Below are positions 1 to 64,000 of a DNA stretch of 64,000 nt, piece after piece. The position numbers and the translations under genes are program-made. Under the pieces are notes generated by a model. That model was not told the DNA's origin, made no database searches, and saw only the letters and a list, made by a program, of their open reading frames with translations. Origin of the DNA: Rhodothermales bacterium (GTDB taxonomy: Bacteria; Bacteroidota; Rhodothermia; Rhodothermales; VXPQ01). How positions within the stretch are numbered: the first letter of the stretch is position 1; every line of letters begins with the position of its first letter. The DNA lies in contig JAJDWX010000015.1 of assembly GCA_022825385.1 (NCBI GenBank), positions 1 to 64,000 of the forward strand. Direction: 5' to 3'.

Positions 1-73
1 CCTCGCAGCCTCCCGAAGGGCGCGTCACGGACGCAACGTACCGAATCTACGGTGTTTTCTGCTGATTTCAATG

Positions 74-141
74 ATCCGGGCATGACGGTCTTTGCGGGCA
101 ATAGGGACGCGCTGAGCGAAGCGGCTTTGATCAGAGTATCC
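74..141 (+). repeat. 68-bp dispersed repeat, copy A
   Basis: This 68-bp stretch matches 11898-11965 at 66 of 68 positions with no gaps, and matches the reverse complement of 43708-43775 at about 54 of 68. It contains a short inverted repeat (CGCTGA facing TCAGAG here, TCAGCG in copies B and C) and ends in the core TTTGATCAGAGTATCC. It lies just beyond the 3' end of folP, as copy B lies just beyond the 3' end of the SDR gene. In one frame it can be read as peptide, but nothing else supports coding. Confidence 0.85.
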
Positions 142-168
142 ACCAATGCGATGATGTTTCGGCGTGGT

Positions 169-1092
169 CTATGCGTACAGTACGGCGTACATGCCCCGGA
201 GGAATTCCGCCGTGGGGCGGACATCGTGCGCGCGTACGACGGAGGCGCCCCGAAGGACCCCGACCGCCGTCGCGCCAAGCGATCCGAAAAGCCGTTCCCG
301 GATCGGGACCGGCTCGTCGGGCGCGCCCAGCAGGGCGCCAATGGCGCTTTTGCGCGATACGCCGATCATGACCGGCCGTCCCAGTTCCAATATATCGCCC
401 GCCGCGCCAAGCAGTTGCAAGTTTTCCTCGTGGCTTTTCCCGAAACCGAAGCCGGGATCGACGATAATATGCCGGACTCCTGCTTCCTCGGCTCGCCGTA
501 CGCTATCGGCCAGCGACGCGGAGACTTCGCGGGCGACATCCGCGTACGCGCCCTGGGCGGGCATGTCCCCGGGCTTGCCGATAGCGTGCATAAGTACGAG
601 CGGCGCATTGTACCCGGCTGCCACCGTCGCCGTTTCGGTGGTGTATCGCAGTCCGGTCACGTCGTTGACGATGTGCGCCCCCGCAGCGAGCGCCGCCTCC
701 GCGACCTCCGGTTTCCATGTGTCGATAGACAAGATAGCCTCGGGAAAGCGATCAACCGCGGCTTCTACCACCGGGAGTACGCGCTGTATTTCTTCGCGGG
801 CCGGAACGGCGGCGGCTCCTGCCCCGTACGCCTTGCCTCGCGGACGGGAGGATTCGCCTCCGATATCGATGATCGAAGCGCCTTCGTCGAGCATTTCCCC
901 GACGCGCCGCACCGCCGCGGGGACGGAAACGTACGCCCCCCCGTCCGAAAACGAATCCGGGGTTACGTTCAGAATGCCCATGACATGGGTTCCGCCGGGT
1001 TTGCCTGGCGTACAATCCAGCGTACGCCCGCGTACGCGCAACAGGAACGCATTCGGATCGAATTTCGTTTTTACCGGACGTATTTCAAACAT
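169..1092 (-). CDS. folP: Dihydropteroate synthase
   Basis: Joins 6-hydroxymethyl-dihydropterin diphosphate to p-aminobenzoate to make dihydropteroate in folate synthesis; cytosolic. The 307-residue protein has the family motifs in order: GILNVTPDSFSDGG (residues about 40-53), DIGGESSRP, a VNDVTG loop, DPGFGFGKS and GVSRKSAIG near the C-terminus. Length is normal, with about 35 extra N-terminal residues before the barrel. The ATG at 1092 is 32 nt from the divergently transcribed GH3-family gene, so the two share a promoter region. folE lies about 12 kb away and is not linked to it. Identification is secure. Confidence 0.95.
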   Translation of the reverse strand: MFEIRPVKTKFDPNAFLLRVRGRTLDCTPGKPGGTHVMGILNVTPDSFSDGGAYVSVPAAVRRVGEMLDEGASIIDIGGESSRPRGKAYGAGAAAVPAREEIQRVLPVVEAAVDRFPEAILSIDTWKPEVAEAALAAGAHIVNDVTGLRYTTETATVAAGYNAPLVLMHAIGKPGDMPAQGAYADVAREVSASLADSVRRAEEAGVRHIIVDPGFGFGKSHEENLQLLGAAGDILELGRPVMIGVSRKSAIGALLGAPDEPVPIRERLFGSLGATAVGVLRGASVVRAHDVRPTAEFLRGMYAVLYA

Positions 1093-1124
1093 ATAAAGCC
1101 TGTTTCGGACGTTGTCTTAGCGGT

Positions 1125-2735
1125 ATGTTTACTTTGTCTGGCGCAAACGGTGCCGATTCGGATCGTTTTACGGGGCGCGTCGAAGAACCGGCTCCCCGGC
1201 TTTTTTCTCGTACGTTTTCCAAAATGGGCGGTTTTTCGAAACATCCGGCGCGGGTTCAGCAAGCGCTGTTGCGCGGTTTGTTGCGGCGGGCCGCCGATAC
1301 GGAATGGGGCCGTCGCTACGGATTCGGGGAGATTGCCCGCGCCCGGGACGCCGTGGCTGCGTATCAGGCGCGCGTTCCGTTGCACGCCTATGCCGATTTC
1401 GAGGAGGATATACGTCGTATCCGGGAGGGCGTCCGCGATGTGATATGGCCCGGCGCGTTTCGACACTTCGCGGTATCCAGCGGGACCACCTCCGCCGGCA
1501 AAATCATCCCGGTGAGCGCCGACATGCTTGCGGCGAATCGCCGGTTCACGCTTTCGGTCGGCCTGACGTATCTGGCCCGGACGGGCAATATCGGATATTT
1601 GCTGGGCAAGCATGTCGCGCTGCCCGGTCGCATCGAAGAGGATCCGGCCTATCCCGGCATGAAAATCGGAGAGGTGAGCGGGCTTCAGGCGGAGCATGTG
1701 CCGTTTTTATACCGCCACATTCTTCAGGCTGTCCCGAACGAAATGGCCTTCCTGCCGAATTGGGAGGAGAAGTTGCGTACGGTGGCCCGGCGGACCGTCG
1801 GCATGGATGTTCGCTGCCTGATCATGGTTCCATCCTGGTCCATGACCTTTTTCGACGAACTGGTCCGGCAACATCGGGAACAGTTTGGCTCCGACGCGAG
1901 GACGCTGGCCGACGTATGGCCCCGGTTGCAGGTATTTATCGCCGGGGGCGTGGCGTTAAGTTCCTATCGGGATTTGCTCCAGGAAAAGATCGCTTTGCCG
2001 AACTTGCGCTTTCTGGAAGTCTATGGCGCCTCGGAAGGATTTTTTTCCTTTCAAAGCGACGCGAACGATCCGGCCATGCTGCTGCACATCGACAACGGCG
2101 TATTTTTCGAATTTGTGCGGATGGACGAAATCGACGATCCGAATGCGCGGCGGTATACGCTTGGCGAAGTGGAAACCGACGTACGGTATGGCCTTTTCGT
2201 TTCCACGTGCAGCGGGCTGTGGAGTTATCCTGTCGGGGATATCGTGCGTTTCGCGGAGACCGCGCCGCATAAAATCCTGGTGGCGGGACGTACGAGCGAG
2301 ATGATGGACGCGTACGGGGAAGCCGTTTTCAGCGAGGAAGCCCGCCACGCGTTGTATGCGGCGTGCGAGCGTACGGGGGCGCGCGTGCGCGATTTCCATG
2401 TCGCTCCGAATTTTCCGTCGCCGGATCGTCCCCCGGCGCATCAGTGGCTGGTGGAGTTTGAACGATCGCCGGACAGCATGGATCGTTTCGCGCGCGCCAT
2501 AGACGATTATCTCAACGAGGCGAACCGGCATTACCGGATTCGTCGCGAGGCGCAAGCCTTCGGGTTGCCCGATGTGGTGGCGCTGCCTCCGGGCGCGTTT
2601 TATGCGTGGCTTCGGGAAACGCGGCGGCAAGTAAGCGGTCAAACCAAGGTGCCGCGCATGTCCGAGCGGCGCGAGATCGCCGACGCCGTGCTTGCCTTGT
2701 ATCCTATGGAAACCCCCGCCGGGGAACGCCGGTAG
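1125..2735 (+). CDS. GH3 auxin-responsive-promoter family protein (acyl-adenylating enzyme)
   Basis: A 536-residue member of the GH3 family, relatives of plant GH3 acyl-amido synthetases and of the ANL adenylating enzymes. Visible marks are an SSGTTSAGK nucleotide-binding loop (about residues 122-130), EVYGASEGFFSFQ (about 303-315) and the GRTSEMMDAYGE region near residue 390 that closes the active site. Plant GH3 proteins conjugate amino acids to acyl hormones; the bacterial Bacteroidota members have no settled substrate, so the reaction here is unknown beyond probable ATP-dependent carboxylate activation. It has no signal peptide. It is divergent from folP and followed by a 238-bp gap before rpoD. 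Confidence 0.85.
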   Translation: MFTLSGANGADSDRFTGRVEEPAPRLFSRTFSKMGGFSKHPARVQQALLRGLLRRAADTEWGRRYGFGEIARARDAVAAYQARVPLHAYADFEEDIRRIREGVRDVIWPGAFRHFAVSSGTTSAGKIIPVSADMLAANRRFTLSVGLTYLARTGNIGYLLGKHVALPGRIEEDPAYPGMKIGEVSGLQAEHVPFLYRHILQAVPNEMAFLPNWEEKLRTVARRTVGMDVRCLIMVPSWSMTFFDELVRQHREQFGSDARTLADVWPRLQVFIAGGVALSSYRDLLQEKIALPNLRFLEVYGASEGFFSFQSDANDPAMLLHIDNGVFFEFVRMDEIDDPNARRYTLGEVETDVRYGLFVSTCSGLWSYPVGDIVRFAETAPHKILVAGRTSEMMDAYGEAVFSEEARHALYAACERTGARVRDFHVAPNFPSPDRPPAHQWLVEFERSPDSMDRFARAIDDYLNEANRHYRIRREAQAFGLPDVVALPPGAFYAWLRETRRQVSGQTKVPRMSERREIADAVLALYPMETPAGERR

Positions 2736-2973
2736 CATGTTCGGAGTCAATACTTGTGCGCTTTTCGTAACGAAATGCGCCCCATTGCGTCGAAATCGTG
2801 GATGCGCCTGGAACTTTTTGCGCTTGCAGGCATGGATTATAACCGATTCGATACGACAGGGCGCGAGGGAGGCTTAGGCTTTTCCGGCTTCGCGGCGCCC
2901 AGGACGCTTCGTTCAGGTTTTTTCAAATAAACGGCAAATTCCCCCGTACTACCGCTACAACCCAGCCTGACCT
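2736..2973. other. Intergenic region upstream of rpoD
   Basis: These 238 bp carry no open frame I can support. They must contain the rpoD promoter and leader. I see no clear TTTG/TAnnTTTG pair at the expected spacing, so no promoter is called. Confidence 0.5.
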
Positions 2974-3813
2974 ATGTATGTCCCTCGTCAGCAGCGGATG
3001 CTGGACCAGTATCTCCAGGAGATCGGTCGCATCCCGCTTCTTGAACCGGATGAAGAGGTATATCTGGCCCAGCGCATCCATACTGGAGACCAGGAAGCGT
3101 TGCACAAATTGACGCGCGCGAATCTCCGCTTCGTGGTTTCCGTGGCCAAAAAGTATCAGGGGCAGGGATTGTCTCTCGCCGACCTGATCAACGAAGGCAA
3201 CTACGGGCTTATCAAGGCGGCCCAGCGTTTCGACGAGACCCGAGGCTTCAAATTCATCTCGTACGCCGTGTGGTGGATTCGCCAGGCCATCCTGCAGGCC
3301 CTGGCCGAACAAAGCCGCGTCGTGCGCTTGCCGCTGAACCGCATCGGGACGATTTCGAAGATTCGCAAGACCAGCGCCCGGCTTTCGCAAGAGTACGAGC
3401 GCGCGCCGAACATCGAGGAGTTGGCCGAGGATCTGGACATAGAAGTGCACAAGGTTCGCGAGGCCATGCAGCATACGGGGCGCCACCTCTCGATGGATGC
3501 GCCGTTCAACGAAGACGACGACAATAGTTTACTGGATATATTCGCTGACGACGAAGACGACACGCCCGACGATCCCCTCCTGAAAGATTCCATCAAAATC
3601 GATATCGAATACGCGCTGGACCTCTTGCAGGAACGGGAAGCGGAGATTACCCGCCTGTATTTCGGCATCGGACGCGAGCACCCGCTGACGCTTGAGGAAA
3701 TAGGCCAGCGTTTCGATCTTACCCGCGAGCGCGTTCGTCAGATCAAGGAAAAAGCCCTTCGCAAACTTCGCCAGAAGCACCGGCGCGAGGAATTGCAGAT
3801 ACACATCGGGTAG
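2974..3813 (+). CDS. rpoD: Primary RNA polymerase sigma factor (Bacteroidota RpoD type)
   Basis: Directs RNA polymerase to housekeeping promoters. The 279-residue protein lacks the long acidic region 1.1 of E. coli sigma-70, as is normal for Bacteroidota/Rhodothermota. It begins with region 1.2 ([14 protein letters not shown]) and has region 2 with [15 protein letters not shown] and [15 protein letters not shown]. Region 3 and the acidic spacer ([17 protein letters not shown]) follow, then region 4 with [25 protein letters not shown]. This type recognises TTTG (-33) / TAnnTTTG (-7) promoters in Bacteroidota, which bears on the motif seen elsewhere in the window. It is a lone gene with a terminator directly behind it. 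Confidence 0.95.
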
Positions 3814-3848
3814 CGGCGGTTTGCGGGTCGCCCGCCGCCCGCCCTTTT
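3813..3848 (+). terminator. Rho-independent terminator after rpoD
   Basis: GCGGCGG at 3813-3819 pairs perfectly with CCGCCGC at 3832-3838, and a run of five T follows at 3844-3848. The stem starts on the last base of the rpoD stop codon. Confidence 0.6.
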
Positions 3849-3875
3849 TCGAGCGGGGCGCCCCGGGCCAGGCGC

Positions 3876-4262
3876 CTATCTTTGCACGTTGCCCGGCTGG
3901 TCGAAGGAAATGAGCCGCCCGTCGATGTCGCGAATCATGAACCGGGCCGCTCCGAACAGCGTGGGTTCAAGCGTCTGCACGACCTCCACCCGATTTTTCC
4001 TGATGCGGTCGTACAAGGCCAGGATGTCGTTTACCTGAATGTGCAGGATGATCTGGTTCGCCAGGAACGGGTCGGGAAACGGAAGCGGCGCCTCCGGGTC
4101 GCAAGAACGAAAAATGATTTCTGCGCCGCCCCTGCGCAGGTGCGCCCGCGTCGTTTCGCCGCGCCCCCGTATGTTCACCATCTCGAAACCAAGCACGTCA
4201 AGATAGAACTCGACGGAATGTTCGAGGCTGGCCACCGGGATGTTCGGGATGATTTTCAGCAT
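3876..4262 (-). CDS. VOC-superfamily (glyoxalase/bleomycin-resistance-like) protein
   Basis: A 128-residue single VOC domain with the two beta-alpha-beta-beta-beta halves. It opens with IPVASLEHSVEFYLDVLGFE, where the helix and FY.DVLGFE pattern is typical, and closes with RFMIRDIDGRLISFDQP. Such proteins are metal-dependent lyases, dioxygenases or binding proteins. The sequence does not identify a substrate, so no symbol is given. It converges with rpoD and is divergent from purL, so it is probably transcribed alone. Confidence 0.8.
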   Translation of the reverse strand: MLKIIPNIPVASLEHSVEFYLDVLGFEMVNIRGRGETTRAHLRRGGAEIIFRSCDPEAPLPFPDPFLANQIILHIQVNDILALYDRIRKNRVEVVQTLEPTLFGAARFMIRDIDGRLISFDQPGNVQR

Positions 4263-4457
4263 GTAGCGCCAGGGAGATTCGGATCTTGTTCGCTATTTGC
4301 GTACCGCGCGTACATCGTATCCTGTAGTATACCGCGGAATCGGGAAATAACGAATAGCAGATAGTACGGCGAAGCAACGATTTTTCCATATGAAACCGGG
4401 CGCGGGAGCGGTATATTGTTGCGGACGCATCAGAGACGTTATTCTATTTACGGATAC

Positions 4458-6737
4458 ATGGCCCAGACAACGCCGAATCACCCGCTCGCAACCCCGGAAG
4501 TCACGCTGGAAATGGCCCGGGACCACGGGTTGACAGACGAAGAATATGGCTGGATACGCGACAAGCTCGGGCGTACGCCAACCTTTGTAGAGCTGGGCGT
4601 TTATTCCGTTATGTGGAGCGAGCACTGCTCCTACAAGAATTCCATTGCCCTGCTGAAAACGCTGCCCCGAGAGGGAGACGCGCTGCTTGCGGAAGCCGGA
4701 GAGGAAAACGCCGGCCTGGTGGATATAGGGGACGGGCTTGCGGTTGCGTTCAAAATAGAATCCCACAACCATCCGTCGGCTGTGGAACCCTATCAGGGGG
4801 CCGCGACGGGCGTGGGCGGCATCCAGCGGGACATCTTCACGATGGGCGCCCGCCCCATTTGCTCGCTCAATTCGCTCCGGTTCGGTTCGCTCGACAACCC
4901 CCGCGTACGTTATCTCTTCGACGGGGTGGCGCGCGGCATCGGGGACTACGGAAATTCCTTTGGCGTGCCCACGGTGGCGGGCGAGGTGTATTTCGATCCG
5001 TCGTACGAGGGGAATCCGCTGGTCAACGCGATGAGCGTGGGCGTGGCGAAAATCGGGCAAACGGCTTCCGCCATCGCCGAAGGCCCGGGGAATCCGGTGT
5101 ATATCGTGGGGTCCTCGACGGGGCGGGACGGCATCCATGGCGCTACGTTCGCCTCCGAGGAGATTGCGGAAGGGAGCGAGGCGAAGCGGCCCAGCGTACA
5201 GGTGGGCGATCCGTTCACCGAAAAACTCTTGCTGGAGGCCACGCTGGAAGCGATCGGGAGCGGCGCGCTGGTAGGCATTCAGGACATGGGCGCCGCCGGG
5301 CTTACCTGTTCTTCCTGCGAAATGAGCGCCAAGGGCGGTTGCGGCATGATTTTGCACGTGGACAAGGTGCCGCAACGCGAGACGGGCATGACGCCCTACG
5401 AAATCATGCTTTCGGAAAGCCAGGAGCGCATGTTGCTTGTGTGCAAGCAGGGCCGGGAGGAGGAAATCGAGGCTATTTTCCAAAAATGGGACCTGCATGC
5501 GGAATGCATAGGCGAGGTGATTCGCGAACCCCGCGTCCGGGTTTTCTGGCATGGCGCGCTGGTGGCGGACGTCGAAGCCGACCATCTTGTGCTGGGAGGC
5601 GGGGCGCCTGTGTATCGCCGGGAAACGCGCCGTCCGGCCCGCCTCGACGAGCAGGAACTGGACCTTGCCGACGTGCCGGATGTGTCGGCGGCGGACGCTG
5701 CTGCGGCGTTGCTCGATTTGCTGGGTTCTCCGAATATCGCCTCGAAACGCTGGGTGTTCGAGCAATACGATACGATGGTGCGGACGAATACGCTGGCGGG
5801 GCCGGGACCGAGCGACGCCGCCGTGGTTCGCATCAAGGGGACGAACAAGGGGCTGGCCGTCAAGACGGATTGCAATGGCCGGTACGCGTATCTGGATCCG
5901 CGGCAAGGCGGGCGCATTGCCGTGGCGGAGGCGGCCCGCAACGTCGTGTGCGCCGGCGGCAAGCCGGTGGCCGTCACCAACTGTCTTAATTTCGGCAATC
6001 CCTACAAGCCGGAAGTCTACTGGACCTTTACCGAGGCGGTGGGGGGCATGGGCGACGCCTGCCGGGCTTTGGGCACGCCTGTGACCGGCGGCAATGTCTC
6101 TTTCTACAACGAAAACCCCGACGGGGCTGTTTTCCCTACTCCGGTCATTGGCATGCTCGGCATCGTGGAGAATGTCGAGACGGGTATCGCGACGGCGCCG
6201 TTTCGGGCGGCGGGCGACGCGGTCTATTTGCTGAGCCCCGCGGCCTGGGCGCACCGGGAGGATCTGTGCGGTTCCGAGTATCTGGCCGGGCTGCGCGGGG
6301 TGGCGCGCGGCGGCGCTCCGTACATGCTGCTTGCGGAGGAAGCGGCGGTGCAGGAAGCGATGCTCCACCTTATACGGGCAGGCCTGGCGCGCAGCGCGCA
6401 CGACGTTTCCGACGGCGGGTTGACCGTGGCCCTGGCCGAATGCGTGCTTCATGCGGAAGCGCTGGGCGCGGAGATCGATCTGGCGGCGCCGGGCATGAGG
6501 CGGGACGCGGTCCTGTTCGGCGAGGCGCAATCCCGCATCGTATTCAGCGCGTCGCCGGAACGCGGCGGCGAAATAGAACGCGTCCTCAAGGGGAGGCCGA
6601 CGCGCCTGACGCGGCTGGGCGCGGTCCGCCCCGGCAACCTGACGATTCGCATGGAAGGCGAACCGGTCATCGACCTGTCCGCAGACGCGCTGCGCCGTCC
6701 GTACGAATGCGCCATCCCCGACTATATGGACCGATAG
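4458..6737 (+). CDS. purL: Phosphoribosylformylglycinamidine synthase, small-type subunit PurL
   Basis: Converts FGAR to FGAM with ATP and ammonia in purine synthesis. The protein is 759 residues, the small PurL type that works with separate PurQ and PurS subunits; neither is in the window. It has the paired AIRS-like domains: [13 protein letters not shown] near the N-terminus, the [21 protein letters not shown] nucleotide loop near residue 100, [18 protein letters not shown] near 275, NCLNFGNP near 510 and [11 protein letters not shown] near 655. An open frame extends upstream to an ATG at 4416, but the start at 4458 (MAQTTPNHP) fits homologues. It is preceded by a 150-bp AT-richer gap and followed by a T-run. 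Confidence 0.95.
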
Positions 6738-6744
6738 GCGAAAT

Positions 6745-6779
6745 ACGTCGGGCGCGGGAAACCAGGCCGGTCTTTTTTT
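6745..6779 (+). terminator. Possible terminator between purL and trxA
   Basis: A run of seven T at 6773-6779 follows a GC-rich stretch with only a weak ACC/GGT hairpin. The T-run is clear and the stem is poor. Confidence 0.3.
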
Positions 6780-6860
6780 GTTGTATATGTTCTGCAATGC
6801 GTTTCGGCGTCGCGCTCGCGAACGCATCCCTGAAGTCGCTTCATTTCCCGGAGAAACAAC

Positions 6861-7202
6861 ATGAATACGCATAACGCGCTGACGGTTACGGACAGCAATT
6901 TCAAAGAAGAGGTACTCGACGCGGACGTACCGGTCCTGGTGGATTTCTGGGCTGCCTGGTGCGGGCCGTGCCGCATGGTTGCGCCGACCGTCGAGGAGCT
7001 GGCCGGAGAATTCGACGGACGCGCCAAAGTGGTCAAAGTGGATGTGGACCAGAATCCGGAAACCCCCATGCAGTACGGCGTCCGGTCGATTCCAACCCTG
7101 CTGTTTTTCAAGGATGGACAAGTTGCGGACCAACTGGTCGGGGTTTCGTCGAAGAAAGACCTGGCGGATCGGCTTGACGCGCTGGTCGCGCAAGCGGCCT
7201 GA
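6861..7202 (+). CDS. trxA: Thioredoxin
   Basis: Cytosolic disulfide reductase of 113 residues. The active site AAWCGPCR lies at residues 31-38 with cysteines 34 and 37. The cis-proline segment [13 protein letters not shown] follows, and length is that of a standard thioredoxin. There is no signal peptide. The ATG at 6861 has a good AGGAG-like site (GGAGAAACAAC). Thioredoxin reductase begins 53 nt after its stop, so this is a complete two-gene reducing system. Confidence 0.97.
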
Positions 7203-7254
7203 CGGCTTTTTCCGCCTTTTTCGATGGTTTTTATATCCCTGACCGCTTTTTCCC

Positions 7255-8256
7255 ATGGCTGAGCGCGGCGAGCGGGATGTGTCCGCTTTCGACGGGGTCG
7301 ATTTCTCCGCTGCGGAACGGCGGAGCGTTGTGATTATCGGGACGGGACCCGCCGGATTGACGGCGGCGCTGTACGCGGCGCGCGCGAACCTGGAGCCGGT
7401 GGTGTTTCAGGGACCGGAGCCCGGCGGGCAGCTGATGACCACGACGGACGTGGAGAATTATCCGGGATTCCCCGAGGGCGTGCTGGGACCGGACATGATG
7501 GGCCTCTTCGATGGACAGGCTGCCCGGTTCGGGGCCGATCTTCGGTACGGCACGGTAAATGCAGTGGACTTTTCGCAGCGTCCGTTTCGGTTGCTTGTGG
7601 ATGGCGAAACGCCTGTGCTGGCGGAAACGGCGATCGTGTCTACGGGCGCTTCTGCGCGGTACCTGGGCCTCGAAAACGAGAAACGCTTGCTGGGACGCGG
7701 CGTGTCGGCCTGCGCGACCTGCGACGGCGCGTTTTTTCGCAATGTGCCGGTGGCGGTCGCGGGCGGCGGCGATTCCGCTATGGAGGAGGCGATGTTTTTG
7801 ACCCGTTTCGCGTCGAAGGTCTATGTCATTCACCGCCGGGACCGCTTGCGCGCTTCGAAGATCATGCAGGATCGGGCGTTCGCCAACGAAAAGATCGAAT
7901 TCATCTGGAACACGGTGGTGGAGGACGTGCTGGGCGACGACGAGGTGACGGGCCTTGTCTTGCGCAACCGGGAAACGGACGCGGTCTCCGAGCTCGCGGC
8001 AGGCGGGTTTTTCGTGGCCATCGGGCATACGCCCAATACGCAGGTATTCAAGGGGTGGCTCGATATGGATCCGCAGGGATATATTCTGACGGAGGGTAAA
8101 TCCACGCATACCAATATTCCCGGCGTGTTTGCCTGCGGCGATGCGCAGGATCATGTATACCGGCAAGCGGTCACGGCGGCCGGCACGGGATGTATGGCGG
8201 CCATCGATGCGGAGCGCTGGCTTGCGGAACACGCCGAGGTCGCCGGGAGCGGGTAA
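7255..8256 (+). CDS. trxB: Thioredoxin-disulfide reductase
   Basis: FAD-dependent enzyme that reduces thioredoxin with NADPH. The 333-residue protein has the FAD-binding GTGPAG at residues 29-34, ATTDVENYPGFPEG, the redox-active CATC at residues 153-156, the second dinucleotide fold GGGDSAMEEA, the HRRDRLRASK segment that binds NADPH phosphate, and the C-terminal GVFACGDAQD FAD motif. An N-terminal extension of about 20 residues precedes the fold. It is paired with trxA upstream, and the next gene starts 5 nt after its stop. Confidence 0.96.
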   Translation: MAERGERDVSAFDGVDFSAAERRSVVIIGTGPAGLTAALYAARANLEPVVFQGPEPGGQLMTTTDVENYPGFPEGVLGPDMMGLFDGQAARFGADLRYGTVNAVDFSQRPFRLLVDGETPVLAETAIVSTGASARYLGLENEKRLLGRGVSACATCDGAFFRNVPVAVAGGGDSAMEEAMFLTRFASKVYVIHRRDRLRASKIMQDRAFANEKIEFIWNTVVEDVLGDDEVTGLVLRNRETDAVSELAAGGFFVAIGHTPNTQVFKGWLDMDPQGYILTEGKSTHTNIPGVFACGDAQDHVYRQAVTAAGTGCMAAIDAERWLAEHAEVAGSG

Positions 8257-8261
8257 GCGCC

Positions 8262-8993
8262 ATGCGTACCATGTCCTCAATGCGAGCGCATTCGATACCG
8301 CCGCGAGGGTTCGTTCCGGCTGCGCTGTGCGGCGGCGCGTGGCTCCTGTCGGTATGGTCCGGCTGCGCGGGCGGGCCGCCGTCCGAAGAACAGGCGTCGC
8401 CCCCCGCGGGCATTGAAGAAACGGTTTCCGCGGAGGCGCCGCCTGCAACGCCGACGGAAGCGTTTTCTGCTCCCGATAGCGCCGCGAATCGTGCTGCGGA
8501 AGGGTCGGTCGCCCGGAAAATACGCGACGCTTCGTTGGCTGCAAGGGTGCAGCTGGCGCTTGCGGGTACGCGCGGTTTGCGGGCGCACGCGTTCGACCCG
8601 GAGGCGGCGGACGGACATGTGATCCTTCGCGGACATGTGGAGACCTGGGCGCAACGCGAGCGGGCGGCTGCCGTGGCGGCGGGCGTATCGGGCGTGACGT
8701 CCGTTGCGAACGAACTCACTTCCACGGAGCAAAGGCCCGCGGCGCTTGCGGAAGCCGCTGGAGGTTCCGGGAATGTTTCGAATGCGGCGCCGGACGGCGC
8801 AGCAGACCGGCCGCCCGAACGCGAAGCCTTGCCTGGAGGCGGCGCGGAGGGGCCCGCGTATCACACCGTTGCGCGCGGCGAAAGCCTTTGGACCATTTCC
8901 CGGCGGTACGACGTGCGCGTGGACCGGATCAAGGCCCTGAACGGGTTAACGTCCGACGCCATCAGCGCGGGGCAACAGCTGCGGATTCGCTGA
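8262..8993 (+). CDS. BON and LysM domain protein, probable lipoprotein
   Basis: A 243-residue secreted protein. A hydrophobic segment ends in SVWSGCAGG (about residues 25-35), an imperfect lipobox. A low-complexity Ala/Glu/Pro stretch follows, then a BON domain (about 85-155: ARKIRDASLAARVQLALA to SGVTSVANELTS), a linker and a C-terminal LysM domain (YHTVARGESLWTISRRYDV to ISAGQQLRIR). BON domains are thought to bind membranes or osmotically inducible partners, and LysM binds peptidoglycan. It therefore probably tethers something at the cell wall or outer membrane. The start at 8262 lies 5 nt after trxB, suggesting co-transcription with the thioredoxin pair. Confidence 0.8.
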   Translation: MRTMSSMRAHSIPPRGFVPAALCGGAWLLSVWSGCAGGPPSEEQASPPAGIEETVSAEAPPATPTEAFSAPDSAANRAAEGSVARKIRDASLAARVQLALAGTRGLRAHAFDPEAADGHVILRGHVETWAQRERAAAVAAGVSGVTSVANELTSTEQRPAALAEAAGGSGNVSNAAPDGAADRPPEREALPGGGAEGPAYHTVARGESLWTISRRYDVRVDRIKALNGLTSDAISAGQQLRIR

Positions 8994-9054
8994 TCGGGAC
9001 CGCTGCGCGGCAGCAGGGCGCCCGCCGGGACGGCCTGGATCGGCGCATCCCTCG

Positions 9055-9918
9055 CTATCGCCGGGCGAGATGCCTGAGCGCGAACCACACGTTCTCTTTC
9101 CGCTCGCGCAGCCGGCGGGCGAAATAGGGCGCCCATTGCGTTCCGAAGGGCACGTACACCCGCATCCTGTACCCTTCGCGGACGATCTCCTGCTGGGTCT
9201 GCGGGCGCATGCCGTAGAGCATCTGGAATTCAAACCGATCCCGGCTTATTCCCTCGTTTGCCGCAAAGATTTTCGTGGCGGAAATCAGTTGGTCGTCGTG
9301 CGTGGCGATGCCCGGATACCGTCCGCGCGCCATGAGTTCCTGGGCGCAGGCCATGAAACGCTCGCGGATGACAGGCATATCCCGCCAGGCGATCTCCGGG
9401 GGTTCCTTATAGGCGCCCTTGCACAGCCGGACCGGGGCCTTCAACGCGCACATGCGTTCCACGTCGCGTTCCGTGCGTTTCAGGTATGCTTGCAGCACGA
9501 TCCCCGTATGGTCCGGGTATTCGGGAAAGGTCTCTTCAAAGAGGGATAGCGTGGATGCGGTCGCGTCGCTGCCTTCCATGTCCAGTCGGACGAATACGTT
9601 GCATGCTTTGGCCGCTTCAAGCAGCATGCGCAGATTTTTCAGGCAAAATTCCTCGTCGATTTTTTGCCCGATCATTGAGAGTTTGATGGATATGCCAGCC
9701 TGCATGGCGCGGCGCGCCCGTTCTTTGGCGATGATCCGAACCAGGCGTATGTAGGCGTCCCGGCTTGTTTCGGCGACTTTGCGCCGGGTGACGCGTTCGC
9801 CCAAGAGGTCCAGGGTGACGCGCATTCCCTGGTTGTTCAGGGTTCGGATTGCGGGAAGCGCTTCCTGGAAGGATTCTCCTGCAACGAAGCGACGGGCCAG
9901 AAAATATGGAAAACGCAT
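9055..9918 (-). CDS. Proline dehydrogenase (monofunctional)
   Basis: Oxidises proline to pyrroline-5-carboxylate with FAD. From the ATG at 9918 the protein has 287 residues. A TTG at 9981 would give 308, close to the 307 of the Thermus enzyme, so either start is possible. Family marks are RRFVAGESFQEAL, the barrel strand SIKLSMIGQ, FVRLDMEGS, GIVLQAYLKRTE, RLCKGAYKEP, the ATHD motif, FEFQMLYGMRP and the C-terminal YVPFG..W.PYFARRLRERKEN. No P5C dehydrogenase domain is fused or adjacent, so the second step is encoded elsewhere. Confidence 0.92.
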   Translation of the reverse strand: MRFPYFLARRFVAGESFQEALPAIRTLNNQGMRVTLDLLGERVTRRKVAETSRDAYIRLVRIIAKERARRAMQAGISIKLSMIGQKIDEEFCLKNLRMLLEAAKACNVFVRLDMEGSDATASTLSLFEETFPEYPDHTGIVLQAYLKRTERDVERMCALKAPVRLCKGAYKEPPEIAWRDMPVIRERFMACAQELMARGRYPGIATHDDQLISATKIFAANEGISRDRFEFQMLYGMRPQTQQEIVREGYRMRVYVPFGTQWAPYFARRLRERKENVWFALRHLARR

Positions 9919-10102
9919 CGGGCGGAGCACTCCCCTCTCTTGTGCGCGGCGGATACGATATGCGGCGTGACCGGAGGGCAAGGGGCCGCGTTTTGCGTCG
10001 CAAGCATTGCGGGCTCCTATTGCCCATCCGTTCGTTCAATACAGGGCATTAACAGGGCCTTAACTAGGGCCTTAAACGTTCGGGGCGGAGAGGGATCCGG
10101 CT

Positions 10103-10130
10103 TTGATCGTCAAGTATCCGTGGATAATAA
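10103..10130 (+). promoter_or_regulatory. Putative Bacteroidota-type promoter of pdxH
   Basis: TTTG at 10102-10105 is followed after 19 nt by TAATAAAG, close to the Bacteroidota TTTG-N19-TAnnTTTG layout. The ATG of pdxH is 12 nt farther on. The box carries the ATC...GTATCC core shared with other divergent intergenic regions in this window. Prediction only. Confidence 0.4.
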
Positions 10131-10141
10131 AGCATAATACA

Positions 10142-10783
10142 ATGGATGTAAGCGCGTTGCGACGAGAGTACGCGGGGGGCGATTTCGATGCGGTCGGCAG
10201 CGATCCGATGGCGTTGTTCGGGGTATGGTTCGAGGAAGCGGTACGGGCCATGCAAGGCAAGGGCCGCGATCCGAATGCGATGGCGCTTGGCACGGCCGAC
10301 GCCCGAGGGCGCCCTTCCGTTCGGATCGTTCTGTTGAAAGATTTCGACCGGCGGGGCTTCGTCTTCTACACGAATTACGACAGCCGCAAGGCGGGCGAAC
10401 TGGAGGCCAATCCATGGGCTTCGCTGACGTTCTGGTGGGACGAACTGGATCGGCAGGTGCGCGTCGAGGGGCAGGCGGAACAGACGGATCGGGCTGCTTC
10501 GGCGGCGTATTTTGCGTCCCGGCCTCGGGAAAGCCAACTGGCGGCGGCGGCTTCCGCGCAAAGTCGTCCGCTTGCGGATCGGGCGGCGCTGCTTGCTGCC
10601 ATGGAGGCGGCGCGGAAGGAATACGCCGGGCGCGACGTCCCTTGTCCCGAGCATTGGGGCGGATACCTTTTGCGGCCCCATGCACTGGAGTTCTGGCAAG
10701 GCCGCCCGAATCGCTTGCATGATCGTTTAACGTACCGCCTTGACGAGGCAGGGGCGTGGCGGGTGGAGCGCCTTGCGCCGTAA
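10142..10783 (+). CDS. pdxH: Pyridoxamine 5'-phosphate oxidase
   Basis: FMN enzyme that oxidises pyridoxine or pyridoxamine phosphate to pyridoxal phosphate. The 213-residue protein (standard about 218) has MALGTADARGRPSVRIVLLKDFD, GFVFYTNYDSRKAGEL (FMN contact), WASLTFWWDELDRQVRVEG, the SRPRESQ segment and the C-terminal FWQGRPNRLHDR substrate motif. A longer frame starts with TTG at 10103, but the ATG at 10142 fits the family. It is divergent from proline dehydrogenase. Confidence 0.95.
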   Translation: MDVSALRREYAGGDFDAVGSDPMALFGVWFEEAVRAMQGKGRDPNAMALGTADARGRPSVRIVLLKDFDRRGFVFYTNYDSRKAGELEANPWASLTFWWDELDRQVRVEGQAEQTDRAASAAYFASRPRESQLAAAASAQSRPLADRAALLAAMEAARKEYAGRDVPCPEHWGGYLLRPHALEFWQGRPNRLHDRLTYRLDEAGAWRVERLAP

Positions 10784-10845
10784 GGATACGCCGATTAAGC
10801 CTGCAAGGCACAGAGGCTTTCGGGGGGGCGCCGCCGCGGCGCACA

Positions 10846-11892
10846 TTATCCGGTTTCTTCTTGCGCGGCGCGGCGTTGTCGCATCAGCGCATGGTAGCGT
10901 CGGGCGGCCCGCATGTGTTCCGCAAGCGTTCTGCTGAAATGGTGCGTACCGTCGCCCGTCGCGACGAAGTATAAAAAATCATGGCGGGCCGGGCGCGCCG
11001 CGGCGCGCAGCGACGAAGGCGACGGATTGTTCAGCGGCGCTGGGGGCAATCCCGCGCGCAGGTAGGTGTTGAACGGGTGCGGTATGCGGTAATCGCGGTA
11101 GAGCAGGCGGCGTTTGCTCCCTTCCTGTTGCAGTACGATGTACTGTATGGTGGGATCGGCGTCCAGTTTCATGCCAATGCGCAAGCGGTTGTGATACACG
11201 CCGGATATCATGGGTTTCTCCTCCTCGCGCAGGGCTTCCCATTCGATAATGCTGGCGAGGATCGCCACGTCCTGCCTGGACATGCCGAGACTGTCCGCGC
11301 CGGCCCGGAGTTCGCGCTCGAAGAACGCATCGAAGGTTTCGGCGATGGCGCGTACGGCGCGTTCCGCGCTGGCAAGCCAGTAGAAATGGTAGGTTTCCGG
11401 CAGTATGTAGCCGAACAGGGCAGAAGTATCGGTCCGCAACGCGGCGGCGAGCTGCGTATCGGCCAGCGCGGCGGTAAAATCTTCGGGAGCAAAGAACATG
11501 TTTCGGGCCGCTGCCGAGGCCGCCGCCTCGGGACGTACGCCGGGGGGGATTGTGAGACGCACCGGTTCTTGCAATCCGCGGCGCAACGCGCTCAGCATGT
11601 CGTGGTTCGACGCGCCTGCGGCAAAGGCGTAGCGCCCCGCCTTGACCTGATCGCCCCAACCCGTAGCGCGCGCCATGAAACGGAACGCGCCGGTCCGCCG
11701 GAGCACCCCGCTGGCGCGGAGCGAATCGACCGTGGCTTCAAAGGGGGTATCCGGCGGAATGCGCACCGTGCGCCGCCCCTCGAAATCGGGCGTGTTCGGC
11801 GCAAAAGCAATCCATGTCGTCGCCCCAAGAAGCGCCATGCTCCCGGCCGTCAGGACAAGCACGATCTGCGCAATGAGGCGCTTGCGGCGCAT
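10846..11892 (-). CDS. mltG: Endolytic murein transglycosylase MltG
   Basis: Inner-membrane enzyme that cuts nascent glycan strands and so sets peptidoglycan strand length. From the ATG at 11892 it has 348 residues: a cytoplasmic MRRKR, one membrane helix (about 6-28), then the YceG fold. Marks are ETYHFYW, the catalytic-glutamate segment ASIIEWEA, GVYHNRLRIGMKLDADPTIQY and the C-terminal HPFNTYLRAGLPPAPLNNPS, ending in FVATGDGTHHFS. An in-frame ATG at 11907 and a TTG at 11925 lie inside repeat copy B, so the start at 11892 is preferred. It is downstream of the SDR gene on the same strand. Confidence 0.93.
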   Translation of the reverse strand: MRRKRLIAQIVLVLTAGSMALLGATTWIAFAPNTPDFEGRRTVRIPPDTPFEATVDSLRASGVLRRTGAFRFMARATGWGDQVKAGRYAFAAGASNHDMLSALRRGLQEPVRLTIPPGVRPEAAASAAARNMFFAPEDFTAALADTQLAAALRTDTSALFGYILPETYHFYWLASAERAVRAIAETFDAFFERELRAGADSLGMSRQDVAILASIIEWEALREEEKPMISGVYHNRLRIGMKLDADPTIQYIVLQQEGSKRRLLYRDYRIPHPFNTYLRAGLPPAPLNNPSPSSLRAAARPARHDFLYFVATGDGTHHFSRTLAEHMRAARRYHALMRQRRAAQEETG

Positions 11893-11897
11893 GGACA

Positions 11898-11965
11898 ATC
11901 CGGGCATGACGGTCTTTGCGGGCAATAGTGACGCGCTGAGCGAAGCGGCTTTGATCAGCGTATCC
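11898..11965 (+). repeat. 68-bp dispersed repeat, copy B
   Basis: Fills the whole gap between the SDR stop codon (11966-11968) and the mltG start. It matches copy A at 66 of 68 positions and copy C at about 54 of 68. Inside it CGCTGA and TCAGCG can form a 6-bp stem around a 15-nt loop. Read on the minus strand it could act as a weak hairpin after the SDR gene or as leader for mltG. No coding role is supported. Confidence 0.88.
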
Positions 11966-12667
11966 TTAAATGTCCCCTTCCTGCGGACGGAGCAGCAATT
12001 CCTCTACCACGGTGCGGTCGCTCATGCGCCACGCGTCCAGGATGGCTTGCGCGACGTCTTCGGGAGGCATGAGCCGTTCCGGGGGCGTGTCGCTGCCGTA
12101 CCAGCTGGGCGTCCAGGTGGCGCCCGGCAAGATCGCCGTAACGCGCAGCCCGCGCGCCCGCGTTTCTTCCCGCATGGCGCGGGCCAGGCCAAGCAATCCG
12201 TGTTTGGCGGCGCAATAGGCTACCGCGCCAGGATACGCTCGCAACGAGGCTACGGACGCCATATAGAAGATATGTCCGCTGCCCCGGTTCAGCATTTCCC
12301 GAAGAAAGGCCCGGGTAACCATAAAGGCGCTGGTCAGGTTGACGGCCACCTGGCGATCAAAATCCTCGACCGTCGTATCCACCACGGGCCCTGTTCTGAA
12401 AAGCCCCGCATTGTTCACGATTGCGTCCGGCGCGCCCAGGGCGGCGCGTACGGACTGCGCCATCGCTTCCACCGCCGCTTCGTCCGCTACGTCGCACGGA
12501 AACGCATGGGCTTCCGCGCCCAGCCCGCGGGCCAGCTCGCAGGTTTCGCGCAAGCGTTCCTCGCTCCGCGCCACCAGGGCGAGGCGGGCGTCGGGCAAGG
12601 TTGCAAACGCTTGGGCGACGGCCCGGCCAATGCCCTGGCTTGCTCCGGTTATCAGGATGGTCGGCAT
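11966..12667 (-). CDS. Short-chain dehydrogenase/reductase (possible sepiapterin-reductase-like)
   Basis: NAD(P)-dependent Rossmann oxidoreductase of 233 residues. It has TGASQGIG near residue 8, the NNAG motif near 85, the catalytic Ser and YxxxK (YCAAKHG) near 150, and an ILPGATWTPSWY segment after the active site. The ATG at 12667 was preferred to the upstream TTG at 12712, which would overlap the end of folE. It lies directly behind a pyruvoyl-tetrahydropterin-synthase-like gene and folE. In tetrahydrobiopterin synthesis those two steps are followed by an SDR, sepiapterin reductase. That role is inferred from context only; the SDR family is too broad to assign by sequence. Confidence 0.85.
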   Translation of the reverse strand: MPTILITGASQGIGRAVAQAFATLPDARLALVARSEERLRETCELARGLGAEAHAFPCDVADEAAVEAMAQSVRAALGAPDAIVNNAGLFRTGPVVDTTVEDFDRQVAVNLTSAFMVTRAFLREMLNRGSGHIFYMASVASLRAYPGAVAYCAAKHGLLGLARAMREETRARGLRVTAILPGATWTPSWYGSDTPPERLMPPEDVAQAILDAWRMSDRTVVEELLLRPQEGDI

Positions 12668-12716
12668 GGAAAGGGAGTATCTCTGGATGCGTTTGGAGGA
12701 ACCCGGCGGCAAGCCG

Positions 12717-13379
12717 TCAGGATTTGTTGATCAGCCGCATGAATTCGGCGCGCGTCGGGGTGTTCATGAACTCGCCGCTCATGGCGCTGGTCGTCGTAAC
12801 CGCATTTTGCTTCTCTGCGCCCCGCATCATCATGCACAAATGAATCGCCTCGATCACGACCGCGACGCCCAGCGGTTTCAGCACATGGGACAGCACGTCC
12901 CGTATCTGCAAGGTCAGCCGCTCTTGCACCTGAAGGCGTCGCGCGAACACTTCCACCACGCGCGGAATCTTGCTCAGGCCCACAATCTTTCCATTCGGAA
13001 TGTAGGCCACGTGCGCCCGTCCGTGGAAGGGAAGCATATGATGCTCGCACAGGGAAAACACCTCGATGTCCTTCACCAGAATCATTTCGCTGTAGTCTTC
13101 TTCGAATAGCGCGGAGTTCAGGATGGCTTCCGGGTCCATTCCGTACCCTTTCGTAAGAAACTGGAGCGACCGGGCCACGCGCGCAGGCGTTTTGACCAGT
13201 CCCTCGCGGGCAGGGTCTTCGTTCAGCAAGGGAATCATGTCGGCTACGTACCGGGACAGGGTTTCCGTCGTGGCCTCGTCGTAGATGTCCTCGCGGCGGT
13301 AGCGGACAGGAACCGGTTTCGAAAGGTCGGAAGCGGCCGGCTGCGTCGTATCCTGGTCGTTCGAAGGGCGTGCGGGCAT
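12717..13379 (-). CDS. folE: GTP cyclohydrolase I
   Basis: Converts GTP to 7,8-dihydroneopterin triphosphate, the entry to folate and pterin cofactors. The 220-residue protein has [16 protein letters not shown], the zinc-ligand segment [44 protein letters not shown] and the second cysteine motif HLCMMMRG, then the C-terminal RAEFMRLI. It is a standard FolE with an N-terminal tail of about 30 residues. It sits between the PTPS-like gene (34 nt upstream) and the SDR gene (49 nt downstream), all on the minus strand. Confidence 0.96.
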
Positions 13380-13413
13380 TGTGGCGCAAAGGATGTATTC
13401 GAAATAATGCGGG

Positions 13414-13827
13414 TTACTCGCCGAAGTATTCCACCGAATTATTGTTCGTTTCAGCGAGGCGGATTTTATGCAATGCGCCTGCCGGAAGGGCGTTTTCCAG
13501 TTCGCGCCAGATCGCTATGGCGAATTGCTCGGTGGACGGCAAAACGCCTTGCATGAAATCCACGTCCATATTCAGGTGGGCATGGTCGCACTTGTCTACG
13601 ATTTTGTCCTGCACGATGCGCTTCAGGTCAGACAAATCGAGCACGTACCCCGTATCCTTGTCGGGTTCGCCGGCCACGGTCACTTCCAGCGCGTAGTTGT
13701 GCCCGTGTCCGTTCGGATTGTTGCACCGACCGTACGTACGGCGATTCCAGGCGTCGGACTTTGCGGGATTGTGCAGCCGGTGCGCCGCGTTAAAATGCAC
13801 GGTACGGGTTACGTAAACGCGCGCCAT
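13414..13827 (-). CDS. 6-pyruvoyl-tetrahydropterin synthase / QueD family protein
   Basis: A 137-residue T-fold protein acting on dihydroneopterin triphosphate. The zinc histidines are in HFNAAHRL and GHGHNY, and the catalytic cysteine segment is [17 protein letters not shown]. The spacing [11 protein letters not shown] is that of animal-type 6-pyruvoyl-tetrahydropterin synthase rather than the shorter cysteine loop of E. coli QueD. The [10 protein letters not shown] and PSTEQFAI..W segments, with the final ETNNNSVEY, are also PTPS-like. It may make 6-pyruvoyl-tetrahydropterin for a biopterin cofactor, or carboxytetrahydropterin for queuosine. The neighbouring folE and SDR favour the former. 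Confidence 0.88.
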
Positions 13828-13950
13828 GAAAAAAGGACTTCGTGCAGGTCAGAAACGCTTGTCGGGCATAGCGAAAGGCATGCCCCGGCCTTTCTTTGAC
13901 GTTAAACTCGCTCCAATGTTCGTTTAATCCGGGCGAAAGCGGCGGAGCGG

Positions 13951-13984
13951 CGCTCCGGGCGAAGCGGTTTTGATCCGCGTATCC
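13951..13984 (+). repeat. Partial copy D of the dispersed repeat, promoter-like
   Basis: The stretch matches the right half of the 68-bp repeat (GCGAAGCGG then TTTTGATCCGCGTATCC). It is in the divergent region between the PTPS-like gene and the HIT gene, about 70 nt before the HIT start. TTTG at 13970-13973 with TAAGAG about 21 nt on could be a Bacteroidota promoter. Confidence 0.55.
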
Positions 13985-14054
13985 TATATTCGATAAGAGG
14001 ACCCAAGCAACGCTCCGCAGAAAATATTCCGGGCGACCGGACATTTCCACCAGC

Positions 14055-14402
14055 ATGGCCGATACCAGAACGCTTTTTCAGAAAATCGCGGATGGAGACA
14101 TTCCGTCCGATATGGCGTACGAAGACGAACACTGTTTCGCCTTCCGGGACATTGCGCCGCAGGCGCCCGTACATATCCTGATCGTTCCGCGGAAACCCGT
14201 TCCCTCGCTGAACGACCTCACCGAAGCGGATGAAAAGCTGGTTGGACGCCTTTTTACCGTGGCGCGGAAACTGGCCGTCAGGGAAGGGCTGGCGGAAGGG
14301 TACCGAACGGTTTTCAATTGCGGACCGGCGGCCGGGCAAACGGTGGACCATATCCACCTGCACCTGCTCGGCGGACGACCGCTGGGCTGGCCGCCGGGCT
14401 GA
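14055..14402 (+). CDS. HIT family (histidine-triad) nucleotide-binding protein
   Basis: A 115-residue HINT-like nucleotide hydrolase or transferase. It has FQKIADGDIPSDMAYEDEHCFAFRDIAPQAPVHILIVPRKP and the catalytic triad segment HIHLHLLGGRPLGWPPG at the C-terminus. These proteins hydrolyse adenosine phosphoramidates. Length and motif order are complete. It is transcribed rightward from the intergenic region it shares with the pterin genes. The beta-barrel gene follows 92 nt later. Confidence 0.94.
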   Translation: MADTRTLFQKIADGDIPSDMAYEDEHCFAFRDIAPQAPVHILIVPRKPVPSLNDLTEADEKLVGRLFTVARKLAVREGLAEGYRTVFNCGPAAGQTVDHIHLHLLGGRPLGWPPG

Positions 14403-14493
14403 TCGCGCCGCCCCTGCATCTTTTCCGGGGACGCGCAAGCCCATGTTTCGGCCTTGCCTCGCCCGTCTTGCCGTTTTCCCAGGCCCCGCCGCC

Positions 14494-16572
14494 ATGCGCG
14501 CATTCCTTCGAATTGCTTTTTGCATTGGCGGCGTCGTACTTGCGGGCTTGCCTGCCTTGTTTGTTGCGTCGTCGGCCCAGGCGCAGGTCCTGGAACAAGC
14601 CGGGTTGCAAGCGCCTCGCGAAGGACCCCGGATCGAAACGGGCTTCGAGCGGGATATCAACCGGTATCGCTGGACCGCGCGGACCTTGCTTTTCGAGGAA
14701 GTCGGGAAATGGACCGCCACGGTCGATAACCGGTTTCAGTCGGATGCGTTCGCGCTTTTTGGCGGGCGGCTCAGTTTTCGGGACGAAAATATCCTCCGTT
14801 GGCGCATCGATCGCCCGCTGGGAACGCGCTGGGCGGCGCAGGCGCGCGGACGCTCCCACTGGTACACGCAAAGCCGCGTATTTTCGCAGGAAGTATATTC
14901 CGGGGCGCTTTTTCAGCCGAAGCGAAGTCTTCGCATCGAACCGGCGGCCGGGCTGGCCTGGGATCGTCGGCCCGGAATCGGGACCGGAACCGCCGAACCG
15001 CCGCTTCGCATGGATATCGGCCCGGCCTACGCCCTTGGCGTAACATGGTCGCCTGCGTCCACAGACGCATACCGCATCCGGGTGGCGGGCGACGCCGCGT
15101 ACCAGTTCATCGATCCGCGCCGGGGGCGGGCCCTGCACCTGCGCGGGGACGCGGTCCGTACGCTTGATCGCCTGCGCATTGCAACGAATGCGCAGTACAG
15201 CAATTATCGTCGCGACGCCTATCAGGCCGCCTCGTTTCTGAACAGAACCACAGAAAATCGCGTTTCGGAAACCGTGGAAGCCACTGCGGGGGATACGTTG
15301 CTGGTAAGCATGGAGATCGAGGCCCCGATTTACCGATCCATACGGCTCACGGGCAGCCTGAACGCAGGGACGAACCAGCGGCGGATCCGTACGCTGGGCG
15401 CGCCGGAAAACGCCATTTTCTTCGATACCGCGTTCAATCGGCGGTTGCTGGACGGGCAAATCGGCATCGGGTACGGCGCGCAGAACGCGGGTCGTTTCAT
15501 GGCGAGCCTTTCGGTCCGAACCGGCGCCGAAACAGAACGCCGTCGCCTGACGAACCGGGAGGACCTGCCCCGGACGCAAGTGGCGCAAAAAACCAATCTG
15601 CTTCAGCAGGCGGATTACGACCAGGGGTTGTTCGCCCTGCATGCCCGCGGGCGGGCCGGATTCGGACGGCTTACCGCGACGTTCGACGGCAGCAGCAGCA
15701 TCCTCCGGCACGACACCCCCGAAGCGAATCTGGACGACCGGGACGAAGTGTACCACACAGGCGAAATGGGCATGCGCGTGGCGATAAACCGCAGGGCAAG
15801 CGCCGAGATGCGTTTGCTGGGCACCTGGTATCATACCGTGTACCTCAATGCCGCGCGCTCCGTGGAAAACAATATCCGCCGTTCCCTGCGTTTGCGGCCC
15901 GCCTTCTCCTGGACGCCCGGGGAGCGTACGCGGCTGCGCATGGGAACGGAAATCCGGGCCACCTATACCGTGCACGACTTTACGACGCCTAATCGCAGCG
16001 CCGTCGACCAGTCGGCGAGAGAATTGCGGTACGAACTGGATGGAGAACACCGTTTCCGAAGCGGGCCCGCCCTGTATGCGGACGGCAGTTTCAGCGAATT
16101 GCGCCTGGGGAACTTGCTGTGGGATCGTTTTGCGGAAATTCCGTTCGATACGTTGCGCACCTACAGCGCGCGCCTGCGCTTGCAAGTGCGTACCCGAAAA
16201 GGCGTCACGGCCTCTATTGGCGCCCGCCTCTTCATTCGGAGCGATTTCGAGCGGGCGGCGACCGTGCGGTACGATATCCGCAACGAAGACGGAACGCGCC
16301 CGCTGGACGCCGCCGGAAAACCGGTCACGGCGAGCATCGTGCGTCCGGGACGAACCATAATCGAGCAAGCGGGTCCTATTTGTTCGATCTCCTGGCCCAT
16401 GCCGAACCGATCCACGCTCCGGTTGAACGGCTGGCTCAATGTGCAGCACATCCGCCGCCGCCTCTACGGGGCGCTCCCGGAAGCGCGCGCCAACGATATA
16501 CGGCAAGCCGCATGGTCCGGGGATCGAAAAATCATTCCGAACATTTCCATGACCGCTTCCTGGCGCTTGTAA
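14494..16572 (+). CDS. Outer-membrane beta-barrel protein, unknown function
   Basis: A 692-residue exported protein. Residues 1-33 form a signal peptide (MRAFLRIAFCIGGVV, then a cut after SSAQAQ). The rest alternates short polar and hydrophobic strands with many Arg and aromatic residues (for example RTLLFEEVGKWTATVDNRF, LRMGTEIRATYTVHDF). It ends in a strand SMTASWRL, as expected of a large outer-membrane barrel. I see no TonB plug, POTRA or enzymatic motif. ATG 14494 was preferred to ATG 14443 because it starts the signal peptide directly. It is followed after 13 nt by coaE. Confidence 0.75.
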   Translation: MRAFLRIAFCIGGVVLAGLPALFVASSAQAQVLEQAGLQAPREGPRIETGFERDINRYRWTARTLLFEEVGKWTATVDNRFQSDAFALFGGRLSFRDENILRWRIDRPLGTRWAAQARGRSHWYTQSRVFSQEVYSGALFQPKRSLRIEPAAGLAWDRRPGIGTGTAEPPLRMDIGPAYALGVTWSPASTDAYRIRVAGDAAYQFIDPRRGRALHLRGDAVRTLDRLRIATNAQYSNYRRDAYQAASFLNRTTENRVSETVEATAGDTLLVSMEIEAPIYRSIRLTGSLNAGTNQRRIRTLGAPENAIFFDTAFNRRLLDGQIGIGYGAQNAGRFMASLSVRTGAETERRRLTNREDLPRTQVAQKTNLLQQADYDQGLFALHARGRAGFGRLTATFDGSSSILRHDTPEANLDDRDEVYHTGEMGMRVAINRRASAEMRLLGTWYHTVYLNAARSVENNIRRSLRLRPAFSWTPGERTRLRMGTEIRATYTVHDFTTPNRSAVDQSARELRYELDGEHRFRSGPALYADGSFSELRLGNLLWDRFAEIPFDTLRTYSARLRLQVRTRKGVTASIGARLFIRSDFERAATVRYDIRNEDGTRPLDAAGKPVTASIVRPGRTIIEQAGPICSISWPMPNRSTLRLNGWLNVQHIRRRLYGALPEARANDIRQAAWSGDRKIIPNISMTASWRL

Positions 16573-16585
16573 CCCTCCCGGAACC

Positions 16586-17182
16586 ATGAAACGACTTGGC
16601 GTAACGGGCGGCATCGGAAGCGGCAAAACCACCGTATGCCGCATCCTCGAAGAACTTGGCGCGCAGGCGTTCTACGCAGACGACGAAGCGAAACGCCTGC
16701 TTGCGGAAGACCCCTCGGTGCGCGAAGGCGTCGTCCGCTTGTTCGGTCCCGAAAGCTACCTGCCCGGCGGCGCTCCGAACCGCCGCTTCCTGGCCCGCAG
16801 GGCGTTTGCCGACCAGGCCCTGCTGGATCAACTGAACGCCCTGATCCACCCCCGGGTACTGGACCGGTTCGAGGAGGCGGCGCAACAAGCGGCGCGGGCG
16901 CGCGTATCCCTTATGGTAAAAGAGGCCGCCCTTGTTTTCGAAGCGGGCGCGGAGCGGCAGCTGGATGCGGTGGTCGTCGTGGACGCCCCGGCAGCGGCGC
17001 GCATTGAGCGGGTGTGCAAGCGAGACGGCGTTTCGCGCGAGGAGGTAACCGCTCGCATGGCGCGCCAGGCCGATCCGTCCGCGCTGCGCCGTCGCGCCGA
17101 CATCGTGCTCGAAAACGACGGCGACCTGGAGCGACTGCGCCGGAAGGTGGAGCGATTGTACCGGGATATGACATCCTCCTGA
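16586..17182 (+). CDS. coaE: Dephospho-CoA kinase
   Basis: Last step of coenzyme A synthesis, phosphorylating the 3'-hydroxyl of dephospho-CoA. The 198-residue protein starts with the P-loop GVTGGIGSGKTTVCRI (residues 4-19). It has the ADDEAKRLL acceptor-site segment, the LIHPRV motif, and VVVDAPAAARIERVCKRDGVSREEVTARMARQ, which carries the lid. Length and motif order are normal. It starts 13 nt after the barrel gene and converges on ribBA. Confidence 0.95.
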   Translation: MKRLGVTGGIGSGKTTVCRILEELGAQAFYADDEAKRLLAEDPSVREGVVRLFGPESYLPGGAPNRRFLARRAFADQALLDQLNALIHPRVLDRFEEAAQQAARARVSLMVKEAALVFEAGAERQLDAVVVVDAPAAARIERVCKRDGVSREEVTARMARQADPSALRRRADIVLENDGDLERLRRKVERLYRDMTSS

Positions 17183-17291
17183 CCCCCTGCGCGGATACGC
17201 TGGCTGGCCAGGCCCGCAAGACGCGGAGGCTGCGCGGAGCGCGCGGGCGCGGGCGAAGCAGCGCGTCGGTCCCGCATGGCAAGCGCCTGCG

Positions 17292-18569
17292 CTACAGCAC
17301 TTTTCGGAGCATGGCGGCGTCGTGTTCGTCCGCCGCGCCCAGGATCAGGTGCCCCATGCGATCCCGCTTGGTCTTGAGATAACGATGATTCAGCGTATTC
17401 GGGGAGGTTTCTATGGGGCAGCGTTCCACGATTTCCAGTCCGTAGCCGGCGAGGCCCACCCGTTTGGTCGGATTATTCGTCAGGAGCCGAAGTTTGCGAA
17501 TTCCCAGGTCGCGTAAAATCTGGCACCCGATGCCGTAATCGCGGTGATCCATTCGAAAACCAAGCGCCTCGTTGGCCTCGACCGTATCCATGCCCTTCTC
17601 CTGTTGCAGTTTGTAGGCGCGCAGTTTGTTCAGCAGGCCAATGCCTCGTCCCTCCTGTTTCATATACAACACCACGCCGCGCCCTTCGGCTTCCACCTGT
17701 TGCATGGCCATGGCCAGTTGCTCCCCGCAGTCGCATCGCATCGAACCGAAAATATCCCCCGTGACGCACTGCGAGTGAACGCGCGCGAGCACGGGTTCGT
17801 TTTCCGACCAGCTCCCCTTGACCAGCGCCAGATGGGCTTCCTCGCTGAGCGTATCCTGGTATGCAATCAGTTTGAAATCTCCGTACAGCGTGGGCAAATC
17901 CACTTCCACCGCCCGCCGTACGAGACATTCCGTCCTCATCCGGTGCGCAATGAGGTCCTTGATCGTAATAATGCGGAGGCCGAACCGGTCCGCCATTTCC
18001 ATCAGGTCGGGCGTACGCGCCATCATGCCTTTTTCGGTCATGATTTCCACCAGCGCGCCCACCGGCGCGCAGCCGGCCATGCGGGCCAGGTCCACCGCCG
18101 CTTCGGTATGTCCGGCCCGCCGCAACACGCCGCCGTCCTGGGCGCGAAGGGGAAATACGTGGCCCGGACGCGCAAAATCCGAGGGCGCGCTTTGCGGATC
18201 GGCGAGCGCGCGAAAGGTCCGGGCGCGATCCGGCGCCGAAATGCCCGTCGTGACGCCGTTTTTGCAATCGACGGATACCGTAAAGGGCGTGTTGTAGAGC
18301 GAAGTGTCGGCGTCGACCATCATGTCCAGGTCGAGGGCCGCCGCCCGCTCCCGGGTAAGCGCCGCGCAAATAAGCCCCCGTCCGTGCGTCGCCATGAAGT
18401 TGACGGTTTCGGGGGTAATCTTGTCCGCCGCGCCTATGAAATCCCCCTCGTTTTCGCGGTCCTCGTCGTCCGCCACGATAACGAGCCGTCCCGCCGCCAA
18501 CTCCCGAACAGCGTCTTCGACCGTGTCGAAATCGCGCTTCATCCAGTCCGTGTCCGGTGTCTTTCCCAT
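17292..18569 (-). CDS. ribBA: Bifunctional 3,4-dihydroxy-2-butanone-4-phosphate synthase / GTP cyclohydrolase II
   Basis: Supplies both precursors of riboflavin. The 425-residue fusion has the RibB half first: [11 protein letters not shown] (residues about 34-44), [11 protein letters not shown], and [10 protein letters not shown] with [14 protein letters not shown]. The RibA half follows: the zinc site [33 protein letters not shown] and the C-terminal [21 protein letters not shown]. Both active sites look intact. No FMN riboswitch is evident in the 115 bp upstream. It is co-directional with yajC, which is upstream on the minus strand. Confidence 0.96.
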
Positions 18570-18684
18570 GACGCCTTGTGCTGTCGCCCGGCCCGAAATC
18601 CCGTACGGCTTCGGCGAAAAACTTCTCGAAAACCGCCTGCGCCGTTCTGCGTCGAAACCATTACTCCCTGGTATCCCGCCTGCG

Positions 18685-18990
18685 TTACTGCGCTACGCTT
18701 GCGATCGCGGTCTTTTCGATGCGCAACTTGACGTTCGTATCTGCTTGAACGAGTACGCTCCGTTCGTCTACCTGCGTCACCGAGGCGTGTACGCCGCCTA
18801 CCGTTATGATTTTGTCTCCCTTGCGGACGGCAGCGATCATCTGCTTGCGCTCCGCGTCCTTTTTTCGCTGCGGCCGGATAATAAAGAAGTAGAAAACGAT
18901 AAAAATCAGAATCAGCGGGAGCAACATGGCCATCGGATTCTGACCGCCGGTGGCCTGCGCCAGCGGCAACAACGTTTCGTATAGCGGCAT
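18685..18990 (-). CDS. yajC: Preprotein translocase subunit YajC
   Basis: Small accessory subunit of the SecDF-YajC holotranslocon. The 101-residue protein has one membrane helix ([19 protein letters not shown], about residues 20-38), the diagnostic [13 protein letters not shown] just inside it, and a cytoplasmic domain with [22 protein letters not shown]. The ATG at 18990 matches the family. A longer frame reaching 19044 runs into the SRP RNA gene and is rejected. Confidence 0.95.
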
Positions 18991-19016
18991 AGGTGGAGCT
19001 ATGTATGGCGGCGGGG

Positions 19017-19027
19017 TGAAAAAAGAG
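19017..19027 (-). terminator. T-run terminating the SRP RNA
   Basis: Directly after the closing stem of the SRP RNA the minus strand reads CTCTTTTTTC, a six-T run. The RNA's own terminal helix would serve as the hairpin. Confidence 0.6.
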
Positions 19028-19125
19028 GGGCAAGCTCCCCGCATCGCGTCGCTTCGACCTGCTTACTGCTGCTGCCTTCCGGCCCTGACAGGATTCGCAG
19101 GGAGCAGACCGTGCGGAACTTGCCC
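19028..19125 (-). ncRNA. ffs: Signal recognition particle RNA, small bacterial (4.5S) type
   Basis: The minus strand carries the conserved SRP domain IV signature GTCAGGGCCGGAAGGCAGCAG, with the asymmetric loop and GGAA tetraloop region. The first seven bases (GGGCAAG, at 19125-19119 on the minus strand) and the last seven (CTTGCCC, at 19034-19028) are complementary and close the hairpin at about 98 nt. That is the length of a 4.5S RNA without an Alu domain. It binds Ffh and targets membrane proteins. It lies between priA and yajC, apt next to a translocon gene. Confidence 0.92.
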
Positions 19126-19130
19126 TTGCG

Positions 19131-19161
19131 AAGATACCCGTACGAACCGGCTGGGTTCCAA
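19131..19161 (-). promoter_or_regulatory. Putative promoter of the SRP RNA
   Basis: On the minus strand TTGGAA (19161-19156) and TATCTT (19136-19131) are separated by 19 nt. The second box is about 6 nt before the predicted RNA 5' end. Confidence 0.35.
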
Positions 19162-19192
19162 TCGAAAATATTGGAAAACCGAAATGCTTCCG

Positions 19193-21439
19193 TCAAAAAA
19201 ATCCGACGGGGTCTATGTCGATGTTCACGCGGCAGCCGGTCGGAAGCGAGCGCATGTCGCGCTCCACCGTCCGCAAGGCTTTTTGCAGGGACATGCGCCC
19301 CGCGCGGCGGCGCTTTACAATGGAATGATACCGGTACTGCTTTTTTACCCGGCTTACGAAGGCTTCTTCCGGACCCATGACCTGGGCGGCGGGCAGGGCT
19401 TGTCGCAGGGCCTCCGTCCAGCGGCGGGCCAGCGCGGCGACGTCCCCGGCATGAGGCCCCCGGAACGCGACGCCCGCCATCCGCCCGAACGGCGGGTAGC
19501 CCAGCGCGCGGCGTTCCGCCAACGCCCGCGCGGCGAACGTTGCGTAGTCGTGGTCCCGCGCATAGCGCAGCACGGAGCGATCGGGATTCCGTGTCTGAAT
19601 AATCGCTTCGCCCGGCAGCGAGGCGCGTCCGGCGCGTCCGGCTACCTGCGAAAGCAACTGATAGGCGCGTTCTTCGGCGCGAAAATCAGGGAGCAGCAAG
19701 CCGATATCCGCATTGATCACCCCGACCAGCGTGACGCGCTCGAAGTCGAAGCCTTTCGCAACCATCTGCGTCCCCACGAGAATATCCGCCTTGCCTTCTT
19801 CGAAGCGGCGGAGCAGCGTTTCGTGCGCGCCTTTCGCAGCGGCGGCGTCCAGGTCCATGCGCACGACGCGCGCTTCCGGGAAACGCGTTTCCAGTTCCTC
19901 TTCTACGCGCTGCGTACCTGCGCCGAACACCTCTATTCCCGTTTCCCCGCACTGTGCGCAGCGGGCGCGAAACGGCTCCGCGCGCCCGCAGTAATGGCAC
20001 CGCAAGCAATGACCGCTCTTGTGAAAAACCATCGTGATCGAGCAGTTCGGGCATTCCGGGGACCAGCCGCAGCGCGTACATTCGGGCAGGGGGGCGTAGC
20101 CGCGCCGATTTTGCAGGAGAATGACTTGTTCGGAACGCGCAAGCCGTTCTTCTATCGCGGCTTCGAGTCCGGGGGACAGCGAGGCGGACGAAGGCGCGCC
20201 GCGCAGGTCTATAATGCGTACGCGCGGCAAGGGAACCGATTGGCCTCGTTCGCGGCGGGCCCGTTCGGGCAAGGGCAACAAGGTATATTTCCCGGTTTGC
20301 GCATTGTAATGGCTCTCCAGGCTGGGCGTCGCCGATCCGAGGATGCACGCGGCGTCGTTCATGCGCGCGCGCAGGACGGCTACGTCGCGGGCATGATAGC
20401 GGGGCGCCGGGTCTTGCTGCTTGTAGGATTGTCCATGCTCTTCGTCCACCACCAGCAACCCGAGGTTCGGCAAGGGCGCCAGCACGGCGGATCGCGGTCC
20501 TACGACGGCGTCGAAACGGCCCGCCCGCAAAAGCCGCCACGTATCGAATCGTTCGCCGGCGCTCATGCCGGAATGCAACACCGCGATGCGGTTGCCGAAA
20601 TGCGCCCGGAAACGCCGTACGATCTGGGGCGTGAGCGCTATTTCGGGAACGAGCACGATGCCTGTGCGGCCCTGCCGAATCGCTTGCTTCAGGGCTTCGA
20701 TGTACACTTCCGTTTTCCCGCTGCCCGTTACGCCATGCAGCAGAAACGCGCGAAAGCGGCGGGCCTCGATACATTCCGAAACAGCCCGCAGCGCTTCGGC
20801 CTGCGCAGGATGCAGCGTACGCTCCGGGAGCGCGGCTGGCGTGTCCGCGTCGAGGATCCCGGCGCGAATTGCTTCTGCCTCCACGATCTCAAGTACGCCG
20901 CGCTGCGCAAGGCTTCGGAGCGTCGAGGAGGCGGCGCCTGCGCGGGCCAGCACATCGGCCTGGCGGGGTTCCGGAAAGCCTTCGGCCCTGTAGTCGGCGA
21001 GGGCTTCTACGACCGCTCTTTGCCTGGCGCCGCGCAATTCGGCGCGTAACGTTTCCGCGGCTTCGGCATGCCGCCACGCAGGAGCGAACCGGACGCGCCG
21101 TTCCATCCGTACGCTGGCGGGATTGCTCGAAAGCATGCCTGCCGGCAACAGGACGCGAAACACCTCGCCCCAGGAACATACGTAGTAGTCCGCCATCCAC
21201 CGGACCAGATCGAACAATTCGGCGGAAACCGACGGCAAGGCGTCCAGCGCCTCAAGCAAATCCCTGGTGCGTTCGAGGTCGGGCGCTTCCCGGCGCAGGG
21301 CGGTTACGACGCCGATCATGCGGCGCGAACCCAAGGGAGCGCGCACCCGGCATCCGACGGCCACGCCGGACATATCTGCCGGAACGCGGTATACGAAGGG
21401 TTGGGGCAGCGGAAGGGGAAATGCCACCTCGGCGAACAT
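19193..21439 (-). CDS. priA: Primosomal protein N' (replication restart helicase PriA)
   Basis: A 3'-5' DNA helicase that reloads the replisome at stalled forks. The 748-residue protein starts MFAEVAFPLPLPQPFVYRVP, the 3'-end-binding domain. It then has Walker A HGVTGSGKTEVY (about residues 264-275), DEEH box VVDEEHG, GSATPS, and the zinc-binding cysteine pairs in CTRCGWSPECPNC and CLRCHYCG..., followed by CAQCGE. Helicase motifs GTQMVAKGFDF and QVAGRAGR follow. It is the last gene of the nuo-rpe-priA transcription unit, starting 5 nt after rpe. Confidence 0.96.
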   Translation of the reverse strand: MFAEVAFPLPLPQPFVYRVPADMSGVAVGCRVRAPLGSRRMIGVVTALRREAPDLERTRDLLEALDALPSVSAELFDLVRWMADYYVCSWGEVFRVLLPAGMLSSNPASVRMERRVRFAPAWRHAEAAETLRAELRGARQRAVVEALADYRAEGFPEPRQADVLARAGAASSTLRSLAQRGVLEIVEAEAIRAGILDADTPAALPERTLHPAQAEALRAVSECIEARRFRAFLLHGVTGSGKTEVYIEALKQAIRQGRTGIVLVPEIALTPQIVRRFRAHFGNRIAVLHSGMSAGERFDTWRLLRAGRFDAVVGPRSAVLAPLPNLGLLVVDEEHGQSYKQQDPAPRYHARDVAVLRARMNDAACILGSATPSLESHYNAQTGKYTLLPLPERARRERGQSVPLPRVRIIDLRGAPSSASLSPGLEAAIEERLARSEQVILLQNRRGYAPLPECTRCGWSPECPNCSITMVFHKSGHCLRCHYCGRAEPFRARCAQCGETGIEVFGAGTQRVEEELETRFPEARVVRMDLDAAAAKGAHETLLRRFEEGKADILVGTQMVAKGFDFERVTLVGVINADIGLLLPDFRAEERAYQLLSQVAGRAGRASLPGEAIIQTRNPDRSVLRYARDHDYATFAARALAERRALGYPPFGRMAGVAFRGPHAGDVAALARRWTEALRQALPAAQVMGPEEAFVSRVKKQYRYHSIVKRRRAGRMSLQKALRTVERDMRSLPTGCRVNIDIDPVGFF

Positions 21440-21443
21440 GCGA

Positions 21444-22112
21444 TCAGGCTTCAGGAGCAGCCGCCTTCCGAAGCGCCTGCACATTGTCGGCTATGGAAGC
21501 GCCGCCGAACACGGCGTTGCCCGCCACCACGACCGTGGCTCCGGCCTGGACCACTTCGCGTACGTTGCCTGCGTAGACGCCGCCGTCCACTTGCAACCAG
21601 GCCCGGGGCGCCGTCCGATCGAGCATGTCTCTGAGTCGTCGAATCTTATCCGTCGATTCGGGAATGTATTTCTGGCCGCTGAACCCGGGATCGACCGACA
21701 TGACCAGCGCCATATCCACGCCGGAGAGCGCCTCCGCGATGGCGCTGAGCGGCGTTCCGGGATTCAGGGTGACGCCCGCCATCGCGCCGCGCGAGCGAAT
21801 ATGCGCCAGGACGCGATGCAGGCGCGTACAGGTTTCCACGTGCACCGTAACGAGGTCGGCGCCCGCCGCAATGAAATCGTCTACGTACCGGCGCGGCTCC
21901 TCGATCATGAGGTGCACGTCCAGCTTGGCCCCGGTTTCGTCCGCCAGCGGGCGCAGCGCGTTCACCACGAAAGGGCCCACGGTAATGTTTGGCACGAAAC
22001 GCCCGTCCATCACGTCGATATGGAGCCAGTCCACGCCGGCGTCCAGGGCTTCCCGCGCCTGCGCGCCAAGGCGGGCAGCGTCCGAGGCGATGATGGAGGC
22101 GGACAGAATCAA
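21444..22112 (-). CDS. rpe: Ribulose-phosphate 3-epimerase
   Basis: Interconverts ribulose-5- and xylulose-5-phosphate in the pentose phosphate pathway. The 222-residue TIM barrel has SASIIASDAARL, the metal-site HIDVMDGRFVPNITVGP, KLDVHLMIEEP, SVDPGFSGQKYIP and QVDGGVYAGN. No ATG fits. The start is TTG at 22112-22110, which overlaps the TGA of nuoH in a TTGA arrangement, so translation is probably coupled. The open frame continues upstream inside nuoH as a shadow. Its position between nuoH and priA suggests readthrough from the complex I operon. Confidence 0.92.
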   Translation of the reverse strand: MILSASIIASDAARLGAQAREALDAGVDWLHIDVMDGRFVPNITVGPFVVNALRPLADETGAKLDVHLMIEEPRRYVDDFIAAGADLVTVHVETCTRLHRVLAHIRSRGAMAGVTLNPGTPLSAIAEALSGVDMALVMSVDPGFSGQKYIPESTDKIRRLRDMLDRTAPRAWLQVDGGVYAGNVREVVQAGATVVVAGNAVFGGASIADNVQALRKAAAPEA

Positions 22113-23143
22113 GAAAACATGCGGAAAACGATCATGCCGAGCGCAACGAGCACGACATTGACCAGGCCGACAGGGAGCAAAACTTTCCAGCCCAGTTGCA
22201 TGAGCTGATTGTATTTGAATCGGGGCAGCGTCCACCGCACCCAGATGAACAAAAAGGCGAAAAAGGCCACTTTGGCCAGGAGGGACAGGACCTGAAGCGC
22301 CCCAAGCAGTATGCTGCCGGCAAGTTCGGGAAACGCCTGCACCAGCAAGGGTTCGAACGGCACCAGGTATCCCCCGAAAAAGAGGGTTACGATGACAAAG
22401 GACGCCACCCACCAGTTGACGTATTCGGCGAGAAAAAACATGCCAAACTTCATTCCGCTGTATTCTGTGTGATACCCGCCCACCAGTTCCTGTTCCGCCT
22501 CCGGCAAATCGAACGGGGCGCGGTTCGTTTCGGCGAACGCCGTCACCACGAAAAGAACAGCGCCGACGGGATTGCGAAATACGTTCCACCCCAGAATCGC
22601 CCAGCCGCCCGCCTGATCTTCCACGATGCCCGTGACGTTGAGCGTACCCGCAAGCAAAATCACGGATACCACCGCCAGGCCCATCGTCAGTTCGTACGAA
22701 ATCATTTGCGCCGCCGAACGCAGTCCGCCCAGCAGGGAATATTTGCTATTCGAACTCCAGCCTGCGAGGGTAATGCCGTACACGCTGATGGACGTAAGCG
22801 CAAGAATGACCAGGACCCCCGGCCCGACGTCCGCGATAACCACCCCGCGGGCAAAGGGAATTACGGCGGGGACGGACATGGCCACGACCACCATGAGGAC
22901 CGGAGCCAGCGAATGGACAAACGGATTCGCCGAGAAGGGCCGTATATCTTCCTTGAAAAGCAGTTTGAGAACATCGGCGAACGGCTGCAAAAAGCCGAGG
23001 GGCCCAACGCGGTCGGGGCCGGGCCGGAGCTGGATATACCCCGACACCTTGCGCTCGGCGTACACAAGCACGGACGCCGAGAGCATCATCAGGTTCAGCA
23101 CGACGAACGCCACGATAGCTGTCCAGTAAAGCGGTATATCCAT
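22109..23143 (-). CDS. nuoH: NADH-quinone oxidoreductase subunit H
   Basis: Membrane subunit of complex I that helps form the quinone chamber. The 344-residue protein has about eight hydrophobic segments. It carries the family motifs YAERKVSGYIQLRPGPDRVGP near the N-terminus, the acidic quinone-site loop AFAETNRAPFDLPEAEQELVGGYHTEYSGMKF and, near the end, WVRWTLPRFKYNQLMQLGWK. It is preceded by nuoG with a 39-nt gap, and its stop overlaps the rpe start. Confidence 0.96.
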   Translation of the reverse strand: MDIPLYWTAIVAFVVLNLMMLSASVLVYAERKVSGYIQLRPGPDRVGPLGFLQPFADVLKLLFKEDIRPFSANPFVHSLAPVLMVVVAMSVPAVIPFARGVVIADVGPGVLVILALTSISVYGITLAGWSSNSKYSLLGGLRSAAQMISYELTMGLAVVSVILLAGTLNVTGIVEDQAGGWAILGWNVFRNPVGAVLFVVTAFAETNRAPFDLPEAEQELVGGYHTEYSGMKFGMFFLAEYVNWWVASFVIVTLFFGGYLVPFEPLLVQAFPELAGSILLGALQVLSLLAKVAFFAFLFIWVRWTLPRFKYNQLMQLGWKVLLPVGLVNVVLVALGMIVFRMFS

Positions 23144-23182
23144 GCGTGGTTGCGATAAAATGATTTTCGGTGCGGGGCGCGG

Positions 23183-24913
23183 CTACGCAAGCGTTCCGAT
23201 TTCTGTCAGGCGAACCCCGCTCGATCCCATGTTTTCGTAGGTAGCCCCCTCGAAGGCGCCGAGATGCTGCGCGATTTCCCGCATAATTTCTTTCGGGGAA
23301 GCATCGGCCCATTCCAGGCCCAGGCCCCGCGCAATGTTCGGCAACATTTCCCAGCTTGGCTTGCACTGTACCTGATTCGCTGCATTATGCCAGCGGTCGA
23401 AGGGCGTACCGTGCGAATCCAGCCGGCTGACGCCCATTTCCATGCGGAGCGTTCGGTTGACGCCCCGGATGGCCTTGGCGGGCCACACGCGTTGCGCATG
23501 CCCGTCTTCGCTTACGTAGCTTCCCACCGTTTCCACGACCATCGCGGCGGGGAGCGCCACGTCGGCGGCGGCCAGCGTTTCGTTGGTGGTATGGTACGTA
23601 TGCAGGACGACCGGAATGTCCTGTATTTCCGCTGCCTGAAACAGTCCGCTGGCCACGGGATCGTCCTCAAGCGCGTAGAGGGCGGCAATCTCGCCCGCCT
23701 CCAGCCTGGCGCGGACGAGCGCCGGGTCGACGGGGCGGACGCCCAGCCGTCGGCATCCTTCGGCGTTCGGCGCCTTGTCGTCCGTAATCAGCCAGCCGTC
23801 CCCGGCCCCCGGCTTGACATGGGGGATGTAGGCGGGCGGGGAAGCCCCCAACGCCGCCGCCAGCTTGCACAGGAGGTAGTTGTCTTCCACGGTGGCGTGC
23901 GGCGAGCCGAGAAAGAGGATGTTCGATCCGTCCGCGGAACCGAGCAGTTCGGATGCGCGGGCGTACGCCGTTTCCCAGTCCGCCGGTTGCAATCCCTCGT
24001 CGCCCCGGATCCGGGGTCCGTCGGGGCGCTGTTCGTTGAACCGCGCGTACGTTGCGCGGTCCTCGTCGGGCAGCCAATAGTCGTTGATATGCGGGTTTGC
24101 GCGGGGCGTGATGCGCAGCACCAGATTGTCGCGCACCCAGTAGGAGCAGTTGGCTCCTTTGGCGTTGGTCACGGTGATGGACGGGGCAGAACTCATTTCC
24201 CATATCCGGGCGCGAAACCGGAAGTCGATGGACGTGAGCGCGCCGACCGGACAGATGTCGATGACGTTCATCGAATACGGGTCGTCGAATACCTCGCCCG
24301 GCGGCGTCATGGGATAATTTTTTACGCCGCGTTCGATGATGGTCAATTGATGGCTCTTCGACACCTCGTCGGTAAAGCGCGTACACCGCGTGCAGTTGAT
24401 GCACCGCTCGCCGTCCAGCATCACCCGCGGGCCTAATACCACCTTTTTGGGCTTCTGGACTTTGCGAAATTCGAAACGAGACCCCTCGGGGCCATACTTG
24501 TACGTCTGGTTTTGCAGCGGACAGTGGCCCGCCTGATCGCAAATGGGGCAATCGAGCGGATGGTTGACGAGCAGGAACTCCAGATTGTCTCTCTGGGCCT
24601 GCTCCACCAGTTCGCTACTCCGATGCGTACGGACCGCCATGCCGTCCGCCATATCCACGGAGCAACTCGTGGTCATCTTCGGACCCCACCGGACGATGGG
24701 CTCCCCGTCGTCGTTCCGCGAAATCTCGCCGGTTTCCCGGTCCCGAACCGGCATGCCCACTTCCACAAGGCACTGTCGGCAGTTGGCCGGTACGGAAAGC
24801 GCCGGGTGATAGCAGAAATGCGGCAGTTCCACCCCGTGATCCAGGCAAAACTGAAGCAGCTTCGGCTGCCCTTCGAACGCGTACTCCTTGTTGTCTATCG
24901 TAATTTTCGGCAT
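23183..24913 (-). CDS. nuoG: NADH-quinone oxidoreductase subunit G (short form)
   Basis: Iron-sulfur subunit carrying electrons from NuoF to NuoI. The 576-residue protein begins with a plant-type 2Fe-2S domain (HFCYHPALSVPANCRQCLVEV, residues about 35-55). A His-Cys 4Fe-4S segment follows (CPICDQAGHCPLQ), then CINCTRCTRFTDEV and a 4Fe-4S/molybdopterin-oxidoreductase-like part. It is shorter than the about 900-residue E. coli NuoG, with a reduced C-terminal domain, as in several Bacteroidota-type complexes. A PEST-like loss of the C-terminus by frameshift is not indicated. Confidence 0.93.
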   Translation of the reverse strand: MPKITIDNKEYAFEGQPKLLQFCLDHGVELPHFCYHPALSVPANCRQCLVEVGMPVRDRETGEISRNDDGEPIVRWGPKMTTSCSVDMADGMAVRTHRSSELVEQAQRDNLEFLLVNHPLDCPICDQAGHCPLQNQTYKYGPEGSRFEFRKVQKPKKVVLGPRVMLDGERCINCTRCTRFTDEVSKSHQLTIIERGVKNYPMTPPGEVFDDPYSMNVIDICPVGALTSIDFRFRARIWEMSSAPSITVTNAKGANCSYWVRDNLVLRITPRANPHINDYWLPDEDRATYARFNEQRPDGPRIRGDEGLQPADWETAYARASELLGSADGSNILFLGSPHATVEDNYLLCKLAAALGASPPAYIPHVKPGAGDGWLITDDKAPNAEGCRRLGVRPVDPALVRARLEAGEIAALYALEDDPVASGLFQAAEIQDIPVVLHTYHTTNETLAAADVALPAAMVVETVGSYVSEDGHAQRVWPAKAIRGVNRTLRMEMGVSRLDSHGTPFDRWHNAANQVQCKPSWEMLPNIARGLGLEWADASPKEIMREIAQHLGAFEGATYENMGSSGVRLTEIGTLA

Positions 24914-24938
24914 GGTTCAACGTGCGGCGCGGCGCTTG

Positions 24939-26264
24939 TTACGCCACCGCGTATATGCTTTGCCGGCATTTGGCTTCGAATTCTTCCCGGAAACGCTGGA
25001 TGGTGTTGCGAACGGGCCAGGCCGCCGCGTCGGCCAGCGCGCAAACCGTTCGGCCTTCCATCTGATCGCACAATTCCAGCAGGATATCCAGGTCGCGCAA
25101 GGTTCCTTGCCCCTCGTCGATGCGGGTAACCAGGTTTTCGATCCAGCCGGTTCCTTCGCGGCATGGCGTACACTGTCCGCAGCTCTCGTGATGATAGAAC
25201 CGGGTCACCCGTCGAAGAAACTTGACCATGTCCGTGTCCTCGTCCATCGCCAGCATCCCGGCCGTTCCCATCATGGAACCCGCCTTGCGCAGCGATTCAG
25301 CGTCCATGGTAACGCCTTCTATCATGTCTGCGCGCAAAACAGGCACCGACGCGCCGCCCGGCACGATCGCCTTGAGTTTTTTGCCGCCCCGCACGCCGCC
25401 GGCGACCTTGTCGATCAAATCGGTTATCAACATGCCGGTCGGGTATTCGTACACGCCGGGCCGCTCCACATGCCCCGATATGCCGTAGAGCACCGGCCCC
25501 GGGTGTTTTTCCGCGCCGACGCCCGCAAACCATTCGGCCCCCCGGTTAATAATCAGCGGCGCGCAGGCGAGGGTCTCTACGTTATTGACCGTGGTGGGGC
25601 AACCCCAGAGCCCTTTTTGCGCGGGAAACGGAGGCTTGATGCGCGGATAGGCTCGCTTCCCTTCGACGGATTCGAGCAAACTGGTTTCTTCGCCGCAGAT
25701 GTACGCGCCCGCGCCCTTGTGAATCACGATATCGCTGGAAAAATCCGTTCCGAGGATGCGCTTGCCCGCATAGCCCTTGTCGTACAGCGTAGCCAGTTCG
25801 CGTTCCATATGGCGAATCCAGTCGGCGTATTCCCCGCGCACGTACAGGTACGTAGCGTCGATCTGCATGGCCCAGGCCGCAATCAGGATGCCCTCGAAAA
25901 CGAGGTGCGGGTTGTATTCCATGAGCTGCCGGTCCTTGAACGTCCCCGGCTCGCTTTCGTCGCCGTTGCAGGCAATGTAGCGGGGTTTTCCGGGCTCGAC
26001 CGGGGGCATGAAACTCCATTTCAGCCCGGTCGGGAATCCTGCGCCGCCTCGCCCGCGCAAGCCGCTGGCTTTCGCCGCCTCGATCACCTTGCCCGGCGCC
26101 CATTCCTCGCGGGTCAGCACGGCGCGCAACGCTTCGTAGCCGCCGTGGCCTACGTACGTATCGAACCGGTGCAAATCGCGAACCGGGGGCAACAGCGCGC
26201 GCTCGTAGCTGCGCCAGGCGTCGGTTTTGCCGGATTCGTTGTTGCCGAACAAGGCCATCTCCAT
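24939..26264 (-). CDS. nuoF: NADH-quinone oxidoreductase subunit F
   Basis: NADH- and FMN-binding subunit of complex I. In its 441 residues are the NADH/FMN loop GLRGRGGAGFPTGLKW, CNGDESEPGTFKDR, AGAYICGEETSLLESVEGKR, NNVETLACAP and the 4Fe-4S site ESCGQCTPCREG with a later cysteine in GRTVCALADA. All ligands for N3 are present. It is co-transcribed with nuoE (54 nt upstream) and nuoG (25 nt downstream). Confidence 0.97.
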   Translation of the reverse strand: MEMALFGNNESGKTDAWRSYERALLPPVRDLHRFDTYVGHGGYEALRAVLTREEWAPGKVIEAAKASGLRGRGGAGFPTGLKWSFMPPVEPGKPRYIACNGDESEPGTFKDRQLMEYNPHLVFEGILIAAWAMQIDATYLYVRGEYADWIRHMERELATLYDKGYAGKRILGTDFSSDIVIHKGAGAYICGEETSLLESVEGKRAYPRIKPPFPAQKGLWGCPTTVNNVETLACAPLIINRGAEWFAGVGAEKHPGPVLYGISGHVERPGVYEYPTGMLITDLIDKVAGGVRGGKKLKAIVPGGASVPVLRADMIEGVTMDAESLRKAGSMMGTAGMLAMDEDTDMVKFLRRVTRFYHHESCGQCTPCREGTGWIENLVTRIDEGQGTLRDLDILLELCDQMEGRTVCALADAAAWPVRNTIQRFREEFEAKCRQSIYAVA

Positions 26265-26318
26265 TGAATTTTTCTTCGGACGCGATGCGGACTTTTCGAA
26301 AAAAGGCTCCCGGAACGG

Positions 26319-26993
26319 TTATTCGAAGGTTTCGGCGGCGGGCGGGGTTTGCCCGACCTCGGTCGCTTCTGCATCCGATCGCCGGTTTCCGCCCAGGTCG
26401 TCTTCGTCCTGCGGCAAGGTTACGGATACGAACGGCGGCTTTTTCCCCGCCTTGAGCGCATCGATCAGCGCATCCAGTTTTTCCCTGGAAAGGTTATGCA
26501 CGTACGGACCGTTGGTCACCTGAAGCATGGGCGCCGTGCCGCAGGCTCCAAGGCACTCCGCTCCCTGAATCGTGAACAACCCGTCTTCGGTGGTTTCTCC
26601 CTCCCGAATATCCAGCTTTTCTTCAAGGTAGCGCAACATGTCGTAGCCCCCGCACAACTGGCAGCTGAAGCAGGTGCATACGTCCAGCACGTACTTTCCC
26701 TTTTGCGCCTTGTAGTACTGCGTATAAAACGTCGCCACGCCGTACGCAAGCGAAAACGGAATGCCAAGCGTATCGGCCGCGAGGCGAATCACTTCCGGCG
26801 GCAAAAAACCGAACTTTTCCTGGGCAAGCCAAAACGTTTTCATGACGGCGCTCTCGGGCGTGGGATACTGTGCCCGAAAGGCTTCGATCTGTTCCTTTTC
26901 CGCCTCGGTGAAGACCAGTTCCTCTTTGGAAAAGACGGGTTCCGGAGCACGGTCCGGCAAGGAAACCACAGGATGTTTGATAAAATCGCTCAC
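26319..26993 (-). CDS. nuoE: NADH-quinone oxidoreductase subunit E
   Basis: Thioredoxin-like 2Fe-2S subunit (N1a) of complex I. The cluster ligands are in CTCFSCQLCGGYD and ECLGACGTAPM. The start chosen is GTG at 26993, 7 nt after nuoD ends, giving 224 residues. A TTG at 27032 would overlap nuoD by about 32 nt. An acidic and proline-rich C-terminal tail of about 30 residues extends beyond the fold. The first cluster motif has an extra cysteine (CTCFSC) compared with the canonical CxxxxC, probably neutral. Confidence 0.93.
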   Translation of the reverse strand: MSDFIKHPVVSLPDRAPEPVFSKEELVFTEAEKEQIEAFRAQYPTPESAVMKTFWLAQEKFGFLPPEVIRLAADTLGIPFSLAYGVATFYTQYYKAQKGKYVLDVCTCFSCQLCGGYDMLRYLEEKLDIREGETTEDGLFTIQGAECLGACGTAPMLQVTNGPYVHNLSREKLDALIDALKAGKKPPFVSVTLPQDEDDLGGNRRSDAEATEVGQTPPAAETFE

Positions 26994-27000
26994 GGCCGGA

Positions 27001-28320
27001 TTATTTGTCGGCTTCGCCCATGACCGGGTCAATGGAACCGATGAGAATGACGGCGTCGGCGACCAGCGCCCCTTCCATCATGTGTTCGAGGCCTTGCAAA
27101 TTCGTGAAAGAAGGCGCATTGACCTTGGCCCGCCAGGGGTTGCCCGTACCGTCGGACTGAAGGTACCAGCCCAGTTCGCCTTTCGGCGATTCGATGGCCT
27201 GATAACAGACGGCGCCCTTTGGCGGGGCGATGCCCGCGTCGGTGTACAGAAAATCGTGGATCATGCCCTCCATGGAGTAATACACTTCGTCCTTCGAGGG
27301 GTAGGCCCGCTTGGCGTCGTCTGCGCGAATGGGGCCATCCGGCAAACGTTCCAGGCACTGCCGGATAATCCGAAGGCTTTCTTTCATTTCTTCGAGTCGC
27401 ACGAAATACCGCGCCAGGGAATCCCCCTCTTCGCGGGTGGGAACGTCGAATGCTACGTCTCCATAAAACAAATAGGGTTCGAACCGCCGAATATCGTACG
27501 GCTCGCCGCTTGCGCGCAGGTTGGGTCCGGTGAGGCCGATTTCCACGGCTTCCTCGCGGGTCAGCGTACCCACATTCCGGTTCCGGTCGATCCAGATGCG
27601 ATTCCGGTTGAGCAGGGCTTCCCAGCCTGCTATTTCCTTTCCGAATTCGTCCGTGAACCGGCGTATCAGGCGGAACGCTTCCGGGGTCAGGTCGGCGGCC
27701 AGTCCGCCGATACGGCTATGCGACACCGTGAAGCGGGCGCCCGCCACTTCGTCGAAAATACGATACAGGTCCTCGCGTCCCTTGAACGTCCACAGAAAAA
27801 CGGAAACCGCGCCGGCGTCCATCAAGCCGACGCCCAGCCAAAGCAAATGCGACGAAATGCGGGCCAGTTCGCACAGGATCATGCGAAGCCATTGCGCTCG
27901 CTCGGGCGCCTCGATCCCCGCCAGTTTCTCCACAGCCAGGCACCACGCCACATTGTTGGAATACGGCGACAGGTAATCCATGCGGTCCGTATAGGGCATG
28001 AATTCCTGATAGGTCTTGTGTTCGGCCAGTTTCTCGATGCCCCGGTGCAAATACCCGATATCCAGCACCGATTTATCAATGGTTTCGCCATCCATTTTGA
28101 CCACGCACCGGAGTACGCCATGGGTGGCCGGATGCTGCGGCCCGATATTCAGGATCATCTCGTGTTCGAGCGGATCCGCTCCGTTCGCCGCGTTGCGCTG
28201 CGCCTGCTCGAGCCATACGTGCTTGGTTTCGAGGCGTTCGTAGATCGCCTCGTTGTGGCGGGGCCAGAAACGGAAGACCGATTCCGCTTCCGCCGTCCGA
28301 AAACCCGATGCGGCGCTCAT
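27001..28320 (-). CDS. nuoD: NADH-quinone oxidoreductase subunit D
   Basis: 49-kDa subunit that forms part of the quinone site. The 439-residue protein has ILNIGPQHPATHGVLRCVVKMDGE, DIGYLHRGIEKLAE, YTDRMDYLSPYSNNVAW, an ARISSHLLWLG stretch and the C-terminal GSIDPVMGEADK, where the invariant final D(P)xxGExDR pattern ends in DK. An N-terminal extension of about 45 residues precedes the core. Its start overlaps the nuoC stop in an ATGA. Confidence 0.96.
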   Translation of the reverse strand: MSAASGFRTAEAESVFRFWPRHNEAIYERLETKHVWLEQAQRNAANGADPLEHEMILNIGPQHPATHGVLRCVVKMDGETIDKSVLDIGYLHRGIEKLAEHKTYQEFMPYTDRMDYLSPYSNNVAWCLAVEKLAGIEAPERAQWLRMILCELARISSHLLWLGVGLMDAGAVSVFLWTFKGREDLYRIFDEVAGARFTVSHSRIGGLAADLTPEAFRLIRRFTDEFGKEIAGWEALLNRNRIWIDRNRNVGTLTREEAVEIGLTGPNLRASGEPYDIRRFEPYLFYGDVAFDVPTREEGDSLARYFVRLEEMKESLRIIRQCLERLPDGPIRADDAKRAYPSKDEVYYSMEGMIHDFLYTDAGIAPPKGAVCYQAIESPKGELGWYLQSDGTGNPWRAKVNAPSFTNLQGLEHMMEGALVADAVILIGSIDPVMGEADK

Positions 28321-29027
28321 GCTTCCCTGACGATTTGTGAAGGAGGTTCTTCGTAACTCTTCGGCGTCGGGCCTTCGTGGGCCGTCGGGAACGGATCGCG
28401 CTGAAGCGGTCCTTCGGGCGTTCGGGGAGGCAACGGCAACGAGCCGGGAATGCCCAGCTGGGGAAATTCTTTCCGTTGCGGATAGTATTCGAAATCTTCC
28501 GGCATGAACATCCGCCGCATATCCGGGTGCCCCTCGAAGCGAATGCCCAGCATGTCGTATACTTCGCGCTCGTTCCAGTTGGCGGCCCGATACACGCCCG
28601 TTACCGTAGGCGCCGTCAAGGCCGCCTCGTCCACGCGAATCTTCAGCCGAATGCGTTTTTTCTTTTCGAAAGACACAAGATTATAGAATACTTCGAATCG
28701 CTCCTCGTCCGTGAATCGATCTGCGCCGCCTGCATCCGCCAGATACCGGAATCCCTGCTCGTCCTTGAGGAAGCGGCACACCTCTGCTATGCGCTGCGTT
28801 TCGACCAGCACCGTTTGTTCGCCGGCGTATTCCTCCACGCCGAGAATGGCTTCGCCAAACCGGTCGGCCAACGCCCGGACAATTTCCGGGAGACGCGTCG
28901 TGGGCTGGGCCAGCGGATTCTGCTCGTCGGGAGACGCTTCGTCCGCCGCCGTAAAAAAGAAATCCAGCGCCTTGCGAAACGGCGCGCCTTGTTGCGGCGA
29001 CGAGGTATGTTCGACGTCTGCGGGCAT
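28317..29027 (-). CDS. nuoC: NADH-quinone oxidoreductase subunit C
   Basis: 30-kDa subunit of the peripheral arm. The 236-residue protein has FEVFYNLVSFEKKKRIRLKIRV, the family signature NWNEREVYDMLGIRFEGHPDMRRMFMPEDF and a proline-rich C-terminal extension of about 50 residues (LPPRTPEGPLQRDP). The ATG at 29027 lies immediately after the nuoB stop. An earlier ATG at 29069 would overlap nuoB and is not used. Confidence 0.94.
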   Translation of the reverse strand: MPADVEHTSSPQQGAPFRKALDFFFTAADEASPDEQNPLAQPTTRLPEIVRALADRFGEAILGVEEYAGEQTVLVETQRIAEVCRFLKDEQGFRYLADAGGADRFTDEERFEVFYNLVSFEKKKRIRLKIRVDEAALTAPTVTGVYRAANWNEREVYDMLGIRFEGHPDMRRMFMPEDFEYYPQRKEFPQLGIPGSLPLPPRTPEGPLQRDPFPTAHEGPTPKSYEEPPSQIVREA

Positions 29028-29028
29028 T

Positions 29029-29547
29029 TTATCCGATTTGCTCTGGAGTAAGCACGGGTCCCTGCGCATAATCCTGCGTCACGGAGTATTCGTTGCGAAT
29101 CTTCTCCTGAATGTCCATCAAGGCGTGCAGGAGCGCCTCCGGGCGGGGCGGGCAGCCCGGGATATACACGTCTACCGGCAGAAAATTGTCGCATCCCTGC
29201 ACTACGCCGTAGCAACGGTGCATCCCGCCCGTCGAAGCGCAAGCCCCCATGGAAATGCACCATTTGGGGTCCGCCATCTGGTCCCATACTCGCCGAATGG
29301 CGTGCGCCATCTTGTACGACACCCAGCCCGCCACAATCATCAGATCGGCCTGCCGCGGCGAAAAACGCATGGCTTCGCTGCCGAAACGGGCGGCGTCGTA
29401 TTTGGGACCTGCAAACGCCATCATTTCGATTGCGCAGCAGGCCAGTCCCATGGGCATGGGCATCAGCGAATTGGAGCGGGCCCAATTCAGCACGGCGTCC
29501 ACCCTGGTGGTAAGGAACCCTTCGTTGCGCGCGTCTGGAGAAACCAT
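29029..29547 (-). CDS. nuoB: NADH-quinone oxidoreductase subunit B
   Basis: 20-kDa subunit carrying cluster N2, next to the quinone site. In its 172 residues the ligands are [14 protein letters not shown] (adjacent cysteines), [12 protein letters not shown] and [13 protein letters not shown]. The start ATG at 29547 is 51 nt after the nuoA stop. Length and ligand set are complete. Confidence 0.97.
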
Positions 29548-29598
29548 GCTATGCAGTTATTTGTCGTTGGAAAACGAAACGAGCAGGAGATTCCAAGG

Positions 29599-29970
29599 TC
29601 AATCGAACTCCAGCCCGCCTTTTTTGATATCGTACAGCAGCCCCACGCCAAGGATAAGAATAAACAGGCAAACTACCGCAAGCGCGCCCGGGGCCACGCC
29701 CGCATCCATGAATTCGCGGAAACTTGCGGCCCAAGGGTACAGGAAGACAACCTCCACGTCGAATACGATAAAGATCATCGCCACGAGGTAGAATTTCACC
29801 GAGTAGCGCTCCCGCGCCGTGCCGACCGGGTCCATTCCGCTCTCGTAACTGCTTTGCTTGATCAGATTGCGGCGGCGCGGGCCCAGCAAGTCCGCCCCCT
29901 TCAGGAGCGACAACGCCATCCCCGACGCAAGCGCCATCATGATCAGAAGGGGAATAAAATCCGCAGGCAT
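29599..29970 (-). CDS. nuoA: NADH-quinone oxidoreductase subunit A
   Basis: Small membrane subunit of complex I with 123 residues and three membrane helices. The signature between helices 1 and 2 is YESGMDPVGTARERYSVKFY, and it is followed by FDVEVVFLYPWA. The ATG at 29970 is used; a TTG at 29985 is an alternative. It is the first gene of the nuo operon, with a predicted promoter about 150 nt upstream. Confidence 0.95.
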   Translation of the reverse strand: MPADFIPLLIMMALASGMALSLLKGADLLGPRRRNLIKQSSYESGMDPVGTARERYSVKFYLVAMIFIVFDVEVVFLYPWAASFREFMDAGVAPGALAVVCLFILILGVGLLYDIKKGGLEFD

Positions 29971-30119
29971 GGTTCGTACAGGCAATGCATTACGACGACG
30001 ATGCGCCAGGCGCTCGTTCAGGAAACAAAGCAGGCTTCATGCGCCCGCGCAGGGCGTTCCGGCGTACGTCCGCGCGTCGGGAAGTCCCGGCGAACGCAGC
30101 ATAAACGCGCTACGCGGTA

Positions 30120-30148
30120 AAAATACCCCACGCAGGCAGGGCAATCAA
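30120..30148 (-). promoter_or_regulatory. Putative promoter of the nuo operon
   Basis: On the minus strand TTGATT (30148-30143) and TATTTT (30125-30120) are 17 nt apart, the classical sigma-70 spacing. This leaves a leader of about 150 nt before nuoA. Nothing else in this 262-bp gap (29971-30232) is recognised. Confidence 0.35.
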
Positions 30149-30232
30149 CGCAAAACGCCCGTGAATATCCGGTCAAGAGGCGTGAATCGGGTGCGACAGG
30201 CAAAACGGACAGGCTTGATCTCAGGGTAATTC

Positions 30233-33043
30233 TTATATATCGAGGGTCAATTGGAGAATCCCCGTGCGCCCTATTTTCGGCGCGCCAACGAATTCGCGGT
30301 GTTTTTGGTTCAGCACATTGAACAGGGACAGATTCAGGCGCAATCCGGACACATAGTCCCCGAGATCGTATCCGCCGCCTATGTCCAGCAGCGTATGATC
30401 CTCCACGGCCCCCGTGTACAAACCGGAGCGAACCTCGAAATCTCCGGTATGCCGGAGGGAGGCGCGTACGCTCCAGTCTCCGGACGATGCATAGGAAAAT
30501 CCGCCCTTGACCTTTATTTCGGGAGCATTCATGGCCAATTCCAGGGACTGCTGCTCTTCGCCCAGTTCGTCGGCGTCGAAAAAGTTGTCGCTAAGCCAGG
30601 ACATATTCCCGAAAACGCGGAATCCGTCGCCAATCAGCCATTCGGCGGATACGTCCAGCCCATAGTACTCAATGTCGCCCATGCTTCGGTACGCCAGCAG
30701 CAATTGGCCAGGCGTCGCGTTTTCCGCAGGCTGCACGATGCCGATCGGCGAGTTCGCAGGCAGCTCCGCCGCCAGGCCTGGTTTCGACAAGTCCACGATA
30801 AGCCCCGCTACATCCTCCGGCGACAGCCCCACGAGCGGCAATACCCCGCTCAAGGCCGCGTTGCCTGCAATGCCGGCGGCGAGCGCTGCGGTCAGGTCGC
30901 CGAACAACTTTTCGTGATCCGGAACCAGGACGAAGGGCGTTTCTATCCGCAACGGACTCACGAAATTGCGTCGGCGGGCGTAGTATCCGTCTACGGCGAA
31001 CAGCAGACGCTCTCCGATCAACCCCTTGTATCCCAATTCGTAGGTCTCGCTGACGGTATGTTCGAGGGGCGGCACGTCCACCACGTCCCGGGTTATGCTG
31101 CCCGGATCCACGCTGCCCGTATTCGGATCCAGATAGCCGAGGCTGGACGGGGTAAGGCCCGTTACGACCGTGCCGCCCTCCGGGCTAAGCAGCCCGATAA
31201 ATTGCTCGATGACAAACGCTGGAATATTGAAGCCTTGCATGGCGAGCAGGTCTTGCAGTTCGGTTGTCGGCGTACTCGCAAGTCCTGCGTATACCTGCGC
31301 ATACAGCAAGTCGAGCGGAACGCCTGCGGGCACAGGCGCCCCGAAAAGATCCGGAATCAAACTGGAGGCGATCAGGTTGCCTTGCCCGTCGCGCTGAAAA
31401 TGGAACCCGTCCAGCGCCCCGCGGGCCTGAAGCGAAAGCGGCCCGGCGGAACCTGCGTTGATGTCCAGAAACAGGTTGTTCGTGCTGGGCGAAGCAAACG
31501 CCTGGTTGAACGTGGCGCGAAGGCTATGCGAGGGATCCGGTTTGAAAACCAGCGCGGCGCGGGGAGAAACCTGCAGATCGTCGAACAGCTCGTGCCTGTC
31601 TGCGCGCACAGCGAGGGTTGCGCTGAGCGACGGCGCAAGTTGCACGACGCTCTGGAGATACGCCCCCGCCTCGTAAAACCGATCGTCGTCCTCGTTTCGT
31701 CCGAAAATGGTGCGCTTCGTAACCGGATTGGTGCGCTCGTATTCCGCGCCGAGAACCAAACGGAGGCGCTCTTCCAGCAGGTTGAAGTCGTACTGCCCCT
31801 GTACGCTCATTACGGTGGAGTGGTCCACCACGTCTTCCACCGATCCGGCGCGATAGACGAAGGAATCGCCCGCATCGTTGATATTCGCGTAGGCCTGGGC
31901 GAAAAAGCCCCCGGCGTTCAGGCGAAGCTGGCCGTACGTATATCCGAATCCCTCTCCCTGCACCGTGCCGATCGCCGAAAGCCCGATGGTTTTGGAAACC
32001 GAACGGCCCGCATTGGCCGTCAGGGTTGCGTTCGGGCGAAACCGCCAGGCCAGCAGCCCCGACATCGTATAGTTGTGGTTATTGTAATCGACGGGCAGCA
32101 CCGCTTCCCGGAACGTGGCCAGTTGCACGGCGTCCGCGGCGTCGTTCGGGTCAAAGGCGAAATCGTCGGCCCGCGTAAAATCGGCGAGGACTTTGTATCC
32201 CAGTTTGCCGCCCGCCACGCCCGCATGGCGCACGGAGGTCTTCAGGGCGTTGCGCAGTCCGCCTCCCAGCTGCACGGTCGTTCCCGGATGCGCAAACGGA
32301 TCCTTGCTGATGAAATGGATTACCCCGGCGTCGACGCCGGCGCCGAAAAGCGCCGACCCCGGACCCCGCACCACCTCGACGCGCTCCAGGTCTATCTGCG
32401 AGAGCGGCATCATGCTGTAATCGTTCACGCCCAGCGACGCCACGGACGCCTGCCGGTAATCGATCATGACGTGGGTGGCGCCGCTAAAGGCGTTATTGAA
32501 TCCGCGCAGCACCACCTCGTGCCGGTTGACGCCGGTCTGCGCCATGTCCACCCCCGCTACGTTCCGAAGCAGCATGACCGGATCTGGCAAGGCGTCGGTT
32601 TCGATGTCCCGCGCGGTCAACACGGAAATCGAGGCCGGGGCGTCCAGCACCTTTTCGGACCCGCGGGAGGCGCTCACGATCACGGCGTTCAGATTGAAAC
32701 CCGTCGGGCGCAAAGCCATGTCCGCCGTGAACGGTTCTCCAGGCCGCAGGGATATCAGGGATTGCGCTTCCTCGTAGCCCACGAAACGCGCCGAAAGCAT
32801 GTACTCTCCCGGAGGAACCCCGGCGATTTCGTAGGATCCGTCCGCCTCCGAGGCCGCGCCTGCGATCACGACGCCGTCCAGCAACAACGCCACGTTGGCG
32901 TCCTGCAGGGGAGACGCCTCCGCCGCGTCCGTAACGACGCCGCGAACAGACGCCGTGGCTTGCGCCTGCGCCGATCGGGGAGCGCCTGCGGCGAAAGCGA
33001 GGAAACAGGAAAGCAGCAGCGTAGGGCGTAGCATGGCGTTCAT
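30233..33043 (-). CDS. TonB-dependent outer-membrane receptor with carboxypeptidase-regulatory-like domain
   Basis: Energised outer-membrane transporter of 936 residues. It has a signal peptide (residues 1-28, cleavage near SAQAQA) and a carboxypeptidase-regulatory-like beta domain (about 30-110: VRGVVTDAAEASPLQDANV, GVPPGEYMLSARFVGYEE). A plug follows (about 120-250, with SRGSEKVLDAPASISVLTARDIE and VEVVRGPGSALFGAGVDAGVIHFISK), then a 22-strand-type barrel ending GRTGILQLTLDI. The ligand is unknown; no SusD partner is adjacent. Family members take up siderophores, vitamins or oligomers. It is upstream of nothing on the same strand within 300 bp and downstream of purB. Confidence 0.93.
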   Translation of the reverse strand: MNAMLRPTLLLSCFLAFAAGAPRSAQAQATASVRGVVTDAAEASPLQDANVALLLDGVVIAGAASEADGSYEIAGVPPGEYMLSARFVGYEEAQSLISLRPGEPFTADMALRPTGFNLNAVIVSASRGSEKVLDAPASISVLTARDIETDALPDPVMLLRNVAGVDMAQTGVNRHEVVLRGFNNAFSGATHVMIDYRQASVASLGVNDYSMMPLSQIDLERVEVVRGPGSALFGAGVDAGVIHFISKDPFAHPGTTVQLGGGLRNALKTSVRHAGVAGGKLGYKVLADFTRADDFAFDPNDAADAVQLATFREAVLPVDYNNHNYTMSGLLAWRFRPNATLTANAGRSVSKTIGLSAIGTVQGEGFGYTYGQLRLNAGGFFAQAYANINDAGDSFVYRAGSVEDVVDHSTVMSVQGQYDFNLLEERLRLVLGAEYERTNPVTKRTIFGRNEDDDRFYEAGAYLQSVVQLAPSLSATLAVRADRHELFDDLQVSPRAALVFKPDPSHSLRATFNQAFASPSTNNLFLDINAGSAGPLSLQARGALDGFHFQRDGQGNLIASSLIPDLFGAPVPAGVPLDLLYAQVYAGLASTPTTELQDLLAMQGFNIPAFVIEQFIGLLSPEGGTVVTGLTPSSLGYLDPNTGSVDPGSITRDVVDVPPLEHTVSETYELGYKGLIGERLLFAVDGYYARRRNFVSPLRIETPFVLVPDHEKLFGDLTAALAAGIAGNAALSGVLPLVGLSPEDVAGLIVDLSKPGLAAELPANSPIGIVQPAENATPGQLLLAYRSMGDIEYYGLDVSAEWLIGDGFRVFGNMSWLSDNFFDADELGEEQQSLELAMNAPEIKVKGGFSYASSGDWSVRASLRHTGDFEVRSGLYTGAVEDHTLLDIGGGYDLGDYVSGLRLNLSLFNVLNQKHREFVGAPKIGRTGILQLTLDI

Positions 33044-33106
33044 GGCGAAAATATCGAATTGTTCGAAGGCGCAGCGTTGCGAAATGTAGTTTTTGTTACG
33101 GAATCC

Positions 33107-34405
33107 TTACCTGTCGAGGCCGGCGCGCTCGAAAATAAAGTCGATTCGTTGCATGTGGTACGACGCATCGAAAGCAAGTTCCACTTCTTTCGGTGAAAAA
33201 TGCTTCATGAGGGCAGAATCTTCGGCGACGATCTCCTGGAACGGGCGCCCCGCCTCCCACGCCCGCATCGCTGCCGGCTGCACCAGATCGTACGCCGCCT
33301 CGCGGGACAACCCCTTGTCGATCAGCATGAGCATGAGCCGCTGGCTGTTGTACAGCCCATGCGTCCGCTCCATGTTCGCGCGCATCGTTTCGGGGTAGAC
33401 GACCAGCGTTTCCAGAATGCCGGCGAACCGGTGGAGCGCATAGTGCAAAATCGTGGTCGCGTCGGGAATAACGACCCGCTCCACGGACGAATGAGAAATG
33501 TCGCGCTCGTGCCAGAGCGCCACATTTTCAAAGGCCGAAATCATATAGCCGCGCAACAGGCGGGCGCACCCCGTGATGTTTTCCGACCCCACCGGATTGC
33601 GTTTGTGCGGCATCGCGGAAGAGCCTTTTTGCCCCTTTCCGAACGCCTCTTCGACTTCTCGGACCTCGTTTTTTTGCAGGCCCCGCACTTCCACCGCCAT
33701 TTTTTCAAGCGACGCGCCGATGAGCGCCAGCACGGACAAATAATGCGCGTGCCGATCTCGCTGGAGCACTTGCGTCGAGACCGGCGCGGGGCGCAAGCCC
33801 AGTTTTTCGCACACCGTCTGCTCGATCTCGGGCGGGATGTGCGCAAAAGTGCCCACGGCGCCCGACAATTTGCCCACGGCCATCTCTTCGGCCGCCGCCG
33901 CGAACCGCCGCCGGTTGCGGACCATTTCCGTATGGTACAACGCCATTTTCAGGCCCCAGGTCGTGGGTTCGGCGTGGACGCCGTGCGTCCGACCCATCAT
34001 CAGCGTCCGCCGGTGCTTGCGGGCCGCCTCCGCCAGCGCCCTCGACATCCGGTCGATGGCGGCCAGCAAAAGATCGTTGGCTTTTTTGATCTGGACCATC
34101 AGCGCCGTATCGACCACGTCGGAAGAAGTAAGGCCATAGTGCACCCACTTTTTCTCGGGCCCCAGCGATTCGCTTACCGCGCGGGTAAAAGCCACCACGT
34201 CGTGCCGCGTCGTTCGCTCGATTTCATGAATGCGATCCACGTCGAAGGAGGCCTTCGCGTACAGCAAGTCCACGTCCTCCCGCGGAATTACGCCCAGTTT
34301 CGACCAGGCGTCGCACGCAGCCAGTTCGACGTCCAGCCAGGATTGGAAGCGGCTTTCTTCGCTCCACAGTTCCCCCATTTCGGGGCGGGTGTATCGAGGT
34401 ATCAT
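33107..34405 (-). CDS. purB: Adenylosuccinate lyase
   Basis: Splits fumarate from SAICAR and from adenylosuccinate in purine synthesis. The 432-residue protein begins MIPRYTRPEMGELWSEE. It has HYGLTSSDVVDTA, the catalytic GRTHGVHAEPTT, and the fumarase-superfamily signature GSSAMPHKRNPVGSE (about residues 265-280). It ends in HMQRIDFIFERAGL. The ATG at 34405 matches the family; the open frame continues to 34438 and would overlap the sigma factor gene by 4 nt. It is likely co-transcribed with the ECF sigma factor upstream. Confidence 0.96.
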   Translation of the reverse strand: MIPRYTRPEMGELWSEESRFQSWLDVELAACDAWSKLGVIPREDVDLLYAKASFDVDRIHEIERTTRHDVVAFTRAVSESLGPEKKWVHYGLTSSDVVDTALMVQIKKANDLLLAAIDRMSRALAEAARKHRRTLMMGRTHGVHAEPTTWGLKMALYHTEMVRNRRRFAAAAEEMAVGKLSGAVGTFAHIPPEIEQTVCEKLGLRPAPVSTQVLQRDRHAHYLSVLALIGASLEKMAVEVRGLQKNEVREVEEAFGKGQKGSSAMPHKRNPVGSENITGCARLLRGYMISAFENVALWHERDISHSSVERVVIPDATTILHYALHRFAGILETLVVYPETMRANMERTHGLYNSQRLMLMLIDKGLSREAAYDLVQPAAMRAWEAGRPFQEIVAEDSALMKHFSPKEVELAFDASYHMQRIDFIFERAGLDR

Positions 34406-34434
34406 GGTTCGGGCCGAAAAGGCGAATGCGGGCG

Positions 34435-35046
34435 TCAATGCAGGTCGCGGCGATCGCGCAGGTATTTGTTGAGCGCCTGGCGCGCCCGGAAAAGATGCGC
34501 TTTTACCGTGCCCAGCGGCAAATCGAGCTCCTGCGCGATTTCTTCGTAACTTTTTTCGTGCTGATGGCGCAATACGATGACGCGGTTGTATTTCCCCGGA
34601 AGCGCGTCGATGGCTTCCTGAATCAGCGTTTTGCGTTCGTCTTGCACGATATGCCGGTCCGGTCGGTACGTCGTATCCGGCAGTTCTATCTTCATTTCTC
34701 CATCGCGCGTCTCGACGGGCTGGTCGATGGACAGCGTAGGGAGTTTTTTCTTCCGGTTATAGTCGATCGCATGGTTCTGGGCGATCTTGTACAACCAGGT
34801 GGAAAAGGCGTACGTGGACGAATACGACGCCAGCGCCGCGAACGCCTTCGCGAAAACCTCCTGGACCAGATCGTCCACGACCATGCGGTCCCGAATGATT
34901 TTCTGGATGTGGCGGCGAATCGCGCTGCGGTACTTTTCAAGCAGTTCGGCGTACGCCCTCTGGTCCCCTGCGAGGGCGCGGGCCACGCATCGCTTGTCCT
35001 GCTCGGCGGATTCCGAAGGGATTGTCTGGGCGTTCTTTTCAGGCAT
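34435..35046 (-). CDS. RNA polymerase sigma factor, ECF family
   Basis: Alternative sigma factor of 203 residues with regions 2 and 4 only. Region 2 has DDLVQEVFAKAFAALASY and FSTWLYKIAQNHAID. Region 4 has LPGKYNRVIVLRHQHEKSYEEIAQELDLPLGTVKAHLFRARQAL. No anti-sigma gene is adjacent: purB follows on the same strand 29 nt later. A sequence matching the dispersed core (reverse complement, about 35186-35203) lies 140 nt upstream and could be its promoter region. Confidence 0.93.
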   Translation of the reverse strand: MPEKNAQTIPSESAEQDKRCVARALAGDQRAYAELLEKYRSAIRRHIQKIIRDRMVVDDLVQEVFAKAFAALASYSSTYAFSTWLYKIAQNHAIDYNRKKKLPTLSIDQPVETRDGEMKIELPDTTYRPDRHIVQDERKTLIQEAIDALPGKYNRVIVLRHQHEKSYEEIAQELDLPLGTVKAHLFRARQALNKYLRDRRDLH

Positions 35047-35185
35047 GGCCGAACAGGCTGTTTCGCCCGCTTCGGAGTACTTGTCGCGTCTGGCGGCGGA
35101 ATGCGGACGTCGGGCCGCCCTGGCGTCCGCCGCAAGGAAACCAAAGATTATCCCTGAAGATAGCCATTATGCAGCCCATTTGTTT

Positions 35186-35205
35186 AAGGATACGCTCCGA
35201 AACGA
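35186..35205 (-). promoter_or_regulatory. Dispersed-core match upstream of the ECF sigma gene
   Basis: Read on the minus strand the stretch contains AGCGTATCCTTAAAC, identical over 13 bases to copy B's right end (GCGTATCCTTAAA). It faces the copy at 35262 that points at yebC, so both transcription units in this divergent gap have a copy. Confidence 0.4.
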
Positions 35206-35261
35206 TGCGGAGAAGTTTCCAGAACAATATCGCCCCTGGCGCGGTAGCAGGTAAATCAGGT

Positions 35262-35279
35262 TTTGATTCGCGTATCCAC
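35262..35279 (+). promoter_or_regulatory. Dispersed-core match upstream of yebC
   Basis: TTTTGATTCGCGTATCC ends 33 nt before the yebC ATG. TTTG as a -33 box would leave 49 nt from the box to the start codon. This is consistent with a promoter but the -7 box is weak (TACATGCT at 17 nt). Confidence 0.4.
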
Positions 35280-35310
35280 AATTACATGCTATTTCGTACG
35301 CAGCGTTTCC

Positions 35311-36066
35311 ATGGCCGGTCACAATAAATGGTCCAAAATCAAGCGGCAGAAAGCCAAAACCGATCAGCGCAAGTCGAAAATCTGGGCGCGGATTTCCCGT
35401 GACGTTACGCTCGCTGCCCGGGAAGGCGGCGGCGACCCCGCCATGAACGCCGCGCTGGCGCTTGCGGTCGAGAAGGCCAAGGCCGAAAACATGCCCAAGG
35501 AAAATATAGCGCGCGCCATCAAGCGGGGCACCGGAGAAATTCAGGGAGAAGACTACGAAGAGGCGACGTACGAAGGGTATGGCCCGCATGGCGTGGCGGT
35601 GTTCGTGGAAACGCTGACGGACAACCGAAACCGGACGGTGGCGGACCTGCGCCATCTTTTCGGCAAGGGGGGCGGCAGCCTGGGCAAGTCCGGCTCGGTG
35701 GGGTATCTGTTCGAACGCAAAGGCATGATAGAGATTGCCGCTGTCGGGCAGCCGCGCGACGAACTGAGCCTGTTCGAGATTGTGGCGGAAGCAGGCGCCG
35801 AGGATATGCAGCAGGAAGGCGACGCCTATGTCGTTGCCACGCCGCCCGACTTGCTCGAAGCGGTGCGCGCGGCGCTCGAACAGGCGGGCGTCGAGATCGC
35901 CGCGGCGCACTTGATTCGGGAACCCTCCGCCACCGTGGCGCTTCCCGACGACGACGCCCGGAAAGTATTGCGATTGATCGAACGCATAGACGACCATCCG
36001 GACGTGCAGGCGGTCTTCACCACCCTGGACGCGAACGAGGAACTCCTTGCCGCCCTGTCTTTCTGA
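35311..36066 (+). CDS. YebC/PmpR-family protein
   Basis: A 251-residue member of the YebC family, described as DNA-binding regulators and more recently linked to translation of hard stretches. It starts with the signature MAGHNKWSKIKRQKAKTD, then has AIKRGTGEIQGEDYEEATYEGYGPHGVAVFVETLTDNRNRTVADLRH. The glycine-rich FGKGGGSLGKSGSVGYLF segment and the C-terminal domain are intact. It lies 24 nt upstream of ruvC, a conserved bacterial neighbourhood (yebC-ruvC). Confidence 0.95.
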   Translation: MAGHNKWSKIKRQKAKTDQRKSKIWARISRDVTLAAREGGGDPAMNAALALAVEKAKAENMPKENIARAIKRGTGEIQGEDYEEATYEGYGPHGVAVFVETLTDNRNRTVADLRHLFGKGGGSLGKSGSVGYLFERKGMIEIAAVGQPRDELSLFEIVAEAGAEDMQQEGDAYVVATPPDLLEAVRAALEQAGVEIAAAHLIREPSATVALPDDDARKVLRLIERIDDHPDVQAVFTTLDANEELLAALSF

Positions 36067-36090
36067 AAAACCTGCTGCGGAGCCCCTGCA

Positions 36091-36642
36091 ATGATCGTAC
36101 TTGGCATCGACCCCGGATCGCAATGCACAGGATACGGCGTGATCGCCTGCGACGGCGCCGGCGAGCGCATGCTGGACTACGGCGTGTTGCGCCTGGACCG
36201 GCGCGAGGACCATGCGCTTCGCCTCAAACAAATCTACGACGGCGTCTCGGCGATCGCAGCACGCCATTGCCCGGACGAATGCGCCATCGAGATGCCCGTG
36301 TACGGCAGCAACCCGCAGTCCATGCTGAAGCTTGGACGCGCCCAGTCCGCCGCCATGATCGCCATGCTGAACCGGGAGGTTCCGGTTACCGAATATACCC
36401 CGAAGCAGGTCAAGAAAGCCGTCACCGGGCGGGGCAACGCCTCGAAAGAACAGGTTCGCTATATGGTGCGCGCCCTGCTGTCGATTCGGGACGAGGGCGG
36501 CGCGAAAGCCATGGAGTCCGACGCCTCCGACGCGCTTGCCGTCGGGCTATGCCACATACACCGCCGCGCGGAAGGCGGAGCCCGAAGACCCGCCAGCTGG
36601 AAAAGTTTCCTGCGAGCGAACTCGCATATCGTCATCGAGTAG
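36091..36642 (+). CDS. ruvC: Crossover junction endodeoxyribonuclease RuvC
   Basis: Resolves Holliday junctions by paired nicking. The 183-residue protein begins MIVLGIDPGSQCTGYGV, with the first catalytic aspartate at residue 7. It has the glutamate segment CAIEMPVYGSNPQSMLKLGRAQ, TPKQVKKAVTGRGNASKEQV, and ESDASDALAVGLCH with the last acidic ligands. Its final 11 bases overlap the 3' end of the convergent small gene at 36632. ruvA and ruvB are not in the window. Confidence 0.95.
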   Translation: MIVLGIDPGSQCTGYGVIACDGAGERMLDYGVLRLDRREDHALRLKQIYDGVSAIAARHCPDECAIEMPVYGSNPQSMLKLGRAQSAAMIAMLNREVPVTEYTPKQVKKAVTGRGNASKEQVRYMVRALLSIRDEGGAKAMESDASDALAVGLCHIHRRAEGGARRPASWKSFLRANSHIVIE

Positions 36643-36943
36643 GCGCAGCCCCCGCTCCGTCGTGGAAATAGCCGCGCTCCTCGTCCCGGACGCGCACGAC
36701 CTCGACGATTTCGCTTTCCTCGACGCGCGTTCCCATCTCTATGACGAGGCGAGCGATCTGGAGGTCCTTTTGCGGCGCCTGGTTCCATTCGGGGTGCGCC
36801 TGCTCCACAATGCTGACCAGAATGCGCAGATAAGGGTATCGCTGTTCTGCGGTATCCAGTTTGTTGAGCGCTCGGGCGAACAGTTCTGCATTGCGGCCGA
36901 CCTGGCGGTCAACCATTTTCGTGTCGAATTCGGTGGAGCTCAT
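36632..36943 (-). CDS. Hypothetical protein, possibly DUF4290-related
   Basis: A 103-residue acidic, helical protein from the ATG at 36943. A segment VGRNAELFARALNKLDTAEQRYPYLRILVSIVEQAHPEW resembles the start of DUF4290 proteins of Bacteroidota (GRN..., then a charged helix and HP), but it is much shorter than that family, so the link is tentative. An alternative ATG at 37171 adds 76 residues, including a membrane-like stretch (VGLVVVAAFVIIAIP). That start would overlap the divergent gene at 37114 by 58 nt, so I prefer the shorter form. No motif identifies a function. Confidence 0.55.
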   Translation of the reverse strand: MSSTEFDTKMVDRQVGRNAELFARALNKLDTAEQRYPYLRILVSIVEQAHPEWNQAPQKDLQIARLVIEMGTRVEESEIVEVVRVRDEERGYFHDGAGAAPTR

Positions 36944-37113
36944 GCCGTTGGGGATCGCATCGCGTAAGGGTACGGCCCGAACAGGCCATCCGGGAACCCA
37001 TGCTTCCGGATCGCGATAATTCGGAATTGCAATAATAACGAATGCCGCAACGACAACCAAACCGACAGGGCTCCGTCGTGAACTTTTATCGATAGGTGGC
37101 AGAGATTCCGCGC

Positions 37114-37422
37114 ATGCCCTACCTTTCGGAAAGAAGTCTGGAGAATGCGCCCTTGAAAAAAACGCTTCCATATCGACTGGACCTGCTCCCGGTGATTCCC
37201 TCGTTTCACCGCCGCGCCCGGTACAAAAAAGCCTTCCGGGAAGGCCAACTGGTGTATTACGGCCCGCATCCGCCGTATTACGGGATCGGAGAAGTCAAAC
37301 AAATCGTGGGACGGTATGTCGCGGTGGATTTCCGCGGCACCGGCGAGTTTGGCGTCCACGAAGACGTGCTTGAGCATCATTACCTTATTCCGATTTCCCA
37401 AACCAGGCTGGCCACGATATAA
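37114..37422 (+). CDS. Small hypothetical protein with an SH3/KOW-like C-terminal half
   Basis: A 102-residue basic protein. Its second half (FREGQLVYYGPHPPYYGIGEVKQIVGRYVAVDFRGTGEFGVHEDVLEHHYLIPI) looks like a small beta-barrel of the kind found in CarD-like or KOW-like modules, with aromatic and glycine positions in register. The function is unknown. ATG 37114 was chosen over an upstream start at 37096. It sits alone upstream of tig with an 84-nt gap. Confidence 0.6.
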   Translation: MPYLSERSLENAPLKKTLPYRLDLLPVIPSFHRRARYKKAFREGQLVYYGPHPPYYGIGEVKQIVGRYVAVDFRGTGEFGVHEDVLEHHYLIPISQTRLATI

Positions 37423-37506
37423 CGCCGGCAAGCCGCGCAACGGGACCCTGCGGCTCCCGGACGAAAGCGATTATCTTCTGCGCGCAAAGCGCACAAACAC
37501 GACGCC

Positions 37507-38850
37507 ATGCAAACGAATATCCATTCAATCAGCGAAGTAACCCTCGACCTTGAGATCGAAGCCGCGGCGGAAGACCTTGCGTCCGACTTCAACGCCGCCC
37601 TGCGCCGCCAGCGCGCCCGCACGGAAATGAAAGGCTTCCGCCCCGGCAAGGTCCCCCTGCATCTCGTCAAAAGAATCCATGGAGAAGAGCTCGCCAGTCT
37701 GCTTGCCCACAACAAGGTGATGGAGACGTTCCACGCGGAAATCGTCGACAAAGGGGAATACGACGTGATAGGCCGCCCCATGCTTACGTCGCTGGAGTAT
37801 GAAATGGACGGCGACCTGCGCGCCGTGGTCCGGTTTGGAATCCGGCCCGACATCGCGCTCAAGGATTTGTCCCGCGAAAAAATCCTGCGCTTCCAGCGCG
37901 AGGTTACGGACGAGTACCTGGCGGAAAACATTATGCGATATCGGAAGGCGCACGCTACGCTCGTTCCGCTCGAAGACGAAGCAATCACGGAGGATTTTCA
38001 GGTCGTCCTCGATATGCAGCGCCTGGACGACGCTACCGGCGCGCCCGTCATCGGAGAGAAGGAGGAGGGCGTAACCTTTTTCATGGACCAAAGAAGTCTG
38101 CTCAAAGAGATTCGGGAAGCCGTTCTGGGCAAACGGGCCGGGGAAACCTGCGTGGTGGAACTTCCCCCCGAAGAAGGCGCCGAGGGCCCTGCGCGGCGGT
38201 ACGAGGCCACGATTCGGGAAACGTCGCGGCGGGACCTGCCCGACCTCGACGACGCGTTCGCAGAAGAGATCACGAACGGGCGCATCGCTTCCCTGGACGA
38301 ATGGAAAGACGAACTGCGCGAAGAACTCGTCGAACGGGCGAACGAACGAAAGCAAAGATTGCTTGCCGAAAATATGGTCGAACGCATACTGGAATTGCAC
38401 GACATACCCGTCCCCGAATCGGCGGTGGAACTGCACCTGGACGATTTTCTCGACTCCGTGAAAAGAAACCGCGGCGGCAAGTTCCCGGAGCATTTCGACG
38501 TGCAGGCGTTCAGGGAATCGCAGCGCGAGCTGGCGGCCCGGCACGCCAAGTGGGACTTGCTCCGCGACGCGTATATCGAGCAGGAGCAACTGGAAGTAAC
38601 CGAGGACGACCTGGACGACTGGTTCGACCAAGCCGCCGCAGAGCACGAGGGGATCTCTGGCGAAGCGCTGCGACGGTACTACGAACGCATAGGCGACATC
38701 GAAAAAGTCCGGGGGAGCCTGTTGCATCAGAAATTTTTCGCCCGCCTCGCCGAAATGTTCGAGATCGAAGACCGGGTCGAGGACGATGCCAACGAACAGG
38801 CAGTGGATCCGACGTCTCCGGGCCGATCCCGGATATTGCTCCCGACGTGA
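37507..38850 (+). CDS. tig: Trigger factor (ribosome-associated chaperone)
   Basis: Folding chaperone at the ribosome exit with peptidyl-prolyl isomerase activity. In 447 residues it has the N-terminal ribosome-binding domain with the signature [19 protein letters not shown], a central FKBP-like domain that is quite diverged, and a helical C-terminal domain ending in an acidic tail ([13 protein letters not shown]). Length is normal. clpP follows 104 nt downstream, the common tig-clpP order. Confidence 0.93.
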
Positions 38851-38953
38851 GTATCCTGCGCGCCGATCGAAAACGTCCGCGGCGGAACTCCCTTCCGGGG
38901 ATACGGTAGCATCGTCCCCCGCAGTCTCTCATCCCGCAATCCCCTCGTCGTAC

Positions 38954-39649
38954 ATGGTAGAAGATTTCGTCAAGTTCGCGAAGGACCTCTCGGTTCCGAG
39001 CAGCATATACAGCGGCCCTTTTCGCGAGGATTCCATCGCGACCCTCGTGCCGATCGTCGTCGAACAAACAAACCGGGGCGAGCGCGCCTACGACATTTTC
39101 AGCCGATTGCTGAAAGAACGCATCATCATCCTTGGAACGCCGGTGAGCGACCAGATTGCGAACCTTGCGGTCGCGCAACTGCTGTACCTGACGAGCGAGG
39201 ACTCCGAGCGGGACATCAACATGTACATCAACTCGCCGGGGGGCGTCATCTACAGCGGGCTGGCCGTTTACGACACCATGCAATGGGTCAACGCCCCGAT
39301 CGCCACGACGTGCGTGGGGCTTGCCGCGTCCATGGGGGCGATCTTGCTGGCCGCCGGAGCGCCCGGCAAGCGCGGGGCCTTGCCCAATTCCCGCATCATG
39401 ATGCACCAGCCGCTGGGCGGCGCGCAAGGGCAGGCGTCCGACATTGAAATCCAGGCCAAAGAAATTATTCGCCTGAAGCGGTTATTGTACGAAGTGCTTG
39501 CCCGGCACACGAACAAGTCGATGGAGCAAATCGAACACGACGCGGACCGGGATTACTGGCTCAGCGCCCAGGAAGCCAAAGACTATGGCGTCGTGGACAA
39601 TGTGCTGGACCGCCAGCAGATGGCGAAAGACGCCGACGCGCAGAAATAA
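38954..39649 (+). CDS. clpP: ATP-dependent Clp protease proteolytic subunit
   Basis: Serine peptidase that degrades proteins delivered by ClpX/ClpA. The 231-residue protein has the family core [40 protein letters not shown], catalytic serine in [14 protein letters not shown], catalytic histidine in [17 protein letters not shown] and [18 protein letters not shown] near the end. ATG 38954 was chosen because the upstream frame to 38786 does not align. The mature N-terminus is preceded by a short leader ([17 protein letters not shown]). Confidence 0.95.
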
Positions 39650-39719
39650 GCGCCGCGAAATGCCTCCGCGTCGGGATACGGGAAGAGACGCCGGAAAAAG
39701 ACACCGGAAATATATTGCG

Positions 39720-39792
39720 TACCGCGTACGGGATTCGAACCCGTGTTACCAGCGTGAGAGGCTGGCGTCCTGAACCCCTAGACGAACGCGGC
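39720..39792 (-). tRNA. tRNA-Glu (anticodon CTC)
   Basis: On the minus strand a 73-nt cloverleaf is visible. The acceptor is GCCGCGT paired with ACGCGGT (one G-U), with discriminator A. The D-arm is TCGTCTAGGGGTTCAGGAC. The anticodon stem CCAGC/GCTGG has the loop CTCTCAC, so the anticodon is CTC (Glu). The T arm is CGGGTTCGAATCCCG. CCA is not encoded. It lies between clpP and the isomerase gene. Confidence 0.95.
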
Positions 39793-39938
39793 GGACAGCG
39801 GGCGATAGCCGGAAAAACCATACTGCCGTAACGACCGTCGCCAGACCGCCTGCAACGCAAACCCGCCTGAAGAGTTTCAGAAAGCGCCAGCGAGCGCCTT
39901 GCGCCCGCCTGCCGCATCCCTTACGAATCGCACCGATC

Positions 39939-41003
39939 ATGAACGCTCCTTTCCTGTCTTTCGTCCGCTCTTTTTTCGCGCCGGTTCGCGTTGGCGCCGT
40001 CCTGGGCTCCCTGCTTTTGCTTGCCGCCTGCGGATCCGGCGAGGAAACGTCCGCCCAGACCGGGGAGGGGGCCTACGTTATGGGCGAACCCTTGTCCGAC
40101 CCCGCGCTTGCGGTCGTCGTACAGTCCGAATTCGGAACGGACACGCTCTTTACGCAAGCCTTCGAGGAGCAAGCGCTGTCCATGGCGATGCAATTCGGCA
40201 TTATGGCCAATCCGGACGAAATGAACCGCCTTCGCACAGGCATCGTGGAAGAATTCGTGCTGTTGCGGCATTTGATTTTCGGCGAAGCGGCTCGGCTCGG
40301 CCTTGTCGCCACGGCAGAGGACCTGGACCGGCAAATGCAGCAAGTCCGGGCGCAATTTCCCGAAGAGGAAGCGTATCGGCAGGCCCTGGCGCGGGATAAA
40401 CTGACGGAAGAAACGCTCCGCGAGCAGATCCGCGACGACGTCACGCAGCGCAAGCTTATCGAACATCTTGCGGACAACGCCGAAGAACCCGATCCCGAAG
40501 CCATTGAGGCGTTCCTTGAAGAGCGGGCCGAGGAAGTGCGGGCGTCGCATATTCTGTTCATTCCTCCGCCGGGCGCAACCGACGCGCAGAAAGATTCCAC
40601 CCTGAAACAGGCCGAAGCGGTGCTGGACAGCGTTCGCGCCGGCGCGGACTTCGCAGCCATGGCCCGCCTGCATTCGCAGGGACCTTCGGGGCCTGCCGGG
40701 GGCGACCTGGGCTTTTTTAACCGGGGAGATATGGTGGCGCCTTTCGAAGAGGCCGCCTATGCCCTCAGCGATTCCGGGGACGTAACGCAAGCGCCCGTCG
40801 AATCGGATTTCGGGTACCACCTCATCCGATTGACCGGGCGCCGCGCCGCCACGCCCATGGATTCCTCCGTGGTCCGTCAGCGGATCCTGCGGGAACGCCA
40901 GCGAGACGCCGTCGAAGAGGGGATCAGTCAGCTTCGCGCCCGCGCAACCGTGCGCCTCAACCCGGACGTAGCGGACGTCGATCTGAACGCAACCGGAGAA
41001 TAG
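39939..41003 (+). CDS. Parvulin-type peptidyl-prolyl isomerase, lipoprotein (SurA/PrsA-like)
   Basis: A 354-residue exported folding factor. The signal peptide ends in a lipobox LLLLAAC (cysteine at residue 31), so it is a lipoprotein. An N-terminal helical chaperone region (about 60-195) has a SurA-like arrangement. One parvulin domain follows (about 200-300) with RASHILFIPPP, FAAMARLHSQGPSGPAGGDLGFFNRGDMVAPFEEAAYAL and SDFGYHLIRLTGR. It probably helps outer-membrane protein maturation at the periplasmic face. Confidence 0.9.
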   Translation: MNAPFLSFVRSFFAPVRVGAVLGSLLLLAACGSGEETSAQTGEGAYVMGEPLSDPALAVVVQSEFGTDTLFTQAFEEQALSMAMQFGIMANPDEMNRLRTGIVEEFVLLRHLIFGEAARLGLVATAEDLDRQMQQVRAQFPEEEAYRQALARDKLTEETLREQIRDDVTQRKLIEHLADNAEEPDPEAIEAFLEERAEEVRASHILFIPPPGATDAQKDSTLKQAEAVLDSVRAGADFAAMARLHSQGPSGPAGGDLGFFNRGDMVAPFEEAAYALSDSGDVTQAPVESDFGYHLIRLTGRRAATPMDSSVVRQRILRERQRDAVEEGISQLRARATVRLNPDVADVDLNATGE

Positions 41004-41022
41004 CGCGGCGCAGCCCGTATTC

Positions 41023-41511
41023 TTACCGCAGCGCGTCGCTGTCGTGGCGGCGCATCAGGATGTGCGGGATGCCGACTTCTTCGAAGGGGTCGCCGACGGT
41101 ATCGAAGCCAAGGGACCGGTAATACGCTTCAAGGCGCAGCTGCGCATGGAGCAGGTATTCTCCCAGTCCGGCCCGGCGGGCGTCTTCGATCACCCAGGAG
41201 ACCAGCGCCTTGCCGTATCCCTTCCCCCGGTATTCTTTCAGCACGGCAAAACGCTCCAGCCTTGCCGTGGGACGCTGTTCGTAGGCTATCAGCCGCCACC
41301 TCGCCGCCGCCATCGGTACGCCGTCCACGGAGCCCAGCACATGGCGGCTGATCTCTTCGTACTTGTCCCATTCCAGTTCGCACGGGCAGTTTTGCTCTTC
41401 GATAAAGACGCGGGTGCGAATGGCTTTCACGGCTTGCCATTCCTTGCTGCCTCGGTATGCGATGCAGACGGCCATGGCGCCGCGCACTGTATCGGTATAA
41501 GGAGAATTCAT
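41023..41511 (-). CDS. GNAT-family N-acetyltransferase (ElaA-like)
   Basis: A 162-residue acetyltransferase. It has AAARWRLIAY, then RLERFAVLKEYRGKGYGKALVSWVIEDARRAG, which is the acetyl-CoA pyrophosphate loop (RGKGYG). The AQLRLEAYYRSLGF segment and the C-terminal IPHILMRR are GNAT motif B. The acceptor is unknown; ElaA is the closest pattern I recognise. The start could also be the ATG at 41475. It converges with the PPIase gene and has a strong inverted repeat between it and the next gene. Confidence 0.85.
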   Translation of the reverse strand: MNSPYTDTVRGAMAVCIAYRGSKEWQAVKAIRTRVFIEEQNCPCELEWDKYEEISRHVLGSVDGVPMAAARWRLIAYEQRPTARLERFAVLKEYRGKGYGKALVSWVIEDARRAGLGEYLLHAQLRLEAYYRSLGFDTVGDPFEEVGIPHILMRRHDSDALR

Positions 41512-41644
41512 GGGTTTGCTTAAAAAAATAAGGTGAAACCGGGGGCTTCGGTATAGATTAGTGTACTATCCTGCCTGTATTTGTTTCTTTTGTAGATGCG
41601 AAAATATTATGAAGGCGCGAAACACTCGACCGAATCGCCGCCTT

Positions 41645-41689
41645 CCTAAAAAATTAAGGCGACGAAATTCATCGATTTAATTTTTTAGG
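41645..41689. terminator. Perfect 13-bp inverted repeat at the island edge
   Basis: CCTAAAAAATTAA (41645-41657) and its exact reverse complement (41677-41689) flank a 19-nt loop. The right arm contains the stop codon of the TOPRIM-like gene. Read from that gene it forms a hairpin of A/T-rich type with no downstream T-run. It may end transcription of the accessory pair or mark its edge. Confidence 0.5.
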
Positions 41690-42335
41690 CGCCCGGTTTG
41701 AACTCGTTTCCGGCGCCGGGCGGGACGGGCGCCGGGTCTGCTTCGCGCCGCGTCCACTTTCCAAAGACGATGCGCAGGCTTTCCACAAAGCGTCCAAGCG
41801 ACTTGTCCGCCCGCGCAGCACGGTCCATGTCCATCTTGCGCACGATGTCTTCTGCGTATTCAATGCCGCCAAGTATAGGCGACGCCCCCGTCGCCCGTAT
41901 CGCTTCGACAAGCCTGCGCTTGTAGCGGTTCCTCTCGCATTTTTGATCGGGTGGCGAGCAGCCTTGCCCAAAAACGGCCTTGAAGGCAGCGCCATCCAGC
42001 AGGAGCCAGCGTTCTATATGCGGATCGGGAATGGCGTAGACGATATGCGCAGGGAAATCTCGCCTTGCCGCTTGGCCCGCCACTTCCTTCGCGCGTTCAT
42101 TCAATCCCTTGCAGTTGGCGTCCGTGGCCACCAGGATCAAATCAGGGAAGCCGCCTTGACGCTCGATATCTCCCAGATATTTCCTGAATTCTCCGACTAC
42201 CTGGGCATAGCCGCCGGTTGCATTGCGCCATTCCGAACGCACTTCGAGTTCGAATTCTTCCGCAATCCGGCTTACGAGCGCGCCAATAATTTGCCTGTGC
42301 GCATCGTCTTCCACGAAGAAGGCGATCTCAAGCAT
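41685..42335 (-). CDS. DUF4276/TOPRIM-like protein, partner of the adjacent ATPase
   Basis: A 216-residue protein. It starts MLEIAFFVEDDAHRQIIGALVSRI (an acidic strand, as in OLD-type TOPRIM folds), has FPDLILVATDANCKGLNERAKEV (a Asp-containing strand) and AHIVYAIPDPHIERWLLLD, the pattern of DUF4276 where a PxxExWLL segment follows. TOPRIM-type partners of ABC ATPases are nucleases in several phage-defence systems. The ATG overlaps the ATPase gene stop by 8 nt, so the two are translationally coupled. The C-terminal third is unassigned. No named system is claimed. Confidence 0.6.
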   Translation of the reverse strand: MLEIAFFVEDDAHRQIIGALVSRIAEEFELEVRSEWRNATGGYAQVVGEFRKYLGDIERQGGFPDLILVATDANCKGLNERAKEVAGQAARRDFPAHIVYAIPDPHIERWLLLDGAAFKAVFGQGCSPPDQKCERNRYKRRLVEAIRATGASPILGGIEYAEDIVRKMDMDRAARADKSLGRFVESLRIVFGKWTRREADPAPVPPGAGNEFKPGA

Positions 42336-43650
42336 CGAAATCCCCCCGTAAAATCCGCTGCGATATCGACGCATCCTCCGCTTCGTCGGAAAGCGCCCGA
42401 TCGATATCCGCTTTCCGTCCCAGCGGCCCTGTCGGACCCCAGGTTGACGCGGGATCGATCCGGGTGACGCCCTCGCGCCGCCGGACGGCAAACAAGGAGC
42501 CATAAGGAAGCAAATTGGGCAAAATCGGCGAATGCGTGGTGACGATGTATTGGGTTTGCTGCAGGCTTTGTTGCGTTTTCAGCAGTTCCGCAATAAGCTG
42601 GATGCGCCGGGGATGTACGCCGTTCTCCGGCTCTTCGAATCCTACGAGCGCTGGCGTTTCCCGGGCTCCGGCCAGGGCCAGTAGTCCAAGCATGCGCAAC
42701 GTCCCGTCCGAGAGTACGCGGGCAGGCATGGCCACGCCCCCTTCGCGCAAGTGCAATTCGGCCTCGCCAAAATCGTTAACGCCCACGTCAATCCCGTCGA
42801 TGTTCGGCATGAGGGTGTGCAGCGCTTTCTCGATGCCCTGGAATCGGTGCGGATCCGTGGCCTTGAGCGTATTCAGAAAGGCTGCCAGCTCTTCGCCCAT
42901 CAAGCCAATGTGGCGCACTTCCTTGACCGGCGTGGCGGCGCGCATGCGTTCGCGAGGCTCGAAGTAGAAAAACAACCAGCTTTCCAGTTCGCGGCGAGCC
43001 GCGGTAACATGCGGATAATGCGGCGGGTAATGCGGCATCGACAGAATGCTGCGATCCAGAAAACGATCATAGTACGTTGGATGCGCCTGGCCTTCGAGCC
43101 GCAGATGTATTTTTTCGCCCTCCCGTCCGAAGAATGGCCTGCGCGTACCCTTGGGCTCGCCTTTGTTATTGAGCGCGGTCAGGGATTCGTCGGCCACGCG
43201 GAGCGTGCCGGACTTCGGCAACATTTCCACCTCGATGCGGTAGCGCAAGTCTCGTTCGCGCACTTGCGGCAACCGCTCCTTGCCGCTTGCAGGAACCGGC
43301 GCGTCGCGGCCCGGACGCCGCATGTCCCGTATTTCCTGATTCACGGCGGAAACCACCGGATCCGAAAGATGCAGATCGGCTTCGAAAGAAAACCTCAGTT
43401 CGTCTCTGGAGACGAGTTCCTTGAGCCCGCCTGTCCCCATTGCGAACGATTCGAGGGGTTTTCCCCGGTACGACGAATCAAAGGCGTCCTTCAGCGTTTT
43501 GCTGGCGCCCAGCCTGGACAACAATTGCAGCGCATCGAGAAAATTACTCTTGCCGGCGGCATTCGGGCCAAAAAGCACGGTAAGGGGTTTGATGCGAGCC
43601 TCTACGTCCAGAAGGGATTTGTACCCTGTAATTCGAATACGGTTTAGCAT
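42328..43650 (-). CDS. ABC-type ATPase (AAA_21/RecF-like), probable defence component
   Basis: A 440-residue SMC/RecF-like ATPase. It has GYKSLLDVEARIKPLTVLFGPNAAGKSNFLDAL (Walker A GPNAAGKSN at about 30-38) and LSDGTLRMLGLLAL, the signature motif region with LSDG. Walker B is in LVGFEEPENGVHPRR, and the switch histidine in YIVTTHSPI. The middle inserts a coiled or regulatory region. Similar proteins pair with TOPRIM partners (AriA/AriB type). The start at 43650 was chosen over an upstream frame to 43833, which is not supported and runs through repeat copy C. Confidence 0.85.
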   Translation of the reverse strand: MLNRIRITGYKSLLDVEARIKPLTVLFGPNAAGKSNFLDALQLLSRLGASKTLKDAFDSSYRGKPLESFAMGTGGLKELVSRDELRFSFEADLHLSDPVVSAVNQEIRDMRRPGRDAPVPASGKERLPQVRERDLRYRIEVEMLPKSGTLRVADESLTALNNKGEPKGTRRPFFGREGEKIHLRLEGQAHPTYYDRFLDRSILSMPHYPPHYPHVTAARRELESWLFFYFEPRERMRAATPVKEVRHIGLMGEELAAFLNTLKATDPHRFQGIEKALHTLMPNIDGIDVGVNDFGEAELHLREGGVAMPARVLSDGTLRMLGLLALAGARETPALVGFEEPENGVHPRRIQLIAELLKTQQSLQQTQYIVTTHSPILPNLLPYGSLFAVRRREGVTRIDPASTWGPTGPLGRKADIDRALSDEAEDASISQRILRGDFDA

Positions 43651-43707
43651 GCCTGTGCTCCGGTTTCGTTTCGCCGCATCCCGCAGCGATCTTGCAGATA
43701 CAGTATA

Positions 43708-43775
43708 AGATACGCTGATCAAAACCGCTTCGCTCAGCGCGTTACTGTTGCATGTCAAGGATGTCATGCTTGCAT
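43708..43775 (-). repeat. 68-bp dispersed repeat, copy C (inverted)
   Basis: Reverse complement of copy B at about 54 of 68 positions; the right half (from GCGCTGAGCGAAGCGG) is nearly identical. It lies in the divergent gap between the ATPase gene (minus) and the cysteine desulfurase gene (plus). Read on the minus strand, TTTG and a TATCTGCA box are 19 nt apart, so it could be the promoter of the ATPase-TOPRIM pair. Confidence 0.75.
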
Positions 43776-43923
43776 TGGTTGCAACGAGCAGAAAAATCGT
43801 AGATTCGGTGCGTAGCGTACGTGTGGGGGACATATAGCCTTCCGGATGCGTTACAGGATAGCATGCTCCTTGATCCCTCGTCCGTCAACCGCGCAGCAAG
43901 CGCTTGGCCCGCGCTCCGCAAGG

Positions 43924-45090
43924 ATGGCTATGAAAGGCGTCGTTTACCTTGATTACAATGCGTCCACGCCCGTAGACGAACGGGTCCTGCGGGCTATGCT
44001 GCCCTGGTTTCGCGAGCAGTACGGCAATCCTTCGAGCCAGGGCCATCCGTTGGGCTGGGCGGCGGAGGAAGCGTGCGAACAGGCCCGGGAGCAAGTGGCC
44101 GCCGCCCTGCGCGCGGAGCCGGGGGAGATCGTGTTCACCTCCGGCGCTACCGAAGGAGCCAATGCGGCCATCAAGGGCGTAGCGGAGACGTATCGGTCCC
44201 GGGGACGGCACCTTGTTACCGCGCAGACCGAGCATCAGGCCGTCCTCCGCGCCCATCGCGCCCTGGAGCGAAAGGGCTACGAAGTCGCCTACCTGCCGGT
44301 GGACGGCGGCGGACGCATCGATCCGCGCGCGCTGGAAAACGCCCTGCGCGACGACACGATACTCGTTTCCGTGATGTGGGCGAACAACGAGACGGGCGTC
44401 ATCCAGCCCATGGAGCGCCTTTCGGAAATAGCCCGCGCCCGGGGCGTATTGTTCATGACGGACGCCACCCAGGCGGCGGGCAAGATTCCCGTTCATGCCC
44501 CGCTGGCGGACTTGCTTGTCTGCTCGGCGCACAAGTTCTACGGCCCGAAGGGCGCGGGGGCCTTGTATGTCCGCCGTCGGGACCCCCGCGTCCGCCTCGC
44601 GCCGCTTCTGGACGGCGGCGGCCACGAAAACGGGCGCCGCTCGGGTACGCTGAACGTGCCCGGCATTGTGGGGATGGGCCAGGCCCTTGAAATCGCTTGC
44701 CGGGAAATGGAGGATTTCGGCGAGCGCATGGAGCGCCTGCGAAGTCGCCTGGAGCGTCGTCTGCTCCAGCTCCCCGGCGCGTACGCGAATGTGCCGCCGC
44801 AGATCTCTCGCCTGCCGCAAACGTCCAGCATCCGGTTCGAAGGCGTCCGGGGCGCGAAGCTCATGGCGGCCTGCCGCAACCTCGCTTTTTCTGCCGGGAG
44901 CGCCTGTTCCAGCGGGCGCGGCGAACCGAGCCATGTGCTGCGGGCCATGGGCCTGTCGGGCGAACAAGCCCTGTCCACGCTGCGTATCAGCCTTGGACGG
45001 TTTACCACGGAGGAAGAAACAGACCGCGCCGCCGACCAGATCGGAGCTGCCGTCCAGGCCGCCGGTCGCGCCGCCACGCCTTCCGCCTGA
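43924..45090 (+). CDS. Cysteine desulfurase (NifS/IscS class)
   Basis: PLP enzyme that takes sulfur from cysteine for Fe-S clusters and thio-modified RNA. In 388 residues it has VYLDYNASTPVDERVL, TSGATEGANAAIKG, TEHQAVLRAH, SVMWANNETGVIQP, the lysine in SAHKFYGPKG (PLP aldimine), GRRSGTLNVPG and the sulfur-accepting cysteine segment FSAGSACSSGRGEPSHVL. Several ATG codons occur in-frame; 43924 is used, with 43930 an alternative. DUF2480 follows after 31 nt, a pairing I recall from Bacteroidota Fe-S gene neighbourhoods. Confidence 0.93.
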   Translation: MAMKGVVYLDYNASTPVDERVLRAMLPWFREQYGNPSSQGHPLGWAAEEACEQAREQVAAALRAEPGEIVFTSGATEGANAAIKGVAETYRSRGRHLVTAQTEHQAVLRAHRALERKGYEVAYLPVDGGGRIDPRALENALRDDTILVSVMWANNETGVIQPMERLSEIARARGVLFMTDATQAAGKIPVHAPLADLLVCSAHKFYGPKGAGALYVRRRDPRVRLAPLLDGGGHENGRRSGTLNVPGIVGMGQALEIACREMEDFGERMERLRSRLERRLLQLPGAYANVPPQISRLPQTSSIRFEGVRGAKLMAACRNLAFSAGSACSSGRGEPSHVLRAMGLSGEQALSTLRISLGRFTTEEETDRAADQIGAAVQAAGRAATPSA

Positions 45091-45121
45091 CGGCTTCTGT
45101 CCGGCACACATCCTTTTCCGC

Positions 45122-45727
45122 ATGGAATCGATTTCGGGAAATATCGTAAATCGCGTAGCCCAGAGCGACCTGGTCACGTTCGACCTCGAAGACCTGTGGG
45201 ACCAGCGGCCCGTCGCGGAATTCGACCTGGCCCCGTTCCTGTTCCGGGAGATGGTCCTGCGCGAAAAGGACTTCCGGGCCAGCATGAAGGCACTCGACTG
45301 GGCGCAATACGCAGATTCCCATGTGGCCGTCTTTTGTTCGGCGGATGCGATCATTCCCACCTGGGCGTGGATGCTCGTCGCCTCGAAACTGGAGCCCGTT
45401 GCGCGCTCCGTGGCCCTTGGGCGTCGGGAAGACCTGATTCGAGAGCGCTTCGCGCGCGCCCTGGAATCCCTGGACTGGTCTCGCTACGAAGGCAAACCGG
45501 TGGTGGTGAAGGGATGCGGCAGCGACGTCGTACCGCCTGCCGCCTACCTCTTGGCCACCGCCAAGTTGCAGCAGGTGGCCGCAAAGTTGATGTACGGCGA
45601 GGCGTGTTCGTCCGTGCCGTTGTGGCGCAAGCCGCGCAGCGCGCCCGCCACGTTACCCGCCACATTACCCGATGCGGGAAAGCCCCAGCCCCCGGTTCCC
45701 GTACGCAGCGTAGAGATGCTCCCGTAG
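45122..45727 (+). CDS. DUF2480 family protein
   Basis: A 201-residue protein of a Bacteroidota-type family without known biochemistry. It has the recognisable VNRVAQSDLVTFDLEDLW, KDFRASMKALDWAQYADSHVAVFCSADAIIPTWAWM and VVVKGCGSDVVPPAAYLL, ending KLMYGEACSSVPLWRKPR. Family members sit near iron-sulfur assembly genes, and the cysteine desulfurase here fits that. Its last 63 nt overlap the convergent recG 3' end, and the C-terminal tail is proline-rich and variable. Confidence 0.85.
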   Translation: MESISGNIVNRVAQSDLVTFDLEDLWDQRPVAEFDLAPFLFREMVLREKDFRASMKALDWAQYADSHVAVFCSADAIIPTWAWMLVASKLEPVARSVALGRREDLIRERFARALESLDWSRYEGKPVVVKGCGSDVVPPAAYLLATAKLQQVAAKLMYGEACSSVPLWRKPRSAPATLPATLPDAGKPQPPVPVRSVEMLP

Positions 45728-47764
45728 CGCTGCGTGTCCGGGTTCCTTCAGGTCGGGATCGCGCGCGACCAGATCGAAAGCCAGGTCGCGGGCTTGCGAC
45801 AGGAGCGCCACGTCTTCCGGCAGTTCGGCCATTTTCAACTCCGGCAGGCCGCTTTGCCGGGTGCCGAAAAAGTCGCCCGCCCCGCGGATTTTCAGGTCGG
45901 CCTCGCTGATGCGGAAGCCGTCGTTCGTGTCCACCATCACCTGCAAGCGCTTGCGGGCTTCGTGGGTGCACTTGTAGTCCGCCATCAGGATGCAGTAACT
46001 CTGCTCGCCGCCCCGTCCGACCCGCCCCCGCAACTGGTGCAGCTGGCTTAATCCGAACCGTTCGGCGTGCTCCACGATCATGATGGTGGCGTTCGGCACG
46101 TCCACCCCCACCTCGATCACCGTGGTAGCCACCAGCGCATTGAAATCGTTTCGGCGGAACAGGGTCATGGTGTCTTCTTTTTCTCCCCGGGACATGCGTC
46201 CGTGGATGAGGCCCACCTTGTGCGGAGCGAATATTTTTTTCAACTCGGCGTAGCCCGACTCGGCGTCCCGGAGCTCCATTTTTTCGGACTCTTCCACGAG
46301 CGGGTAGACGACGTAGCATTGCCTTCCTTTTGCAATCTCTTTGCGTACGAAGCCATAGACCTGCTCCCGGCTTTTGTCGTAGCGCAGCGCCGTCCGCACC
46401 GGCCGCCTTCCCGCCGGCAATTCCTTCATGATCGACACGTCCAGATCGCCGTAAAGCGTCATCGCCAGGGAACGGGGGATGGGCGTGGCGGTCATGAGCA
46501 ACATGTGCGGGCGGGCGCCCATTTCGAACATGCGGGCGCGTTGCATGACGCCGAACCGGTGCTGTTCGTCCACGATCGCCAGGCCCAGCCGCTGGAAGGT
46601 TACATCGTCCTGAATGAGCGCATGCGTACCCACGGCGATTTGGGTCCGTCCTTCCGCTATGTCGTCAAGAATTCGCGAACGCTCGGCCTTGGGCAATCCC
46701 CCGACGAGAAGCCGCAGCGGGACGCCAAGGGGGTCCAGGTATTTGCGCAAATTGGCGTAATGCTGCTCCGCCAGAATCTCCGTCGGCGCCATGAACGCGC
46801 TCTGGTAGCCGCTGTCGAGCGCGTGCAGCATCGCCGCCACGGCCACCACGGTCTTGCCGCTTCCCACGTCGCCTTGCAGCAGCCGACGCATCTGCTTGCC
46901 GGTCTGCATATCGCGCGCAATATCCTTCAGCGCGGCCTGCTGCGCGCGGGTCAATTCAAAGGGAAGGCCCTCCGCGAGAAACTGCTTCGTCTGCGTTCCC
47001 GGCGGTTCGAGCCGGGGTCCGGCGTGCACGATTCGCCGCCGGCGCATCTGCGCCAGCATCGCCTGAATGAAAAAGAGTTCCTCGAACTTCAACCGGCGTT
47101 GCGCCGCTTCGAGTTCGTCCCGGTTTTCGGGAAAATGAATGGCCCGCAGCGCGGTCGCGCCGTCCATCAGCGCCGCCGCCTCGCAGATATCGGACGGCAG
47201 CGGTTCCGGCAGCGCCTCCAGGTTTTCCTTGAAGAATTCGTGAATGATTCGCCGAAAGGTCCGGCTGGTGAGCCCCACGCTCGACAGCGCCGCTCCGCCC
47301 GGATACAAGGCAATGATGCGCCCGGTGTCCAGCGCCGCGCTGTCCTTGCCCAACTTGTCGAAATCCGGGTGCGCCATCGAAAACATGCCGCCGTAGCGCT
47401 GGGGCCTTCCGTGGAACGCCACCTGATCGCCTTTGGCGAAGCGTTTCGATATCCACTGTACGCTCTTGAACCAGACGCACTTCATGGTCTGGCTGTATTG
47501 GTCCTGCAGGACGAGTTCGAACCGGTAGCCTGTGCGTCCGCGCACCGTATTCGCGCCAACGACCGTGCCCACCACCGTAACCGCCGTCATGTCCGCCCGC
47601 AACTCCTTGATCGAGACGACCGAAGACCGGTCCAGGTAGCGCCGCGGATAATAATGCAACAGGTCGCGGACGGTTCGTACGCCCGCCTCCGCCAGCGCCT
47701 CCACGCGGCGGCCCGTGATCCCTTGCACGCGCTCTACGCCTTGCTCCAGAAGGCCTATCGACAT
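45665..47764 (-). CDS. recG: ATP-dependent DNA helicase RecG
   Basis: Branch-migrates stalled forks and Holliday junctions. The 699-residue protein has the N-terminal wedge domain, then LTRAQQAALKDIARDMQTGKQMRRLLQGDVGSGKTVVAVAAM (Walker A QGDVGSGKT near 290), the DEQHRFGV box, helicase motif MTATPIPRSLAMTLYGDLDVS, and the C-terminal HAERFGLSQLHQLRGRVGRGGEQSYC. Length is normal. The 3' end overlaps DUF2480 by 63 nt in the convergent direction. Confidence 0.96.
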   Translation of the reverse strand: MSIGLLEQGVERVQGITGRRVEALAEAGVRTVRDLLHYYPRRYLDRSSVVSIKELRADMTAVTVVGTVVGANTVRGRTGYRFELVLQDQYSQTMKCVWFKSVQWISKRFAKGDQVAFHGRPQRYGGMFSMAHPDFDKLGKDSAALDTGRIIALYPGGAALSSVGLTSRTFRRIIHEFFKENLEALPEPLPSDICEAAALMDGATALRAIHFPENRDELEAAQRRLKFEELFFIQAMLAQMRRRRIVHAGPRLEPPGTQTKQFLAEGLPFELTRAQQAALKDIARDMQTGKQMRRLLQGDVGSGKTVVAVAAMLHALDSGYQSAFMAPTEILAEQHYANLRKYLDPLGVPLRLLVGGLPKAERSRILDDIAEGRTQIAVGTHALIQDDVTFQRLGLAIVDEQHRFGVMQRARMFEMGARPHMLLMTATPIPRSLAMTLYGDLDVSIMKELPAGRRPVRTALRYDKSREQVYGFVRKEIAKGRQCYVVYPLVEESEKMELRDAESGYAELKKIFAPHKVGLIHGRMSRGEKEDTMTLFRRNDFNALVATTVIEVGVDVPNATIMIVEHAERFGLSQLHQLRGRVGRGGEQSYCILMADYKCTHEARKRLQVMVDTNDGFRISEADLKIRGAGDFFGTRQSGLPELKMAELPEDVALLSQARDLAFDLVARDPDLKEPGHAALREHLYAAYGNRGLGLSRIG

Positions 47765-47849
47765 GGGGACGGAAAATGGGTTCGATACGCTCGATACGTT
47801 CCTTGCGCTTCGGAAAACGCCCGGCTTGCCTTCGCCTGCGCGGCGTCCG

Positions 47850-49319
47850 CTATTCCGCGTCCAGCAGGCGCTCGTCGGCTTGCCACTGTCCCGGCGGGCG
47901 GAATTGCACGTCTACCGCATCGTCCGCCTCCAGGATGCCGAAAAGCCGGGTTTGCATTTCGAGGATGCGTTCCTGATGGTCCGGGCTGTCGATGAGGTTG
48001 TGCTGCTCGAAGGGGTCTTTTTCGAGATCGTACAACTCGTTCATGTCCCATACGCCATGGTAGAACATGTATTTGTACCGGTCGCCGCGCAGCGCGTACA
48101 CCGTGGGGGTGTGCGGAAAAGGAAATTCCCAGAAGTATTCGTACGCGAATTCCGTCCGCCAGTCGGGCATGGACGCGCCGCCAAGCAGCGGCAGGAACGA
48201 ACGCCCGTCCATGCGCTCCGGCGCCGTGAGGCCTGCGAGGGCCAGGAAAGTCGGAGCCACGTCGATGTTCAGGATCATTTGATCCAGTTCGCTCGACGGC
48301 GCAACGTGCCCCGGCGCCCAGGCCAGCATGGGTACGCGCATGGATTCCTCGTACGCATTCCGCTTGTCGATCAGCCCGTGCTCGCCGAACAAAAACCCGT
48401 TATCTCCCATGTATACGACCAGCGTTTCCTCCGCAAGGCCCTGTGCTTCGAGATAGTCCAGTACGCGCCCGATGCTGTCGTCGACGCTCAGCAAGGTTTC
48501 CGCGTACCGCCGATAGAACTGATCGTACACCAGATCGCCATGGTACATATGATCGACGCCGTGCCAGCTATAGCGTTGCTCCTTGACCCATTTGGGTTTG
48601 GCGCGATAGTTTTGCTCCGTATTCGCCATGGTGACGGGATACTCGAGCGGCGTATCCGCATACCGGCCCGCATGGCGTTCCGGGGGAATGAACTCGGCGT
48701 GCACGGCCTTGTGCGAGAGGTACAGGAAGAAGGGGCGGTCCGCTTCCCGGCTGTCCAGCCACTCGAGCGCGTAGTCGGTCAGCAGGTCCGACGTGTGGCC
48801 CGCGTGCGGACTCCGCGTCCCGTTCACGTTCAAATCGGGGTTCCTATAGACGCCTTGTCCCCGGAAACTCACCCAGTAATCGAAACCCGGACGGGGCGCG
48901 TCGCTGGAAGAGCCCATGTGCCATTTGCCTACGAACGCGGTCTGGTAGCCGGATTCCTGGAGCAATTCCGGGAAAAAAGTCGTGCCTTCCGGCACCAGCC
49001 GCTGGTTGTCCACCACGCCGTGGTTGTGCGCGTACTGGCCGGTCAGGATGGAGGCGCGGCTCGGCGAACACAACGCCGTGGTTACGAACGCATTGCGCAG
49101 ATGCAGCCCCTCGCGGGCCATGCGATCCATGTGGGGGGTTTCGAGGAATTCAGGCGCTCGCTCATGGAATCCCATGAAATCGTACCGATGGTCGTCGCTC
49201 AGGATGAACACGACGTTGCGGGGGGCGTCGCCGGGCGCGGCGCCAGATTGCGCCCGGGCGGACAGCGCGGCGCCGGACGCGAGCAGGAAAAGCAGGAAGG
49301 CGTTTGCAAAAAGACGCAT
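47850..49319 (-). CDS. Secreted sulfatase (FGly type)
   Basis: Hydrolyses sulfate esters, probably on polysaccharide. The 489-residue protein has a signal peptide (residues 1-26, MRLFANAFLLFLLASGAAL to ARAQ). The sulfatase core follows: NVVFILSDDHRYDFMGFH, the modification site CSPSRASILTGQYAHNHGV (cysteine becomes formylglycine through CxPSR), FVGKWHMG, YMGDNGFLFGEHGLIDKRNAYEESMRVPMLAW and YDLEKDPFEQHNLID. It has the residues of type I sulfatases, and FGly needs a separate maturase not in the window. It is divergent from the cytochrome gene and co-directional with recG. Confidence 0.92.
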   Translation of the reverse strand: MRLFANAFLLFLLASGAALSARAQSGAAPGDAPRNVVFILSDDHRYDFMGFHERAPEFLETPHMDRMAREGLHLRNAFVTTALCSPSRASILTGQYAHNHGVVDNQRLVPEGTTFFPELLQESGYQTAFVGKWHMGSSSDAPRPGFDYWVSFRGQGVYRNPDLNVNGTRSPHAGHTSDLLTDYALEWLDSREADRPFFLYLSHKAVHAEFIPPERHAGRYADTPLEYPVTMANTEQNYRAKPKWVKEQRYSWHGVDHMYHGDLVYDQFYRRYAETLLSVDDSIGRVLDYLEAQGLAEETLVVYMGDNGFLFGEHGLIDKRNAYEESMRVPMLAWAPGHVAPSSELDQMILNIDVAPTFLALAGLTAPERMDGRSFLPLLGGASMPDWRTEFAYEYFWEFPFPHTPTVYALRGDRYKYMFYHGVWDMNELYDLEKDPFEQHNLIDSPDHQERILEMQTRLFGILEADDAVDVQFRPPGQWQADERLLDAE

Positions 49320-49582
49320 GGTTTTACGGACGGTCGGGAAATCGGGAAAGCATTGGCTACGAAAAAGCATGGTTACAAACAAATAGGTTTTCTGGCGGAC
49401 AGTGTCAAGGGGGGGCGCCTGCGGACCGGTACAGAATACGAAGTCGGACACAACATAACGCGTTTTGATCCGTTCGATGGGCGGATCCGCGAAGGCGGTC
49501 GGCCTGATTACGCGGGACCGCCGCACTGCCTGCTTCGTCGTTCCTTGCCAGCGCGACCCGCGCATGCCTCTGAGCTTCGCGG

Positions 49583-49655
49583 ATTTAATCAAAGTATCCT
49601 TAATCAAAGTATACTCCACAGTCTACTTTGAGTATACCGCATAGTATACCGCGCA
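49583..49655. promoter_or_regulatory. Repeat-rich control region upstream of the cytochrome gene
   Basis: This 73-bp AT-rich stretch holds a tandem pair AATCAAAGTATCCTT / AATCAAAGTATACTCC, an inverted repeat TCAAAGTA facing TACTTTGA around a 12-nt spacer, and a direct repeat AGTATACCGC spaced 14 bp. They look like operator half-sites. The first copy also resembles the dispersed core. No regulator gene is adjacent. The whole gap between the sulfatase and cytochrome genes (49320-49667, 348 bp) is otherwise empty. Confidence 0.5.
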
Positions 49656-49667
49656 CTTCCAAGCGCC

Positions 49668-52076
49668 ATGTCTTCTCCTGATCCGCGTTCGTTTTTCTTG
49701 CGCCGCGCCTCGTTTGCGCCGCTTGTCCGGCGGTCGTTTGGCGGATCGTTTGGCAAATCGTTCGGGTGGGTCGGGGCGGTCCGCAGGCGGTTTCCCGATC
49801 CGGAATCCGCCGCAGCGGAGCGGTTTGCAGGCTGGATGGGTCGAATAGTCCGGGCCTGCCTGGTCTTTTCGGCAGGCGTGACCGCGAGCGGGTGCGGCTC
49901 GCAGCGCGCCGCTCCCCCGACCTACGTGGGCCGCGCAACGTGCGCCGGATGCCATGCGGAGGCGGCGCTTGCCTGGGAAGGATCGGACCACGACCGGGCC
50001 ATGGAAGAGGCCACCCCGGAAACCGTGCTGGGGGATTTCAACGACGCGGCGTTTGATCGTTGCGGCGTCCAGACGCGCTTTTTCCGGGAGGGGGATCGAT
50101 TCTTCGTTCGCGCGGAGGGGGCCGACGGAACCCTGCAAACCTGGCCCATCGCCTATACGTTTGGCTACGCGCCGCTTCAGCAATATCTCATTCCTGTGGA
50201 AAAAGGGCGTTTGCAGGCGTTCACCGTGGCCTGGGATACGGAGGGCGAACGGTGGTTCTCGCTGTCGGAAGACGACTGCATCGAACCCCCGGACTGGCTG
50301 CACTGGACCGGCGACGGGATGAACTGGAATTATATGTGCGCCGATTGCCATTCCACCGACCTGCAACGCCGTTTCAATCTGGCCGAAGGCGCGTACGAGA
50401 CGGCTTTTGCGGAAATCGACGTGAGTTGCGAAACGTGTCACGGCCCGGGGTCGGACCATGTGGAAAGGGTCGGGTCCGGGACGTACGATTCCGCCCGGTC
50501 CGGCCTGACGGCGGCCTTTGCGACGCCGCGCGAGCAGGTAGAAACCTGTGCGCCGTGCCATTCCCGCCGCCGCGTCGTCTACCCGAATCATATCGCCGGC
50601 AATGCTTTTCTGGACCATTACAACCCCGAACTGCTGGAAGAAGGGCTGTATTTCGCCGATGGACAGATACGCGACGAGGTGTATGTATACGGCTCGTTCG
50701 TGCAAAGCCGTATGTATGCGGAGGGCGTGGCGTGCACGGATTGCCACGACCCGCATACGACCCGGGTGAAATTCGAGGGGAATGCGCTGTGCGGCCAATG
50801 CCACGACGCGGCGGTCTACGATACGTTCGAGCATATCCGGCATCCAGCGGGCGCGGAGGGTTCGCAGTGCGTGGATTGCCATATGCCGGAGCGGACGTAT
50901 ATGGGCGTGGACCCTCGGCGGGATCATGGTTTCAAGATTCCCCGGCCCGATCTGTCCGACCGGACCGGGGCGCCGAACGCGTGTCAGGGGTGTCATGCGG
51001 ACCGCTCTGCGGATTGGGCCGCCGAGCGCGTGGCGGACTGGCATGGGCCGGACCGTCCGCCTTCGTTCGCGGCGGCGTTCGCCGGGGGGCGCGCGGGCGA
51101 TCCCGAAGCGGAGCCGGAACTGGTTCGCCTGACGGAAGACCCTGCCGCGCCGGATATCGTGCGGGCGACGGCGTTGACCTTGCTGGATCGGTACGCTACC
51201 GTGCGGGCTTCGGAAATTGCGGTCCGGGCGCTGGGGGACGAGGCGGCGCTTGTGCGGGCGGCGGCCGTCCGTCGTTTCGGGGCGGAGGGCGATGGCGACC
51301 GGTCGGTCATTCCGCATCTGGAATCCCTCTTGACCGATCCTGTGCGGCTGGTGCGGATGGAGGCGGCCCGCGCGCTGGCCCATATCGCGCCGGAACGGTA
51401 TGTCCGAAACGAGGGCGGCGAAGCGGCGGCCCGCTGGCGGAGTGCGCTGAACGAGTATCGGGAGGGGCAACGCGCCCTGAACGACCAAGGGGCTTCGCAC
51501 CTCAATCTCGCCATTTTGCACGAGCGACTCGGACAGCCGGATTCTGCTGCGGCGGCCTACCGCACGGCGGTCCGCGTGGATTCCAGTTTCGTTCCGGCGT
51601 ATCTGAATCTGGCTATGTTACTCAATCGCCTGCGGGGGGCGGGCGGCGCGGAGGCGGATGCGCTGGCCGCCGAAGCGGAAACGGCGCTGCGGGCGGCGGC
51701 GCGGCTGGAGCCGGACGCTGCCGAGGCGCAGTACGCGCTGGGCCTGTTTCTGGGGGAAACGCCGGAAGGTCTCGCGGAAGCGGCGGTCCGCCTCGAACAG
51801 GCGGCGCTGCTGGACGCGTCCAACGCCCGCATGCAGTACAACGCCGGACTGGCCTACCAGCAACTGGGCGACGCCGAGCAAGCCGAACGGTTTTTGTCCC
51901 GTGCGCTGCGCCTCGCCCCGGACCATGCGGACTACCTGAACGCCCTGAGCATTTTTTACGCCCAGCAGGCGGCCTGGGACCAGGCCCTCGAATACACAGA
52001 CCGCCTCCTTGCGTCGTACCCGGACAACCCCGACCTGCTGGAGCGGCGGGCCTGGATTTTGGGGCAGGGGCGGTGA
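49668..52076 (+). CDS. Eight-haem cytochrome c with HEAT-like and TPR repeats
   Basis: A large exported redox protein of 802 residues from the ATG at 49668, or 746 from an ATG at 49836. The shorter form begins with a lipoprotein signal (MGRIVRACLVFSAGVTASGC). Eight CxxCH motifs are visible: CAGCH, CADCH, CETCH, CAPCH, CTDCH, CGQCH, CVDCH and CQGCH. A HEAT-like middle follows, then three to four TPR units (SHLNLAILHERLGQPDSAA...). This resembles multihaem proteins of the cytochrome c554/DmsE type. It probably carries electrons at the outer membrane or periplasm, with TPRs as a docking site. Confidence 0.85.
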   Translation: MSSPDPRSFFLRRASFAPLVRRSFGGSFGKSFGWVGAVRRRFPDPESAAAERFAGWMGRIVRACLVFSAGVTASGCGSQRAAPPTYVGRATCAGCHAEAALAWEGSDHDRAMEEATPETVLGDFNDAAFDRCGVQTRFFREGDRFFVRAEGADGTLQTWPIAYTFGYAPLQQYLIPVEKGRLQAFTVAWDTEGERWFSLSEDDCIEPPDWLHWTGDGMNWNYMCADCHSTDLQRRFNLAEGAYETAFAEIDVSCETCHGPGSDHVERVGSGTYDSARSGLTAAFATPREQVETCAPCHSRRRVVYPNHIAGNAFLDHYNPELLEEGLYFADGQIRDEVYVYGSFVQSRMYAEGVACTDCHDPHTTRVKFEGNALCGQCHDAAVYDTFEHIRHPAGAEGSQCVDCHMPERTYMGVDPRRDHGFKIPRPDLSDRTGAPNACQGCHADRSADWAAERVADWHGPDRPPSFAAAFAGGRAGDPEAEPELVRLTEDPAAPDIVRATALTLLDRYATVRASEIAVRALGDEAALVRAAAVRRFGAEGDGDRSVIPHLESLLTDPVRLVRMEAARALAHIAPERYVRNEGGEAAARWRSALNEYREGQRALNDQGASHLNLAILHERLGQPDSAAAAYRTAVRVDSSFVPAYLNLAMLLNRLRGAGGAEADALAAEAETALRAAARLEPDAAEAQYALGLFLGETPEGLAEAAVRLEQAALLDASNARMQYNAGLAYQQLGDAEQAERFLSRALRLAPDHADYLNALSIFYAQQAAWDQALEYTDRLLASYPDNPDLLERRAWILGQGR

Positions 52077-52220
52077 TTTTTTGGGTGAAAATTTAATAAT
52101 GGGTAGAACCTGTGCGCGCTTATTTTGTACACACCTCTAAATTTGTCTACTCCCTCAAGACAGCATGAACCCAAAGCGCCGGATCGCTAAAAACCTGTCC
52201 AACTTTGCCCGAAAGGACCG
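52077..52220. other. Leader region upstream of the PtuA-like gene
   Basis: A 144-bp gap of lower GC than the cytochrome gene before it. It likely carries the operon promoter (an AT-rich ATTTGTC at about 52141). I see no other coding frame and nothing else specific. Confidence 0.4.
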
Positions 52221-53468
52221 ATGAAGGTTACCAGGCTGCACCTGCAAAATATCCGTTGCTTTGAGGAGTTGACCCTCGACCTCAACGGGAAATCCGCGTT
52301 GTTGGTTGGCGACAACGGCGATGGCAAGTCGACGGTTCTGCGCAGCTTGGCCATGGGTCTCTGTGACGAGGCGAGCGCGAACGGTTTGTTGCGAGACTTG
52401 GATGGAAAGTTTGTTCGCGAAGGCAACCAACACGGACTGATTGAGGTTAATCTGGGGAATCCCCAAAAACCGCGTTCGTGGCGTTATCAAACAAAAAGTA
52501 CAGTCACGTCTCTCACTCAGGCACAATTCGAACGCATAGATCAAAAACTTTTTCAACTCCTCAAAAGTAAAGGGCCAAAGGATCTTGATCAGAATTCTTT
52601 TCCCTGGCGTCAAATCTTTGCAACGGGGTACGGCGCAGGGGTACGTCTGGGCGGTATGGAAGATTATCCCGATTACGCTGCTGTCGATGCCCTTTACCCC
52701 CTCTTCGTATACGATAAGCTACTGCAAAATCCGGAATTGGCGATACGGAGATTGGTGGCGCCCCGCGGGAAAAAGCATAATTCAGCCCGGGTGCTCGAAT
52801 CGATCAAAGAACTTCTCCGGCACATTTTGCAGCTCGAAGACAAAGACGATTTTGACCTGACAAAATCGGGAATTTTCGTTACAATCCGCGGGAGCAAGCA
52901 GCCATTATCCGCTTCGGGAGACGGCTACCACTCGACGGTTACTTGGGTACTGGACCTTCTGTCCTGGCGGTATCTCTACGGGTCTGACAATCTTACCGAC
53001 ATCCATGGGATTGTCCTGATTGACGAGATAGAGCAGCACCTCCATCCCCGCTGGCAGCGTAATATTATGCAATTGCTGAAAGACAGCTTTCCCAATGTCC
53101 AGTTTATTGCAACCACGCATTCTCCGCTTGTCGCCTCCGGCTGCGAGGATATTCCGGTGCATAGCCTGAAGGATGGAAAATCTGAAGAGGTGCGTCCCTT
53201 TGGCTGGCGCGCCGAGGAAGTATACGGCATGATGGGCTTATCGACTTCCCGGGCGGAATCATTCACGGAAACACTCGAGGAATACCAGAAATTGGATTAT
53301 AAGCGATTAGAAAGGGGGCACCTTTCGATTAAGGAAAAAATTCGCTTTGATAATCTCCGTGAGCAATTCGAAGTATTACCTAGTGGTGATCCAATTCAAT
53401 TAGTAAAAGATCTTGAAAATCTTGCACGTCTTGTCAAGAAACCTTCAAAAAAGAGAGATAATGCGTAA
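52221..53468 (+). CDS. PtuA-like AAA ATPase (Septu type)
   Basis: A 415-residue RecF-like ATPase. Walker A is GDNGDGKST (about 30-38) in a LHLQNIRCFEELTLDLNGKSALLVGDNGDGKST frame. SASGDGYHSTVTWVLDLL near 230 is the signature region. Walker B is GIVLIDEIEQHLHPRWQRN (about 263-280), and the switch histidine is in FIATTHSPLVAS. It is followed by an HNH gene overlapping by 8 nt, the ptuA-ptuB arrangement of Septu anti-phage systems. GC is lower than in flanking core genes. Assignment to Septu rests on the ATPase plus HNH pairing, not on a search. Confidence 0.8.
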   Translation: MKVTRLHLQNIRCFEELTLDLNGKSALLVGDNGDGKSTVLRSLAMGLCDEASANGLLRDLDGKFVREGNQHGLIEVNLGNPQKPRSWRYQTKSTVTSLTQAQFERIDQKLFQLLKSKGPKDLDQNSFPWRQIFATGYGAGVRLGGMEDYPDYAAVDALYPLFVYDKLLQNPELAIRRLVAPRGKKHNSARVLESIKELLRHILQLEDKDDFDLTKSGIFVTIRGSKQPLSASGDGYHSTVTWVLDLLSWRYLYGSDNLTDIHGIVLIDEIEQHLHPRWQRNIMQLLKDSFPNVQFIATTHSPLVASGCEDIPVHSLKDGKSEEVRPFGWRAEEVYGMMGLSTSRAESFTETLEEYQKLDYKRLERGHLSIKEKIRFDNLREQFEVLPSGDPIQLVKDLENLARLVKKPSKKRDNA

Positions 53469-54126
53469 CGTAGATCGCCCCAAAAAGCCTCCGTCACTTT
53501 GCCGAAACGCCACGCGTTGGCGCAAGGAATTGCTCGCTGCATTGTCTTCAACCAAGCAAGATCGTGAACTGATCAATAGGCGTTTCAATCGTTACAACAA
53601 AGAAGATATCCGTACAGCTTTGAAAGAAATGTATGGCGGACTTTGTTGTTACTGTGAATCCAAAATAGGCGTAGTATCCTTCTATAACATAGAGCATAGA
53701 AAACCTAAAAAACACTATCCAGAATATACATTTGAATGGGATAATCTACATTTGGTTTGTCAAATGTGTAACACATATAAAAGTGACAAATGGTGCGATA
53801 CAAATCCAATATTGGATAGCGCACGGGACAACATTCAAGATCACTTGAGTTATAAGAATGTGGGAAGAATACGATGGCCCAAGAGTCATAGAGGGACTAC
53901 TACTATTGATCACGCTCAGTTGAATAGACAAGGTCTCTTGGATGATCGTTTGGAAATTGCGCTTCCTATTATGGATGCTATCCATGATCTCAACGACGAT
54001 CCTCATTCTCCGAATGCGGGGTTGGCGCGAGCACAATTGAAAGAAAAGGCTTCTGGAAAATACGGCAGCCTCATAAACTGGCTTATAACCTCCTACTTGC
54101 AAGACCCCGGCGCGTCCGACCCATAA
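53461..54126 (+). CDS. PtuB-like HNH endonuclease
   Basis: A 221-residue HNH protein of the TIGR02646 type (retron/Septu HNH). The zinc and catalytic residues are in GGLCCYCESKI (Cys62, 63, 65), NIEHRKPKKH (His79 in the HNH), FEWDNLHLVCQMCN (Asn95, Cys100, Cys103). It also has a KW(C) end. The ATG lies inside the PtuA-like stop, so the proteins are made together. GC is visibly low. In Septu, PtuB is the nuclease effector and PtuA the sensor ATPase; here that is by family. A 2-nt gap separates it from the next gene. Confidence 0.8.
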   Translation: MRNVDRPKKPPSLCRNATRWRKELLAALSSTKQDRELINRRFNRYNKEDIRTALKEMYGGLCCYCESKIGVVSFYNIEHRKPKKHYPEYTFEWDNLHLVCQMCNTYKSDKWCDTNPILDSARDNIQDHLSYKNVGRIRWPKSHRGTTTIDHAQLNRQGLLDDRLEIALPIMDAIHDLNDDPHSPNAGLARAQLKEKASGKYGSLINWLITSYLQDPGASDP

Positions 54127-54128
54127 GT

Positions 54129-54527
54129 ATGGCCTCTATGACCAAAGATACCGAGAATTGCCCCTACGGCCTTGAACTGATCCTCGACCTCCACGGATGC
54201 GACAGCAGCCGCTTCACGCGCAGCAGCCTCAAGGATTTTTTCCGCGAGATTTGCGAACTTATCGATATGGAGCCATGCGAGTTGCACTTTTGGGATGACG
54301 TTGGCGTACCTTTGGAGGAGCAGCAAACCGACCCGAAGACGAAAGGCACCAGCGCCGTTCAGTTCATTCTTACGAGTACCATCGTTGTCCACACGCTTGA
54401 TTTGATGCAGACCGTTTACGTGAATATCTTCTCCTGCAAGGCCTTCGACACGGACGAAGCAGCCCGGTTTACGGCAAACTGGTTCAGCGCATCGGACTGG
54501 ACCTCGAACGTTGTGGTTCGGCGTTAG
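54129..54527 (+). CDS. AdoMet-decarboxylase-like (SpeD-like) small protein
   Basis: A 132-residue protein of the prokaryotic AdoMetDC fold. The diagnostic part is LTSTIVVHTL (residues 81-90) and FSCKAF (101-106). Thermotoga SpeD has pyruvoyl serine 63, His68 and Cys83, spacing 5 and 20. Here Ser83, His88 and Cys103 have exactly that spacing. The residue before the serine, a glutamate at the cleavage site in SpeD, is Thr82. LILDLHGCDSS near the N-terminus also fits. No spermidine genes are near. It may be an active, unusual or repurposed decarboxylase; that is unresolved. Confidence 0.65.
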   Translation: MASMTKDTENCPYGLELILDLHGCDSSRFTRSSLKDFFREICELIDMEPCELHFWDDVGVPLEEQQTDPKTKGTSAVQFILTSTIVVHTLDLMQTVYVNIFSCKAFDTDEAARFTANWFSASDWTSNVVVRR

Positions 54528-54565
54528 GCAAGCTGGGTCATCGCAATTTCAATGGGCGCAAACAC

Positions 54566-55990
54566 ATGACTGGATCGCTAATCGAACGGCAGCGCGAGAT
54601 TCCGCTTGTCGCCAACCACAAAAATCTGTTGCGCCATTTTCGGCAGGCGTTCGCAGGCGAATCCCTGGACGACAGGGTTCCCGTTCGCTTTGCCGTTACG
54701 TCCACCGAGGACGCGCATTACCATTGCGAATATGCGACCATGGCTTCCGGGCTCAGCGTTGTCGGCAAGCCCACCAGTTCCATTTTCGATTTCCGCCGCC
54801 GGGCGGTCCATGACGCGCGATCATTCAATGTAGTCCTGCTGATTCCGACAGGGATTGGGGCGGAGATGGGCGGACATGCCGGAGACGCCGGCCCGGTGGC
54901 CCGTCTTCTTGCCGAAGTATCCGACACGGTCGTGCTACACCCGAACGTGGTGAATGCGTCTGACATCAATGAAATGCCCCCGAACAGTCTGTACGTAGAG
55001 GGGAGCGTCGTAACGCGGCTGCTGATGGGGACTGCCGGGCTTCTTCCGGTTCGGTCCAACAGGGTACTTGTGATTATTGACGCGCATTCCGACGACCTGT
55101 TCGTACACGCTGCCGTGAATACAGTCAACGGAGCCAGGGCGACATACGGACTCGACTGCGCTGAAATTGTAGCTGTTGCCCCGCCCATGAGGCTATTCGC
55201 GCGTTACTCTCCGTCCGGTCGCGCTGCCGGACGAGTAGAAGGCGCAGAAAATATATTCAGACTGCTTGATGCGCGTTCGGGTACGTTTGATGCGGTGTCT
55301 CTGTCCACCGTCATCGACGTTCCGCACGAATTTCACCAGGGATATTTCGATGCCGAGGGAATCATGGTAAATCCATGGGGAGGCGTCGAAGCTATGCTTA
55401 CGCATGCCCTTTCCAGCGTCTACGATGTACCCACGGCGCATTCGCCGATGTTTGAGTCCCGGGAAATCGCCAATGCAGACCCGGGTATCGTAGATCCTCG
55501 AATGGCGGCGGAAGCCGTATCGACCACGTTTCTTCAGTGTACGCTGAAGGGTCTTCGGCAGAGTCCGCGAATCGTCACAGACCCGGAAGCCATGCGGGAC
55601 GATAGCGTAATGACGGCAGAGCAGATATCATGTCTCGTTATCCCCGAAGGCTGCCTCGGCCTGCCCACGCTGGCCGCATTGGAGCAAGGCATTCCGGTCA
55701 TCGAGGTTGCGAACGACAATCTCATGAAGAACGATCTCCGTGCATTGCCATGGGCCAAAGGCCAATTTCACCGGGCCAGTAATTATCTTGAGGCTACGGG
55801 ATTGCTTGCTGCCTTACGGGCAGGGATCGCCGCCGATTCGACCAGGCGGCCTTTGCGCAAAACAGCGCTCCACTATTGGAAGCAACGCCCGGATGCCTTA
55901 CTGCCAGACCATGTCAACGATCCGCCGGAAGACGAAATAGCGCGCCTGACGGTTACCTCTTTCAGTGAGGATATGTTGAAAACGGTTTAG
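54566..55990 (+). CDS. DUF3326 family protein
   Basis: A 474-residue protein with a DUF3326 domain from about residue 85. Marks are VVLLIPTGIGAEMGGHAGDAGPVARLLAEVSD, HPNVVN, NSLYVEGSVVTRLLMG, a GARATYGLD segment, MVNPWGGVEAMLTHALSS and VPTAHSPMFE, ending in NYLEATGLLAALRAGI. DUF3326 is known to me from cyanobacteria and others without function. The N-terminal about 85 residues are extra and unassigned. It follows the SpeD-like gene by 38 nt and has its own Shine-Dalgarno-poor start. It converges on the methyltransferase gene. Confidence 0.8.
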   Translation: MTGSLIERQREIPLVANHKNLLRHFRQAFAGESLDDRVPVRFAVTSTEDAHYHCEYATMASGLSVVGKPTSSIFDFRRRAVHDARSFNVVLLIPTGIGAEMGGHAGDAGPVARLLAEVSDTVVLHPNVVNASDINEMPPNSLYVEGSVVTRLLMGTAGLLPVRSNRVLVIIDAHSDDLFVHAAVNTVNGARATYGLDCAEIVAVAPPMRLFARYSPSGRAAGRVEGAENIFRLLDARSGTFDAVSLSTVIDVPHEFHQGYFDAEGIMVNPWGGVEAMLTHALSSVYDVPTAHSPMFESREIANADPGIVDPRMAAEAVSTTFLQCTLKGLRQSPRIVTDPEAMRDDSVMTAEQISCLVIPEGCLGLPTLAALEQGIPVIEVANDNLMKNDLRALPWAKGQFHRASNYLEATGLLAALRAGIAADSTRRPLRKTALHYWKQRPDALLPDHVNDPPEDEIARLTVTSFSEDMLKTV

Positions 55991-56159
55991 AATAGCAACA
56001 AATTAGATATATTATAAAAAACCTAATTAATCCCCATTATTTGTGAATATTGACGATTTTTTCGATGCTTTGCGGCTTGGGCGTGGTCAACATGATCTTG
56101 ATATTTAGTCCAGTGTAGCGTGTATCTTGATAACACAGTTTTATAAAAAATGTATGAAG
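55991..56159. other. AT-rich convergent gap
   Basis: A 169-bp AT-rich gap between the converging DUF3326 and methyltransferase genes. Possible terminator sequence is not clear and no open frame is supported. Confidence 0.4.
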
Positions 56160-59156
56160 CTACTCTGAAGTCCCTCGCGATCCCGCGGCCTGAAGGCGTA
56201 CCATCGATTGCTCCGGGAGTGAGATAATTTTTGTTTTCTTTCCACCATGTACGCTAGGCTCTGCACACCATTTTTTACGTATTAGGTCAAGTTTTAAGAA
56301 AGCCTCTTCGGGAAGACTCAACACATCGCACAATATTCTTCGATCAAGTTCTTTCCGAACTGGATCAATATCTGCTTTGCAAATAATCATGAGCGTTTCG
56401 TTTTTCATTTCCGCAAAGATCGAAGATGCTATATTAATAGATTTTTTAGGGAGTTTGGTTACGTTAAGATAAGGAAGTGTAGCGATGGCTGTTACGGGCA
56501 TACGTCCTCGGCCAATCTGTTGCCGCGATGCATGGTACCAATATTGAATCAGTCCCAATGAGGAATTAGCCCAAAGCATAAATGTCTCTTCCAATTCCCT
56601 GGATTTTAATTGAATATTAGGCCATCCGGCCCCACCAATTGTCTGCTCTTCCGTCCAGGCAGCGCTTAATGATTGCGAAGTAAATCGTAAATCTGCACAA
56701 AGATGTGCATAACTCTTGTCTTTCCATATTTTTTCGGCCAATATTTCCTTTCCTTTACGCACACGTCCTTCCATATCAGTCTCAATAATCATCTGGCGTT
56801 GCCTATCACTCTTAATCTTCCATAACATCGGATAAGTAGGATTTTCTGTGATATTCATTTTGTCAAAGGCTGCTACTTTATTATTAGCAATATTGTTAGC
56901 TGCTCGTCCAATATTTGCAAAATTATTAAGGGGAGATATAGGTAATTTCCATTTTTCATTTTCTCTCGCTCGTGGATACCATAAATTTCCTCGGTTGAGC
57001 TGTGTGGCAAACTGTGCAAGTGTCAAGTCGCGAATACCGACTGCGGACCAGACAGGATTGGCGAGTGGGGCCGAAATAGCTTCGCCAATAAGATCTTCTC
57101 CGATCTTGATAGGTGTACCTCCATATGGACCATCGTCTATTTGTCGGAGATTTTTGTTGTATATCGCTTTTCTGATGCTTCTCGCGGCCTCAGTAGATTC
57201 CATAGAATTTCGAGGCCTTGAATAAAGTGATACAAAGACGCCACGAGTGCTTTGTTTTTTTATATTACTTTTTCCTTCCATAATTTTATTAGCTATAATC
57301 AAAACTTCGGCCATATTTGTATCTGCTGACCAAGCTTGATTTTGGGATTCATCAGCTGCTATTCCTATTACTATAATATTATGATAAGATTCCAAAAACA
57401 TATTTCTAAATTTTTTCCAGGAGGAACCTTGGCAGCAAGTAAGCGGAAGAACCAATGCAATTGTCCCTCCATACTTGCACATATGATTTGCAACTGCACA
57501 AAATGCGGAAGGCATAGATTGGTAGCCGTTATAGCATGTTTTTTTGGTTAATTTTTTTTCACGATCATTCATCATTTTTTGCGTTTCTTTGTTATTTCCA
57601 AGTGCATTGAATGGTTTCCATGTGTTTTCACCACCTTCGATCCAATCAGACATAGCTCTGGTATAAGGAGGGTTCATAATAACAATATCCTGAGTATCAG
57701 GTTTCATATCAACGACAATATCATGACCTTCCAAATCGTGTGTGCCTTTGGCTCCTATTTTAACGGGTTTTTCTAAATTTAATTTTGAAATTAATGAAGA
57801 TTGACTGGACAGCAGTTCAAGAGAGCCCAACCATACTTGATCTGATTGCTTATCGGCACCATATTTAGGAATTACGACTCGAGTTTTTTCGTATACTGCA
57901 CTTGGATATACCGAAGATAGCATCGATGCAGTGAGATGCGCCGCAGACGGAACAATGTCTGCGGCTGTGAGCGCATTACCGATCATATGTGCGTGTTCTG
58001 CCTTGGGATCTCCGCCAGCCAATTCATGGAGACGGGTAATACGATCATAGACGGCATGGATCAATGTGCCCGTCCCACATGCGTAGTCTGCAGCTCGAAA
58101 TGAACGATATTTTTCCACGTCTTGCCAATCATTTATTGAAATAGCCAAGTGTGTAAGCAAGGTAGCTGATTCAGGCCGGGTATAAAATGTCGCAAGGTAT
58201 TTTCGATCTGTAATGAATCTTTGAAACACAACGCCTGCCAAATCATGAGAATCAACAATACCTAACACAGATAATCTACATGCTGTATCAGAGATAATAT
58301 CAACCAATTTTTGAGCATGATCTGGCTGTCTGATTTCACAAAGAATATCTTTGGCGAGGGAGAACACAGACCAATAATTTATTTCAAGTACACGATTCCA
58401 TTCCATAAGTAAACCGCTTTGATTCATATCATTATCGTTCTGCATTTGAGCAATGCTGCGAATATCATGTGCCCCAATAAGTCTTTGTTGAAAAACCAAT
58501 GCATTAATCATTACGGTGACAGCAATACCCAGTATTTGTTCAATGTCATCATCTTTAAAATCTTGCTTTAACAAATTTGCAAACCGCCGTTTCATCACTG
58601 AACTGGATATTATAGCTTCTTTAAGTACCATTATTGATTTTTGCACACCTTCTTCAAGGATGTTGATAGAAGATTCCAGTGCATCTTTTGAAACACCCGC
58701 ATTACCAATGAATTCGGCAAAATCGCGAATGGTGCCAGAAATATATGTACGGGGATTAGCAGGAAATCGTTCGTAATTATCAACTGTTTCTCCAATCAAC
58801 AGGGCATATCGAAATTCGATATCTTCCAAGATTTTCTTTTGTGCTTCCGCTTGAGTATTACATTTCTTAAGAGAATTCGGACTAATCAATTCCACAACTG
58901 ATGTAATTTTATCGCTATAATTTATTAAATTTTTTCCGAGTCTACTTTCTGCATCCTTTTGGACTGTATTTGCTGGATCATATTCGTTTTCAATAGCTAT
59001 TGGAGATCTTCCTTGATTTTTAATCAATATGTCAATTGCCAATCCGCGACCCTCTTTAATTTGTCCTGTCAATTCGGGTTTAATTTCCCATGTACGAGAC
59101 ATATTGCCGAGAATTTCGGCAATTGCTGAATTTAAACCGTGCTCGGGAAAGGCCAT
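56160..59156 (-). CDS. Large N6-adenine DNA methyltransferase, probable restriction-modification protein
   Basis: A 998-residue protein. The methylase part has motif X-like FYTRPESATLL (about 322-332), motif I DYACGTGTL (about 355-363) and motif IV NPPYTR (about 490-495), the gamma-class order. Behind it comes a long C-terminal part suitable for target recognition. The N-terminus (DILIKNQGRSPIAIENEYD, residues about 42-60) has a strand pattern that might be a PD-(D/E)xK nuclease relic. I cannot confirm catalytic residues. It would suit a single-protein type IIG/IIL system. GC is much lower than flanking genes, a sign of transfer. It lies convergent to the Septu-like operon. Confidence 0.8.
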   Translation of the reverse strand: MAFPEHGLNSAIAEILGNMSRTWEIKPELTGQIKEGRGLAIDILIKNQGRSPIAIENEYDPANTVQKDAESRLGKNLINYSDKITSVVELISPNSLKKCNTQAEAQKKILEDIEFRYALLIGETVDNYERFPANPRTYISGTIRDFAEFIGNAGVSKDALESSINILEEGVQKSIMVLKEAIISSSVMKRRFANLLKQDFKDDDIEQILGIAVTVMINALVFQQRLIGAHDIRSIAQMQNDNDMNQSGLLMEWNRVLEINYWSVFSLAKDILCEIRQPDHAQKLVDIISDTACRLSVLGIVDSHDLAGVVFQRFITDRKYLATFYTRPESATLLTHLAISINDWQDVEKYRSFRAADYACGTGTLIHAVYDRITRLHELAGGDPKAEHAHMIGNALTAADIVPSAAHLTASMLSSVYPSAVYEKTRVVIPKYGADKQSDQVWLGSLELLSSQSSLISKLNLEKPVKIGAKGTHDLEGHDIVVDMKPDTQDIVIMNPPYTRAMSDWIEGGENTWKPFNALGNNKETQKMMNDREKKLTKKTCYNGYQSMPSAFCAVANHMCKYGGTIALVLPLTCCQGSSWKKFRNMFLESYHNIIVIGIAADESQNQAWSADTNMAEVLIIANKIMEGKSNIKKQSTRGVFVSLYSRPRNSMESTEAARSIRKAIYNKNLRQIDDGPYGGTPIKIGEDLIGEAISAPLANPVWSAVGIRDLTLAQFATQLNRGNLWYPRARENEKWKLPISPLNNFANIGRAANNIANNKVAAFDKMNITENPTYPMLWKIKSDRQRQMIIETDMEGRVRKGKEILAEKIWKDKSYAHLCADLRFTSQSLSAAWTEEQTIGGAGWPNIQLKSRELEETFMLWANSSLGLIQYWYHASRQQIGRGRMPVTAIATLPYLNVTKLPKKSINIASSIFAEMKNETLMIICKADIDPVRKELDRRILCDVLSLPEEAFLKLDLIRKKWCAEPSVHGGKKTKIISLPEQSMVRLQAAGSRGTSE

Positions 59157-59522
59157 ATTTCAGAAATCATCCGCAAAACTGGGAGATTTGCGGAGTCGGT
59201 AAGTTTAGGGTTGCGTTGTTCTATGGTTGGTTTTCGTCTATAGTATACGTCATACGGTGGGTGTTGTCAAGTTCCTGGGGCAGATTTTTTTCGTTTAAAA
59301 TAGCGGATCCGGGTGTTCAAGCGTTCCCTGACCATGCGAATTGCTCGTGAGATGTTCCATATCGATGCGCTCTACTCCTTCGTAAGGGCCGGGTATCCTC
59401 GTTATTCCCCGAGGGTGGTAGTAAGCCGTGATCGCCTTTCTCTGCCGTCCCCCTTGGCCGCCGTGCGCGTAATGCCTTTGCGGCATCGCCTGCGCAGGCG
59501 CGTGAGGCGGGCGGACAGGGGG
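59157..59522. other. Non-coding stretch between methyltransferase and cassette region
   Basis: 366 bp. The left 130 bp is AT-rich and likely the methyltransferase promoter region (TATAGTATACGTCATACGG). A 63-codon minus-strand frame at 59295-59486 is not supported by any recognisable motif. Nothing else is seen. Confidence 0.4.
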
Positions 59523-59870
59523 TTACTGCGATTGGCTTGAACGGGAGCTTTTAGTACGTCCAGAATTAAACCAGAGGCGGATTAGGCTAACGGTTCCGCC
59601 TGCCGCGCCAATAACGACAAGCGCAATGCTAATAGCCGTTCCGACCATCCACTTAATCAACCTTGTTTCCGTTTCTCTTATTTCGAGGCGAACGGCGTTG
59701 ATTTCGGCGCGAACGAAGTCTTTCGTGGCAATCTCTACGGTGGGCGTTGTATCCGTTGGAATCGTCTGTGAGGCAGCAGCGTCAAGCGATTCCGCGCCCG
59801 AGGCGCCGTATAAGGCAGCCAGAACCCCAAACAATGCCATGGCGCCGAAAATTGCTTTCCAGTCTTTCAT
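59523..59870 (-). CDS. Small membrane protein with coiled coil, cassette 1
   Basis: A 115-residue protein. Residues 1-22 (MKDWKAIFGAMALFGVLAALYG) form a signal or membrane segment. A linker with TPTVEIATKDFVRAEINAVRLEIRETETRLIKWMV follows, then a membrane helix (GTAISIALVVIGAAGGTVSLI) and a basic tail. The helix-helix pattern (IKWMVG..IALVVIGA) resembles DUF1640/CCDC90-type coiled-coil membrane proteins. Function is unknown. Its leader and first codons (ATGAAAGACTGG) are copied at the 62.4-kb cassette. The start at 59870 was chosen for this and for an AGGAGGGAGG site. Confidence 0.65.
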   Translation of the reverse strand: MKDWKAIFGAMALFGVLAALYGASGAESLDAAASQTIPTDTTPTVEIATKDFVRAEINAVRLEIRETETRLIKWMVGTAISIALVVIGAAGGTVSLIRLWFNSGRTKSSRSSQSQ

Positions 59871-59977
59871 TTCCCTCCCTCCTGTTTTTTTGTTGATCTG
59901 GAACGCTTGAAAGATACGCCCGGATCGCCGCCTCCGCAAGGTTCTGCCCGAGGCGTTACAATTTTTTACATTTGGAG
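59859..59977 (-). repeat. Cassette leader repeat, copy 1
   Basis: A 119-bp stretch nearly identical (about 95 %) to 62369-62488, covering the first 12 nt of the gene, the AGGAGGG ribosome site and about 105 nt upstream. Inside it TGTAAAAAATTGTAACG may be part of a promoter. The same leader drives unrelated coding regions, so the leader and not the protein has been copied. Confidence 0.85.
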
Positions 59978-60213
59978 CAGTGAGCTTTCGGCAAGACCGT
60001 CGTCCGAACACCCTTTGCCGTGGGTGCTCCAAGGCCAACGGGGGGGCGTTATGCTTACAGTGCAACGGGCCTCCGCTACGCCATCCCGGCCGTCTGATCG
60101 AGACGCCCGTGCACGAATACGCCTGACCGAGTATTCGGCCCGCCTGCACGGCGCGAACGGCCCCACCCTGTTTTCCCCTAGCCCCAGGCAGCAACCGCGC
60201 TGTCCGCCCCACG

Positions 60214-60272
60214 CCCGTCGGGCGGTATTACTCCGCATTAAGGCCGCGCATGGGCTACACGAACCACTTCAG
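60214..60272. repeat. Cassette tail repeat, copy 1
   Basis: 59 bp identical except for three positions to 61444-61502. In the other copy it includes the last four codons and stop of the coiled-coil gene. Here no such gene remains; the repeat abuts an IS3 fragment, so the tail is an orphan of a lost cassette. Confidence 0.8.
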
Positions 60273-60379
60273 GCTTCCTTTATCTCGTGGCCGTAATCGA
60301 CTGGAAGAGCCGCAAGGTGCTTTCTCACCGCGTCTCGAACACGCTGGAGGCGTATTTTGCTTTTGCGGCAATGCGCATC
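60272..60379 (+). pseudogene. Remnant of an IS3-family transposase
   Basis: The plus strand from 60272 reads GFLYLVAVIDWKSRKVLS, then SNTLEAYFAF, the start of the DDE integrase core of IS3-family OrfB (typical GFxYLVAVIDWxSRxVLSWRLSNT). It has one catalytic Asp (VIDW). No start, no second half, no terminal repeats are seen; it is cut by the methyltransferase 3' end. Thus an old insertion that left about 108 bp. Confidence 0.75.
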
Positions 60380-61232
60380 AGTGCCCTCCATTGGGTTTTG
60401 CTGGATCGTAAACAGGCTTTCCCATAGGACGCATCTTTAGCGTTCCGTCATAATACCTCCGTATACGATCCTGTGCGATTTTTATGTATTCGGAAGATAC
60501 GTCACAACCGTATCCTATCCTGTCATTTTTGACCGCAGCAATAACTGATGATCCGACGCCAACGTAAGGGTCAAAGACTGTATCGCCTGGATCAGTCATA
60601 GATAAAACAAGTCGTTCCACAAGTTCGACAGGAAATTGGCAGGGATGAATCGTTTTTTCCACATGGTTGCTCTTTACATTGGGTATTTCCCATACGTCAG
60701 AGGGATTTTTGCCTTTTGGGTTACAAGAGAGCTTTCCAATATTAGGCCCCTTAAAGTGCTTTTTATTCGGATATTTTACTGGAATACGAATAGGATCAAG
60801 ATGCCATGTATAGTTATCGCTTTTTGTCCACCAGTTAATCGTCTCATAGCGCCCGGACAGGCGTTTTGTACAATGAAGACCATGTCCAAATCTCCATATA
60901 ATGCGATTTCTTAGTTTAAGCCCCTGGTTGCGAAAAATTGGATACAAAATCGTATCCAGTGGTACGATCTCTCCATTTTTTACGTAATTTCCTACCTGCC
61001 AGCATATAGAGCCTGTATCATCAAGAATCCTTACACATTCCTTGATAACTTTTTTCTGGTTTTCCAAATACGACTCGAGAGGCGATCTTGTCTCGTATGA
61101 CTTGCCAATGTTGTAGGGAGGGGAAGTGACGATTAGTTTAAATCTGCCGTCCGGCATATCGCCCATAAATGCCAGGTTGTCTTGGCATTCGAGCCAAAAA
61201 TCAGGATGCGATATGCCGGGAAGCGCCATCAT
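60378..61232 (-). CDS. Solitary DNA methyltransferase, beta class (N4-cytosine or N6-adenine)
   Basis: A 284-residue MTase with motif IV TSPPYN near residue 35 and motif I FDPYVGVGSSVIAA near 220. This order (IV first, I later) is beta class. Target recognition sits between, with a zinc-free middle. TSPPY with N suggests either N6-adenine or N4-cytosine. No cognate nuclease is next to it. The start at 61232 (ATG ATG) is used; the 250-bp gap before it holds pieces of the cassette repeats. It may be an orphan protective or regulatory methylase. Confidence 0.9.
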   Translation of the reverse strand: MMALPGISHPDFWLECQDNLAFMGDMPDGRFKLIVTSPPYNIGKSYETRSPLESYLENQKKVIKECVRILDDTGSICWQVGNYVKNGEIVPLDTILYPIFRNQGLKLRNRIIWRFGHGLHCTKRLSGRYETINWWTKSDNYTWHLDPIRIPVKYPNKKHFKGPNIGKLSCNPKGKNPSDVWEIPNVKSNHVEKTIHPCQFPVELVERLVLSMTDPGDTVFDPYVGVGSSVIAAVKNDRIGYGCDVSSEYIKIAQDRIRRYYDGTLKMRPMGKPVYDPAKPNGGH

Positions 61233-61409
61233 GTGGAGAGTGTCGCGTACGCTGTGCAGGGGTGGTTAGGGTTCATCGGGTATGCTGATTCCGTGCGTAA
61301 TCAGACATCCGTTGCGTCGTTTCCGGCTCCGATCCGTCGAAATCCGTTTCCTGCGCCTCCGCGAAGAGCGTTCAACGTCCTGCGCACGGCGATTACCATC
61401 AGGAATGCC

Positions 61410-61442
61410 TGCAAGATACGCAGAGATCGCCGCCTCCGCAAG
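61410..61442 (-). repeat. Cassette leader repeat, fragment
   Basis: 33 bp matching the inner part of the leader repeat at 59.9 and 62.4 kb (GATACGCAGAGATCGCCGCC core). It lies upstream of the methyltransferase start, so the methyltransferase seems to have been joined to a cassette leader that later decayed. Confidence 0.65.
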
Positions 61443-61443
61443 A

Positions 61444-61502
61444 CCCGTCGGGCGGAATTACCCCGCATCAAGGCCGCGCATGGGCTACACGAACCACTTC
61501 AG
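61444..61502 (-). repeat. Cassette tail repeat, copy 2
   Basis: 59-bp partner of 60214-60272, here joined to the 3' end of the coiled-coil gene (it covers the codons for KWFV and stop). Confidence 0.8.
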
Positions 61503-61886
61503 CGCAGCAATGATCGCCCCCGCTATGCCTATCAAGCACACGACAAGCCAGCGGGTTTGCGAATTTATTTTATCCGACAAGCCTGTTTTCAGGTCTCCGA
61601 TTTCTTCCCGCAGGCCTGTTTCTACGCGTCCGATTTTCTCCGTCAGGCCTGTTTCCACACGTCCGATTTTCTCCGTCAGGCTTGTTTCCACGCGTCCGAT
61701 TTCCTTCCGCAGGCCTGTTTCCACGCGTCCGATTTTCTCCGTCAGGCTTGTTTCTACGCGTCCGATTTCCTTCGTCAGGCCTGTTTCTACCTGACCGATT
61801 TCTTTCGTCAGCTCCGTTTTCGCTTCGGCTATTTCGGCGCGGACAAAGTCCTGCGTAGCCGGTCCAGGGCCTGGATTCTGTGCCAT
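61485..61886 (-). CDS. Coiled-coil membrane protein with 11-residue repeats, cassette 2
   Basis: A 133-residue protein. Residues 1-23 include ATQDFVRAEIAEAK, like cassette 1. Residues 24-111 are eight copies of an 11-residue unit (consensus TGLTEKIGRVE, with variants). A C-terminal membrane helix (WLVVCLIGIAGAIIAAL) and KWFV follow. Hendecad repeats give a straight rod, so this would be a stalk anchored at its C-terminus. It has a GAGG-type site before ATG 61886. Similar anchored coiled coils include DUF1640-type proteins. Function is unknown. Confidence 0.75.
   Translation of the reverse strand: MAQNPGPGPATQDFVRAEIAEAKTELTKEIGQVETGLTKEIGRVETSLTEKIGRVETGLRKEIGRVETSLTEKIGRVETGLTEKIGRVETGLREEIGDLKTGLSDKINSQTRWLVVCLIGIAGAIIAALKWFV
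61554..61817 (-). repeat. 33-bp tandem repeat array within the coiled-coil gene
   Basis: Eight 33-bp units, with the first and last more diverged. Each codes 11 residues. Variation is mainly at positions coding Thr/Arg/Ser and Lys/Glu, so copies turn over by in-frame expansion or exchange. Not CRISPR: there are no spacers. Confidence 0.9.
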
Positions 61887-62077
61887 GTTTTCCACCTCTT
61901 CGTGGGTTGCTGTCTTTCCTGTACGCGCTTCAGGGGCGGGCATGTTCCGCTTCAAGGGTTGTTTGCCTCCCGCGCCTTGTGCGGGATTGTGGAATCTTCT
62001 CGGGTACATAAGGCTTTCGTATGGTCATTGTCCATATCGTAGGGTTGCGATATTGCCGGAGTGCGGGGGCAACGTTT

Positions 62078-62380
62078 TCAGGCGTCGTTCCACCGGAAAA
62101 CCAGGGGCTCGTCCGCAGGCTTGAGCGTTGCGTCCTCCTCGACCGGAGTCGGGCGTTCGATCCTGATTTGGGTTTCGATTACGGCCAACCGCTTCCGAAC
62201 GTCGGACAGGGTCTCATTCACCTCGTCGATGCGCCCGGACAGGGTTTCGTTGACCGCGTCGATGCGCCCGGATATTTCCCGTAAATCCGCCCGAATACCG
62301 GAATAAAAGCCAAGCAGCAAGAGGCCGAACGTAGCTAACGGGACATACGGGAGCACGTATTGCTTTAGCCAGTCTTTCAT
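62078..62380 (-). CDS. Small membrane protein with hendecad repeats, cassette 3
   Basis: A 100-residue protein starting MKDWLKQYVLPYVPLATFGLLLLGFY, a membrane helix. Then SGRIDAVNETL / SGRIDEVNETL and SDVRKRLAVIE, again 11-residue units, and a polar tail PVEEDATLKPADEPLVFRW. It shares leader and first codons with cassette 1. The start 62380 is chosen for the AGGAGGGAGG site. Function is unknown. Confidence 0.75.
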   Translation of the reverse strand: MKDWLKQYVLPYVPLATFGLLLLGFYSGIRADLREISGRIDAVNETLSGRIDEVNETLSDVRKRLAVIETQIRIERPTPVEEDATLKPADEPLVFRWNDA

Positions 62381-62488
62381 TTTCCTCCCTCCTGTTTTTG
62401 TTGTTGATCTGGAACGCTTGAAAGATACGCAGAGATCGCCGCCTCCGCAAGGTTCTGCCAGAGGCGTTACAATTTTTTACATTTGGAG
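62369..62488 (-). repeat. Cassette leader repeat, copy 2
   Basis: 120-bp partner of 59859-59977. Differences are about six, mostly in the centre (CAGAGATC versus CCCGGATC). Confidence 0.85.
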
Positions 62489-62644
62489 AAACGGGGATGT
62501 CGCTCGCCCGGCTCGCTTGACGAACATCTGTGTGCTCAGTCTGTAGTTTTTGTAAAAATAAAATTTGAATTTATAAAATATAAATTATATTTTTATATTT
62601 ACACATAAGACAAACCACGAACCAGGAAACGAATCCCCCACGCG
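62489..62644. promoter_or_regulatory. AT-rich region, probable promoter of the AAA_14 gene
   Basis: 62540-62620 is almost all A and T in an otherwise high-GC region (GTTTTTGTAAAAATAAAATT and TATATTTTTATATTTAC). It faces right to the AAA_14 ATPase and left to the cassettes. No specific box is called. Confidence 0.45.
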
Positions 62645-63889
62645 ATGGTCGAGCGAAATCTGAACAAAACAATCCTGGAGGCTTTGCGGGCTTTCCCGGT
62701 CGTATATGTGGCCGGTCCGCGACAAGCGGGTAAAAGTACGCTGGCGTTAAGGCTTGCTGCGAACGAATGGCCTGCGGACTACGTGACGTTCGACGAGGCC
62801 ACCATGCTGGGCGCAGCGTACGCCAACCCCAAAAGTTTTCTTCGCGCCTGGGAAGGTCTCCTCGTCCTTGACGAAGCGCAACTGGCGCCGCCGCTGTTCC
62901 GCGCCCTCAAAGAGATAGTCGACGAGGCCCGCTTCAGGAACAAGCTAACCGCAAACGGCCAGTACCTGCTGACCGGGTCCGCGCGTATCCTGGCCCTGCC
63001 CGAATTGGCGGGCGCGCTGGTGGGTCGCCTGCGCGTCCTGACGCTCTATCCGCTGTCCGCGCTGGAGGTTTCGGGGGGCGCGGGAAGTTTCCTGCCCTGC
63101 CTTATGGAGAATCGTTTTCGTCCAGGCGCGATACGAAGAAACGGGTCCTTGGCGGACATGATCCAGCGCGCCACCTTCCCTGAGATTTCGACGCAGGACG
63201 AAAGCGTTCGTCGGGGCTGGTTTGAAAGTTACATAAGCGCCATGCTGCAAAGAGACGTACGGCAGATCGCGGATATCGCGAAGTTGGGCGTATTGCCGAA
63301 CCTGCTCAAGACGCTCGCGGGTCGAGCGGGGGGTCTGGTCAACGAAGCCGATATTGCAAGAATGATTGGGCAGAACCCCGTAACGGCCAAAAACTACCGC
63401 GTTCTACTGCAAATGCTGTTCCTGACGATGGACGTAAAACCCTGGTTTCGCAATATTGGCAAGCGTTTGGTCAAATCGCCGAAAAACTATCTTGTCGATA
63501 CCTCGCTGCTTTGTCATTTGCAGCGAATCGACCTTGCGGAGTCTGAAATCGTCGATCCGCACAGATTCGGACAAGTTCTGGAAAACTTTGTCGCTACGGA
63601 ATTTGTCAAGCAGCTATCCGCGTCAGGGGATAGCGCTGCGTTGCATCATTTCAGAACGAGCGACGGAAAAGAAGTAGACTTTGTACTGGAAAGTCCAGAC
63701 GGAAAGTTGGCGGCGGTCGAGGTTAAAAACCGGGACGTCGCAACAGAAAACGATTTCAAGGGATTAAAAATATTGCGCCAGCGAACACAGGAAGATTTTG
63801 TCTGTGGAATCGTGCTTTATCGAGGCGACCGCCTGGTTCCCTTCGATAATAGTTTGTGGGCGGTTCCGATCCACGCGATGTGGTTGTAA
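62645..63889 (+). CDS. AAA_14/DUF4143 family ATPase
   Basis: A 414-residue ATPase of a family common in bacteria and archaea, without settled function. Walker A is GPRQAGKST (residues 24-32), Walker B LLVLDEAQLAPP (about 76-87), sensor YLLTGSARI (about 105). The C-terminal DUF4143 part has RRGWFESYISAMLQRDVRQIADI, then NYLVDTSLLCHLQRI, RFGQVLENFVATEFVKQ and a PD-(D/E)xK-like end EVDFVLESPDGKLAAVEVKN. The EVDF...VEVK element is a nuclease-like fold seen in this family. It lies alone at the island edge and could be a defence or toxin-like gene, or neutral. Confidence 0.88.
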   Translation: MVERNLNKTILEALRAFPVVYVAGPRQAGKSTLALRLAANEWPADYVTFDEATMLGAAYANPKSFLRAWEGLLVLDEAQLAPPLFRALKEIVDEARFRNKLTANGQYLLTGSARILALPELAGALVGRLRVLTLYPLSALEVSGGAGSFLPCLMENRFRPGAIRRNGSLADMIQRATFPEISTQDESVRRGWFESYISAMLQRDVRQIADIAKLGVLPNLLKTLAGRAGGLVNEADIARMIGQNPVTAKNYRVLLQMLFLTMDVKPWFRNIGKRLVKSPKNYLVDTSLLCHLQRIDLAESEIVDPHRFGQVLENFVATEFVKQLSASGDSAALHHFRTSDGKEVDFVLESPDGKLAAVEVKNRDVATENDFKGLKILRQRTQEDFVCGIVLYRGDRLVPFDNSLWAVPIHAMWL

Positions 63890-63896
63890 AAGAGGC

Positions 63897-63911
63897 GGTT
63901 ATAAAATAACC
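63897..63911. terminator. Short palindrome after the AAA_14 gene
   Basis: GGTTAT and ATAACC pair around AAA directly after the stop codon. It lacks a T-run. It may serve as a weak bidirectional terminator for the two convergent genes. Confidence 0.3.
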
Positions 63912-63919
63912 CGGCCGCC

Positions 63920-64000
63920 CTACCCATCTTCCCCCGCCTCGCGCTCTCGCATCTCTTCCACCTCCACCGTCACGCTCCATTCGGGATGCGTGGCGGGCGC
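63920..64000 (-). CDS. C-terminal end of an unidentified protein (partial)
   Basis: From the window edge the minus strand reads 26 codons then TAG at 63922-63920. The peptide THPEWSVTVEVEEMRERE looks like a real acidic C-terminus, but no family can be named. It is cut by the window end. Confidence 0.35.
   Translation of the reverse strand, partial: APATHPEWSVTVEVEEMREREAGEDG

Follow-up and report, generated by a model that had tools for sequence, protein, structure and literature searches.

A 68-bp intergenic repeat of a Rhodothermales genus is probably the tip of a MITE mobilised by an IS5-family transposase

What is the 68-bp repeat that recurs at distant intergenic sites on one contig of a Rhodothermales bacterium? 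The genome (3.02 Mb) is assembled in 49 contigs, and the stretch analysed here, referred to as the window, comprises 64,000 nucleotides (contig C7:1-64000). Copies are found at positions 74-141 (+), 11898-11965 (+) and 43708-43775 (-), as the preliminary description had reported. This description offered a REP-like or MITE-like element, a stable RNA or a promoter module as explanations. The MITE-like reading is the one borne out, by terminal inverted repeats (ITRs), target duplications, a large number of copies, insertion sites that are empty in a relative and an IS that carries matching ends. Judged from sequence, the repeat most probably belongs to a MITE, a non-autonomous DNA transposon about 254 bp long, which an IS5-family DDE transposase mobilises in trans; we assign this reading a probability of roughly 0.88.

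The limits of the element were found by reading outward from interior copies. The 68-bp repeat corresponds to the right-hand tip of a gene-less element of 252-258 bp, and the length of 68 bp, which had been taken for the unit, is merely the overlap with a truncated copy (copy 2, see below). The full element starts with GGATACTCTGATTAAATCCGCGAAGCTCAGAGGC, ends with GCGCTGAGCGAAGYGGYTTTGATCAGAGTATCC, and is bounded by imperfect terminal inverted repeats (GGATACTCTGATYAARTCC...). From six genomes of the genus 106 full copies were gathered, which carry the 19-bp ITR at both ends with at most four mismatches; most of them are 250-260 bp long. The element has the size (50-1000 bp) and the ITR-defined ends of a MITE and is devoid of a transposase. 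An identical 4-bp word lies flush with both ends in 34 of the 106 copies, compared to a mean of 9.5 and a maximum of 18 in 2000 shuffles, for which the right flanks were reshuffled among copies. A target-site duplication (TSD) of 4 bp, as expected for a MITE, is therefore present. Against this, a flush repeat of at least 2 bp is absent in 54 of the 106 copies. The commonest duplicated words are TTAA (16 copies) and TATA (5 copies), and other words of the NTAA type occur. IS5 itself duplicates YTAR at its target (PMC10359306). The 4-mer duplicated by the MITE is broader: TTAA and CTAA (2 copies) fit YTAR, whereas TATA, GTAA, ATAA and TACA do not strictly fit. At some element ends tandem GGATACTCTGATTAA units occur, which look like insertions into the TTAA within an older terminal repeat. 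A short variant of about 185 bp exists in genomes G003 (e.g. L239-L245) and G005 (L251); it lacks most of the right arm, whereas the left arm and the two terminal repeats are retained.

A profile of 82 full copies was used to scan the window with nhmmer. Copy 1 occupies positions 1-141 (+) and corresponds to the right part of the element (114-254; E = 1.3e-38). Its right terminus reads ...GCTTTGATCAGAGTATCC, and the right terminal inverted repeat GGATACTCTGATCAAAGCC at 123-141 (-) has no mismatch. The copy is incomplete because the first base of the window is also the first base of contig C7. Copy 2 at 11895-11965 (+) is a truncated remnant (element 184-254; E = 2.9e-14); two leftward genes flank it, one with its ATG region near 11892 and the other, SDR-like (11966-12712), with its TAA stop. 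Copy 3 at 43708-43824 (-), likewise truncated (element 138-254; E = 3.6e-23), is intergenic, with a leftward ATPase-like gene on one side and a rightward cysteine-desulfurase-like gene on the other. The right half had been described as the most conserved; this applies to the pieces that were compared, but across the full length of the element, conservation is highest in the terminal repeats and in the left arm. Remnants that had been overlooked were also detected. A left-end remnant at 49503-49599 (-; element 1-93; E = 2.4e-20) contains a terminal repeat doubled in tandem (CTTTGATTAAGGATACTTTGATTAA), the pattern expected from a nested TTAA insertion. A weak right-end remnant lies at 13924-13984 (+; element 202-254; E = 1.6e-4), and a weak left-end remnant at 10784-10831 (+; element 1-48; E = 3.4e-4) directly follows the point at which a pdxH-like gene is predicted to end. 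In total, the window contains 10 terminal-repeat matches with at most three mismatches, compared to 0.12 expected. A terminal-repeat-like stub with two mismatches (35259-35277) is located just upstream of a YebC-like gene and overlaps the 5' extension of the longest ORF of this gene. Independently of the element, positions 19024-19132 (-) encode a Bacteroidales-type small SRP RNA in this Rhodothermales genome (Rfam RF04183, 81.6 bits).

Counting copies in the genome and in relatives, as had been proposed at the outset, yielded 41-42 strong matches in the own genome (41 with the query window 60-160) and the full element in all six genomes of the genus, i.e. the own and five others. Many of the 41 matches are situated at most 250 bp from a contig end. 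The number of copies excludes the alternative that there are only three, generated by duplication of flanking DNA. ITR-like ends with at most two mismatches occur 144 times in the own genome, where the reversed-pattern control gives 0. In two complete sister chromosomes of the genus, 354 and 303 ends were counted (controls: 0), with at most one mismatch and a slightly wider pattern than that used for the own genome. Each genome contains dozens of full copies, and fragments are far more numerous. An exact pattern also matches the Rhodothermales bacterium MAGs JAJECT01, OX638293 and OX638295, the last two being the complete chromosomes. The element is absent from all 108 other genomes of the order that were examined, and none was found in phage, plasmid or viral-contig collections. 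Three features stand out as unusual: the density, with hundreds of ends per 2.7-2.8 Mb, the confinement to a single genus and a well-supported covarying core.

For 15 insertions of the own genome, the flanks were joined without the element and searched in relatives. In the nearest relative, G001, 12 of these sites lack the element, one (L045) holds a left-end remnant and two (L039 and L057) are occupied; the sites were partly picked for clean duplications, and the proportion of empty ones is no estimate for the whole family. For example, site L049 is exact: G001 reads CGAC-TACA-ACC and the own genome CGAC-TACA-element-TACA-ACC. At L034, the duplicated word is TTAG and spans the stop codon of the gene upstream. 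Several other empty-site junctions are off by 1-8 bp. Sites that are filled here and empty in G001 indicate the mobility expected of a MITE. The flanking duplications that the preliminary description recommended looking for thus exist, flush around about a third of the full copies and reduced to a single word at empty sites.

The element folds strongly. For one copy, the MFE is -134 kcal/mol, compared to -82 kcal/mol for shuffled sequences (z = -10). The predicted fold is a three-way junction whose base is formed by the terminal repeats; the left arm is a long hairpin bearing an inner hairpin, and the right arm is a second hairpin. In 58 copies, 98.4% of the pair cells are standard pairs, both sides have changed in 17 of 60 pairs, and 85 cells are compensatory. 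None of 500 shuffles reaches the values for standard pairs, both-side changes or compensatory cells, and the covariation is lost when partners are slid by 1-3 columns. The kinship of the copies inflates covariation counts, but the two measures that count pairs and types are the more robust. States private to one copy comprise 8 Watson-Crick, 14 G-U, 15 A-C and 23 other combinations; minor states present in at least three copies comprise 19 Watson-Crick, 8 G-U, 4 A-C and 4 other combinations. Since changes in two steps should be less frequent among young states, this split has the value of a trend and not of a formal test. It points to free decay of the resident copies, with pairing kept in the transposing source lineages.

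The covariation of a MITE might also arise without any selection on the fold, as a by-product of quasi-palindrome correction. Template-switch correction is known in general for quasi-palindromes; in replication, it would repeatedly make the arms complementary. The covarying helices are indeed the arms of long inverted repeats, and the shared minor states are mostly Watson-Crick pairs. However, such a correction should affect the residents too, whose private states are A-C or other in 38 cases and Watson-Crick in 8. Moreover, several of the changes in the inner hairpin are isolated swaps of single pairs (columns 76-101 and 77-100) and not patches copied from the opposite arm. We therefore regard this origin of the covariation as possible, albeit on the unlikely side. 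More doubtful still is the idea that the three-way junction, as a folded single strand, is required for efficient movement by the IS5 transposase. The folded strand could be DNA hairpins extruded in replication, or an RNA copied from the forward strand. If true, such a need would be out of the ordinary among DDE transposons, and it would explain why pairing is kept in source lineages and not in residents.

The gene context of the element rests on gene calls from a simple ORF scorer that uses codon usage and was trained on the window. Only one of the 106 copies is located inside a predicted gene, and 29 gene stops lie within 5 bp of an element end. Among 38 independent cases with codirectional flanking genes, the element runs antisense to the genes in 30 (30:8, p = 5e-4). 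In copies with a palindromic TSD, which were used to test for target asymmetry, the codirectional ratio is 6:2, which points the same way in a number of cases too small for a decision. The bias may result from selection against the better-folding strand in transcripts, from an insertion preference, or from both. A second dispersed repeat, a long palindrome of the form GGGGCCTGTGGTGCGCCTTTTCGCGAA...TTCGCGAAAAGGCGCACCACAGGCCCC, in part followed by TTTTCGCGCCTTACTTTTTAA, has the MITE inserted beside it; it occurs at L053:1300-1500 (contig C48 of the own genome), L082, L088 and about 25 places in G001.

This orientation bias, together with the strong, covarying fold, would also suit a structured ncRNA or a cis-regulatory element (attenuator, RNA stability or processing) that was spread by transposition and is retained by the host at each site. 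Furthermore, the forward strand is more stable than the reverse strand in 98 of the 106 copies, and G-U cells outnumber A-C cells in the pooled copies (318 versus 93, with pairs predicted from either strand). The private mutations tell against it: they are symmetric with respect to G-U and A-C and mostly break pairs, and resident copies therefore look unconstrained. We do not claim selection on the RNA strand of resident copies, because the G-U excess is gone in the private mutations (14:15); among shared mutations, the ratio of 8:4 is not significant (p = 0.39). In addition, most of the sites tested lack the element in G001, many copies survive as truncated stubs, and the better-folding strand is the antisense one. 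Rfam 15 yielded no match for a full copy up to E = 5, and the Rfam search of the window none to the element. A host function per site is thus very unlikely. Nor is the stable RNA that had been proposed borne out: a covarying fold exists, yet single-copy mutations break its pairing freely. The promoter module gained no support from a scan of the element for sigma-70 promoters and terminators, which found none; Bacteroidota promoters lie outside this simple scan.

The parent transposon was sought by a PF01609 search across the genus. Genome G004 contains degraded IS5-family transposase remnants that end like the MITE. At L183 of this genome (1175-1840, 666 bp), GGATACTCTGATTTAATCC...GGATTGATCAGAGTATCC form the ends around an internally deleted transposase; the further IS5 remnants L176, L180, L192 and L193 have kept one MITE-like end each. 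The ends common to the MITE and the degraded IS5 elements of the genus read GGATACTCTGATYAA-TCC. The MITE hence shares its ends with transposase-bearing elements, all of which are degraded. A C-terminal transposase fragment scores 142.9 bits with the NCBIfam model NF033581 of the IS5 family (cut-off 140) and 85.8 bits with PF01609, which places the parent transposase in the IS5 family; plasmid relatives of this fragment carry an IS5 family annotation. No intact transposase with MITE ends was found across the genus, every copy being broken. In the own genome, whose 49 contigs break at repeats, a DNA search detected no IS5 remnant with MITE-type ends. The complete source IS may be absent from the assembly or extinct. 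The interiors of the MITE and the IS are unrelated, and the MITE is therefore not a simple internal deletion of the IS. At L187:1500-1700 (G001:C10:13348-13511), an IS5 transposase fragment is joined directly to MITE interior in a chimeric remnant.

A distinct IS5-type element, whose DUF4096 transposase is read in two frames, is 87-97% identical across species. It is present at L181, L178, L182 and L184 of the own genome, at L179 in G001 and at L177 in G002, in several cases at contig ends. The PF01609 matches of the own genome belong to this element, which lacks MITE ends, and they were discarded as parents. The DUF4096 (PF13340) transposase could be the mobiliser in place of the NF033581-type enzyme, as several copies reside in the own genome, whereas the IS with matching ends is represented by remnants in other genomes. 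However, near the retrieved copies a GGATAC-type terminal repeat is never closer than five mismatches, and the ends of the MITE sit on NF033581-type remnants. We thus see little chance for this assignment.

Spreading by homologous recombination or flank duplication is practically excluded: some sites are common to species (L039, L092/L093, L098/L099), but the flanks of the copies are unrelated, 93 of the 106 being independent insertions by this measure, 4-bp duplications are present, and the empty sites with a single target copy already refute it for the most part. The REP-like reading fails as well, since REP/REPIN elements are RAYT-mobilised palindromic units without ITR-type ends and the element at hand possesses ITRs and a 4-bp TSD.

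For the MITE, we infer the following mechanism. The IS5 transposase would bind the common terminal repeats and cut there, and the element would be joined to an NTAA- or TATA-like 4-mer. In this GC-rich genome, such 4-mers would often include stop codons (TAA or TAG), and the duplication would restore the stop. Insertions at gene ends could survive because of this restoration, while those inside genes would be lost. Old copies would then be trimmed by deletion to stubs of 50-150 bp that fill short intergenic gaps, which would account for the content of the window. Compensatory change in the source lineages, and not in resident copies, would maintain the three-way junction; pairing would therefore matter for propagation, or result from it, and would not provide the host with an RNA function at each site.

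Intergenic DNA of the genus is very rich in the element and its stubs, and many contigs of fragmented assemblies start or end inside a copy. Annotation and assembly of these genomes thus need the element. Furthermore, the more than 100 copies from six genomes constitute a natural series for asking whether MITE folds serve transposition or the host; the contrast between private and shared mutations points to transposition.

We found no literature on this repeat or on MITEs in Rhodothermales. The family is new but of a familiar kind, and the closest described elements are BrickBuilt and related MITEs of Porphyromonas. BrickBuilt, MITE293 and MITE700 of Porphyromonas gingivalis possess ends that match the IS5 family and long predicted stem-loops (PMC4596501); a Bacteroidota host, terminal repeats of IS5-family type and long stem-loops are thus common to both. 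In contrast, BrickBuilt has other terminal repeats, a core made of a minisatellite and TSDs that vary in length, and it is present in 19 copies (PMC4596501), whereas the Rhodothermales MITE has dozens of full copies, hundreds of ends, a fixed three-way-junction core of about 254 bp and a 4-bp TSD. With IS elements of the IS5 family (NF033581), it shares the terminal repeats of the degraded copies of the genus and a TA-containing target of 4 bp (YTAR, PMC10359306); it differs in lacking a transposase gene and in an interior that is not derived by internal deletion. RUP and BOX of Streptococcus pneumoniae, Correia/NEMIS of Neisseria and ERIC of enterobacteria are likewise MITE-type repeats that are short, intergenic, high-copy and strongly folding (PMC3049150, PMC2229807, PMC10969869). 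They belong to other or unknown transposase families, and as far as is known their sequences differ from that of the MITE. For ERIC, orientation-dependent effects on transcripts have been described (PMC3049150, PMC2229807, PMC10969869).
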